A DNA stretch of 52,876 nt from Gammaproteobacteria bacterium (GTDB lineage Bacteria; Pseudomonadota; Gammaproteobacteria; Chromatiales; Chromatiaceae). The position numbers and the translations under genes were made by a program. This document shows positions 1-52,876 of this stretch, one piece after another (the stretch's first letter is position 1; each line of letters opens with the position of its first letter). The DNA lies in assembly GCA_003696905.1 (NCBI GenBank), contig RFHJ01000206.1, positions 1-52,876 of the forward strand, read 5' to 3'. The notes under the pieces were generated by a model. It saw only the letters and a list, made by a program, of their open reading frames with translations. It had not been told where the DNA came from and did not search any database.

Positions 1-6
1 GCTGGT

Positions 7-609
7 GTGGGTGTTCCCCATATCGAGCCGCGTGAGCAGGCCTGTGATTTCTCCTGCGACGGCCTGCAATGCGTGCTGGCCTGCCCTACCGGGGCGCTGA
101 CCCACGAGCTCGATTTTCCGGCGGATGCCCGCATGGGCTTTGCCCGCCTGGACAAGCCGGCGCAGTGTCTGGCGGTGCAGGGGAAGGGGCTCAAGGGCCT
201 GGCCCGGGGGGCCGACTTCGGTGGCAAGTTGCGCTACGCGGAAATCGACCGCTGGAACCCCATCCCGGTTGCCGAACACCCTTATGAACTCGAGATCTGC
301 GATCTGTGCGTGCGTCAATGCCCGATCGAGATCCGGATCGCCGATTGCGAGCAGAAGAAAGCCGAGGGCGAGACCCGTCCCACCGCTCGGGTTGCCATGC
401 AAGTGGGCCATGAATGTCCCCCCAAGCATGCCATCGAGCTGCGGCCCATCGACACGGGCGATGGGACCAAGCGATTCAGGCCGGTCGTTCTCGATGGCTG
501 CGTGGGTTGCGGCGTCTGCGAGATGATCTGTCCGGCCGGCGGTGATGGTCCTGGCGAAGCGGCGATCGTCATCGACATTCACCAGAACGCGGATACCCGG
601 AGGGGCTGA
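7..609 (+). CDS. NapG/NosG-like 4Fe-4S ferredoxin-type protein (5' end may lie outside the window)
   Basis: Multiple Cys clusters (CDGLQCVLACP, CDLCVRQCP, CVGCGVCEMICP) typical of NapG/MauM ferredoxins; directly followed by a NapH-like gene. Confidence 0.8.
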   Translation: MGVPHIEPREQACDFSCDGLQCVLACPTGALTHELDFPADARMGFARLDKPAQCLAVQGKGLKGLARGADFGGKLRYAEIDRWNPIPVAEHPYELEICDLCVRQCPIEIRIADCEQKKAEGETRPTARVAMQVGHECPPKHAIELRPIDTGDGTKRFRPVVLDGCVGCGVCEMICPAGGDGPGEAAIVIDIHQNADTRRG

Positions 610-610
610 C

Positions 611-1576
611 ATGAACTACATCAAGGAATCCCTGTCCCAGGTGCTGGGCAATGATCCTACCCGGCCCTCGAAGGATGAACAGCCAGAGGCGCTCAAGCGG
701 ATCTATGAGCGCAAACGCAACAAACTGAAGAAGGCCGATCTGGAGGCGATCGCGCACCACAGTCACTTCATGGGCAAGTGGATGAAACGCCGCTGGATCA
801 CCCTGATCCTCGTCAACCTGCTGTTCGTGATCTCCTATCATTTCGATGTGCAGCTGGTCGAGGGGGCACTGACCGCCTCGCGGGTGATCGGCTTTCACTT
901 CGCCGACCTCAACTCCGCCTTGCAGGTGATGCTCGCCTTCAAGCATGTGGTGCTCAACCTGGTGATCGGCACCGCCACGGTGTTCGTCCTCTGGTTGCTG
1001 CTCGGTGGCCGAACCTTCTGCTCCTGGGTCTGCCCCTATCACCTGTTGTCCGAATGGGCCGAATACCTTCATCTGTGGCTGGCGAAGAAGAAGATCATCA
1101 AGAACCATGTCTTCCATCGCAAGACCCGCGCCGTGCTCTATGTGGTGTTCGCATTGCTGGCCTTGCTGACCGGCTACACCGTCTTCGAGACCATCTCCCC
1201 CACCGGCATCGTGAGCCGGGCGCTTATCTACGGGCCGGGAGTCGCCCTGGTGTGGGTGGGTTTTCTACTGTTGTTCGAGGTCTTCGTGTCACGTCGCGCC
1301 TGGTGCCGCTATGTCTGCCCCATCGGCATCACCTATGCGGCCATCGGCACCTTGTCACCGGTACGTGTCGAATACAACGCGGAGACCTGTCATCATGAGG
1401 GTGACTGCCGCAAGGTGTGTCTGGTGCCCCATGTGCTGGACATGACCATTCGTGGGCGGGCACACGACGTGACCCAGGAGATCACCGCAGACTGTACCCG
1501 CTGCGGCATGTGTGTGGACATCTGCCCGACCAATTCACTGAATTTCAAGGTCAAGGGCCTGGACCGGCTGCTTTGA
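611..1576 (+). CDS. NapH/NosH-like quinol dehydrogenase membrane component (polyferredoxin)
   Basis: Several TM segments, CSWVCPYHLLSEW and CRYVCPIGI motifs, C-terminal 4Fe-4S CTRCGMCVDICP; ATG at 611 chosen over the longer ORF start at 542. Confidence 0.82.
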   Translation: MNYIKESLSQVLGNDPTRPSKDEQPEALKRIYERKRNKLKKADLEAIAHHSHFMGKWMKRRWITLILVNLLFVISYHFDVQLVEGALTASRVIGFHFADLNSALQVMLAFKHVVLNLVIGTATVFVLWLLLGGRTFCSWVCPYHLLSEWAEYLHLWLAKKKIIKNHVFHRKTRAVLYVVFALLALLTGYTVFETISPTGIVSRALIYGPGVALVWVGFLLLFEVFVSRRAWCRYVCPIGITYAAIGTLSPVRVEYNAETCHHEGDCRKVCLVPHVLDMTIRGRAHDVTQEITADCTRCGMCVDICPTNSLNFKVKGLDRLL

Positions 1577-1587
1577 CGGAGCGACCG

Positions 1588-2466
1588 ATGATCGAGTTCT
1601 CGGGTGTCACCAAGCGCTTTCGCCGCCACCAGGTATTGAAGGGCATCGATCTGGTCATCGAGCGGGGGCAGCGCGTGGCCCTGGTCGGTTCCAATGGCGC
1701 CGGCAAGACGACCCTGATTCGCTGCCTGCTCGGAGAATATCGGCACGGGGGACAGATCTGTGTGGATGGACTGGCGCCGCGTAGTCACCGTGAGCAGGTC
1801 CTGTCCCGGGTGGGCTTCGTGCCGCAGCTGCCACCGCCGCTGCGCATGCCGGTGGGCCAGTTGATCCGTTTTGCCGCCGGCTTGTGCGGTGGGGAGCCGG
1901 AGCGCATGCACCAGGTCGCCGAGCAGCTGGGTTTCGATGCGCATCGTTTTCGCCGGCAACCCTTCGTGCGTCTGTCCGGTGGTCAGAAGCAGAAGCTGCT
2001 GATCGCGGTGGCCCTGGGGCGCGATGCCGATCTGCTGGTCATGGACGAACCGGCGGCCAACCTCGACCCCGATGCGCGGCATGCCTTGTTTCACCTGCTC
2101 GCGGAAAGACAGGAACGGGCGGCCATGCTCATCTCCAGTCACCGCCTCGACGAGGTCGCCCCCCTGGTCAACCGGGTGGTGGAGATGGACCAGGGCCGGG
2201 TGGTGCTCGACGACGAGGTCGTCGACACCGTCGAGATGACCAGTCGGCTGGTCGTCGGTGTCGAGATGGGTCAGAGGGAGGATGCGTTCATCGCCGCGTT
2301 GAGGCAATGGGGCTTTCTCGAGACTGACGATCCGCGGCGCTGGACGGGTGTGATTGCCGGGCCCGATCGACTGCGTTTTCTGGGCATGGTGTCCCGTTAT
2401 GCCGCGTTGTTGACACGACTCGACATGCGCGAGGCGAGCGACACGGAGAATGTGGATGTGGCTTGA
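1588..2466 (+). CDS. nosF: ABC transporter ATP-binding protein, NosF-like
   Basis: Walker A GSNGAGKTT, signature LSGGQKQK, Walker B LLVMDEP; lies between napH-like and nosL/nosY-like genes. Confidence 0.8.
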   Translation: MIEFSGVTKRFRRHQVLKGIDLVIERGQRVALVGSNGAGKTTLIRCLLGEYRHGGQICVDGLAPRSHREQVLSRVGFVPQLPPPLRMPVGQLIRFAAGLCGGEPERMHQVAEQLGFDAHRFRRQPFVRLSGGQKQKLLIAVALGRDADLLVMDEPAANLDPDARHALFHLLAERQERAAMLISSHRLDEVAPLVNRVVEMDQGRVVLDDEVVDTVEMTSRLVVGVEMGQREDAFIAALRQWGFLETDDPRRWTGVIAGPDRLRFLGMVSRYAALLTRLDMREASDTENVDVA

Positions 2467-2992
2467 ACGGGAACTCTGGGGGGCGTGGCTGTTGCTGCTG
2501 GTGTTCGCCGGCCTGTCCGGCTGCTCCGATGGGCCGCAGACCGGCCCGGTACCGGTACACTTCGACCGCGATACCTGTACCCGCTGCCGCATGGTACTCA
2601 GCGACCCGCGCTTCGTCGCCGAGGTACGCTGGTTCCCGGCGGGAAAGCGCTCCAGGATCGCCAAGTTCGATGACATCGGTTGTGCCGTCCTGTGGCTGGC
2701 GGAACAGCCCTTCCGCGATGATCCCAGGGTCGAGATCTGGGTGGCGGACTATCGCACCCATGGGTGGATCGATGCCCGCAAGGCGTACTACGTGAAACTG
2801 AACAATTCCCCCATGGAATATGGTCTGGGCGCCCAGTCCGATCCGGCCCCCGGCGCGCTCGGTTTCGAGCAGGCCAAGGAGCACATCCGTGAAGTCGAGG
2901 AGAAATTCAACGTCCACGGCCAGCAACTGAAGCAACGGCTGGAGGAGCAGGCGCGAAGACGCGCCCTTCTCAGGCAGACGGAGAAGCCATGA
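2450..2992 (+). CDS. nosL: NosL-like copper lipoprotein
   Basis: Lipobox-like VFAGLSGCS, then DTCTRCRMVLSDPRFVAEV resembling the NosL CxxCxM site. Confidence 0.75.
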   Translation: MWMWLERELWGAWLLLLVFAGLSGCSDGPQTGPVPVHFDRDTCTRCRMVLSDPRFVAEVRWFPAGKRSRIAKFDDIGCAVLWLAEQPFRDDPRVEIWVADYRTHGWIDARKAYYVKLNNSPMEYGLGAQSDPAPGALGFEQAKEHIREVEEKFNVHGQQLKQRLEEQARRRALLRQTEKP

Positions 2993-3816
2993 TGCACCTC
3001 TGGTTGACTGCCGCTACCGATGTGATCGAATCCCTGCGGGCCCGCTGGTTCATGGTCTACTCGCTGGTCTTCGGCGGTATCGTGGTGATCCTGTTTGCCT
3101 TCGGCCTGTCCGAATCACGCATCATGGGGTTCACCGGCCTGTCGCGTCTGTTGGTCACCTATATCCAATTGTCCATGGCGATACTGCCGATCTTCGTCCT
3201 CATCACCACGGTCCGTTCGGTCGCGGGTGACCGCGAGGCGGGTATCTTCGAGTACATGCTCTCGCTGCCGGTATCGCTCTCGGCCTGGTACTGGGGACGC
3301 TTCCTGGGGCGCTTCTTCGTGGTCTTTCTGCCCGTGTTTCTGGCCATGGTGGGCGCCGTGGCATGGGGGATGGTCGAGGGCCTCGAGATCCCGTGGAATC
3401 TGTTCGTCTATTACAGTGGGCTGCTGATGGCGCTCGCCTGGTGTTTTCTGGGCATCGGCATGCTGATCTCTACCCTGGCCCGCTCTTCGGATGTGGCCCA
3501 GGGGGCCGCCTTCCTCGTATGGCTGGTATTGCTGCTGTTCCTCGACCTCATTCTGCTCGGGGTGCTGATCCAGGAGCGATTGCCGCCGGAAACCGCGGTA
3601 GCCATCGCCCTGGCCAATCCGCTGCAGGTGTTTCGTACCGCCACCATGATGCTGTTCGATCCGCAGCTGGTATTGCTGGGTCCGACGGCCTACGTGATTC
3701 TCGATCGTTTCTCTCTGGAGGGTTACATCGCATGGGCAGTGCTCTATCCCATCGTCTTCGGCACCGTGGCGGCGGGTATAGGCTACCTGGTGTTCCGGCG
3801 CAGCGACCTGCCGTGA
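2989..3816 (+). CDS. nosY: ABC transporter permease, NosY-like
   Basis: Six predicted TM segments, ABC-2 type (TTVRSVAGDREAGIFEYMLSLPVS); overlaps the NosL stop by 4 nt. Confidence 0.78.
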   Translation: MMHLWLTAATDVIESLRARWFMVYSLVFGGIVVILFAFGLSESRIMGFTGLSRLLVTYIQLSMAILPIFVLITTVRSVAGDREAGIFEYMLSLPVSLSAWYWGRFLGRFFVVFLPVFLAMVGAVAWGMVEGLEIPWNLFVYYSGLLMALAWCFLGIGMLISTLARSSDVAQGAAFLVWLVLLLFLDLILLGVLIQERLPPETAVAIALANPLQVFRTATMMLFDPQLVLLGPTAYVILDRFSLEGYIAWAVLYPIVFGTVAAGIGYLVFRRSDLP

Positions 3817-4319
3817 GCCCGGCCAGGCGGGCCTGGACCGGGATCGCGCTGCTGATTCTCGCCTCGGTGCTACTGGGGCTTGTGGCCGGCCGTTTGTTGC
3901 GTCCGGCGGCAACGACCGAGATCGTGCGGCTGCAAGCGGACCCGTCCTGTGACCTGCGGGCAGGCCCCTGCGAACTGGCGGTTCCGGGCGGCGGCCGCAT
4001 TCGCTTCGCCATCACGCCACGCGATATTCCCGTGGGCCGGGAGCTGAAGCTCTCGGTCGATCTGGAAGCGCTGCGGGCCGACCGCGTGGTGGTGGACATC
4101 GATGGCGTCGACATGGACATGGGACTCTCGCCGTACCCCTTGCAGGCACGGGGAGGGGGTCACTTCGAAGGGCCGGGTGGGTTGAACTTCTGCAGCCGCG
4201 GCATCATGGAATGGGAGGCGAAGGTGACCGTTCGGCGCGGCAGCGAGGAGATCATTGCGCCCTTCCGCTTCATTACCGAGGCGCCCGATCCCGCGGTTCC
4301 GCTGAACGAGATGGGCTAA
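3813..4319 (+). CDS. membrane-anchored periplasmic protein, possibly FixH/YtkA-like
   Basis: GTG start overlapping the nosY stop; N-terminal TM anchor, beta-rich domain with VDMDMG motif. Confidence 0.55.
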   Translation: MSPARRAWTGIALLILASVLLGLVAGRLLRPAATTEIVRLQADPSCDLRAGPCELAVPGGGRIRFAITPRDIPVGRELKLSVDLEALRADRVVVDIDGVDMDMGLSPYPLQARGGGHFEGPGGLNFCSRGIMEWEAKVTVRRGSEEIIAPFRFITEAPDPAVPLNEMG

Positions 4320-4341
4320 AGACCGACGGAGGAATCACAGG

Positions 4342-5121
4342 GTGGACGCCAACCGGTTTTCCAAGCGCCTGGGTCTCGTCTGGCTGGCCATGCTGGCCTG
4401 CGCCGCGGCCGATGCTGCCGAGCCCGTACGCCCGCTGGCACTGGTGCCCGGCGACTGTGCAAAGCCCGGGCCCGCGATGGATCTGCGGGGCTGTTCATTC
4501 GCCGGTCGGCGGATGCCAGGGGTGGACCTCAGCAACGCGCGCCTCGACGGAGTGGACCTGAGCAATGCAGCCCTGCCCGGGTGTCGTCTGTGGAACACGG
4601 TGTTGATTCGGGCGAATCTGAAATGGGCCAGCCTGGTGGATTGCGAGATGAGCCAGGCCGACCTGGCCCACGCCGATCTGTTCCACACGACCTTCGACGG
4701 CGCCCGCCTGAACGGTGCCCGTTTTCATCGGGCGAACATGTTCGGCGCCAATCTGAACGAGGTGACCGCGGTGGATGCGGATTTCACCCACGCCTGCATG
4801 AAGGATGTCGCCATGGAGGAGGGACGCTTCGATCGCAGTGATTTCTCGAACGCCTTCATGCAGCGAGCGGTCCTCATCGGCAGCAGTCTGCGCGGCGCGG
4901 TGTTCTTCGAGGCAGTCCTCACCGGCGCAGCGCTGGAGGAAAGCGACCTGACGGGAGCCGATCTGAGCCGCGCGCTCGTCAATGGCGCACATTTCAATGA
5001 TGCGCTGTTGGTGGGGGCCGACTTTCGTGATGCCCGATTGCCCAATGCGGTGTTCGACGGCGCCGACCTTTCCGGAGCGCGCCATCTGCCCACGGGCGTG
5101 GCGGGGCAGGCGTCACGGTGA
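4342..5121 (+). CDS. secreted pentapeptide-repeat protein
   Basis: GTG start; signal peptide then many A(D/N)LXX repeats (LSNARLDGVDLSNAALPG..., LTGADLSRALVNGAHFNDALLVGADFRDARL). Confidence 0.85.
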   Translation: MDANRFSKRLGLVWLAMLACAAADAAEPVRPLALVPGDCAKPGPAMDLRGCSFAGRRMPGVDLSNARLDGVDLSNAALPGCRLWNTVLIRANLKWASLVDCEMSQADLAHADLFHTTFDGARLNGARFHRANMFGANLNEVTAVDADFTHACMKDVAMEEGRFDRSDFSNAFMQRAVLIGSSLRGAVFFEAVLTGAALEESDLTGADLSRALVNGAHFNDALLVGADFRDARLPNAVFDGADLSGARHLPTGVAGQASR

Positions 5122-5200
5122 CCGCTCTACGTATCCTTCTCGTTGGCATGCCAGAGGCCGAACAAACCCAAAGCCGAATCGACCACCAGGAGTGCAATCC

Positions 5201-5542
5201 ATGAAGCCTTTTGTTCGTGTAGTTTCGATGTCGCTGTTGCTGTTACTGCAGCCGGTGCATGCCGCCCCCGCCACTGAGGCCCAACTGCAGGCGATCGCCC
5301 GCATGGGAGAACTCAACGGCGTCGCGTTGCAGTGCCGCTTCGTGGACCAGGTTCGTCGCATCAAACAGGAACTGATCAAACGTCTGCCCAAGCAGCGCGC
5401 ACTGGGCGCCTGGTTCGAACAGAAGACGAATGCAGCCTTCACCGATTTCATCAACCGTGGCGATCGATGTCCCGGCCTGCTCGAGTTCGAAAAGGATCTC
5501 GAGCAGGCGGTGGCCAGACTCGACGAGGCCTTCTCGCCATGA
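5201..5542 (+). CDS. small secreted hypothetical protein
   Basis: Signal peptide MKPFVRVVSMSLLLLLQPVHA; stop overlaps the start of the downstream fusion gene. Confidence 0.6.
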   Translation: MKPFVRVVSMSLLLLLQPVHAAPATEAQLQAIARMGELNGVALQCRFVDQVRRIKQELIKRLPKQRALGAWFEQKTNAAFTDFINRGDRCPGLLEFEKDLEQAVARLDEAFSP

Positions 5543-6969
5543 GGGGCTCTTGGTACCGGGTCCTGGTAGCAGGACTCCTCTTGTTGCTGACGCTCGGCCG
5601 GGTGGAGGCCGCGGGCGACCTGAAGGTGGTGGCGACCATCAAGCCGGTGCATGCCCTGCTCGCCGGTCTGATGAAGGACATCGGCGAGCCACAGTTGCTG
5701 CTGCAGGGCGAGCAGAGCCCTTTCGACTATCAGCCCGACGAGCGTGCCCGGCGATTGCTGCAGGAGGCGGATCTCGTGGTCTGGGTGGGGCCGGAACTCG
5801 AGAAGACGCTGCAGCCCTTGATCGCCGGCCTGCCGCAGCGCACTCGGGTGATCGAACTGCTCTCTCAGGACGATCTCAAGATTCTGCCTTCGCGCACCGA
5901 TCCGACGCAGCGTAATCCCTTCTTCTGGATGGACGATCGCAATGCCATCATCCTGCTGGATCTGCTCACCGATGCCTTGATCGCCATCGATCCGGAGCGA
6001 TCCCATGTGTATACCCGGAATCGTCTGCGCCTGCTCAAACCGCTCAAGCGCATCGATCGGGAGTACGAGTACGGCTATCGTGGCCTCCAGACGGGCACTG
6101 TCGCCGAGTATTACGACAGTCTCTACTATTTCGAGCAGGCCTATGCCCTGCCCGTGGTCGGGCACGTGGCCACCACGCCATGGGACCCGATAGAAACCGC
6201 CAAGGTACTGGCTTTGCGCAGCCGGATGCGGGAGTACAAGACCGGCTGCCTGCTGCTCGATCGCGGCATGCCCGCAGAAGGGCTCGAACTGCTGACCACC
6301 GACATGGCGCTGACACAGGACACACTGGATCCCCTTGGCCTCCAGTTGCCGGCGGGCGAAGGGTTGTACGTGAAGCTCATGCGCCACAACACCGACGTCA
6401 TCAAGGGCTGTCTGCAGGCCGACATGGACGAGGCCGCGAGAGCCCGCGCCCAGGCCGAGGCCGCCTTCATTCCCGACAACGAGGGCATCGGCGGGCGCTT
6501 CATTCTCACCGACCAGTATGGGCGGCTGGTGACGGAAGAGAATTTGCGTGGCCATTGGTCGCTGGTCTATTTCGGCTACACCCACTGCCCCGATGTCTGT
6601 CCCACCTCGCTCGCCACCATGACCCAGGCATTGAAGCGGCTGGGGCCCAAGGCGGAGCGGATCCAGCCCTATTTCGTCACGGTGGATCCGGAACGGGACA
6701 AGGCTTCGGTCATACGTGAATACGTGAAGTACTTCGACCCGCGATTGATCGGCCTGACGGGCACGCCGGCGATGATCCAGCGCCTGGCGGACGAGTTCGG
6801 CGTGAGGTTCGAAAAGGGCGAGGTGGACCCGGAGGATCCAAGCCTGTACGCGATGGACCATTCCGCCAGCCTGTTCCTGATGGCGCCGGACGGCCGATTC
6901 GTCACCAAGTTCGCCTACGGGATCAGTGCCCGTACCCTGGCAGAGAAGCTGGAGGAGTATGTGCGGTGA
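5539..6969 (+). CDS. fusion protein: N-terminal ZnuA/TroA-type substrate-binding domain + C-terminal SCO1/SenC domain
   Basis: N-part VVATIKPVHALLAGLMKDIGEP...LLQEADLVVWVGPELE is ZnuA-like; C-part VYFGYTHCPDVCPTSLATM...VDPERDK...YAMDHSASLFLMAPDGRFV is SCO1-like. Single uninterrupted ORF. Confidence 0.85.
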   Translation: MRGSWYRVLVAGLLLLLTLGRVEAAGDLKVVATIKPVHALLAGLMKDIGEPQLLLQGEQSPFDYQPDERARRLLQEADLVVWVGPELEKTLQPLIAGLPQRTRVIELLSQDDLKILPSRTDPTQRNPFFWMDDRNAIILLDLLTDALIAIDPERSHVYTRNRLRLLKPLKRIDREYEYGYRGLQTGTVAEYYDSLYYFEQAYALPVVGHVATTPWDPIETAKVLALRSRMREYKTGCLLLDRGMPAEGLELLTTDMALTQDTLDPLGLQLPAGEGLYVKLMRHNTDVIKGCLQADMDEAARARAQAEAAFIPDNEGIGGRFILTDQYGRLVTEENLRGHWSLVYFGYTHCPDVCPTSLATMTQALKRLGPKAERIQPYFVTVDPERDKASVIREYVKYFDPRLIGLTGTPAMIQRLADEFGVRFEKGEVDPEDPSLYAMDHSASLFLMAPDGRFVTKFAYGISARTLAEKLEEYVR

Positions 6970-7080
6970 GCCATGCCTTGACCGGTGGTCGCCTGTTCCG
7001 GTGAGGCTTCTCCCGTGCTCACTCGCATGAGGCCCTGGCCACGTCATCGATCATGTATTAGCCCTGCCGGAGGTTCATCG

Positions 7081-7152
7081 ATGCGGTTCGTCCCTCACCG
7101 CATCCTACCTCGTGTGCTGGTTGTAGGGCGTGGTGAGCACCGCGAACCGCAC
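7081..7152. repeat. inverted pair of REP-like sequences (REPIN-like doublet)
   Basis: atgcggttcgtccctcaccgcatcctac (7081-7108) is an imperfect inverted copy of gtagggcgtggtgagcaccgcgaaccgcac (7123-7152); related copy near 52836-52869. Confidence 0.65.
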
Positions 7153-7183
7153 CAGGCACCGTGCCTGGACCTGTATTCGCACA

Positions 7184-7852
7184 TCAATCGTCGACGATGG
7201 AGAGATAGGCAAAGATGTCGCGCAGCTCCTCGTCGGTGAAGTCATCCAACAGCTCGTCGTCCGGCTCGTCTTCGTCATGCAGGCGGATCCTGTTGCGGAA
7301 CTTCTTCACCTGGCGCCACAGGTAACTGGTGTACTGACCCGCCAGCATCGGCACGCCCTTCTTCTCACGCCCCCAGCCCTCCCTGCCGTGGCAGATCGCG
7401 CACTCGCGACGGTAGAGCCTGCGACCCTTCTCGAAATTTCCCGGCGCGCGGGGGACCTGCATGATCTGCTTGGATTCCAGCAGGCGGGCGTAGGCATCGA
7501 ACCCCGGCGCCTTGTCGTCCACTGGCGGCAGCTTGGTCTTGAGCTCGATCCGGTTCAAATACTGCGCGATCTGGAACATGTCCTCTTCCGGAAGCTGGCG
7601 TTGGTCCACGTGTTCTACCATCGGCAGGTTGGGGCGTTCCCGGTTCTGGAAGAGATGCAGCTGACGGATGAGGTAGTCGACGGGCTGCCCGGCGATGCGG
7701 GGGTATTCGCCCCCCTTGCCGCCCTGGCCGAATTCGCTGTGACAGCCGGCGCATTCCTCGTTGATCTCCTCGCCGATGTCCGGGTCGTATTCGTAGGCCG
7801 CAGCGGTAGTCCAGGCGAACAGCAGGAGCAGGATTCCGATGGGCTTGGTCAT
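7184..7852 (-). CDS. periplasmic diheme cytochrome c
   Basis: Signal peptide; two CxxCH motifs (CAGCH, CAICH) and QLPEEDMFQIAQYL / TDEELRDIFAYL class I cytochrome c helices. Confidence 0.82.
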   Translation of the reverse strand: MTKPIGILLLLFAWTTAAAYEYDPDIGEEINEECAGCHSEFGQGGKGGEYPRIAGQPVDYLIRQLHLFQNRERPNLPMVEHVDQRQLPEEDMFQIAQYLNRIELKTKLPPVDDKAPGFDAYARLLESKQIMQVPRAPGNFEKGRRLYRRECAICHGREGWGREKKGVPMLAGQYTSYLWRQVKKFRNRIRLHDEDEPDDELLDDFTDEELRDIFAYLSIVDD

Positions 7853-7935
7853 TGGCGTTTCCCGGATTCTGACATGGCGAAATTGACCTGATCCGTTTCG
7901 ACCCGCCAGTATCCGCAAAGGTCCTTTCCAGTCAC

Positions 7936-7949
7936 TTGATGGATATCAA
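7936..7949. promoter_or_regulatory. FNR/Anr/Dnr-type binding box
   Basis: TTGATGGATATCAA, a perfect match to TTGAT-N4-ATCAA, about 85-98 nt upstream of the cytochrome c start codon at 7852. Confidence 0.7.
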
Positions 7950-8013
7950 GCCGATCCGGTTGTCGGTACCGCTGACGGAGCAATCAGTGCACATGGCCAA
8001 GAGAGGGCCTGCT

Positions 8014-8045
8014 GGTCTATGATGGGCAGCCCATAATCATAGACC
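8014..8045. repeat. inverted repeat upstream of parA
   Basis: ggtctatgat(8014-8023)...atcatagacc(8036-8045), perfect 10-bp arms, 7 nt before the parA ATG. Confidence 0.6.
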
Positions 8046-8052
8046 GACCACC

Positions 8053-8859
8053 ATGGGACGCATCATCTGTGTAGCCAACCAGAAGGGCGGGGTTGGCAAG
8101 ACCACCACGGCCGTCAATCTGGCTGCTTCGCTGGCCAACATGCGCAAGCGGGTATTGCTGGTCGACCTCGATCCCCAGGGCAACGCCTCGATGGGTTGTG
8201 GCGTGGACAAGCATGACCTCGAGCTCTCGGCACTCGAGGTCCTGCTCGGGGAGGTGCCCGCGCGCAAGGCGATCCTCCCCAGCGTCGATGAGCTGTTCCA
8301 GGTGTTGCCCTCCAACAGCGATCTCACCGCTGCTGAGGTGCAGTTGCTGGAGGCGCCGCTGCGCGACAAGCGTCTGGGGCTCGCCCTGGAGCCGGTACGC
8401 AACGAATACGACTACCTGCTCATCGACTGCCCGCCCTCGCTGAACATGCTTACCGTCAATGCACTGGTGGCCTCTGATGGTGTACTGGTTCCCATTCAGA
8501 CCGAGTACTATGCGCTCGAGGGGCTGTCCGCCCTGTTGTCGACGATCGAGCAGATTCGCAGTCATCGCAACCCCCGCCTGGAGTTGGAAGGCATCGTGCG
8601 CACCATGCACGATCCGCGCAACAACCTCGCCAACGAGGTGTCGTCACAGCTGATCGCGCACTTCGGCAGCAAGGTGTTCCGCACCATCATCCCGCGCAAT
8701 GTGCGGGTCGCCGAGGCGCCGAGTCATGGCCTGCCGGTGATGCTGTATGATAAGCACTCGCGCGGTGCCATCAGTTATCTGGCGCTGGCCAGCGAACTGG
8801 CCCGCCGTTATCAACCCCCATCGCAAACCCAAGACCTGACCGACCCGGTACAGACCTGA
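8053..8859 (+). CDS. parA: chromosome partitioning protein ParA (Soj)
   Basis: NQKGGVGKTTTAVNLAASLA, VDLDPQGNAS; followed by ParB. Confidence 0.93.
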   Translation: MGRIICVANQKGGVGKTTTAVNLAASLANMRKRVLLVDLDPQGNASMGCGVDKHDLELSALEVLLGEVPARKAILPSVDELFQVLPSNSDLTAAEVQLLEAPLRDKRLGLALEPVRNEYDYLLIDCPPSLNMLTVNALVASDGVLVPIQTEYYALEGLSALLSTIEQIRSHRNPRLELEGIVRTMHDPRNNLANEVSSQLIAHFGSKVFRTIIPRNVRVAEAPSHGLPVMLYDKHSRGAISYLALASELARRYQPPSQTQDLTDPVQT

Positions 8860-8862
8860 ACC

Positions 8863-9744
8863 ATGGCAAAGAAACGAGGCCTGGGGCGTGGGCTCGACGC
8901 GCTGCTCGGCGCAGGCGAGAAGGCCCCCACAGAGACAGCAGAAGCGGCGGGTGTTGGTCCTACCGCGAATCTCCCGGCCAGCCAGTTGCCGGTGGAGCGG
9001 ATACGCCGCGGCCGCTATCAGCCCCGCCGTCACTTCGATGAGGACAAGCTGCGGGAACTGGCCGATTCCATCGCCGCCCAGGGCATGGTGCAGCCGATCG
9101 TGGTCCGGCCGGTGGAAGATGGCTACGAGATCATCGCCGGCGAGCGCCGCTGGCGGGCGGCCCAGCTGGCGGGGCTGGCCGAGGTGCCGGTGGTGATCCA
9201 TGAGGTGGACGATCAGACCGCCATGGCAATGGCCCTGATCGAGAACATCCAGCGCGATGATCTGAATCCGCTCGAGGAGGCGGCGGCCCTGCATCGCCTG
9301 CTGGACGAGTTCGGCCTGACCCACCAGCAGGTCGCCCAGTCGGTGGGCAAGTCGCGCACCACGGTGACCAATCTCCTTCGGCTGCTGGAACTGGATCCGG
9401 CGGTGAAGCAACTGCTGGAAGAGGGTCGTATCGAGATGGGCCATGCGCGGGCCCTGCTGGGATTGAAGGAGGGAGCGCTGCAGGCACAGGCCGCAAGAGA
9501 GGTGGCGAAAAAGGGCCTCTCGGTCCGCGAGACCGAGGCACTGGTGCGCAAGCTCTCTCAGCCGCCCAAACCAAAGCCCGCACCACCCGAGGAGGACCCG
9601 GACATTCGCCGGCTGCTGGACGACCTCACCGATCGCCTTGGGGCGCGGGTCAACATTCACCAGGGTGCCGGTGGCAAGGGTCGCCTGGAGATCAGCTATA
9701 ACAGCCTGGACGAGCTCGAGGGCATCCTGGCGCACATCAAATAG
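8863..9744 (+). CDS. parB: chromosome partitioning protein ParB (Spo0J)
   Basis: KKRGLGRGLDALLG, RYQPRRHFDEDKLRELADSI, GERRWRAAQLAGL, ENIQRDDLNPLEEA. Confidence 0.93.
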   Translation: MAKKRGLGRGLDALLGAGEKAPTETAEAAGVGPTANLPASQLPVERIRRGRYQPRRHFDEDKLRELADSIAAQGMVQPIVVRPVEDGYEIIAGERRWRAAQLAGLAEVPVVIHEVDDQTAMAMALIENIQRDDLNPLEEAAALHRLLDEFGLTHQQVAQSVGKSRTTVTNLLRLLELDPAVKQLLEEGRIEMGHARALLGLKEGALQAQAAREVAKKGLSVRETEALVRKLSQPPKPKPAPPEEDPDIRRLLDDLTDRLGARVNIHQGAGGKGRLEISYNSLDELEGILAHIK

Positions 9745-9817
9745 GTTGACGCTGTCGGAGGCGACGGGAGTATCTGTCTCTAGCCGCAATCCTTGAAGTT
9801 TTTTATCAAAGTATCGT

Positions 9818-9846
9818 TTGACCTTATTTCACGGCCTGCTTATACT
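9818..9846 (+). promoter_or_regulatory. sigma70-type promoter for the atp operon
   Basis: TTGACC (9818-9823) - 17 nt - TATACT (9841-9846), about 50 nt upstream of the likely atpI ATG. Confidence 0.65.
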
Positions 9847-9895
9847 GCGCCGCGCCGTGGGCAACGGCCTACGCCAATGGGGTGACAGGCTCTCT

Positions 9896-10264
9896 ATGCA
9901 CGATCTGGATGCCCGACGGGCAAGGCGATTGCTGGCGACCCAGTTCGTTACCCTGTTGGCAGTAGCGGCGACAGCCGGTATCCTCGGCCTGCCGTACATG
10001 CGGGATGCCTTCATCGGCGGATTGGCCGCCTTTGCCGGAAGTGCCGTATTCGCGCTCTGGGTCTTTGGGCGATATCGTGCGCAGGAGCCGGGCCGGATCG
10101 TTGCCAATTTTTACGGCGGTGAAGTTATCAAGATACTGGTCGTGGCAGCCATCTTTGCCGCCGCGATCCTCGGGCTGCCGGATTTGCATCCGCTGGCCCT
10201 TCTTGGTGCCTTTTTGGTCGTACAGGTTTTACCCCCGCTGCTGGCGAACCGGATCGCCGGCTGA
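9896..10264 (+). CDS. atpI: ATP synthase protein I
   Basis: Four TM segments, directly upstream of atpB; ATG 9896 preferred over TTG 9818, which is the putative -35 hexamer. Confidence 0.8.
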   Translation: MHDLDARRARRLLATQFVTLLAVAATAGILGLPYMRDAFIGGLAAFAGSAVFALWVFGRYRAQEPGRIVANFYGGEVIKILVVAAIFAAAILGLPDLHPLALLGAFLVVQVLPPLLANRIAG

Positions 10265-11434
<1,170 letters not shown>

Positions 11435-11486
11435 GGCGATCGATCGCAGTACATGAAATCCATTCTCGTCTGAACGAGGTTTCGGG

Positions 11487-11957
11487 ATGAATATCAACCT
11501 GACACTCATTGCCCAGCTGGCCTCCTTCGCGGTGTTCGTCTGGTTCACCATGAAGTTCATCTGGCCACCGCTGGTCAAGGCGATGGACGAGCGCAAGGCA
11601 AAGATCGCCGACGGCCTGGCGGCAGCGGAACGTGGTCAGCACGAGCAGGAGCTGGCACGCGAGCGCGCGGCCCAGTATCTGCACGAGGCCAAGCAACAGG
11701 CGGCAGAGATCACGGCCAAGGCCGAGAAGCAGGCCGCCCTGATCGTCGAGGACGCCAAGAGCAAGGCCCAGGAAGAGGGCGCCCGCCAGCTGGCGGCGGC
11801 TCAGGCGGAGATCGAGCAGGAAGTCAACAAGGCGCGCGAGGAACTGCGCAGCAAGGTTGCCGAGCTGGCCGTCGCCGGGGCGGAAAAGATCCTGCGCCGC
11901 GAGATCGACGCCGAAGCGCACAAGGACATCGTCGAATCTGTCGCCGGGCAGATCTAG
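11487..11957 (+). CDS. atpF: ATP synthase F0 subunit b
   Basis: N-terminal TM, FVWFTMKFIWPPL, long coiled coil. Confidence 0.94.
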   Translation: MNINLTLIAQLASFAVFVWFTMKFIWPPLVKAMDERKAKIADGLAAAERGQHEQELARERAAQYLHEAKQQAAEITAKAEKQAALIVEDAKSKAQEEGARQLAAAQAEIEQEVNKAREELRSKVAELAVAGAEKILRREIDAEAHKDIVESVAGQI

Positions 11958-11966
11958 GACAGGGCC

Positions 11967-12506
11967 ATGGCTGGAGACGCTACAACCATCGCAAGGCCCT
12001 ATGCCGAGGCCGTATTCCAACGCGCCCTGGAGACCGACAAGCTCGACCTGTGGACGGAGATGCTGGCCTTCCTCGGTACCGCTGTCGAGGACCCGCAGCT
12101 ATCGCGTGTGCTGGGAAGTCCTCAGCTGACGCGGGAACAGAAGGCGCAACTGGTGCTCGACATCGCCGGCGGGCGACTGAGCGGCGAGGGCGAGAACCTG
12201 GTCCGTCTGTTGGCCGAGAACGGCCGCCTGGCGTTATTGCCGGAGATCGCCAGCCTGTACGAGGCGCGCAAGGCCGAGCATGAGGGAACCGTGGAGGTCG
12301 ATGTGACCACCGCTTACCCGCTCAAGCCGGCGCAGGAGCAGGTGCTCAGCGAGGCCCTCAAGGCCAAGTTGGGCCGCGAAGTACGAATCCACAGCCACGA
12401 GGATCCGGAGTTGATCGGCGGTTTCCGGCTGCGCGCCGGCGACATGGTGATCGACGGCTCGGTGGCCGGCCAGCTCCAGCAGTTGGCGCACGAATTAGGA
12501 CTTTAA
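11967..12506 (+). CDS. atpH: ATP synthase F1 subunit delta
   Basis: IARPYAEAVFQRALE; ELIGGFRLRAGDMVIDGSVAGQL. Confidence 0.94.
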   Translation: MAGDATTIARPYAEAVFQRALETDKLDLWTEMLAFLGTAVEDPQLSRVLGSPQLTREQKAQLVLDIAGGRLSGEGENLVRLLAENGRLALLPEIASLYEARKAEHEGTVEVDVTTAYPLKPAQEQVLSEALKAKLGREVRIHSHEDPELIGGFRLRAGDMVIDGSVAGQLQQLAHELGL

Positions 12507-12521
12507 TCAGGGTACGCAACC

Positions 12522-14063
<1,542 letters not shown>

Positions 14064-14135
14064 GTGGTGCCCGCGGGCTCGGAACTATCCGGCCCGCGGT
14101 AACCGAGTCCCCCAACGAGCGAAGCGAGAGACTAC

Positions 14136-15002
14136 ATGGCAGGCGCAAAAGAGATACGGACCAAGATCTCCTCCATCAAGAGCACGCAGAAGATTACCAG
14201 TGCCATGGAGATGGTTGCCGCGTCCAAGATGCGCAAGGCGCAGGACCGCATGGCCGCATCCCGGCCCTACGCCCAGAAGATGCGTCAGGTCATCGGGCAC
14301 GTGGCCTTGGCCAACCCCGAATACAAGCATCCCTTCATGACCCCGCGAGAGGTCAAGCGCATCGGCTACATCATCGTTTCGTCCGACCGTGGTCTGTGCG
14401 GCGGTCTGAACACCAATCTGTTCCGCGCCCTGGTGCGCGAAATCCGCAAGGAGCGCGAGGCGGGTCGCGAGATCAGCTACTGCCTCGTGGGCAACAAGGC
14501 GCTCGGTTTCTTCCGTCGGGTCGGCGGCAACGTGCGCGCCCAGGTCACCCATCTCGGTGATGCCCCGGAACTCGAGGCGCTGATCGGTCCGGTCAAGGTG
14601 ATGCTGGATGCCTTCGTAGACGGCGAGATCGACGAGATCCGCCTCGCCTACAACGAGTTCGTCAACACCATGACCCAGCGGCCCACCATCCAGACCCTGG
14701 TGCCGCTGCCACCCGGCGAGGATGCCGAGGAACTGAAACACCACTGGGACTACATCTATGAGCCGGATGCGCAGCAGGTGCTCGACTCGCTGTTGCAGCG
14801 TTACATCGAATCCATCGCCTATCAGGCGGTAGTGGAGAACGGCGCCTGTGAGATGGCCGCCAGGATGGTGGCGATGAAGTCGGCCACCGACAATGCCGGC
14901 AGCCTGATCGATGAGTTGCAGCTGGTCTACAACAAGGCCCGCCAGGCCGCCATTACGCAAGAGATTTCCGAGATCGTCAGCGGTGCTGCCGCGGTCTCCT
15001 GA
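14136..15002 (+). CDS. atpG: ATP synthase F1 subunit gamma
   Basis: [33 protein letters not shown]-terminal [19 protein letters not shown]. Confidence 0.97.
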
Positions 15003-15054
15003 GCAGGTTTTTGGGTATTTCGGCCGCACCCCGGTGCGGAAGACTGAAGATTGA

Positions 15055-16446
<1,392 letters not shown>

Positions 16447-16486
16447 GATCAGTGCAAGGGGTCTTGCCCCGATTGGAGCTAGAATC

Positions 16487-16915
16487 ATGGCGATGACCAT
16501 ACATGTCGATATCGTGAGCGCCGAAGGCCAGCTCTATAGTGGCCAGGGCGAGATGGTGTATGCCCCGGCGGTGATGGGTGAGATCGGTATCGCGCCCCGT
16601 CATGCGCCGCTGGTGACCCCGCTCAAGCCGGGCGAGGTGCGTATCGACCCCGGACAGGGCAAGCCGCAGGAGCACTTCTATGTCTCTGGGGGCCTTATCG
16701 AGGTGCAACCCTTTCGGGTGACCGTCCTGGCAGACACGGGCGTGCGGGCCGCCGATCTGGACGAGGCGGCTGCCTTGGAGGCGAAGCGGCGCGCTGAGGA
16801 CGCATTGGCCACCCGCGCCAGTGAGATGGATCTGGCGAAGGCCCAGGCGGAACTGGCCGAGGCAGTGGCCCAGCTACGCGCCATCGAGCGGCTGCGCAAG
16901 CAGAAGAAGACCTGA
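16487..16915 (+). CDS. atpC: ATP synthase F1 subunit epsilon
   Basis: [22 protein letters not shown]; operon position. Confidence 0.93.
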
Positions 16916-16952
16916 GGCTGCCTCGCACTCGTCGACCGAATTGCTAGAATGC

Positions 16953-16983
16953 AGGCCCTGCGGACCCGCGCCGCAGGGCCTTT
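16953..16983 (+). terminator. Rho-independent terminator after the atp operon
   Basis: AGGCCCTGCGG-acccgcg-CCGCAGGGCCT followed by a short T run. Confidence 0.65.
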
Positions 16984-17002
16984 CATGTTTGTGGGGATCA
17001 TT

Positions 17003-17503
17003 ATGAGTGAACAGATCGTAGCGCCGGGCAAGTATGTCGGTATCACCTATAGCATCACCGACGATGTGGGCAATGTGGTAGAGCAGCATGATATTCCGGT
17101 GGGCTTCGTCTATGGCAGCGACACCGAGTTGGTAGGGGGGCTCGACAAGGCGGTGGCCGGCAAGAAGGCCGGCGACGAGGTAGAGGTAAAACTCTCACCC
17201 GACGATGCCTATGGCCCTTATGATCCCTCCCTGACCTTCACCGACGTTCTCGAGAACGTACCACCGCAATTCCGTCGGGTGGGTGCCGAGGTGCAGATGC
17301 AGAACGAGAAGGGCGAGGTCAAGACCTTCCACGTCTCGCAGATCAGCGACGGCAAGCTCACGGTGGACGGCAATCACCCGCTGGCTGGCAAGGAGTTGAC
17401 GGTGCATGTCAAGATCGTCGAGGTGCGCGATGCCAAGCCTGGAGAGGAGAAGGTCTCGGGTATTCATGCCGTTCAGGCACCGACCCATCCCACTATCAAC
17501 TGA
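17003..17503 (+). CDS. FKBP-type peptidyl-prolyl isomerase, SlyD-like
   Basis: GFVYGSDTELVGGLDKAVAGKKAGDEVEVKLSPDDAYGPYDPSL is SlyD-like; no His-rich tail. Confidence 0.87.
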   Translation: MSEQIVAPGKYVGITYSITDDVGNVVEQHDIPVGFVYGSDTELVGGLDKAVAGKKAGDEVEVKLSPDDAYGPYDPSLTFTDVLENVPPQFRRVGAEVQMQNEKGEVKTFHVSQISDGKLTVDGNHPLAGKELTVHVKIVEVRDAKPGEEKVSGIHAVQAPTHPTIN

Positions 17504-17524
17504 TCTCGCCACGGAGGTTCAAGG

Positions 17525-18892
17525 ATGACGTTGGGAATCGTGATTCTGGCTGCCGGCCAGGGAACGCGTATGAAGTCGGACCTGCCCAAGGTCCTTCACA
17601 CCCTGGGTGACCGTCCCCTGTTGCAACACGTGATCGATACCGCCCGGCAGGTCGCACCGGAGCGTATCGTGGTGGTCTATGGCCATGGGGGCGACCAGGT
17701 GCGCGAGGCCGTGCCCGACGCGGACTTGCTGTGGGCCGAGCAGGCGGCACAGCTGGGTACCGGCCATGCCGTAGCCCAGGCCATGCCGCAGCTGGAGGGC
17801 ATGGATCGGATCCTGGTACTGTACGGCGATGTGCCGCTGATCCGCGCCGAGACCCTGCAGCGGCTCATCGATTGTGCGGGCGACGGCCTCGGCTTGCTGA
17901 CGGTTACCCTGGACGATCCCACCGGCTATGGGCGGATCCAGCGGGATGCCGATGGTGAGGTGCAATGCATCGTCGAGCAGAAGGACGCCTCTCCCGAGCA
18001 GCAGACCATCTGCGAGGTGAATACGGGAATCATGGTGCTGCCGGGCGCGCGCCTCGCCCAATGGCTGGGCCGGCTCTCGAACGACAATGCTCAAGGTGAA
18101 TACTATCTGACCGATATATTGGCCATGGCGGTCAGCGAAGGGATACCGGTCGCCGTCACCCAACCGGACGAGGCCGTGGAGGCCGAGGGCGTCAACAATC
18201 GCCTGCAGCTCGCCGCACTGGAGCGCGCTCTGCAGCGGCGGCAGGCCGAGCGCTTGCTGCTCGCCGGTCTTGGCATGCGCGACCCCGCCCGCTTCGACCT
18301 GCGCGGCAGCCTGGCCCATGGCCGGGACTGTGTGCTGGATGTGAACGTCGTGATCGAGGGCGACGTGGTACTGGGCGATCGGGTGCGGATCGGCCCGAAC
18401 TGCGTGTTGCGCAACTGCCGTATCGACGACGATGTCGAGCTGTTGGAGAACTGCGTGATCGAGTCGGCCCATATTGGAGCCGGCAGTCGGGTCGGCCCCT
18501 TCAGCCGTCTGCGGCCTGGTGCCCATCTGGTGGGCGGGAATCACGTGGGCAATTTCGTCGAGATCAAGAACGCGGTGATCGGTGAGGGTTCCAAGGTGAA
18601 CCATCTCACCTACGTAGGAGATGCCGATATCGGCCGGCGCGTGAACGTCGGCGCCGGGACCATCACCTGCAACTACGACGGGGCCAACAAGCATCGCACG
18701 GTGATTGGAGACGACGCCTTCATCGGCTCCAACACCGCACTCGTGGCGCCGGTCACCGTGGGACCCGGTGCCACCATCGGCGCGGGATCGGTGATCACCC
18801 GCGATGCCCCCGAGGGACAGCTCACGCTCACCCGGGCACGACAGACCACGGTCGAGGGCTGGGAACGGCCAAGGAAGAAGCCAAAGGCCTGA
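17525..18892 (+). CDS. glmU: bifunctional UDP-GlcNAc pyrophosphorylase / GlcN-1-P acetyltransferase
   Basis: [21 protein letters not shown]; hexapeptide repeats; [17 protein letters not shown]. Confidence 0.97.
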
Positions 18893-18929
18893 CCCGGCGG
18901 GGAAGGACACTTATCAGGGAGTAATAAAG

Positions 18930-20756
18930 ATGTGCGGAATCGTTGGCGCCATCGCCCGGCGCGATGTCACCCCCCTCCTGCTCGAGGGCCTCAAGCGCCT
19001 GGAATATCGCGGTTACGACTCCGCCGGTATCGCCATTCGTCCCGCAGAAGGTGGCTTGCAGCGGATTCGCTCGGTGGGCAAGGTGGCGCAGCTGGAACAG
19101 TCCCTCCAGGAACGAGCGATAGGTGGCGAACTCGGCATTGCCCATACCCGCTGGGCCACCCATGGCATGCCCGCCGAGCGCAATGCCCATCCGCACATGA
19201 GCGGGGAGCGGGTGGCCATCGTGCACAACGGCATCATCGAGAACCATGCGGAACTGCGCACCGAGCTCGAGGCGCGGGGATATCGTTTCTCCTCCGAGAC
19301 GGATACCGAGGTCATCGCCCACCTGCTTGCCGACTTCCTCGACGAGGGACTGCCGGTACTCGAGGCAGTGCGCCAGGGCATCGCGTGGCTCAGCGGTGCC
19401 TACGCCCTGGCGGTGATCGACCCCGAGGACCCGGAACGCCTGGTGGTCGCGCGCTCCGGCAGTCCATTGGTGATCGGCCTTGGCGAGGGCGAGAATTTCA
19501 TTGCTTCGGACGTCTTCGCGTTGCTGCCGGTGACCCAGCGCTTCCTGTTTCTGGAGGAGGGTGACATCGCCGAGATCACCCGGGACGGCGTTACCGTCTA
19601 CAACCAGGCGGGAGAGCCGGTGGAGCGGGCAGTTCAGGTATCCCAGCTCTCCACCAGCACCACCGACAAGGGGCCGTACCGCCACTACATGCTCAAGGAG
19701 ATCTTCGAGCAGCCCGCGGTGATTGCCGAAACCCTGGAAGGTCGCGTCCACAAGGGGCGTCTTCTGGAAGAGAGCTTCGGCCATGTGGCCACTGAGCTGC
19801 TCGACCGCACCCGCGCGGTGCACATCATCGCCTGTGGGACCAGCTACCATGCCGGACTGGTCGCCAAATACTGGCTGGAAGAGATCGGTGTGGCTGCCCA
19901 CGTCGAAGTGGCCAGCGAGTATCGCTACCGCCGGGTGGTGGTGCCGGACGACTGTCTGTTCGTGAGCATCTCACAGTCCGGTGAGACGGCCGACACCCTG
20001 GCCGCGCTGCGTGCCTCGCGGGAGATGGGCTATATCGGCAGCCTGGTGGTGTGCAACGTGCCTGAGAGCTCGCTGGTGCGCGAATCCGATGTCGCCCTGA
20101 TGACCCGCGCCGGCCCCGAGATCGGTGTCGCCTCCACCAAGGCCTTCACCACCCAGCTGGTGGCCCTCAGGCTGCTCACCATTGCCCTGGCCAGGCGCCG
20201 TGGATTGGCCGCCGACGCCGAGCGTGAATTGGTCGAAGAGCTCGAGGCCCTGCCGCGCCAGGTGGAGGTCGGGTTGCAGCTGAGTGATGACATCGCCGAG
20301 ATGGCGAATGCCTTCGCCGATTTGCACAACGCGCTCTTTCTGGGGCGTGGCCCCTTCTATCCCGTGGCGATGGAAGGGGCGCTCAAGCTCAAGGAGATCT
20401 CCTATATCCACGCCGAGGCCTACCCGGCCGGGGAACTCAAGCACGGCCCGCTCGCCCTGGTAGACGAAAAGATGCCGGTGGTCTGCGCCCTGCCCGATGA
20501 CCCGTTGCTGGAGAAGGTGCTGTCCAACCTCCAGGAGGTGCGTGCCCGCGGCGGGGAGTTGTTCCTGTTCAGTGACAAGCGGGTGGAAATTCCATTGGAC
20601 CGATACCAGAACCTGACCCTCGACGACATCTGCCCGGGCACCGCCCCCATCGTCTACAGCGTGCCCTTGCAGCTGCTCGCTTACCATGTGGCGGTACTGA
20701 AGGGCACCGACGTCGATCAGCCAAGGAATCTGGCCAAGTCGGTCACGGTGGAATGA
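18930..20756 (+). CDS. glmS: glucosamine-fructose-6-phosphate aminotransferase
   Basis: MCGIVGAIARRDVTPLLLEGLKRLEYRGYDSAG; C-terminal NLAKSVTVE. Confidence 0.97.
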   Translation: MCGIVGAIARRDVTPLLLEGLKRLEYRGYDSAGIAIRPAEGGLQRIRSVGKVAQLEQSLQERAIGGELGIAHTRWATHGMPAERNAHPHMSGERVAIVHNGIIENHAELRTELEARGYRFSSETDTEVIAHLLADFLDEGLPVLEAVRQGIAWLSGAYALAVIDPEDPERLVVARSGSPLVIGLGEGENFIASDVFALLPVTQRFLFLEEGDIAEITRDGVTVYNQAGEPVERAVQVSQLSTSTTDKGPYRHYMLKEIFEQPAVIAETLEGRVHKGRLLEESFGHVATELLDRTRAVHIIACGTSYHAGLVAKYWLEEIGVAAHVEVASEYRYRRVVVPDDCLFVSISQSGETADTLAALRASREMGYIGSLVVCNVPESSLVRESDVALMTRAGPEIGVASTKAFTTQLVALRLLTIALARRRGLAADAERELVEELEALPRQVEVGLQLSDDIAEMANAFADLHNALFLGRGPFYPVAMEGALKLKEISYIHAEAYPAGELKHGPLALVDEKMPVVCALPDDPLLEKVLSNLQEVRARGGELFLFSDKRVEIPLDRYQNLTLDDICPGTAPIVYSVPLQLLAYHVAVLKGTDVDQPRNLAKSVTVE

Positions 20757-20889
20757 TTCGGGGGCGTCGAGCCAAGTCCTTCCCGGGGAGAGACGGCTTT
20801 CTCTCGGGCAGGGACATGCCCGCCGATGCGAAAAGCGGAAATCGGTCCCTACGCGGCGTGACCTCCGCGCTAGTGACGATCCGAGAGGG

Positions 20890-21192
20890 TCAGCGCCGAA
20901 AGTCGAACAAGGAGCACGCCGCACCGTCTCTTCCGGCCAATACGCTGTCCACGTCCGGGTGCTGTCGCACCTTGGCGACGATCTCCTGGTAAAGCGCCTC
21001 GGGGGTGTTCGAGGCGAAGGTCATGTCCACGTGGCCTGAATCGGTAATGCGATATTGCACGTATTCGAAGCTGTCCTCATAGTCCCAGAGTATTTCCGAG
21101 ACGGCATCTTCCGCCGCTGCTCCGTCGGCCATCGCCGCGTTAGGGATCAGCCAGGCGAAGGCGATGATGGGGATGATTCTCGTTCTGGTCAT
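20890..21192 (-). CDS. small secreted hypothetical protein
   Basis: Signal peptide MTRTRIIPIIAFAWLIPNAAMA; isolated complete ORF. Confidence 0.5.
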   Translation of the reverse strand: MTRTRIIPIIAFAWLIPNAAMADGAAAEDAVSEILWDYEDSFEYVQYRITDSGHVDMTFASNTPEALYQEIVAKVRQHPDVDSVLAGRDGAACSLFDFRR

Positions 21193-21335
21193 GGTGTACT
21201 CCTCCGTGTCTGTGGTCTATCTCTCCTGGACGCTGGGAGAAACGATGACAGCCTTCCTCTCAGGGTCACCGGCTAGAATAGTAGGTGGGTGGGGTGCTGC
21301 AAGAACGGCCCCGGGGATTGGAAGGAAGCTATCCA

Positions 21336-21869
21336 ATGCGGCGTTGTCACTACTTTGCCTACGGCTCCAACATGTTCACGCCTCGGATCGGTGCGCGGAT
21401 CGGTTCGGCAAGGGTGATCGGTGTGGCTGCGCTTTCCGGTCATGTGCTGCGTTTCCACAAGCGAGGCAGGGATGGTTCCGGAAAGTGTGATGCGTTCTGG
21501 ACCGGTAACGGGGATGACCTGGTCAGGGGGGTGCTTTTCGAGGTTACGGAGGCGGACATGTGCGTGCTGGATCGCCATGAAGGGCGGGGAAACGGTTATG
21601 CGCGAGAAGAGGTGCGAGTCGAGATGGCCGGGGGTGCAAGCGTCACGGCGCTGACCTACCAGGCGACCTGGATCGATCCCATGCGCCAGCCCTACCACTG
21701 GTACAAACACCACGTATTGGCAGGCGCCCGTGAACACGGTCTGCCGGAAGCCTATATCGGTGCCATAGCGGCCACGCCCTCCTTGGCCGATCCGGTGGCA
21801 ACGCGCCAGCAACGGGAAATGGCGATCCACCATCGGCCTGGGCTACCCTTCACAACCCTACCGGCATGA
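21336..21869 (+). CDS. gamma-glutamylcyclotransferase-like (AIG2/GGCT fold) protein
   Basis: YFAYGSNM motif plus LSGHVLRFHKRG, GVLFEVTEADMCVLDRHEG. Confidence 0.82.
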   Translation: MRRCHYFAYGSNMFTPRIGARIGSARVIGVAALSGHVLRFHKRGRDGSGKCDAFWTGNGDDLVRGVLFEVTEADMCVLDRHEGRGNGYAREEVRVEMAGGASVTALTYQATWIDPMRQPYHWYKHHVLAGAREHGLPEAYIGAIAATPSLADPVATRQQREMAIHHRPGLPFTTLPA

Positions 21870-21989
21870 TCATTGCTACGCCTGCGCGGGAGGCTCTCTA
21901 TCGAGACATCGTGGCCGGCATCGAGCGCGGATGAAGCCTTTCCTCTGCCATGCGACAATTCGTGCCCGATCGATACGGCAGGCCACACC

Positions 21990-22544
21990 ATGAACCGAGA
22001 CGATTTCCTCCAGCCCGAAGAGTTGGACAAGCTGCAGACCACCTTGGTCGAACACATGCAGCCTTCCGGCAGTATGCCGCTCGATGCAGCGCACGGTTTC
22101 CTGACTGCGACGGCGGCCCATCCCGGTCGGATCAGTGCCGAGCAGGCGCGTGCCCGCGTGCTTGGCGAGATCGCCGGCGAGGCGGGTATCGAGCCCCTGT
22201 TGCGGAAATTTCACGAGCAGCTGCTGCGCGATCTGGAGAGCGGTGAGTATGGTCCCCTGATCATGCAGATGCCCCGTGAGGATGGCAGCGTACTGCCCTT
22301 GCCCTATGGCTGGTGCGAGGGCTATGTGCTCGGTCTGAACACCGCCGGCGATGACCTGCGCGAGAAGGCGGCTGCAGACCAGCAGGCCGCGGCGCGTCTG
22401 ACGCCCATCTTTGCCTTTCTCATGTACGACGAGCAGCAGATGTTCGATCCCCCCGACGAGCAGGCACACCGCGAGACGGTGGGCGAGCTGGGCGAGGCGG
22501 CGGTATGGTTGCATCACTGGTGGCGGCAGCAAGAACAGGCATGA
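21990..22544 (+). CDS. YecA/UPF0149 family protein
   Basis: MPLDAAHGFLTATAAHPGRI, WCEGYVLGL, ETVGELGEAAVWLHHWW. Confidence 0.78.
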   Translation: MNRDDFLQPEELDKLQTTLVEHMQPSGSMPLDAAHGFLTATAAHPGRISAEQARARVLGEIAGEAGIEPLLRKFHEQLLRDLESGEYGPLIMQMPREDGSVLPLPYGWCEGYVLGLNTAGDDLREKAAADQQAAARLTPIFAFLMYDEQQMFDPPDEQAHRETVGELGEAAVWLHHWWRQQEQA

Positions 22545-23215
22545 GACGCACCCTATCGGCTGCCTTGCTCTGCCTCTTGGCGGGACTGGCATCGGCGGCC
22601 CATATCACCGACAAGCTGGTGATCGGGCTCTACGAGCAGCCCGATTTGTCGGACAAGCCCAAGCGACTGCTCACCAGTGGAACCCCCATCGAGGTGCTGG
22701 AGCAGAAGAAGGGCAAGGCGCGGGTGCGCCTCGGCGACGGTATAACGGGCTGGATCGAGGCGCGTTATGTGTCGGAGGCCAAGCCTGCGGCCATGGCCCT
22801 GCTGGAGGCGCAGGCGGAGATCCGGCGGCTCAAGAAGCAGCTGGAGAAACCCGGGATGGTACAGGGGACGTCGGACACTCGTCCCCTGCCCTCGGCGGAA
22901 AAAACCCGGTTGGGTCTCGAGCTGGGCAAGGCACGGGAGCGCATCGCGGAGCTGGAGCGTTCACTCGCCGATCTCCCCCGCCTCGAAGCGGCTGTGAAGG
23001 AGCGGGATGCGTTGGCCGCCCGCCTGGAGGCGATCCGCGAGGCCCTGGGGGACGAGCGGAAATCGACCCAGACAGGACCGGAGGAGCGCAAGGGCGCCGA
23101 GCGCGGTTGGTGGTTGTGGCTCGGCGCAGTGGGGCTACTAATGTTCGGCTTCGGCGCCGGTGTGTTCTTCATCAAGCAACGGATCAGCCGTCGATTCCGC
23201 GGCCTGAGAATCTGA
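22541..23215 (+). CDS. SH3-domain membrane protein (YgiM/TIGR04211-like)
   Basis: Signal peptide, bacterial SH3 segment, coiled coil, C-terminal TM helix. Confidence 0.8.
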   Translation: MRRTLSAALLCLLAGLASAAHITDKLVIGLYEQPDLSDKPKRLLTSGTPIEVLEQKKGKARVRLGDGITGWIEARYVSEAKPAAMALLEAQAEIRRLKKQLEKPGMVQGTSDTRPLPSAEKTRLGLELGKARERIAELERSLADLPRLEAAVKERDALAARLEAIREALGDERKSTQTGPEERKGAERGWWLWLGAVGLLMFGFGAGVFFIKQRISRRFRGLRI

Positions 23216-23227
23216 TCTCCGTAGACC

Positions 23228-24238
23228 CTATTTGCCCTTCGCGGCGGCGTATTCGAACGAATCGTAGTGGATCTGCTCTCCGGGCACGCCGCATTCGCGC
23301 AGGGCATCGAGTGCCGCCTTGACCATCACCGGCGGCCCGGCCATGTAGATGTCGTAGTCGGCCGGGTTGTCGATATCCTGCAACACTGCTTCATGGACGA
23401 AGCCCTTGCGCCCATCCCAGTCGGGGTCGGGTTCAGACAATACCGGGACATAGCGGAAGTTCTCGTGCGCCCGTGCCCACTGCTCCGGCAGGTTGGGCAG
23501 GTATAAGTCACGTTTCGAGCGCACGCCCCAGTAGAGGGTCATGGGCCGGTCGATGCCCTTGTGGAAGGCGTGTTCGATCTGGGATTTCAACGGTGCCAGG
23601 CCGGTGCCGCCGCCGATGAACAGCATCGGGCGGTCCGAGTCCTCGTCCAGCACGAAGCTGCCATGGGGGCCTTCCAGGCGCAGGATGGTCTGGTCCTTCA
23701 GCTTGCTGAATACCCAATCGGTGAACTTGCCGCCGTCCACGTGCCGGATGTGCAGTTCGATCAGCTCGTCGTCCTCCGGGGCATTGGCGATGGAGAAGGC
23801 GCGGTGGCTGCCGTCGGCCAGGACGAAGTCGATGTACTGTCCGGCCCGGAACTGCAGGCGCTGGCCCTCGGGCAGCTTCAGCCACAGGCGCACCACGTCG
23901 TGGGCCAGGTGCTCGATCTTCTGTACCCGGCAGGGAAGCATTCGCACCTCGATCTGGTCGGGTGCCGCCACCTCGCGTGCCTCCAGCACCAGGTCGCTCT
24001 GCGGGTGGGCCACGCAGGGCAGGCACTTGTCCTCCGGCTCGTGCTCAAGGGCCTCGGGCGGGCCGTCCGGGTATTCCACCTCACCCTCGGCCAGGGTGGC
24101 GATGCAGGATCCGCAACGGCCGCTGCGGCAACCATACGGCAGACCGATGCTCTGGCGGATCGCCGCATCCAGCACGCTCTCGCCGTCTTCGACCTGGAAT
24201 TGCCGACCGCTGGGGAGCAGAGTGATCTTGAAGCTCAT
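23228..24238 (-). CDS. 2Fe-2S ferredoxin/FNR-type oxidoreductase (CDP-6-deoxy-delta-3,4-glucoseen reductase-like)
   Basis: CRSGRCGSCIATLAEGEVEY 2Fe-2S motif; HRAFSIANAP FAD and GGGTGLAPLKSQIEH NAD motifs. Confidence 0.85.
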   Translation of the reverse strand: MSFKITLLPSGRQFQVEDGESVLDAAIRQSIGLPYGCRSGRCGSCIATLAEGEVEYPDGPPEALEHEPEDKCLPCVAHPQSDLVLEAREVAAPDQIEVRMLPCRVQKIEHLAHDVVRLWLKLPEGQRLQFRAGQYIDFVLADGSHRAFSIANAPEDDELIELHIRHVDGGKFTDWVFSKLKDQTILRLEGPHGSFVLDEDSDRPMLFIGGGTGLAPLKSQIEHAFHKGIDRPMTLYWGVRSKRDLYLPNLPEQWARAHENFRYVPVLSEPDPDWDGRKGFVHEAVLQDIDNPADYDIYMAGPPVMVKAALDALRECGVPGEQIHYDSFEYAAAKGK

Positions 24239-24261
24239 GTTGTGCCCGTCATGCAAAGTGA

Positions 24262-24278
24262 GAGAATGCGGCATTCTC
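24262..24278. repeat. perfect palindrome in a divergent intergenic region
   Basis: GAGAATGC-G-GCATTCTC between divergent genes at 24238(-) and 24347(+). Confidence 0.6.
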
Positions 24279-24346
24279 GGTGATTACCCGGCGCAAGAAA
24301 ACCCTTTCGGGGCGCGTGAAACCGGGTGCTGGCAACAGGAGAGGGG

Positions 24347-25204
24347 ATGAGCTTAATCGTCGGATGTGGCTATCTGGGCAGGCGCCTGGCCCGCGTGCTA
24401 CGGGCAGAGGGCGATCCTGTGCGTGGGGTCGTGCGCAGTATTCCTTCCGCCCAGCGGGTTGCGGAGGAGGGCATTCCGGCGCTGCTGGGCGACCTCGATG
24501 AGCGCGGTCTGCTGGCCGGCAGTACCGCCGACGAGTTGGTCTATTACCTGGTACCGCCGCCGGCGCAGGGGCGCGAAGACCGGCGCATGCAGCGTTTTCT
24601 CGAGGGCCTGGCCGAGAGCGGCCAGCCGCGGCGGATCCTCTACATCAGCACCACGGGGGTCTATGGCGATTGTGCCGGGCAGTGGGTGGACGAGACCTGG
24701 CCGGTCAATCCCCAGGTGGATCGCGCCCGGCGGCGTTGGGATGCCGAGCAACGATTGCAGCACTGGCGGGAGCAGACCGGCGGCGAGCTGGTGATTCTAC
24801 GCGTGGCCGGCATCTATGGCCCCGGCAAGCTGCCGCTCGCGCGGCTGCGCAAGGGCCTGCCCATGGTCGCGCCCGCGCAGGCCCCCTGGACCAACCGCAT
24901 CCATGTGGACGACCTGGTGCAGGCCTGCAGGCTGGCCATGGCGCGCGGCCGCAGCGGGGAGGTCTACAACGCCTGCGACGGTTCGCCGGGCAACATGGCG
25001 GACTATTTCAACCGGGTGGCGGATCTGGCCGGTCTGCCGCGTCCGCCGGTGATCGATCTGGCCGAGGCGGAAGGCGCCCTCTCAGCCGGACTGCGCTCGT
25101 ATCTGGCCGAATCGCGCCGCCTGCGCAACGACAAGCTGCTGCGTGAGCTGGGGTTGGTGTTGCGCTATCCGGATCTGGAGGCCGGGCTCCCGGCGTGTTT
25201 CTGA
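24347..25204 (+). CDS. NAD-dependent epimerase/SDR family protein (YeeZ-like)
   Basis: IVGCGYLGRRLARVL Rossmann motif, YISTTGVYGDC, VAGIYGPGKLP. Confidence 0.83.
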   Translation: MSLIVGCGYLGRRLARVLRAEGDPVRGVVRSIPSAQRVAEEGIPALLGDLDERGLLAGSTADELVYYLVPPPAQGREDRRMQRFLEGLAESGQPRRILYISTTGVYGDCAGQWVDETWPVNPQVDRARRRWDAEQRLQHWREQTGGELVILRVAGIYGPGKLPLARLRKGLPMVAPAQAPWTNRIHVDDLVQACRLAMARGRSGEVYNACDGSPGNMADYFNRVADLAGLPRPPVIDLAEAEGALSAGLRSYLAESRRLRNDKLLRELGLVLRYPDLEAGLPACF

Positions 25205-25210
25205 GCCGCC

Positions 25211-25603
25211 TCAATGGACCCGACCGGGGACGCTGACGGTCACCTCGCGACCGCCGTAGCCGTGCACCAGGTCATGGGCGCGAACCTTGATCCAGGTGAG
25301 CCCGGGCGGGATGCGCACCGAACCCAGGCTGCGGGTAAACGGCTGCTCGTGCACATGGGGATGCAGCAGGGTGCGGGTGGCGATCACCTTGCCGGCAGGA
25401 CCCAGCACCTCCCATCGGTTGGCATAGTGGTCCCAGCCGGTATCCCGATGGCGCACCGTGGTGGCGATACGGAAGCTGCCATCGTCATTGGGGCTGATGT
25501 GCACCGCCAGCACATCTGCCTTGCCGGCGAATACCGGGGCGGCCGTAGCGGCGAGCAGAATCGTCGTCAGGAGATATCCAGCCAGTCGATGATGGGGTCC
25601 CAC
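25211..25603 (-). CDS. secreted hypothetical protein
   Basis: Signal peptide and compact beta-rich domain; 5' end overlaps the 3' end of the ParA-like gene. Confidence 0.6.
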   Translation of the reverse strand: MGPHHRLAGYLLTTILLAATAAPVFAGKADVLAVHISPNDDGSFRIATTVRHRDTGWDHYANRWEVLGPAGKVIATRTLLHPHVHEQPFTRSLGSVRIPPGLTWIKVRAHDLVHGYGGREVTVSVPGRVH

Positions 25604-26193
25604 GTCTCAACGTCCTTGGCGACGGCCGAAGGGGCCAACTCGAAGATGCCCAGCCCCGTCTCCGCCGACCGGATGTAGTTCTGGCTCTCGCGCAGATGGG
25701 TCAGCACCGGCACCTCGAAGCGTCGGAGGAAATCCTCCAGCACCTGATAGATGCGGGTATTCTCGCGCACCCGGTTCTCCACCAGGGCGACACGCGTCTG
25801 TCCCCTTGAGACGCGCCCGCTGGTGATCAGTTCCTCGAGAAAACGTGCGGCAGCTCTCATATCGATCAGTGAGGGCAGGACCGGGACCAACAGGGCATCG
25901 GCGCGCCGCAACAGCGCCGTCAGTTCGGGGCCAATGGTGCGTGCCGGGGCATCGCCGATCTCGATCTCGGTGCCGCGGGAGGCGCGCTGGCCCGCCGGGG
26001 CATCGATCCCTTCGATGATCGGCACGCCTTCGTAGTCCTGGCGCGCCATCAGCCAGTCGAGGCTGGATTTCTGCGGGTCGTAATCGCACAGCGCCACCTT
26101 GCGACCATCGTCGGCATACCAGGTGGCGAGATTGGTGGCGAGGGTGGTCTTGCCGCACCCGCCCTTGGGGTTGAGACAGAGAATCTTTTGCAT
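25567..26193 (-). CDS. orphan ParA-family ATPase
   Basis: CLNPKGGCGKTTLATNLATWYA deviant Walker A, LCDYDPQKSSLDWL; no adjacent parB. Confidence 0.85.
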   Translation of the reverse strand: MQKILCLNPKGGCGKTTLATNLATWYADDGRKVALCDYDPQKSSLDWLMARQDYEGVPIIEGIDAPAGQRASRGTEIEIGDAPARTIGPELTALLRRADALLVPVLPSLIDMRAAARFLEELITSGRVSRGQTRVALVENRVRENTRIYQVLEDFLRRFEVPVLTHLRESQNYIRSAETGLGIFELAPSAVAKDVETWDPIIDWLDIS

Positions 26194-26271
26194 GGTGCGA
26201 TTCCTCCGAAAGCAGGGTGGAGGATTACAGGTCAAGCCGCAGTGCGATGCAAGCGTCGCCCGGGGAGCCTT

Positions 26272-27522
26272 TCACGCCTCGAGGATCCTCTCGCTGCCGA
26301 ACAGGTCGTCGAGGGTTTCGCGGGGCCGCGCTACATGGATCCGCGCGCCATCCACCAGGATCTCGGGCGGCCGCGGGCGGCTGTTGTAGTTGGAGGCCAT
26401 GGTGAAGCCATAGGCACCGGCCGAGCGCACCGCCAGCAGGCTGCCCTCGCGGAGGGTGAGGCGGCGCTGCTTGGCAAGAAAGTCGCCGGTCTCGCACACC
26501 GGACCGACCAGGTCGTAGATGCCTTCACGGCCTTCGGGGTGCTGCGCCACGGTCACGATCTCCTGCCACGCCTGATAGAGCGCCGGGCGTAGCAGATCGT
26601 TCATGGCGGCATCGATGATTGCAAAGTCCCTGGCTGCGGTGGGCTTGAGATACTCCACCCGGGTCAGCAGCACCCCTGCGTTGGCCGCGATGGCGCGACC
26701 CGGCTCGATGAAGAGCTCGGTGCGACGATCGCCCAGGCGTGCGGCCAGCGCAGCGGCGTATTCTGCGGGTTCGGGGGGTGTTTCGTCGCGGTAGCGCACG
26801 CCCAGGCCGCCCCCCAGGTCCAGGTGGTCGATGGCGATGCCCTCGTCTGCCAGCCGGTCCACCAGGGCGAGCACCCGGTCCAGGGCGTCGAGAAAGGGCG
26901 CCAGCTCCGTGAGTTGGGAGCCGATGTGGCAGTCGACCCCGGAGACTGCGAGGTGCGACGATTCGGCGATTCGACGGTAGAGCGCTGGTGCCTGCTCGAT
27001 GGGGATGCCGAACTTGTTCTCCTTCAGTCCGGTGGAGATGTAGGGATGGGTCTGGGCATCCACGTCCGGGTTGACCCGCAACGCCACCGGGGCCGGCCTG
27101 CCCATGGCCGCGGCGACGTCCTCGAGCCGGTCCAGTTCGGCCTCCGACTCGACGTTGAAGCAACGTATGCCGAGTTCCAGGGCCCGCTCCATCTCGTCGC
27201 GGCGCTTGCCCACGCCAGAGAACACCACCTTGCCAGCCTCACCGCCTGCGGCCACCACCCGCTCCAGCTCACCGGCCGAGACGATGTCGAAACCGGAACC
27301 CAGGCGTGCCAGCAGATTGAGCACGGCCAGGTTGGAATTGGCCTTGACCGCATAGCAGACCAGATGGGGATGGCCGGCGAAGGCCCGATCGAAGGCGTGC
27401 CAATGCCTTTCCAGGGTGGCGCGGCTATAGACATAGGCGGGCGTGCCGTGGGCCTCGGCGATCTCCCGCAGCGGAACCTCTTCGGCATAGAGTTCCCCGC
27501 TGCGATACTGGAAATGATCCAT
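26272..27522 (-). CDS. lysA: diaminopimelate decarboxylase
   Basis: YAVKANSNLAVL PLP Lys motif, DLGGGLGVRY, CETGDFLAK. Confidence 0.95.
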   Translation of the reverse strand: MDHFQYRSGELYAEEVPLREIAEAHGTPAYVYSRATLERHWHAFDRAFAGHPHLVCYAVKANSNLAVLNLLARLGSGFDIVSAGELERVVAAGGEAGKVVFSGVGKRRDEMERALELGIRCFNVESEAELDRLEDVAAAMGRPAPVALRVNPDVDAQTHPYISTGLKENKFGIPIEQAPALYRRIAESSHLAVSGVDCHIGSQLTELAPFLDALDRVLALVDRLADEGIAIDHLDLGGGLGVRYRDETPPEPAEYAAALAARLGDRRTELFIEPGRAIAANAGVLLTRVEYLKPTAARDFAIIDAAMNDLLRPALYQAWQEIVTVAQHPEGREGIYDLVGPVCETGDFLAKQRRLTLREGSLLAVRSAGAYGFTMASNYNSRPRPPEILVDGARIHVARPRETLDDLFGSERILEA

Positions 27523-27639
27523 TCAACGCCCTCCGGTCTGCGCGGCCGGATCGTCCTTGGGCAGGTAGAGGGGACCCTTATGCCCGCAGCCGGCCAGCAG
27601 CAGGCCGCCGAGCAAGAGGAGGGGGAGCAGCAGTCGCAT
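27523..27639 (-). CDS. lptM: small lipoprotein LptM (YifL)-like
   Basis: MRLLLPLLLLGGLLLAGCGHKGPLYLPKDD, lipobox plus GxKGPLYLP motif, upstream of lysA. Confidence 0.85.
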   Translation of the reverse strand: MRLLLPLLLLGGLLLAGCGHKGPLYLPKDDPAAQTGGR

Positions 27640-27739
27640 GGGCTTGTCCTGTGGTCGGAAATGGCGCGAGTATACGGCAGGGGCCAGGTTTGGGGGTAGG
27701 ATAGGCAATGCCTGGCGGCAGCCGAGGACAGTGCAGCGC

Positions 27740-28390
27740 ATGACCCAAGAATACGAAGCCCCGATCGTCATCGAACCCCCAGGACCCGCAAGGGCCTGTG
27801 TGCTCTGGCTGCACGGCCTGGGGGCGGACGGGCATGACTTCGAGCCGATCGTGCCGGAGTTGGCCTTGCCGGAGGAGCTGGGGGTGCGTTTCGTCTTTCC
27901 CCACGCCCCGATGCGCCCGGTGACCCTCAACGGTGGCTACGTGATGCGGGCCTGGTTCGATCTGCGGGCCCAGGACCTCGCCTGGTCACCGGACCTGGAA
28001 GGGATCGCCGAATCGGCTGCCTACCTCGAACGGCTCATGGAAGAACAGCTGGCCGACGGTATCGCGCCGCAGCGTCTGATTCTGGCGGGCTTCTCCCAGG
28101 GCGGGGTGGTGGCACTCGAGACCGCGCTGGGGTTGACGGTCAAGCCTGGCGGGGTGATGGCGCTTTCCACCTGGCTCGCCCGACCGGCGGGATCGGGCGA
28201 GGGCCTGCAGATCTTCCAGGCCCATGGGGAGATGGACCCGGTCGTGCCATTGTCAGCAGCGTTGGAGGCCCGCACCGAGCTGGAGGCGCTGGGCGCCAAG
28301 GTGGAGTGGCACAGCTATCCGATGGCGCATACGGTGCACCCGGCGGAGATCCGTGACATGGCCGGGTGGCTGCGCCGGCGGCTGACCTGA
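27740..28390 (+). CDS. alpha/beta hydrolase carboxylesterase (EstB/phospholipase-carboxylesterase family)
   Basis: LHGLGADGHDFEP, GFSQGGVVAL nucleophile elbow, AHTVHP catalytic His region. Confidence 0.9.
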   Translation: MTQEYEAPIVIEPPGPARACVLWLHGLGADGHDFEPIVPELALPEELGVRFVFPHAPMRPVTLNGGYVMRAWFDLRAQDLAWSPDLEGIAESAAYLERLMEEQLADGIAPQRLILAGFSQGGVVALETALGLTVKPGGVMALSTWLARPAGSGEGLQIFQAHGEMDPVVPLSAALEARTELEALGAKVEWHSYPMAHTVHPAEIRDMAGWLRRRLT

Positions 28391-28418
28391 GCAGGCGGCT
28401 CCAGCTCGATGGGGCGGC

Positions 28419-28883
28419 TCAGTTGGCGACCTGCCAGGAGCCATCCGGCTGGCGGCAGGCAGTGCCGTAGATCGTCTCCTTGCGTCCGCCGATCCAGGCC
28501 TCGGTGGTGTATTCCCGGCACGGGCGATCGTTCTCATAGTAGGTCTTGGTGGGCGTGACGGCGAATTCGTTGCCGCTGTCCGGGTTGCGCCAGCTCACGG
28601 TCCGGCCGGTTGGTGCCGACTCGAGGGTCTGGGCGGCGCGGTAGCGGTCGTTCTCGTCCATGGCGCGTCCCAGCTTGCCGCCGAGATAGCCCCCGAGCAT
28701 GGTCCCGGCGATGGTTGCCGCGACCCGGCCACTGCCGCTGCCGACCTGGTTGCCCAGTACGCCGCCGGCGATGGCCCCTATGATCTGCCCTGCCTGTTCG
28801 TTCTGGTTCGGTCCGGCGCAGCCGCCGAGGGCGATGGCCGATGCGATCAATCCGGATAGAAAGATGCTGTTCCTGTTCATCAT
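28419..28883 (-). CDS. glycine-zipper 2TM-domain surface lipoprotein
   Basis: Lipobox ALGGCAGP, GAIAGGVLGNQVGSGSGRVAATIAGTMLGGYLGG glycine zipper. Confidence 0.8.
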   Translation of the reverse strand: MMNRNSIFLSGLIASAIALGGCAGPNQNEQAGQIIGAIAGGVLGNQVGSGSGRVAATIAGTMLGGYLGGKLGRAMDENDRYRAAQTLESAPTGRTVSWRNPDSGNEFAVTPTKTYYENDRPCREYTTEAWIGGRKETIYGTACRQPDGSWQVAN

Positions 28884-28960
28884 GGTCCTGCCTCTAGCTG
28901 GAGTGAAGGTGCTATTGGGTCGAGCGTATCACTCATTTCAACGTTGACAAGCGATATGGC

Positions 28961-31750
28961 TCAAGATTCCCTTCTCAGCGGCCTGTTGCTGACCGTTTGA
29001 TTGGCGGCCTGGCGCAGACGCTGCTCGACATGGGCCTTGAAGCGGATCAATTCGACCAGGCGCAGCGGACCGTCGGGGTGGGGATCGGCCGGGAGCACGC
29101 CGGTCAGGTAGAAGGGATAGCGGTCCCCTCTGCGGCGCAGCGAGAGGAGATACTCGGCCGTCGCGCGATAGACATCCGCACCCAGCGCGATGGAGTTGAA
29201 CTCCTGCCCGCCTGACAGCAGGCTGAAGCCGTCCTCCCAGGGGCCCTTGCTGCCGGTACTCAGGATGAGTTCCGTATATTCCAGCGGGGCAGCGGCTTTC
29301 GGCGGTTCGGTGCGGCGTATCTCCCAGTTGTCGTCATGGTGCTCGATCCGCAGGAACTGGGCCCCGCTCTGCAGTTCGCTGTGCCAGTCGCCTAGGGTAT
29401 CGAAGAAGCGCTGCTGCTGGATCAGGAAATGGTATTCGCTGGCGCCGGGTAACCACTGTTCGATCACGGCGCCGCTCGCATCCAGAACATAAAGCCGGAT
29501 TCCCCTCCGTTCGACCCGGTAGGCGAGTTGTACCTGGCCTGGCGCATTGATCCGCAGCAGCAGGGGCAGAGGAGAGTCGCGCAGGCTCGCATCATCGAGT
29601 AGAGTGGGGCGGAAGTATTCGTTCGGTTCGCCGAGATAGTCGAGCAAGTCGGCCATGTCGCCAATGGTGTGGAAGCGATAGCGGTGCCGTTCGTACTCCA
29701 GAACGCGGAATTCATCACCGATCGCCAGGAGATAGCGCGCCTGTTTCCCATGCCGGCGAAAATGTTCGTCGGTCGCCGCGACCAGCTCGCTGATTCGGCG
29801 CGCAATCAGCGTGCCGTGGCCCCGGGTCTCGCAGTGACAGCCGGGAACAAGGCCTCGAGGGCTGTGGCGAAATAGCTCGTGATGGCGGCAGAGTAGCTCC
29901 AGTACGGCGTCGGGCCCTTCGTGGTGGCTTACCTGCAGCTCGCCCCAGCTGTTGCTGTAGACATAGTCAATGGATCGGATGAGATTTCGCCTCGCGGCGC
30001 CAAAACTGAGCGGATCCGCGCGTTGGCTGACCAGCAGGTGGCCGTCCGGGTCGCTCGGTTCGGCCACAAAGGCATTCGCGAAGATCACCGCCTGTGTGCC
30101 GTAGGCGGGGCGGGCGAAGTTCTCCAGCGGGGCTTCGAGTTGCGCTCCCGATCCAAGGTATTGTAGCAACAGCCTTACCAGCCGTAGGTGATGTTGCGTC
30201 TCGGCCATCTCGGGCGGCAGGTCAATATGGGTAGCGGTGTCGATCACCCCGTTGGCGATCAGCCAGGTGAGAAGTTCCACGATGCCGTTGGTACTGCGCA
30301 CGGGAGAGGCGCCTTCTTCCGGAGCCGCCAGGTAGCAATGCCAGACAGGCCGCCCCGACTCGGGGCGCAGCCATACCTGTGCCTCATGCAGATCGTCCGA
30401 GATGTCGGGATTGATTCGGTCGATCTTGCCGGGACGACGCTCCAGAGCGGCGAAGAGCTTGCGTCCCAGGAGCGAGAGATCACGCATCTCGATCTCGCGG
30501 GTGGCTCCCTCACTGCGCGCCAGGCCAGTCAGCAGCCGATAGCCATGTGAGAGCTCGCTGACCAGCTTGTTGCGAGTTTCGATCACCCTGGGAAGCTTCC
30601 ACTCGCGATGGGCGTCCAGGTTGATCAACTCGCCCTCGCCCCATCCCCAGCGGTTGACCAGTTCGCGCATCAGAGGAGATTTCCAGTCCACCAGCGCCTG
30701 TTGGCTGAGCCGAACGCCGCTCTTGAGGTAGAAGGCCCGCCGCGCCAGTTCAAGGCGTGCTTCCTGAGCAGGTTCGCAAAGATGGCTCTCGATTCGGTTC
30801 ATCATCAGCAGGTAGGGGTCCACCTCGGTGGCATCGATGTCCTTGCCCCCGTGGTATCGTTCCTGTACTTCTTCTGCCAGCCAGCGAATGGCGGGGAAGT
30901 CATTGGCATAGGTCTCGAACAGGAGCAGCTTGAGCAGTGATTTGTAGGGTGAGCGGATGCCCTTGAACAGCTGCCAGTGGGCGGCGCTGAAGAATTCGCC
31001 GAGGCTGATCTGTGAGAGCCCGCCGAAGTCGAGCCAATCGTCTCCCCGGATCAGTCGCTTGCCCAAAAGATGATCGCAATAGCTACGGTACTGGTGGAGG
31101 TGCTCCGGCGGAACCAGCCACCACAATGGTGGCCGCCCGGCCAACAACAGGCCGGTACGGTAGAACTCCTCCAGCAGCAAAAGGTGCTGGGTGTTTCCGC
31201 TGCTCTCGTCGGAGAGGTTGCTCAGGCGTCCCTCACGGACGTCATCGGCGGTGAGCACGAAAAGGTGCATCTGAAGGCCGAGCGTGGCCGCGTGGGCCTC
31301 CAGGATATCGGCCTTTTCCCGCAGTCGCGTCACTGCAGCGGCATCCAGGTCCGGGTGGTGACACACCCAGACGTCATAGTCGCTCTGGGCATCCTGCCCA
31401 AGGGTGCCGGAGCTGCCGATCAGGTAGACTGCCTGCAACGGAGGAACGCGCTGAGGCCGGCGCTCCGCCTTGAGGCTGCGGGCATGTCGCCGGGCCAGCA
31501 GCAGGGCATTGCGGTCCGGCTCGTAGCCGGCGATTCCAGCCGGGGTTTCGGCGCCGTTGAAGCCTGGAAGGGCCGGGTGGTTTATGTGCAGCAGGAGCGG
31601 AAACAGGTCGAGAAAGCAGCGTTGCTCATGGGTGGCCACTGCCTGGGCGCGTGCCATCCGCTGGCGAGCCACCTTGGCATGGCGCGCCCGAATGTCGCGG
31701 ATCTCCCGGCGCGAGGGCCGCTCCGGAGTGGACAGGGTCGCGCCGCTCAT
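28961..31750 (-). CDS. cyaA: class I adenylate cyclase
   Basis: YLIGSSGTLGQDAQSDYDVWVCH nucleotidyltransferase motif typical of class I CyaA, about 930 aa. Confidence 0.9.
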   Translation of the reverse strand: MSGATLSTPERPSRREIRDIRARHAKVARQRMARAQAVATHEQRCFLDLFPLLLHINHPALPGFNGAETPAGIAGYEPDRNALLLARRHARSLKAERRPQRVPPLQAVYLIGSSGTLGQDAQSDYDVWVCHHPDLDAAAVTRLREKADILEAHAATLGLQMHLFVLTADDVREGRLSNLSDESSGNTQHLLLLEEFYRTGLLLAGRPPLWWLVPPEHLHQYRSYCDHLLGKRLIRGDDWLDFGGLSQISLGEFFSAAHWQLFKGIRSPYKSLLKLLLFETYANDFPAIRWLAEEVQERYHGGKDIDATEVDPYLLMMNRIESHLCEPAQEARLELARRAFYLKSGVRLSQQALVDWKSPLMRELVNRWGWGEGELINLDAHREWKLPRVIETRNKLVSELSHGYRLLTGLARSEGATREIEMRDLSLLGRKLFAALERRPGKIDRINPDISDDLHEAQVWLRPESGRPVWHCYLAAPEEGASPVRSTNGIVELLTWLIANGVIDTATHIDLPPEMAETQHHLRLVRLLLQYLGSGAQLEAPLENFARPAYGTQAVIFANAFVAEPSDPDGHLLVSQRADPLSFGAARRNLIRSIDYVYSNSWGELQVSHHEGPDAVLELLCRHHELFRHSPRGLVPGCHCETRGHGTLIARRISELVAATDEHFRRHGKQARYLLAIGDEFRVLEYERHRYRFHTIGDMADLLDYLGEPNEYFRPTLLDDASLRDSPLPLLLRINAPGQVQLAYRVERRGIRLYVLDASGAVIEQWLPGASEYHFLIQQQRFFDTLGDWHSELQSGAQFLRIEHHDDNWEIRRTEPPKAAAPLEYTELILSTGSKGPWEDGFSLLSGGQEFNSIALGADVYRATAEYLLSLRRRGDRYPFYLTGVLPADPHPDGPLRLVELIRFKAHVEQRLRQAANQTVSNRPLRRES

Positions 31751-31757
31751 GCCCGTC

Positions 31758-32528
31758 TCAGGCGCTACCCAGCTCCCGGCTGGCGGTCCGCAGCAGCGTG
31801 CGCAGGTCGTCGCCCTTGGCCCAGGTGGCGATGCCGAAGTGCAGCTGCGGACTCAGGGTCTCCAGCGGCGCAGGCAGACGCAAGGCTTCCAGCTCCCTGT
31901 GAATCTTGCTGGTGAGCTGATCGGCATCCTCGCGCGTGGTCTCGGGCAGGACCAGGAGAAAGAGGTCGTCGTCCCAACGGCCGATCTGGTCGACCCAGCG
32001 TAAGCGATCGCGCAAGAACCGGGCGATCCCCAAGGCCAGCTGGTCGGCGCTGTCACCGAGGAGTTCGATCTGCTGTTCCGCCACGCCGAGTTGCACCAGC
32101 ACCACGGCCAGGGGGTTGCCGTAACGGCGGCTGCGCGAGATCTGCTGTTCCAGGGCCTGGGTGATGGCGCGGCGGTTGGGGAGGCCGGTCAGGTCGTCGG
32201 TGAGTCTGAGGGCGGCGTTCTCCTCGCGCAGGCGTTGCAGTTCGCTCACGTCGTGCAGCACCAGCAGGGTCTTGTCGCCGGCGGGAATGCGTTCCGGCAG
32301 AAGGTGGCGGGCGCCGACGGCCACTGGTGCGTCGGCATCCAGCCAATCGAGCTGTTGCGCAAGGTCATCGAGGGAGACCCCGGGCAAGGATTCCGCCGGT
32401 TCGCCCAGACGTTCGGCGAAGCTGTCGTTGGCCCACTCGATGCGACCTCGGGCATCGATCAGGGCCACGCCCGAGGCGGGGATGTCGTGGTGTTCCTGGA
32501 TGGGTGAAAGGGCGTGGGTCTGTGGCAT
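31758..32528 (-). CDS. PAS-like + degenerate GGDEF domain protein
   Basis: PAS-like N-term (GVALIDARGRIEWANDSFAERLGEP); DDLTGLPNRRAITQAL is kept but the GGDEF loop reads RWDDDLF. Confidence 0.78.
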   Translation of the reverse strand: MPQTHALSPIQEHHDIPASGVALIDARGRIEWANDSFAERLGEPAESLPGVSLDDLAQQLDWLDADAPVAVGARHLLPERIPAGDKTLLVLHDVSELQRLREENAALRLTDDLTGLPNRRAITQALEQQISRSRRYGNPLAVVLVQLGVAEQQIELLGDSADQLALGIARFLRDRLRWVDQIGRWDDDLFLLVLPETTREDADQLTSKIHRELEALRLPAPLETLSPQLHFGIATWAKGDDLRTLLRTASRELGSA

Positions 32529-32598
32529 GGGGGATCCTCCTGTTCTGTTGGTCGCAACCGGCCACAGGAGGTATCGGCCGAAGCCGGGGGAACTTTAG

Positions 32599-32877
32599 GG
32601 AAGGTCTGAAAAATTCAGACCTTCCGCGGCTCAGGGACGAGCCGCCAAAATCGATCGCTATAAGCGATTGATTTTGAAGTCAGTCGCAAACCGCGTTTGC
32701 GGCGCAACGTGCCCTGATAAAGCCAGGGATGGCTTTTATCAGGGCTTCCTTAGTGTGGAAGAACATCCGGGATAACCCTTGCCATTGATAAAGGTTCTGC
32801 ATTTTCATCAGGGGGTCGGAGTCGTTCGACAGCGCCAAAGCCAACTCGCCGGTATGCTCGGAAACGACTCCGACCCC
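32599..32877. repeat. cluster of consecutive inverted repeats (MITE/REP-like island)
   Basis: ggaaggtctgaa-aaa-ttcagaccttcc; gcggctc-agggac-gagccgc; caaaatcgatcgc-tataa-gcgattgattttg; cgcaaa-ccgcg-tttgcg; gccctgataaagcc...ggcttttatcagggc; ggggtcggagtcgtt...aacgactccgacccc. Confidence 0.75.
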
Positions 32878-32931
32878 GGGGCAATGGCCGGTGAGTAGAC
32901 CCAACTTCCATGATCAAGCGAAGAGCCGGGC

Positions 32932-33300
32932 CTAGTATTCTTCGGCGCGCCGGGCGTCCCCGCGCACCTTCTCGACCGGATAACGTTGCTCATTGATCGC
33001 CATCTTGCGCCAGGCGGCGGCGAGCAGGTCGATGTCGAGGCGTTCCGCCAGGCGCAGCAGATAGATGAAGATGTCGGCCATCTCGAGGGCGACGGCCTCC
33101 TTCTTCTCTGCGGGCAGCTGCCGGCTTTGCGTCTCGGTGAGCCACTGGAAGTGCTCCAGCAGTTCGCCGGCCTCGCCGGCCAGCGCCATGCTGAGATTCT
33201 TGGGCGAATGAAACTGCTCCCATTCACGTCGGCGGGCGAATTCCGCCAGGCGACGGCTCAGTTCGACCATGTCGCCTACAGCTTCTTGATCTGCATCCAT
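32932..33300 (-). CDS. MazG-like nucleotide pyrophosphohydrolase (dCTPase/RS21-C6-type)
   Basis: EWEQFHSPKNLSMALAGEAGELLEHFQW and EMADIFIYLLRLAERLDIDL. Confidence 0.87.
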   Translation of the reverse strand: MDADQEAVGDMVELSRRLAEFARRREWEQFHSPKNLSMALAGEAGELLEHFQWLTETQSRQLPAEKKEAVALEMADIFIYLLRLAERLDIDLLAAAWRKMAINEQRYPVEKVRGDARRAEEY

Positions 33301-33507
33301 GATGTCCTCCGGACAAGGGGTTTCCGGCAGTCTACAATGGGTGGGGCGTTACGTGTCCCAAAGAGCTCACGGGCGCCATGCTTGCAATATGAGAAAATGG
33401 TAATATACTTCTGTTTGATGCAGGACAAATAGGGCCGGTGTCTAGCGGTATAAACTGGCCTTGGTGTACAGACATCAACCCGTCCACAACCTGATTTGGA
33501 GACAACC

Positions 33508-33987
33508 ATGAAGAAACTTGCCGCAGTATCCTTCGCTGTCGTGGCCTCGCTGGCCGCCGGCAGCGCCAATGCCTTTTTCGGTAACAGTGACAAGTGGAGT
33601 GACCCGGAGTGCTGGTACGACCCGGGCTGCAATCCCTACGACGTGTGGGACCCGCGTTACTGGATGAACGAAATGGAAGACATGATGAATAGCGATGACG
33701 ACTATCCTATGTACGGCCCCTATGGTCCGATGATGGGGCCCTATGGTCGTCCGCCGATGCCCTATGGTGTTCCGCCTATGGGCGCGCCCATGCCTTACGG
33801 CCCGCCGCCCGTCGGTGCCCCCATGCCCTACGGTCCTCCGGGCGTGGCCCCTGGCGTTCGTCCGCCCGCACCGCCGATGCCCTATGGTGCCCCGGGCTAC
33901 GGTCCCCGTCCGCCGGCAGCTGCTCCGGCCCCGCGTCCTGCGCCTCGTCCCGCGCCGCGCCCGGCCCCGCAGGGTGGCAATCGCTGA
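33508..33987 (+). CDS. putative sulfur-globule-type secreted Pro/Gly/Tyr/Met-rich protein
   Basis: Signal peptide MKKLAAVSFAVVASLAAGSANAFF; WSDPECWYDPGCNPYDVWDPRYW; repeated (A/P)PMPYG units and (APRP)n tail. Confidence 0.55.
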   Translation: MKKLAAVSFAVVASLAAGSANAFFGNSDKWSDPECWYDPGCNPYDVWDPRYWMNEMEDMMNSDDDYPMYGPYGPMMGPYGRPPMPYGVPPMGAPMPYGPPPVGAPMPYGPPGVAPGVRPPAPPMPYGAPGYGPRPPAAAPAPRPAPRPAPRPAPQGGNR

Positions 33988-34004
33988 ACGACTGCAGGCA
34001 CCGA

Positions 34005-34037
34005 CTAAAAAGCCCGGCCTTGTGCCGGGCTTTTTAG
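34005..34037. terminator. bidirectional Rho-independent terminator
   Basis: ctaaaaagcccggc-cttgt-gccgggctttttag, perfect 14-bp stem with A/T tracts on both sides, between convergent genes. Confidence 0.9.
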
Positions 34038-34072
34038 TTACGTAGAGAGTGGTCGGCCGGGGATTGGTGCCC

Positions 34073-34771
34073 TTACCACCAGCCATAGCCACGGAAGCCG
34101 AGATGACAACCCTGGCAGGTGGCCGAGAGCTTGTTGAACTTCTCCCATACGCCGGGAGAGACCGGTACCTTGCATTGGGGGTCGTCCCGGTCCCGGCACT
34201 CGAAGGGCGCATTGGGCTTGGGCAGATAGATCGCCTGCTTGGGATCCGGGACCTTCGCCAATTCCTCGGCCAGGGCTGCTGCTGCCTGTCCCAGGGCGTC
34301 CGCCTTGGCCTGGAAGTCTTCCTGCCGGGTCCAGATCGAAGGTAGTGCCCGAGAGCCCCAGGCCGGTGCCGAGCCGGGCGGGAAGAAGCGCATCAGGTTG
34401 ATGCCCGAGCCGCCTTCGATCTTCCGCGCCAGCTTTATCGCCTCGGTGCGGTCGAAGCCCTTGCCCCCGTAGAGCATGGCGGCAAGGTCGTTGAGTGCTT
34501 CCTGATGTCCCTCCATGAACCGCTTGCGTTCGGCGGCCAGCTCGTCGCGCAGGCCGCGAGGTAGCAGCGGGCGCACGAGGTAGGGATTGGCCGGGACATA
34601 GCCCGCAGGGGGAGCACCCCAATAGGGAACGGCCCAGGGCGGGGGATAGTCATAGTCGTCGTTGCCGAAGTCGAAGGAAAAGGCGTGAGCGGTGCCGGCG
34701 CCGAGCAGGAGACCGCCGAGCGCGCCCGCCAGGAGTGACTTGGCCAAACCTCGTCTTGGGAACTGACGCAT
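34073..34771 (-). CDS. cytochrome c'-like protein with Tyr/Pro/Trp-rich N-terminal extension
   Basis: Signal peptide, FSFDFGNDDYDYPPPWAVPYWGAPPAGYVPANPYLV, helical region, C-terminal CQGCH heme motif near the end as in cytochrome c'. Confidence 0.65.
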   Translation of the reverse strand: MRQFPRRGLAKSLLAGALGGLLLGAGTAHAFSFDFGNDDYDYPPPWAVPYWGAPPAGYVPANPYLVRPLLPRGLRDELAAERKRFMEGHQEALNDLAAMLYGGKGFDRTEAIKLARKIEGGSGINLMRFFPPGSAPAWGSRALPSIWTRQEDFQAKADALGQAAAALAEELAKVPDPKQAIYLPKPNAPFECRDRDDPQCKVPVSPGVWEKFNKLSATCQGCHLGFRGYGWW

Positions 34772-34892
34772 CTTGGATTCCTCCTCGTCTTTCTGGTCAG
34801 TAATGGGTAGGCCTCAGCATGCCCCCGCAGGCGACGGAAAAGAAAGCCTAAAACGGCGTTCCTTTAATCCTGGTCAGAAAAAGCGGTCTCTT

Positions 34893-36281
34893 TCATGTCT
34901 CTGCCGCCAGTCGTTGCCGTGCACCGGTGATCGCCTGCCGCACCCGGCGCGGGGCCGTGCCGCCGATATGATCGCGGGCAGCGACCGATCCTTCGAGAGT
35001 GAGATAGTCAAACACATCGCGGTCGATCAGGTCGCTGAACCGCTGCAGTTCCTCCAGCGAGAGGTCTGCCAGGTCGCATTGCCTTTCCACGCAGTAGGCA
35101 ACCGATTTGCCGACCACTTCATGGGCATCGCGAAAGGGCAACCCCTTGCGCACCAGGTAGTCGGCCAGATCGGTGGCGGTGGCAAAGCCCTGCAGTGCGG
35201 CCTCGCGCATGCGATCACGGTTCGGTGAGATGGCAGGCACCATGTCCGCAAACACCTTCAGCGAGCCGCGCAGATTGTCGGCGATGTCGAACAGGGGCTC
35301 CTTGTCTTCCTGATTGTCCTTGTTGTAGGCCAGCGGCTGCGACTTCATCAGGGTCAGCAGGGCCATCAGATGGCCGAACACCCGGCCACTCTTGCCGCGG
35401 ATCAGCTCGGGTACGTCCGGGTTCTTCTTCTGCGGCATGATGGAAGAACCGGTGCAGAAGCTATCGGACAGGGTGATGAAACCGAACTGGGCCGAGGACC
35501 AGATGATCAGTTCTTCGCTCATGCGCGAGAGGTGCATCATGAGCACACTGGCGGCGGCGGCGAATTCGATGGCGAAGTCCCGGTCCGAGACGGCATCGAG
35601 CGAATTGCGGCAGGGGCCCTCGAAGCCGAGCAGTTGGGCGGTGTATTCCCGGTCGATGGGGAAGGTGGTGCCGGCCAGCGCCGCAGCGCCCAGTGGCATC
35701 CAGTTCAGCCGTCGCGCACAATCCCGCAGGCGCGAGTCGTCGCGCTCGAGCATCTCGAACCAGGCCATCAGATGATGGCCGAAGGTCACCGGCTGGGCGG
35801 TCTGCAGATGGGTGAAGCCTGGCATGATGGTCTCGGCCTCGTTCTCGGCGAGGTCGAGCAGGGCCTCGCGCAGTCGCCGCAGCTCGGCACGCAGGGCTGC
35901 GATCTCGTCCCGCAGCCACAGGCGGATGTCGGTGGCCACCTGATCGTTGCGCGAGCGCCCGGTGTGGAGCTTCTTGCCGGCCTCGCCGATCCTCTCGGTG
36001 AGGGTCGCCTCGATGTTCATGTGGACGTCCTCGAGCGCCACCGACCACTCGAATTCTCCTGCCTCGATGCGCGCCAGTATCTCTTCGAGGCCCTGCACGA
36101 TGGCATCGCGCTCTGCCTCGCTCAGAATACCCTGGCGTGCGAGCATGGTGGCGTGGGCGATGGAGCCCCGGATGTCCTGAGGCGCGAGGCGCTGGTCGAA
36201 GGCCACCGAGGCGGTAAACGCCTCGACGAAGGCATCGGTCGGTTCGCTGAAGCGCCCCGCCCAGGGTTTCTTCTCGCTCAT
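34893..36281 (-). CDS. argH: argininosuccinate lyase
   Basis: [45 protein letters not shown] signature. Confidence 0.96.
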
Positions 36282-36339
36282 GCCGTGGTCCTTGTTTGCA
36301 AAGAGGCGCGATTATAGCGCGGGCCACTATACTGGCCCC

Positions 36340-37362
36340 ATGGCGGGAAAAGATCGGCAGGGCTTTCTGCCCAATTTCTGTGACGTGCGGTTGTTGTTCG
36401 CTTGGATCGTCACCGCAGAGCTGCTGGCGCTGGTGCTGACGCTGGCGGTTTTCGACGGTGACTTCTGGCAGCGCCTCAGCCAGCGCTCGCTATACGTGCA
36501 GTGGGTGGCCCTCGGGCTGGCTGCCCTGCTCTGCCTCCTGGGCCCCTGGCTCAATCGTCTGGGCCATCGCCTGGCCGGCCTGCTTGCCTGGCTGATGGGA
36601 CTGGTGGTGACGGTCCTGGTCTATCTCTCGTCACAGTGGCTGCTGGACGGCCATCTGGGCATCGTATGGCATGAATTGGGTGCGCAACTCGCGATTGCGG
36701 GTATCGTCCTGGCCGTGGCCCTGCGCTATCTCTTCGAACTGCACCGTCGTCGAGAGCGCGAACTGGCGGAGGCGCAGGCACGCGCGAATGCGCTGCAGGC
36801 GCGCATTCGTCCGCACTTCCTGTTCAACAGCATGAACACCATTGCCAATCTCACGCGCAGTGATCCGGAACTGGCCGAAGAGGTGGTGCAGGACCTGTCC
36901 GACCTGTTTCGCGCCAGCCTGGGACGCAGCGGCGAACGTTCCACTCTCGCCGAGGAGTTGGCCCTGGCACGTGGCTATCTGCACATCGAGGCGCAGCGTC
37001 TCGGTCAGCGGCTGCGCGTCGTGTGGGACCTGCAGGAGGACCTGCCGCATCAGGCCTCGGTGCCCCCCCTGCTGTTGCAGCCACTGCTGGAGAACGCCGT
37101 CTATCATGGGATAGAGCCGTCCCGCGACGGGGGCGAGATCCTGGTGGCCGCCCGCTACCGCAAGGGCGTGCTCAACCTGGCGGTCTCCAATACCCTGCCC
37201 GAAGGTGCGGTCAGCGAGCGCGACGGCAATGGCATGGCGCAGGAGAACATCGCGCAGCGTCTGCGGGCCTGTTTTGGCGATCGCGCCGGGATGACGATCG
37301 GGGAGGTCGAAGGGCATTACCGGGTGAGGATTCATTTTCCGGTGGATGGAGAGATGCGATGA
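36340..37362 (+). CDS. algZ: LytS/AlgZ-type sensor histidine kinase
   Basis: RIRPHFLFNSMNTIANLTR His_kinase motif, LLLQPLLENAVYHGIEP; argH and algR neighbours. Confidence 0.85.
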   Translation: MAGKDRQGFLPNFCDVRLLFAWIVTAELLALVLTLAVFDGDFWQRLSQRSLYVQWVALGLAALLCLLGPWLNRLGHRLAGLLAWLMGLVVTVLVYLSSQWLLDGHLGIVWHELGAQLAIAGIVLAVALRYLFELHRRRERELAEAQARANALQARIRPHFLFNSMNTIANLTRSDPELAEEVVQDLSDLFRASLGRSGERSTLAEELALARGYLHIEAQRLGQRLRVVWDLQEDLPHQASVPPLLLQPLLENAVYHGIEPSRDGGEILVAARYRKGVLNLAVSNTLPEGAVSERDGNGMAQENIAQRLRACFGDRAGMTIGEVEGHYRVRIHFPVDGEMR

Positions 37363-38081
37363 AGGTCCTGATCGTCGACGACGAGCCACCGGCACGCGCA
37401 CGACTGCGCGCATTGCTGGAAGACCTGGACGAGCCGATCCAGATAGTGGGCGAGGCCGCCGAAGGCGAGCAGGCGGTGGCGTTGGCGAGCGAGCACCAGC
37501 CGGACGTGGTATTGCTCGATATTCGCATGCCGGGCATGGATGGGATGCGGGCCGCGCTGGCGATGCAGGGGCTCAGCCCGGTGCCGGCGGTGGTCTTCGT
37601 CACCGCCTATGACGAGCATGCGTTGGAGGCCTTCGAGGCGAATGCCATCGATTATCTGCTCAAGCCAGTGCGCCGCGAACGGTTGCGCGCGGCCCTGCAT
37701 AAGGCCTCGGTGTTCAGCCGCGCGCAGCACGAGGTGCTGCGGCAGGAGGCGGGTGTCCCTGGCCTGACCGTCACCCAGCGCGGCGGCACGCTGCGCATTC
37801 CGCTGGACGAGATCGTCTGCCTGCGCGCCGACAGCAAGTACGTGGAGGTACATCACCTCGGTGGCATGGCGCTTAGCGATGCCTCCCTGAAGTCCATCGA
37901 GGGCCAGTTTCCCGGACGCTTCCTACGGATCCATCGCAATGCCCTGGTCGATCCGGCGCGCATGCGTGAACTCAGGCGCGAGCCCGACGGACGCAGTGTG
38001 CTCCTGTTGCAAGGGGTCGAAGAGCCGCTGGAGGTGAGCCGCCGGCACCTGCCCCAGGTACGTCAGGCATTGCGTTCCTGA
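37359..38081 (+). CDS. algR: LytTR-family response regulator AlgR
   Basis: MKVLIVDDEPPARARL, FVTAYDEHALEAFEANAIDYLLKPV, LytTR domain (ADSKYVEVHH...FLRIHRNALV). Confidence 0.88.
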   Translation: MKVLIVDDEPPARARLRALLEDLDEPIQIVGEAAEGEQAVALASEHQPDVVLLDIRMPGMDGMRAALAMQGLSPVPAVVFVTAYDEHALEAFEANAIDYLLKPVRRERLRAALHKASVFSRAQHEVLRQEAGVPGLTVTQRGGTLRIPLDEIVCLRADSKYVEVHHLGGMALSDASLKSIEGQFPGRFLRIHRNALVDPARMRELRREPDGRSVLLLQGVEEPLEVSRRHLPQVRQALRS

Positions 38082-38498
38082 TCAGGCGGACTCGAACCGT
38101 GCCAGCATGCCTTCCAGCACCATGTCGGTATAACCCACGATGCCGATCACCTCGTCGTGCTCGATCACCGGTGCCCTCGCCAGGCCGAAGTTCTCGAACA
38201 GACGGGCGCAGTAGCGAATGTCCATCCCCGGGGAGACGCCGACCACCGGCTTGCTCATGATCTCGTACACGTTCACCCGTTCCGGTGCCCGATCCCGCGC
38301 CAGCACCCGCTTGGCGATATCCGAGTAGAGCACGATGCCGAATTCGTCGTCCTTGTGCCGCTTGCGCACGATCAGACATTTGGTATCCGGGTGACGGGCC
38401 TGTTGCAGGGCCTCGGCAACGGTCGCCATGCCGTCCACCAGGTCGAATTCGGTCTTCATGATGTCGCGTACGCGAACCAGCTTACGCTTGCCATTCAT
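38082..38498 (-). CDS. tandem CBS-domain protein
   Basis: VRDIMKTEFDLVDGMATVAEALQQ and VYEIMSKPVVGVSPGMDIRYCARLF. Confidence 0.85.
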   Translation of the reverse strand: MNGKRKLVRVRDIMKTEFDLVDGMATVAEALQQARHPDTKCLIVRKRHKDDEFGIVLYSDIAKRVLARDRAPERVNVYEIMSKPVVGVSPGMDIRYCARLFENFGLARAPVIEHDEVIGIVGYTDMVLEGMLARFESA

Positions 38499-38845
38499 AT
38501 CTCTTCCTCCACGACCTCCTGCAGGCGGGCGACCTGCTGGGTGATGCCCACCGCATCCTCCACGTCCAGCTGGAAGGCGATGCCGGTGCCGGGCTCGGCA
38601 TCGAAGTTTCCCACCTCGGCGATGGTCTCGAGGATGTCGCGGGCCAGATGTTCCTCCACCAGGAAGATGGCGACATCGCGCTGCGACTCCAGATCCAGGC
38701 CGAAGAAGGTCTTGCTGCCCTTCAGCCCCTCGCCGCGCGCACTGGTGATGACCGTCGCGCCGGTGGCGCCGCATTGTTTGGCCGCCTCGACCACCGCATC
38801 GGTCTTGGCGTCGTCTATGAAGGTGACCAGCAGTTTGAAGTGCAT
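38495..38845 (-). CDS. PII-like (GlnB-fold) regulatory protein
   Basis: HFKLLVTFIDDAKTDAVVEAAKQCGATGATVITSARGEG and EPGTGIAFQLDVEDAVGI; overlaps the CBS gene start. Confidence 0.72.
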   Translation of the reverse strand: MHFKLLVTFIDDAKTDAVVEAAKQCGATGATVITSARGEGLKGSKTFFGLDLESQRDVAIFLVEEHLARDILETIAEVGNFDAEPGTGIAFQLDVEDAVGITQQVARLQEVVEEEI

Positions 38846-38866
38846 GGGCTGCTCCTCGGATGGGTG

Positions 38867-39634
38867 TCAGGGATGGCGATGGGCCGATCGCCAGGCGGCG
38901 ATCTGGGCATAGGCTAATACGGAAATGATGGGAAACAGGCTGGCGAAGGCGATCAGCCCAAAGCCGTCCAGCGCGGGGCTGCGGCCGGGCACGGTGCTCG
39001 CCAGGCCCAGTCCCAGGGCCGTCACCAGGGGTACCGTCACGGTCGAGGTGGTGACCCCGCCCGAGTCGTAGGCCAGGGCGATGATCGCGCGCGGGGCATA
39101 CAGCGTCTGGACGATCACCACGATGTAACCGGCGATGATGTACCAGTGCAGGGGTGTGCCGGTGATGATGCGAAACACCCCCAGAGCGATCCCTACCGCC
39201 ACGCCGACAGCGACAGCGACGCGCAGGCCCCAGACACCGATGGCGCCCCCGGAGACCTCGCTTGCCTTCAGCGCGACGGCCAGCAGCGAAGGCTCGGCGA
39301 TGGTGGTTGAGAAGCCGATGGCCAGGGCGAACAGATAGACCCAGCCGTAGGCGCTCCATTCGACCCGTCCAGTGGCACGAATGTCATGGCCGAACAGGAA
39401 GGACGGATCGGTCAACTGGGCGGCCATGAGCTTGCCGAGCGGGAACAGGGCCATCTCCAGTCCCTCGAGGAAGCATGTCATGCCTACCAGGACGTAAACA
39501 AAACCGGTGAGAGCCTCCCGTGCCCGCGGTATCCGGCGGCGCAGCACCAGGAGCTGGAAGCCGAACAGGATGACCGCGATGGGTACTATATCCCTCAGTG
39601 TCTGCGAGAGGGTATCGATCAGCTGTCCGATCAT
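38867..39634 (-). CDS. DUF1538 membrane protein (second copy)
   Basis: Multi-[33 protein letters not shown]-type motif shared with the adjacent paralogue. Confidence 0.8.
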   Translation of the reverse strand: MIGQLIDTLSQTLRDIVPIAVILFGFQLLVLRRRIPRAREALTGFVYVLVGMTCFLEGLEMALFPLGKLMAAQLTDPSFLFGHDIRATGRVEWSAYGWVYLFALAIGFSTTIAEPSLLAVALKASEVSGGAIGVWGLRVAVAVGVAVGIALGVFRIITGTPLHWYIIAGYIVVIVQTLYAPRAIIALAYDSGGVTTSTVTVPLVTALGLGLASTVPGRSPALDGFGLIAFASLFPIISVLAYAQIAAWRSAHRHP

Positions 39635-39635
39635 C

Positions 39636-40370
39636 TCAGTGCACCAGCATGCCATAGCCCATGACGAACATCATGGGGGTCAGGGAAGCGAAGGCGATCA
39701 GCCCGAAGCCATCGATCATGGGGTTGCGGCCGCGGATGGACTGGGCCAGGCCGATGCCGAGTGCGGCGACCAGGGGCACCGTGATGGTGGATGTGGTGAC
39801 CCCGCCCGAGTCATAGGCGATACCGACGATCTCGGGTGGCGCGAAGGCGGTCATGATCACCACGCCCAGGTAGCCGCCGATGATCAGGTGCTGGATAGGC
39901 CAGCCGCGTACGATGCGCAATACGCCGATGAGAATGGCGAAACCGACCGAGAAGGCCACGGTGTAGCGCAGGCCAAGGGCATATGCCGTACGATCTTCCG
40001 TGGCTCCTCCGATCAGGCCTGCCTCGGCGGCCACCTTTGCTGCCTCGGCGGCCACTGCGATCAGCGCCGGTTCCGCCACGGTGGTGCCAAAGCCCAGGGC
40101 GAAGGCAAAGGCCAGCAGCCAGTTGAGACTGCCCTTGCGCGCAAAGGCATAGGCCATGCTCTCGCCGATGGGAAACAGCCCGAGTTCCAGTCCACGCACG
40201 AACAGGGTGAGGCCGAGCACCACCAGCAGGGCGCCGAGCAGGATCTCGCCAAGGTTGGGGATCGGTTGCTGCAGCACCGCCAGCTGGAAGAAGCCGATCA
40301 CCCCCACGATGGGGGCGAGGTCGCGCAGACTGCCCAGCATGGCTTTGATGAGGGCCTGGAACGATTCCAC
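39636..40370 (-). CDS. DUF1538 membrane protein (first copy)
   Basis: Multi-[52 protein letters not shown]. Confidence 0.8.
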
Positions 40371-40488
40371 GATTGCTCCGCAAAAATACTAATCTATCGC
40401 GTGCGGCGGCTCGAGGGGCAGACCTGGATCAATTAAATGGCCAGTGCCTGGTTGTTAGAATGGCATACTCTTGCACCTGACCGACTGA

Positions 40489-42312
<1,824 letters not shown>

Positions 42313-42316
<4 letters not shown>

Positions 42317-42909
42317 AAGGTCCGCTGCGCCGTCACTGGGTCTGGTGCTGGCTCCTCCTTGCCGGCCTCGCCTGGGGCAGTGAGGAAGGCACGCAGCAAC
42401 ACAGCAGAGATCGGGTGACAGGGGCCGAGACCTGGGCTGCAAAGTCGGACGGCGTGTTTTTCTCGCTCACCCAGATCCTGCCCGATCAGCTGCGGGCCTT
42501 CTATGTGAATCGCGGGCTGACGCAGGAACAGATCGAGCCCTATGCGACCTCCTGCGTGTTCATGACGGTGCTGCGCAACGACAGCGCGCCGGGGCCCATC
42601 CGTTTCCGCCGCGCCGACTGGCGGGTGCGGGTCGAGGGCAACGAGCGCCCACTGGTGCCGACGAACAAGTGGTTGGCGACGCTTCGACGCCAGGGGGTGG
42701 GACAATCAGGCCTGATCGCCTTTCGCTGGGCCCAGTTTCCGGCCGAGCAGACCTATCGCCCCGGGGGAGACTGGAACCAGGGCATGCTTTCGGTAGGGCT
42801 GGCGCCTGGCCAATCCTTCGACCTGGTGGCAAGCTGGCGAGTCGAAGGGGCTCCGGTCGGGGGTGATCGGCGAAAACTGGTGCTCAAGGGGGTGCGCTGT
42901 GCGAACTAG
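42313..42909 (+). CDS. secreted hypothetical protein
   Basis: Signal peptide-like [22 protein letters not shown]; translationally coupled to aroE. Confidence 0.6.
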
Positions 42910-43438
42910 CTATCTTGGATATCCTGGCCTGCTATTGGCCCTCTTTCTGATGGCCCGGGGGGCCGTGGCGCAGGAATTGCCGCCGCTCAGCCATGGCCTA
43001 ACCGCTGTAGACCCACCCATGCCGGCACCGTCCCTCAGTCTGTCGAACCTGGACGAGGAGAAGGTCGACCTGGCGCAGTTCAAGGGCAAGGTGGTGCTCG
43101 TCAACTTCTGGGCCACCTGGTGTCCGCCCTGCCGGCGCGAGATGGGCTCGCTGGAGCGGCTCCACCAGGGGCTCGCGGCCAGTGGGGTGGAGGTCCTGGG
43201 GGTCAACGTGGGTGAGGACAGCGACACCATCTTCTCCTTTCTTGGCACGATAGAGCCCTCGCCGACCTTTCCAATGCTGCTCGACAAGGAGGCCGCGACG
43301 GTTCAACGCTGGGGCGTGCGTGGTTTGCCTACCACCTATGTCATCGACCGTGAGGGAAAGGTTCGTTATCGGGCCGTGGGCGGGCGCGAGTTCGACCATC
43401 CGCAGATCCTCGAGACGATCCGGGCGCTGGCGAAATAG
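42899..43438 (+). CDS. TlpA/ResA-like thioredoxin-fold protein
   Basis: VVLVNFWATWCPPCRREM (CPPC), GVRGLPTTYVIDREG. Confidence 0.88.
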   Translation: MRTSYLGYPGLLLALFLMARGAVAQELPPLSHGLTAVDPPMPAPSLSLSNLDEEKVDLAQFKGKVVLVNFWATWCPPCRREMGSLERLHQGLAASGVEVLGVNVGEDSDTIFSFLGTIEPSPTFPMLLDKEAATVQRWGVRGLPTTYVIDREGKVRYRAVGGREFDHPQILETIRALAK

Positions 43439-43447
43439 GACGAGGAT

Positions 43448-45529
43448 ATGGTCCAGGGAGGTCGACCGACTAGATTTTGGGCGGTGCTCACTGCGCTGCT
43501 GCTGGTGGGACTGTTTCTGACACCGATCCGCAACCTGGACCTGTGGTGGCACCTCGACAGCGGCCGCTGGATGCTCGAGCACGGACAGTACCTCGATCGC
43601 GAGGTCCGATCCTTCAGTATGGGGGGTGCGCCCTGGCCCAATTTCTCCTGGCTGTTTCAGGTGGTGGTGGCGCTGGTTCAGCGGGTGGCCGGCGATTGGG
43701 GGCTGTGGGTCTTCAAGGGGATGGTCTGGTGGGCGATCTTCTACCTGCTGTTTCGCGCCACCGGAGAGCGCGGCGCACCGATCTCCTGGCTGCTGCCGGT
43801 GGCCCTGTTCGCCTGGCAGCTCACCCCCATCATGCATCTGCGGCCGCACCTGTTCGAGGGTTTCTTCATTGCCTGTGCATTGCTCTTGCTGCAGCGGCCG
43901 CGCAATCGCGCGACCTTCTGGCTGTCGGCATTGCTGATCCTGCTCTGGGCGAATACCCATGCCTCGGTGGTGGTGGGGGCGACCGCCCTGGGCGTGAACT
44001 GGCTGCTCGGGCCGCGCTTCGACTTCCCGGGCTGGAAGACCCTCGCCCGGCGACTGCCCGGCGCCGTGCTGCTGGGTGCCCTGGTCTTTGTCACGCCCAA
44101 CGGCCTGGGGATACTCGATGTGCTGTTCGGACATGCCCAGGCCGACTACATCGCCGCCTACATCCGCGAGTGGGAGCCCTCGAAACTGCTGCCGCCCTTC
44201 ATGTTCGTCACCCTGGCGGCGGTTCCGCTGGTGCTGCTGTTGCGGCGGCGTCTGCTGACCCCCGGCGAGTTCGTGCTGATCGCGGTCTTTCTGCTGTTGG
44301 CCAGCAGTAACAAACGCTTTCTGTTCGAACTGGGGCTGGTCCTCGTTCGACCCGCCGGGGTACTGATCGGTCAGGGCCTGGAGAAGCTGGGGGCCAGCCA
44401 CCCCCAGGCGGCCGGTCGTCATGGCTGGCGCATCGGCGTGCTGGCGTTGGTTGCGGTGTTGCTGGCCTATGCGCCGCCCTGGTGGTGGATCGAGCACCGT
44501 TGGCAGGACTATCCGGTGCTGAGATCCCAGTATCCGCACGTGAGCCTCGCCGTTCTCCGTCCGCTGTTGGACCGCGAGCGGCCACTGCGGGTCTGGAACA
44601 CCTATGGCTGGGGTGGCTGGCTGGGTTGGGCCGGACAGGGCGGGCTGAAGATCTATATCGATGGACGCACGCCGACCGTGTTCACCGAGGAGCTGATGCT
44701 CCATGCCAGCCTGTCCAAGTATCGCCCACGCATGTTGCGCAGCCTGCTGGATGCCTGGAAGGTCGATGCGGTAGTGCTGCGGCGCACCCCGCGCCCCCCG
44801 CTGTCGCCGCAGGACCCGCAGTGGCGGCTGGTAGCCTATGGCGATGACGAGCTGGCTTACCTGCGGGCCGATCTGGTGAAGGCGCATGGCGTAACGGTCA
44901 TTCCCTATGATCCCTATCTGCCGATCGAGCGGCTCGACCCTGCCCGGCAGGCGGCGGCCGAGCGGGCATTGCGCCAGCTGCTGCGCCGCGATCCCCTCAA
45001 TCCCCTCGGCTGGCGCCACCTCGCGGAGTTGCTCGCATTGCGCGCCGATGCGGCGGCCCCGGCCGTGATCGACCAGATGGGACTGGCCTTGCGCCACTCC
45101 CTGGCGCAGGATCCGGACCAGTCCCTGACCCGGGTGCGGCTGGCGCAATGGCTGCGCAAGACGGGGGCCGGGCAGGAACGGATTGCGGAGGTCCTGCTGC
45201 CCTGGGTCCTGGAGGCTGGCCCCACGCTGCTGGCGGGCCAGGAGGTCTCGATCGCCCTCGAACTGATGGAGATTCGGTACTATGACGAGGCGCTCGCGGT
45301 GCTCAAGCCCAAGGACCCCCGCCGGCAACAGCGCCTCAACGCGGACCCGGAGGTCTGGGCGTTGCGAGCCCGCATCCATGCACGACGCGGTGACCTCGAC
45401 CGGATGCGCCGCGCCAGGGACATGGTGGGTTGGTTGGTGCTGGATGCGCCGGCTCCCGCCCAGCAGCGTTATGCCGACCTGTTGGAGACGTTGAAGCGGG
45501 AGCAGCAGGTTCCCGAATCTACGGATTGA
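43448..45529 (+). CDS. GT-C-like polytopic membrane protein with helical C-terminal domain
   Basis: NLDLWWHLDSGRWMLEHGQYLDREVRSFSMGGAPWPNFSWLFQ N-term loop, many TM helices, soluble repeat-like C-terminus. Confidence 0.65.
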   Translation: MVQGGRPTRFWAVLTALLLVGLFLTPIRNLDLWWHLDSGRWMLEHGQYLDREVRSFSMGGAPWPNFSWLFQVVVALVQRVAGDWGLWVFKGMVWWAIFYLLFRATGERGAPISWLLPVALFAWQLTPIMHLRPHLFEGFFIACALLLLQRPRNRATFWLSALLILLWANTHASVVVGATALGVNWLLGPRFDFPGWKTLARRLPGAVLLGALVFVTPNGLGILDVLFGHAQADYIAAYIREWEPSKLLPPFMFVTLAAVPLVLLLRRRLLTPGEFVLIAVFLLLASSNKRFLFELGLVLVRPAGVLIGQGLEKLGASHPQAAGRHGWRIGVLALVAVLLAYAPPWWWIEHRWQDYPVLRSQYPHVSLAVLRPLLDRERPLRVWNTYGWGGWLGWAGQGGLKIYIDGRTPTVFTEELMLHASLSKYRPRMLRSLLDAWKVDAVVLRRTPRPPLSPQDPQWRLVAYGDDELAYLRADLVKAHGVTVIPYDPYLPIERLDPARQAAAERALRQLLRRDPLNPLGWRHLAELLALRADAAAPAVIDQMGLALRHSLAQDPDQSLTRVRLAQWLRKTGAGQERIAEVLLPWVLEAGPTLLAGQEVSIALELMEIRYYDEALAVLKPKDPRRQQRLNADPEVWALRARIHARRGDLDRMRRARDMVGWLVLDAPAPAQQRYADLLETLKREQQVPESTD

Positions 45530-45547
45530 CCGGTTCGGCGGCACCCC

Positions 45548-45892
45548 TCAGTTCATGTAACTGAGCGCTTCCTCCCCCGGATTGGGCAGCCCGGCGACAC
45601 GCCAGGCCTGACGGCAGCCGCCGAACAGACGTTGTACCGCCTGTCGGTCGAGACCGCGGGTGCGGCAGACCTGTGACATCGGAGGCAGGCTGCCGTAGGT
45701 GAGACGGTGCTCGCGCAGATAATAGATGATTGCCCAGTGGTCGGGCCCAAGATACTCGATACCCTCCATCCGGGCCAGCGCACGTGCCAGTCCGCGATTC
45801 CAGCGGTCCGGGTCGATCAGAAAGCCGTCGGCATCGGTTTCGATGCGGGGCAGGTCGCGGGCAACCTGTTCCCCGGTTGAAAGACCAGCCAT
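45548..45892 (-). CDS. DsrC/TusE-family-like protein lacking the C-terminal redox cysteines
   Basis: TDADGFLIDPDRWNRGLARALARMEGIEYLGPDHWAIIYYLREHRLTYGSLPPMSQV...LFGGCRQAWRVAGLPNPGEEALSYMN. Confidence 0.75.
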   Translation of the reverse strand: MAGLSTGEQVARDLPRIETDADGFLIDPDRWNRGLARALARMEGIEYLGPDHWAIIYYLREHRLTYGSLPPMSQVCRTRGLDRQAVQRLFGGCRQAWRVAGLPNPGEEALSYMN

Positions 45893-46091
45893 TTTCTCCT
45901 CCTCCTCAGTAATAATCACCGTTGATGCAGGTATAAGAGGAATAGTCGATATCGCGGGGAAGTCAAGGCCGGTTCGGTAGCTCGCCAAGGTAACGTCTCT
46001 GGTTCGGCTGGGGCAGGCCTCTGGCTTGGCAAACCGCCGTGGCTATATCCCCGCCACCGAAAATTTCTGAGCCAGGGGACAGCCCTATTTT

Positions 46092-46823
46092 TCAGTAAGT
46101 TGCAAATGTGGACGACGAAGCCCTGGACAGCTGGTGCCGAAAGGCCCGCAACAGCTCGTTGCCCCAGGGCGAGTCTGCCCGCCGTGTCATGGCACGGGTG
46201 CGGTATGCCGGATCAAGGCGAGGGGCGTAGTAGTCCTCGTAGGCGGCGACGATCCGGGCGTCGAATTCGGGGTGGAACTGCACCCCCCAGGTCCGGCTGC
46301 CGAGGCGGAACGCATGGTGCGGGTCTTGTTCGCTGCTACAGAGCGGCACCGCATCGGGCGGCAGGCGCAGTACCGATTGCTGATGACTCGCCTGTACCTG
46401 GGCCACGGCGGGCCACCCGGCGAACAGTGGGTCGCGCCAGGCCTCGGGAGTGAGGCGGGTCAATACGGTTCCCACCTCGATCCCCTTGGAGTTGTCGCCG
46501 ACCATTCCGCCGAGCGCCTGGGCCAGCAGTTGATGGCCGAAACAGATGCCCAGCAGCGGGGTTTCTCGCGCCACCAGTTCGCGGATCCATGCCTCAGTCG
46601 CCTGCATCCAGGGCGCGCGCTCGGTGACCATGGCGCCCGAGCCGGTGATCACGACCCCGGCCACCTGCTCGGGCGAGGGCAGGGGCTCGCCCCGCTGTGG
46701 CTGGCAGCGGGTGGCCACGTCCGGGGTGAGGCCCATCCCGGTGATGGCCCATTCGGCGAAATCTCCGGGGACCGACGACAGGGTCGGCAGCTTCTGTCCC
46801 GGCTGAACGATTACCAGGCTCAA
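46092..46823 (-). CDS. class I glutamine amidotransferase (GuaA N-term-like)
   Basis: LGICFGHQLLAQALGG nucleophile elbow, GVQFHPEF; probable TTG start at 46823 (start uncertain). Confidence 0.82.
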   Translation of the reverse strand: MSLVIVQPGQKLPTLSSVPGDFAEWAITGMGLTPDVATRCQPQRGEPLPSPEQVAGVVITGSGAMVTERAPWMQATEAWIRELVARETPLLGICFGHQLLAQALGGMVGDNSKGIEVGTVLTRLTPEAWRDPLFAGWPAVAQVQASHQQSVLRLPPDAVPLCSSEQDPHHAFRLGSRTWGVQFHPEFDARIVAAYEDYYAPRLDPAYRTRAMTRRADSPWGNELLRAFRHQLSRASSSTFATY

Positions 46824-47371
46824 GGATTGAAACCCTCGGGAGAGGCGAGCCAGGCCATTTCCTCGGGCGTGCTCGATCGGCCGAGAATGGCATTGCGGTG
46901 GGGAAAGCGACCGAAGCGGGCCACGATGTCGTGGTGATGCCGGGCAAAACGCAGGTTCTCGGTCAGACCGGCCGCCTCGAACAGCGCCACCGAGCGCTCC
47001 TGATCGGCCAGGGATTCGCTGTGCATGAAGGGCATATAGAGAAACTGCAGGCGCTCGGCTGGCATCCCCTGGTCGAAGCCGCGGGCGATGGCCCGGTCGG
47101 CCACCGCGCGGGCCTGGGCCTCGGTACTGAAGCTGTCGGGATGACCGCGGAACATGTTCAGGGGCAATTGATCGAGCACGACGGTCAGGGCCAGGGCCCC
47201 GTCGGGGGTCTGCTCCCAGACCGCGAGTTTGCCATCGCGGCCCGTGCGCCAGGTCTCGCCGAAGCGCTTGGCGATCTCCCGATCCAGCGCTGGGGTGCTG
47301 CGGAACCAGTGCCTTTGCATGCCGGGGGCGAACCAGAAATCGAGCAGCGTCTGCGGATCGTCCGTGCTCAT
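46820..47371 (-). CDS. DUF924 family protein
   Basis: LLDFWFAPGMQRHWFRSTPALDREIAKRFGETW; LDQLPLNMFRG; LYMPFMHSE; GRFPHRNAILGR. Confidence 0.88.
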   Translation of the reverse strand: MSTDDPQTLLDFWFAPGMQRHWFRSTPALDREIAKRFGETWRTGRDGKLAVWEQTPDGALALTVVLDQLPLNMFRGHPDSFSTEAQARAVADRAIARGFDQGMPAERLQFLYMPFMHSESLADQERSVALFEAAGLTENLRFARHHHDIVARFGRFPHRNAILGRSSTPEEMAWLASPEGFNP

Positions 47372-47898
47372 GAGGCGTGTTTCCCCGCCAGCTGGACATA
47401 GTGTTGTGCCGAATAGGCCAGGTATTCGCGCTCGCGGTCGCTCAGCGGCCGGACCTGGCGGGCCGGCGAGCCGGTATAGAGATGCCCGCTCTCGAGCACC
47501 TTGCCGCCAGGCACCAGTGAGCCGGCGCCCAGGATCACCTCCGGCTCGATCATCGCCTGGTCCATGACGATGGCCCCCATGCCGATCAGGCACAGGTCGC
47601 CGACCTCGCAGCCATGCAGGATCACCCCGTGGCCCACGGTGACCCGTTCGCCGATGACCAGTGGGGTGCCACCGGGCAGATATTCGCTGTCATGGCTGTT
47701 GTGCAGCACGCTGTTGTCCTGGATGTTGGTCTCGCGACCGATGCGGATGCGATTGACGTCGCCGCGGATGACCACCCCCGGCCAGACGCTGCAGCGTGCC
47801 GCGATCCAGACATCGCCGATGACGGTGCAGCGCGGATCGAGCCAGGCGTCGGGGTCGATCCGGGGGTGCCGATCGCAAAACGGGCGGATATCTGCCAT
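47368..47898 (-). CDS. gamma-carbonic anhydrase family protein (YrdA-like)
   Basis: Left-handed beta-helix hexapeptides, NIQDNSVLHNSHDSEY, VTVGHGVILHGCEVGDLCLIGMGAIV. Confidence 0.92.
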   Translation of the reverse strand: MADIRPFCDRHPRIDPDAWLDPRCTVIGDVWIAARCSVWPGVVIRGDVNRIRIGRETNIQDNSVLHNSHDSEYLPGGTPLVIGERVTVGHGVILHGCEVGDLCLIGMGAIVMDQAMIEPEVILGAGSLVPGGKVLESGHLYTGSPARQVRPLSDREREYLAYSAQHYVQLAGKHAS

Positions 47899-48023
47899 GC
47901 GAATTTCCTCCCTGATGGAAGGCCCCTCATAATGCGGCTTTGTCGCGGCCGGGTAAAGGCGGCGCCGGGCCGGCCGCTACAGCAGGGGGGTCGACACACA
48001 TTATCCATTGACTACGGAATACC

Positions 48024-48596
48024 ATGGAAATCTCTACCCTGATTGTTTCGGGCGTGCTACTGGTGCTGGTCGGGTATGCCGTCCTCATCTACAACAACCT
48101 GGTCTCGCTCAAGCATGCGGTCAGCCAGGCATGGGCCAATATCGATGTCCTGCTCAAGCAACGCCATGACGAGCTGCCGAAGCTGGTCGAGACCTGCAAG
48201 CAGTACATGAAGCATGAGCGGGAGACCCTGGAGCGGGTGATGAGGGCACGTTCGGCAGTGGCCGATGCCCAGGCACGGGGCGACATGGCGGCACTGGGCG
48301 AGGCCGAGGGTCTGCTCCGTATGGGACTTGGCAATCTGTTCGCCGTGGCCGAGGCCTATCCGGACCTGAAGGCCAACGAGAGCTTCCGTCATCTGGAGCG
48401 ACGCATCAGTGCGTTGGAGAACAGCATCGCGGATCGGCGCGAGTTCTACAACGCGGCAGTCAATGCCAACAATGTGCGTATCGAGCAGTTTCCGGATGTG
48501 ATCATTGCACGTCTGTTCCATTTCGGTCCGGCCGAGTTGCTGGAGTTCGCCGAAGAGGAAAAGCGCGATCCCGATCTCAAGGCACTTTTCGAATAG
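48024..48596 (+). CDS. lemA: LemA family protein
   Basis: VLIYNNLVSLKHAVSQAWANIDVLLKQRHDELPKLVETCKQYMKHE; EFYNAAVNANNVRIEQFPDVIIARLF. Confidence 0.92.
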   Translation: MEISTLIVSGVLLVLVGYAVLIYNNLVSLKHAVSQAWANIDVLLKQRHDELPKLVETCKQYMKHERETLERVMRARSAVADAQARGDMAALGEAEGLLRMGLGNLFAVAEAYPDLKANESFRHLERRISALENSIADRREFYNAAVNANNVRIEQFPDVIIARLFHFGPAELLEFAEEEKRDPDLKALFE

Positions 48597-48617
48597 CGAG
48601 GTTACTGGTTCCAGGCC

Positions 48618-49551
48618 ATGCTCGAGACGGTGCAGGGTATGTCTGGCGGCGGGGCGCTGCTCGCGGGTGCGCTGGCGCTGATCGGCCTGTTCGCAGGCTT
48701 CTCGGGACTACGCCGCTATCGCCTCATCGAGGACGTACCCACCGCCAAGGTCCGTTCTGCCCCCCAAGGCTTTGTCGAGCTGGTCGGCACGGCCGACCTG
48801 CTGCCCGCCGCCCATCGTCGCACCGCTGACCCAGACGCCATGCTGTTGGTACAGCTATCGGGTAGAACGTCGCAGCGACAGGCACTGGCGTACCCTGCGC
48901 AGCGGCACCAGTGACGAGCTCTTTCTGTTGCGCGACGAGACCGGCGAGTGTGTGATTGATCCGGAGGGCGCGGACGTCGACAGCATCCACAGCCAGATCT
49001 GGGCGGGATCCGCCAATTCCCTGGGAACCCCTGGCCTCCACGCGATCGATCGCAACCTGGGGCCGGCAGCGCGCTGGGTGAGCCAGACGCTGGGCGCCAT
49101 TGGAGCGTTCACCGGCGAGTACCGTTACCAGGAACGGGTGATCCTGCCTGGGGACCCGCTGTATGCGATCGGCTGGTTTCAGTCGCTGGATGACAGCGAC
49201 TGGTCCGAGAGCGAACGCGCGCGGGCCACCGAGTTGTTGCGGGAGTGGAAGCGTCGGCCCGAGACCCTGCGCGAGCGGTTCGATCATAACCGCGACGGGG
49301 TGATCGACCAGGAAGAGTGGGAGGATGCGCGCCGCGCCGCCCGCCTCCGGGCAAAGGAGGAACTGGCCGAGGCGCGTCCCAACACCCATGTCCACATGAT
49401 GAGCCGCCCCAAGGGGAGGCACTACCTGATCGCCAACCGCGAGGAACGGCTATTGGTGAGGCGCTATCGCTGGCAGGCGATCCTCGGGTTCGCCGCCTTC
49501 TTTGGCGGCCTGAGCCTGGTAGCGGCCTGGCTGAGCGGGCACGCCATCTGA
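48618..49551 (+). pseudogene. GIDE-domain membrane protein with EF-hand, apparently split by a frameshift
   Basis: Frame 48618-48914 gives the N-terminal TM and FVELVGTADLLP; the continuation (PIVAPLTQTPCCWYSYRVERR...) lies in the frame of ORF 48772-49551; shift around 48801-48815. Confidence 0.7.
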
Positions 49552-49719
49552 AGGACCTTGCAACAATGGCTGCGACAGGCGACAAGAAGGGATGTGGTTC
49601 GCGGAGCTCGCAGCCCCGGACGGCGGTGGTGAGTGCCTCCGCGGCAACACTGTAATCCGCCATGTGAATTTATTCGCGCGGCCGGGTAAAGTCGCGGCAA
49701 ATTCCTCCGGGCTCGATTC

Positions 49720-51768
49720 ATGGATACCAAGACGCACGACAATCCACTGCTGCACTTCGAAGAACTGCCCCCCTTCTCCGAGATCCGCTCCGAGCACGTG
49801 GAGCCAGCGATCGACTGGCTGCTGGCCGAGAACCGCCGCCGCATCGCGGCCTTGCTCGACGAGGTGGGTGAGTACCCCACCTGGGAGAACTTCATCGAGC
49901 CCCTCGAGGAATGGGAAGACGAGCTGGAGCGGGCCTGGTCGCCGGTCTCTCATCTCAATTCGGTGATGAATTCGGAGGAACTACGCGCGGCCTACAATGC
50001 CTGTCTGCCCAAGCTCTCCGAATATGCCACTGAGATGGGCCAGAACGAGCGTCTCTACCAGGCCTACAAACGCCTCGCCGAGTCGGACCAGCCGCTGAAC
50101 GAGGCGCAACGCAAGGTGCTGGAGAACGCCCTGCGTGATTTCCATCTCTCGGGCATCGATCTGCCGGCGGACAAGAAGGCCCGTTACCGCGAGATCAGCC
50201 AGCGGCTGTCACAGCTCACCAGCCGTTTCGCCGAGAACGTGCTCGACTGCACCAATGCCTGGGAGAAGCACATCACCGACGAGGCGCAACTCGCCGGGCT
50301 GCCCGACTCGGCGAAGGATCTGGCCGCGCAGATGGCGCAGCAGCGGGGCAAAGAGGGCTGGGTCTTCACCCTGGACTTCCCTTCCTACCACCCGGTGATG
50401 ACCTACGCCGACGACCGCGAGCTGCGCTACGAGTTCTACCGCGCCTATAACACCCGCGCCTCGGACCAAGGGCCGCACGACCCGAAGCACGACAACAGCG
50501 CCCTCATGGAGGAGATCCTCGCCCTGCGTCACGAACTGGCGCAGCTGCTGGGCTTTGCCAACTATGCCGAGCGCTCCCTGGCCACCAAGATGGCGCGTAC
50601 ACCCGACGAGGTGATGGGTTTTCTGCACGATCTGGGCCGGCGCTCCAGACCGCAGGCCGAGCGCGAGCTGAGCGAGCTGCGCGCCTTCGCCACCGAGCTG
50701 GGTTGCGAAGACCTCGAGCCTTGGGATGTGCCCTATTACAGCGAGAAGCTGCGCCAGCAGCGCTATGCCATCACCCAGGAGGAGCTCAAGCCCTATTTCC
50801 CCGAACAGCGGGTGATCGATGGGATGTTCGAGGTGGTCCGGCGTCTGTACGGGGTGAGCTTCCACGAGGTGCCGGGGGTCGATGTCTGGCATCCGGACGT
50901 GAAGTTCTATGAGATCCGCGAGGCCGACGGCACGGTACGGGGCCAGTTCTATTTCGACCTCTATGCCCGCCCCAACAAGCGGGGTGGGGCCTGGATGGAC
51001 ACCTGTCAGTCACGCATGGCGACCCATGAGCGCTGCCAGATTCCCGTGGCCTACATGACCTGCAACTTCACCCCGCCGGTGGGCGACAAGCCGGCGCTGC
51101 TGACCCATGACGAGGTGGAGACCCTGTTCCACGAGTTCGGTCATGGCCTGCACCACATGCTCACCCGGGTCGATTACCCAGAGATCTCGGGCATCAATGG
51201 CGTGGCCTGGGACGCGGTGGAGCTACCGTCCCAGTTCATGGAGAACTTCTGCTGGGAACGCGAGGCGTTGGACCTGATATCCGGCCACTACGAGACTGGC
51301 GAGGCGATTCCACAGGACCTCTATGACCGGATGATCGCCGCCAAGAACTTCCAGTCGGCGATGATGATGGTGCGCCAGCTGGAGTTCTCGCTGTTCGACT
51401 TTCGCATCCATCTGGAGTACGACCCGGCCCGCGGCGGACGCATCTTCGAGATCCTGGACGAGGTGCGTGACGAGGTGGCGGTGATCCGGCCGCCGGCATG
51501 GAATCGCTTCCCCAACAGCTTCACCCACATCTTCGCCGGGGGCTATGCGGCCGGCTACTACAGCTACAAGTGGGCCGAGGTGCTCTCCGCCGATGCCTTC
51601 TCGCTGTTCGAGGAGCGGGGCATCTTCGATCGGGAGACCGGCCAATCCTTTCTGCACAATATCCTGGAGCAGGGGGGCTCCAGGGATGCGGCAGAACTGT
51701 TCCGGGCCTTCCGCGGGCGCGAGCCGAAGATCGACGCCCTGCTGCGGCACAGCGGCATAGGCGGCTGA
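49720..51768 (+). CDS. prlC: oligopeptidase A
   Basis: M3 zincin motif ETLFHEFGHGLHHML; NPLLHFEELPPFSEIRSEHVEPAI N-term. Confidence 0.95.
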   Translation: MDTKTHDNPLLHFEELPPFSEIRSEHVEPAIDWLLAENRRRIAALLDEVGEYPTWENFIEPLEEWEDELERAWSPVSHLNSVMNSEELRAAYNACLPKLSEYATEMGQNERLYQAYKRLAESDQPLNEAQRKVLENALRDFHLSGIDLPADKKARYREISQRLSQLTSRFAENVLDCTNAWEKHITDEAQLAGLPDSAKDLAAQMAQQRGKEGWVFTLDFPSYHPVMTYADDRELRYEFYRAYNTRASDQGPHDPKHDNSALMEEILALRHELAQLLGFANYAERSLATKMARTPDEVMGFLHDLGRRSRPQAERELSELRAFATELGCEDLEPWDVPYYSEKLRQQRYAITQEELKPYFPEQRVIDGMFEVVRRLYGVSFHEVPGVDVWHPDVKFYEIREADGTVRGQFYFDLYARPNKRGGAWMDTCQSRMATHERCQIPVAYMTCNFTPPVGDKPALLTHDEVETLFHEFGHGLHHMLTRVDYPEISGINGVAWDAVELPSQFMENFCWEREALDLISGHYETGEAIPQDLYDRMIAAKNFQSAMMMVRQLEFSLFDFRIHLEYDPARGGRIFEILDEVRDEVAVIRPPAWNRFPNSFTHIFAGGYAAGYYSYKWAEVLSADAFSLFEERGIFDRETGQSFLHNILEQGGSRDAAELFRAFRGREPKIDALLRHSGIGG

Positions 51769-51791
51769 ACCCCATCCGGTTGTGCGTCGGC

Positions 51792-52616
51792 TCAGCCCTG
51801 GCCGTTGCGCCGCCGCCAGCCCACCAGGGCAGCCAGTCCCAGCCCGGGGCCGATCAGCCACAAGGCAGAGGCCTCCGGCACGCTATTGATCACCGGGTCC
51901 ACCTGAATCCAGTCGTTGGCGCAGCCCATGGTCCAATGGGCCAGGAAGGCCTGGTCTTGGAACTGGGGATCGATGAGTGATGCCGGAATCAGGCCCTCCA
52001 TGAACCAGTGATCGCCGCCCAGCTCTCCCAGTGGACCGGTCACCTTGGAATAGGCGAATTGGCCACTGCCGAGCAGCGTGCCGCTCTTGACTGCGGTGGG
52101 ATGGGCCTTGGCATAGTCCGACGTGGGGTTGTCGTTGTGGTCATCTGGGGCATCCCAGATGCCCAGTAGCCAGTCGTCCACGCGGTACACATCGCCCGGG
52201 CTGCCGATGCCCTCGCCTCTATGATGTTGGTTGTCGCGTGTAGCGTAGCCTTCGTAGCCCCAGGTGACCAATCCGTACTCGAAGGTCCCGTCCATGCCGA
52301 AATCGAGGGCAATGTCCCCCCAGGGATAGCCATACTTGGGGTTGCGTCCGGTGAAAACAGCCACGGCGATGCCGTCTGGTGAGGCATCCACATAGATGGC
52401 CTCGGCGTCGTAGACTTGGCCGCCATAGCCAGGGTCAAGATAGTTGGTCGACTGATCCTCGACCTGATATTTGAGCGAAGGATCGATGGGGTTCCAGTCG
52501 TCGGCCTGGCCGTTGCCAGATGGGTTGATCCAGTCCGACCAGTCCCCGTCGATGGTAATGGCCTGTGCCGGGGAGAGGCAGAGCAGCAGCGCCGGCGTGA
52601 TGAGGTAGCGGTTCAT
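51792..52616 (-). CDS. PEP-CTERM sorting-signal exported protein
   Basis: Signal peptide; C-terminal VPEASALWLIGPGLGLAALVGWRRRNGQG tripartite signal (VPEx, TM, RRR). Confidence 0.8.
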   Translation of the reverse strand: MNRYLITPALLLCLSPAQAITIDGDWSDWINPSGNGQADDWNPIDPSLKYQVEDQSTNYLDPGYGGQVYDAEAIYVDASPDGIAVAVFTGRNPKYGYPWGDIALDFGMDGTFEYGLVTWGYEGYATRDNQHHRGEGIGSPGDVYRVDDWLLGIWDAPDDHNDNPTSDYAKAHPTAVKSGTLLGSGQFAYSKVTGPLGELGGDHWFMEGLIPASLIDPQFQDQAFLAHWTMGCANDWIQVDPVINSVPEASALWLIGPGLGLAALVGWRRRNGQG

Positions 52617-52835
52617 GGTTAGCTCCTTAGCCAATGCGTTCTCTGGCTGCTGGCCTCCTGCCCGGCAGCCACGTCAAAGGTGGCTATTCGGTCGGCAGAG
52701 CTGCACAAAAGATAAGAAACTCAGTAAGTTGCTTCTGATTATGGGAAGCAAAGGGAGTGATGGCAGCCTCACGTTCAATCTAACTGCCATGAGTTCTTGG
52801 CCACACCCCTGATCATGGAAAAGCCTGGTCGGCGG

Positions 52836-52869
52836 TCATCGATGCGGTTCGTGCCTCACCGCATCCTAC
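52836..52869. repeat. second copy of the REP-like sequence (element probably continues past the window)
   Basis: tcatcgatgcggttcgtgcctcaccgcatcctac, 33/34 identical to 7075-7108. Confidence 0.75.
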
Positions 52870-52876
52870 ATCATCC

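Follow-up and report, generated by a model that had tools for sequence, protein, structure and literature searches.

What does a bacterium do with a protein that joins a ZnuA-type metal-binding domain, stripped of its three histidine ligands, to an intact SCO1 copper domain? The gene that poses this question lies on the forward strand of the window, the whole 52,876-nucleotide stretch of Chromatiaceae DNA (contig RFHJ01000206.1) analysed here, and it stands among nos genes. NosZ, the enzyme that the fusion would target, destroys the greenhouse gas N2O, and no established route for filling the CuA site in bacteria with a Sec-exported NosZ was found in the literature. The fusion and the small gene in front of it offer two concrete candidates for this step, one of which represents an undescribed protein family.

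The fusion gene (5539-6969, forward strand) reads through without interruption and encodes 476 residues; its ATG shares bases with the stop codon of the small ORF at 5201-5542 (ATGA). Sequence reading and a model helix at residues 4-19 predict a Sec signal peptide at residues 1-25 (5539-5613), which is followed by a ZnuA-like domain (residues 28-292; 5620-6414), a fast-evolving linker (residues 293-315; 6415-6483), and a SCO1 domain (residues 316-476; 6484-6966). Pfam places PF01297 (ZnuA) on residues 30-290 over nearly the entire profile (E 2.9e-34; 119 bits against a curated threshold of 29) and PF02630 (SCO1-SenC) on residues 318-454 over all of it, 1-134/134 (E 2.3e-49; 167 bits against 22.8). 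In an AlphaFold model built with 21 homologues as input (mean pLDDT 84), the matches to ZnuA and to Bradyrhizobium ScoI fall on two separate domains: E. coli ZnuA (2osv/2prs) reaches a TM of 0.88-0.89 on target with a best E of 1.6e-17, ScoI/SCO1 reach about 0.9, and junction residues 309-316 drop below a pLDDT of 50. The SCO1 ligands C350 and C354 (CPDVC, 6586-6600) and H441 (6859-6861) are invariant in the 21-member alignment. An earlier note on this DNA had described a single ORF uniting a ZnuA-type with an intact SCO1 domain; ORF, Pfam, model, and homologues all bear this out, and 22 of the 142 genomes sampled carry the same two-domain architecture. Over 20 full-length homologues, drawn from different assemblies, are likewise encoded in a single frame, which rules out an assembly artefact joining two genes; the copy in the MAG G027 alone is frameshifted. 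There (L134, reverse strand), the frameshift falls in the final helix of the ZnuA domain and may be either a genuine split or an error of sequencing.

Alignment with E. coli and Salmonella ZnuA shows which ligands have changed. SEHDY aligns with SPF(62)DY of the fusion, NMHLW with NPF(128)FW, and FHDAY with YY(192)DSL, so that the histidines become F62 (5722-5724), F128 (5920-5922), and Y192 (6112-6114), the very His-to-Phe, His-to-Phe, and His-to-Tyr exchanges first noted. The extra Glu of E. coli ZnuA (SE-H) is gone as well, with Pro61 in its place. The fourth ligand of the family, the Asp in LDPLG, to which the earlier note did not refer, is kept as Asp264 (6328-6330). C237 and C291 are common to canonical ZnuA. 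The fusion scores below both the ZnuA equivalog model (72.8 versus 268 bits) and the AztC model (70.6 versus 350 bits). It thus belongs to both the SCO family and the ZnuA fold family but falls outside the functional zinc-binding ZnuA group. Pfam finds no ABC-3 permease among the annotated neighbours of the fusion in the window. The genome's sole ABC-3 (ZnuB-type) match is a fragment cut by a contig end (G000, contig C53, 8825-9181), and a canonical znuA may be absent from this assembly.

The ligand columns of 33 members of the ZnuA-like family, all of them fusions but one, were then set against those of 16 canonical ZnuA proteins from the same and related genomes. All 16 canonical proteins carry HHH plus D. 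The three columns are aromatic (F/Y/W) in 26, 31, and 23 of the 33 family members, which show F/Y/L/H/W, F/Y/H/W, and Y/F/H/L/Q/D there, and the fourth-ligand Asp is kept in 31 of them. The 33 members form one side of a branch with a support of 100/100. As far as the aligned columns can tell, loss of the three histidines is a clade-wide trait and not one protein's peculiarity, and the canonical Zn/Mn site that the earlier note considered lost from the N-terminal module does appear to be missing. Across the family, W82, E88, W130, D193, D264, and His38 remain as in canonical ZnuA, and Y180, R181, Q200, and Y191 are new, family-specific conserved residues. Close pairs with measurable dS give dN/dS values of 0.08-0.19 for the ZnuA part and 0.05-0.13 for the SCO part; the ZnuA-like domain is under purifying selection, as is the SCO domain. 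Linker 293-315 drifts, with 20-65% identity in close pairs. Clade-wide aromatic columns, conserved residues, and the low dN/dS together argue that the site was exchanged and did not decay, which makes this an example of a metal-binding protein fold put to another use with most of its conserved residues kept.

The gene order of the window connects the fusion to nitrous-oxide reductase, as the earlier note had proposed. Starting at the contig end, the forward strand carries a nosG-like ferredoxin of the NapG/MauM type whose start is lost (1-609; NapG and 4Fe-4S profiles, with an 84% identical copy in the G001 nos cluster), the NapH-type membrane ferredoxin nosH (611-1576; TIGR02163 above cut-off, kept in the nos clusters of relatives), a nosF-like ABC ATPase (1588-2466; PF00005 and synteny), the copper lipoprotein nosL with a CTRCRM motif (2450-2992; PF05573 above cut-off), and a nosY-like ABC-2 permease (2989-3816; PF12679 and synteny). 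CXXCXM in NosL is the clade II form (PMC6530538). Two further forward-strand genes precede the small gene: one for a periplasmic protein that neither Pfam nor NCBIfam recognises (3813-4319), also found between nosY and the fusion in L113 and L153, and one for a secreted pentapeptide-repeat protein (4342-5121; PF00805), also found upstream of the fusion in L114, L119, L120, and L153. In those four loci, the pentapeptide-repeat genes stand next to nos genes. Downstream, a dihaem cytochrome c gene on the reverse strand (7184-7918; PF00034), near the fusion in several relatives too, converges with the fusion and is followed by parA and parB.

The nosZ gene itself lies on a separate contig, C220, where rsmG is followed by PCuAC (reverse; recognised by PF04314, E 2e-33) and then by nosZ, after which the contig ends. 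G001, a sister species in the same genus, has PCuAC, nosZ, nosG-H-F-L-Y, the small gene, and the fusion on one contig, and this synteny strongly indicates that C220 and the window are neighbours. The nosG-H-F-L-Y genes of the window thus place the fusion in a nos cluster, to which the G001 synteny adds nosZ.

Directly upstream of the fusion, and absent from the earlier note, is the gene for a small secreted protein of 113 aa (5201-5542, forward strand), whose undescribed family is the most interesting part of the locus. Its two cysteines, C45 and C90, are invariant in the alignment, a signal peptide is predicted, and the model is a four-helix fold with a pLDDT of 91. No relative was found in Pfam, NCBIfam, PHROGs, PDB sequences, PDB folds, or viral structures, and the model gave no PDB match at E<=0.001. 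The plasmids searched contained neither the full fusion nor the small protein. Every fusion locus examined has a homologue of the small protein immediately in front of the fusion, and among the 142 genomes the small protein occurs in 22/22 with the fusion and in five others. Four of these five (G100, G043, G030, and G077) have it beside or joined to a SCO protein without the ZnuA part; in G021, the remaining one, the contig stops at this point. The small domain and SCO form one polypeptide in G043 (L159, 7527-8384), and in-frame single polypeptides of this kind also occur in L049, L055, L058, L059, and L066. These latter five belong to betaproteobacterial and other MAGs, and in L066 a PCuAC gene directly follows. 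Since the small protein adjoins or fuses to plain SCO elsewhere, it is best regarded as a SCO partner, and the ZnuA-like domain as an optional module inserted between the two.

Co-occurrence strengthens the connection to NosZ. The nosZ gene is present in 20 of 22 fusion genomes and in 25 of 120 without the fusion (Fisher p 4e-10, relatedness ignored); within the family the counts are 20/22 and 22/65 (p 3e-6, likewise ignoring relatedness). For the small protein, they are 25/27 against 20/115 of the others, again without regard to relatedness, and all eight further small-protein genomes outside the family have nosZ. The NosZ proteins retrieved from these fusion and small-protein genomes carry Sec-type signals by inspection, and the five genomes with a retrieved Tat-type NosZ have neither the fusion nor the small protein. 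The association has exceptions: 14 of the 43 retrieved Sec-type NosZ come from genomes that have neither. No nosZ was detected in two fusion genomes, G078 (70% complete) and G013 (99% complete). G013 (L132, 9528-12172) has kept the small gene and, beside nosY, the fusion, with IS3-type transposase-like ORFs nearby; this may be a broken nos cluster. Two more gene neighbourhoods suggest a connection with copper and thiol redox. One surrounds the second G067 copy (L128), which is part of a copper-resistance cluster containing CopB, a CusB-like protein, a multicopper oxidase, and a P-type ATPase, together with DsbA and DsbB; in the other, the unfused ZnuA-like protein of G100 (L135) adjoins DsbA and CcdA/DsbD genes.

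SCO proteins, which bind copper through a CxxxC motif and a distal His, have a part in assembling CuA sites. In Paracoccus, senC2 (SCO) and pcuC (PCuAC) mutants are reported to reduce less N2O at low copper, an effect that a review assigns to NosZ CuA (PMC7558416). This SCO role, the Paracoccus mutants, and the joint presence of PCuAC, SCO, and NosL suggest that the fusion helps to fill the CuA site of the periplasmic, Sec-exported NosZ. On balance, it is probably an assembly factor for that site, with the ZnuA domain as a metal-free docking or regulatory module. The SCO domain would take up copper by its CxxxC/His site and would either hand it to the NosZ CuA site or reduce the thiols of that site, PCuAC and NosL from the same cluster serving as other copper carriers. 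The ZnuA-type domain, its canonical Zn/Mn binding presumably gone and its ligand ring refilled with aromatic side chains, would hold the SCO domain in position, its likeliest counterpart being the small two-Cys protein and/or NosZ. We infer each of these elements, from the NosZ CuA target to the copper transfer and the docking role of the ZnuA domain. Since SCO proteins also serve cytochrome c oxidases, the fusion may have clients besides NosZ. A bolder and more tentative version, which we hold possible but would not yet prefer, is a previously undescribed three-part NosZ copper-insertion unit made up of the small two-Cys protein, a converted aromatic pocket that recognises the partner, NosZ, or a copper complex, and the SCO domain. 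No description of the ZnuA-SCO fusion was found in the largely open-access literature searched.

The main alternative to docking is a different ligand in the aromatic cleft. The ZnuA-like domain might bind a copper complex, Cu(I) via cation-pi contacts, or an organic molecule and pass it to SCO, a reading that we consider rather unlikely. The site would consist of the ring of the aromatic cleft with Asp264, His38, Tyr191, and the Arg/Tyr on the connecting helix. Purifying selection on the domain would fit such a site, as would the pattern of change, in which W82, E88, W130, D193, D264, and H38 are untouched and only the three histidines are swapped, mostly to aromatics. However, the 33-member family offers no conserved Met/Cys/His set able to replace the old site, and His38 is invariant in canonical ZnuA too and so provides no new ligand. 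Moreover, the columns vary among members (F/Y/L/W/H), which fits packing better than one specific ligand.

An improbable reading is that the fusion is a general SCO protein for haem-copper oxidases and that its nos neighbourhood is incidental. Among SCO proteins it matches ScoI/SCO1 best, and these act on cytochrome c oxidase; moreover, roughly half of the fusion loci have no nos genes next to them. Yet the presence/absence link with nosZ is strong, the nos-cluster location recurs in different families (L113, L153, and L155), and other SCO paralogues are present in the same genomes.

It is very improbable that the ZnuA domain carries or senses zinc through a relocated site (for example, H38/D264/D193) and so couples the assembly of copper enzymes to zinc status. 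Conservation of Asp264 and His38 speaks for such a site, as does the fact that no relative is nearer than canonical ZnuA. One family member, G069, is alone in keeping all three histidines; but in G069 the Asp has become Asn, and the columns of its sister G014 read Y-F-F. Some genomes with a family member (G074, G027, and G037) also encode canonical ZnuA paralogues, which tell against this idea, since they imply that zinc uptake is served elsewhere. Zinc uptake as the main role is rejected on the clade-wide loss of the ligands and on these same paralogues. Least credible of all is a dying ZnuA remnant fused to SCO by chance: decay could indeed start with loss of the metal site, but the domain is retained in at least five family-level groups with one frameshifted MAG as its only broken copy, its dN/dS resembles that of the SCO domain while the linker drifts, and it has gained the invariant residues Y180, R181, Q200, and Y191, so that decay is rejected on dN/dS and retention.

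CuA assembly by a SCO domain that a ZnuA-type module docks, the reading preferred here, can be set against known systems. Compared with SCO1/SenC/ScoI proteins (PF02630; Bradyrhizobium ScoI 4wbj, Paracoccus SenC2), the fusion shares the full SCO domain with CxxxC and the distal His. Its SCO domain is 43% identical to Bradyrhizobium ScoI and has the same fold (TM about 0.9), and for SenC2 a role in NosZ/COX CuA assembly has been reported. Unlike these proteins, the fusion adds an N-terminal ZnuA-type domain and a secreted two-Cys partner, and it has a predicted cleavable signal peptide in place of a membrane anchor. With ZnuA/AztC (PF01297; E. coli ZnuA 2osv), it shares the fold, two cysteines, the Asp ligand, and many conserved residues, whereas it lacks the three His ligands and the neighbouring Glu, has no adjacent permease gene, and is joined to SCO.

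In a literature search, neither the small protein nor the ZnuA-SCO fusion was found among described nos genes. A functional parallel comes from Paracoccus denitrificans, in which PCuAC, SenC2, and Pden_4445 are reported to affect N2O reduction at low copper (Sullivan 2013, cited in PMC7558416). Both systems combine PCuAC and SCO with a protein that has no annotated function. With clade II-type nos clusters, finally, the window shares the nosG and nosH ferredoxins and a CXXCXM NosL.
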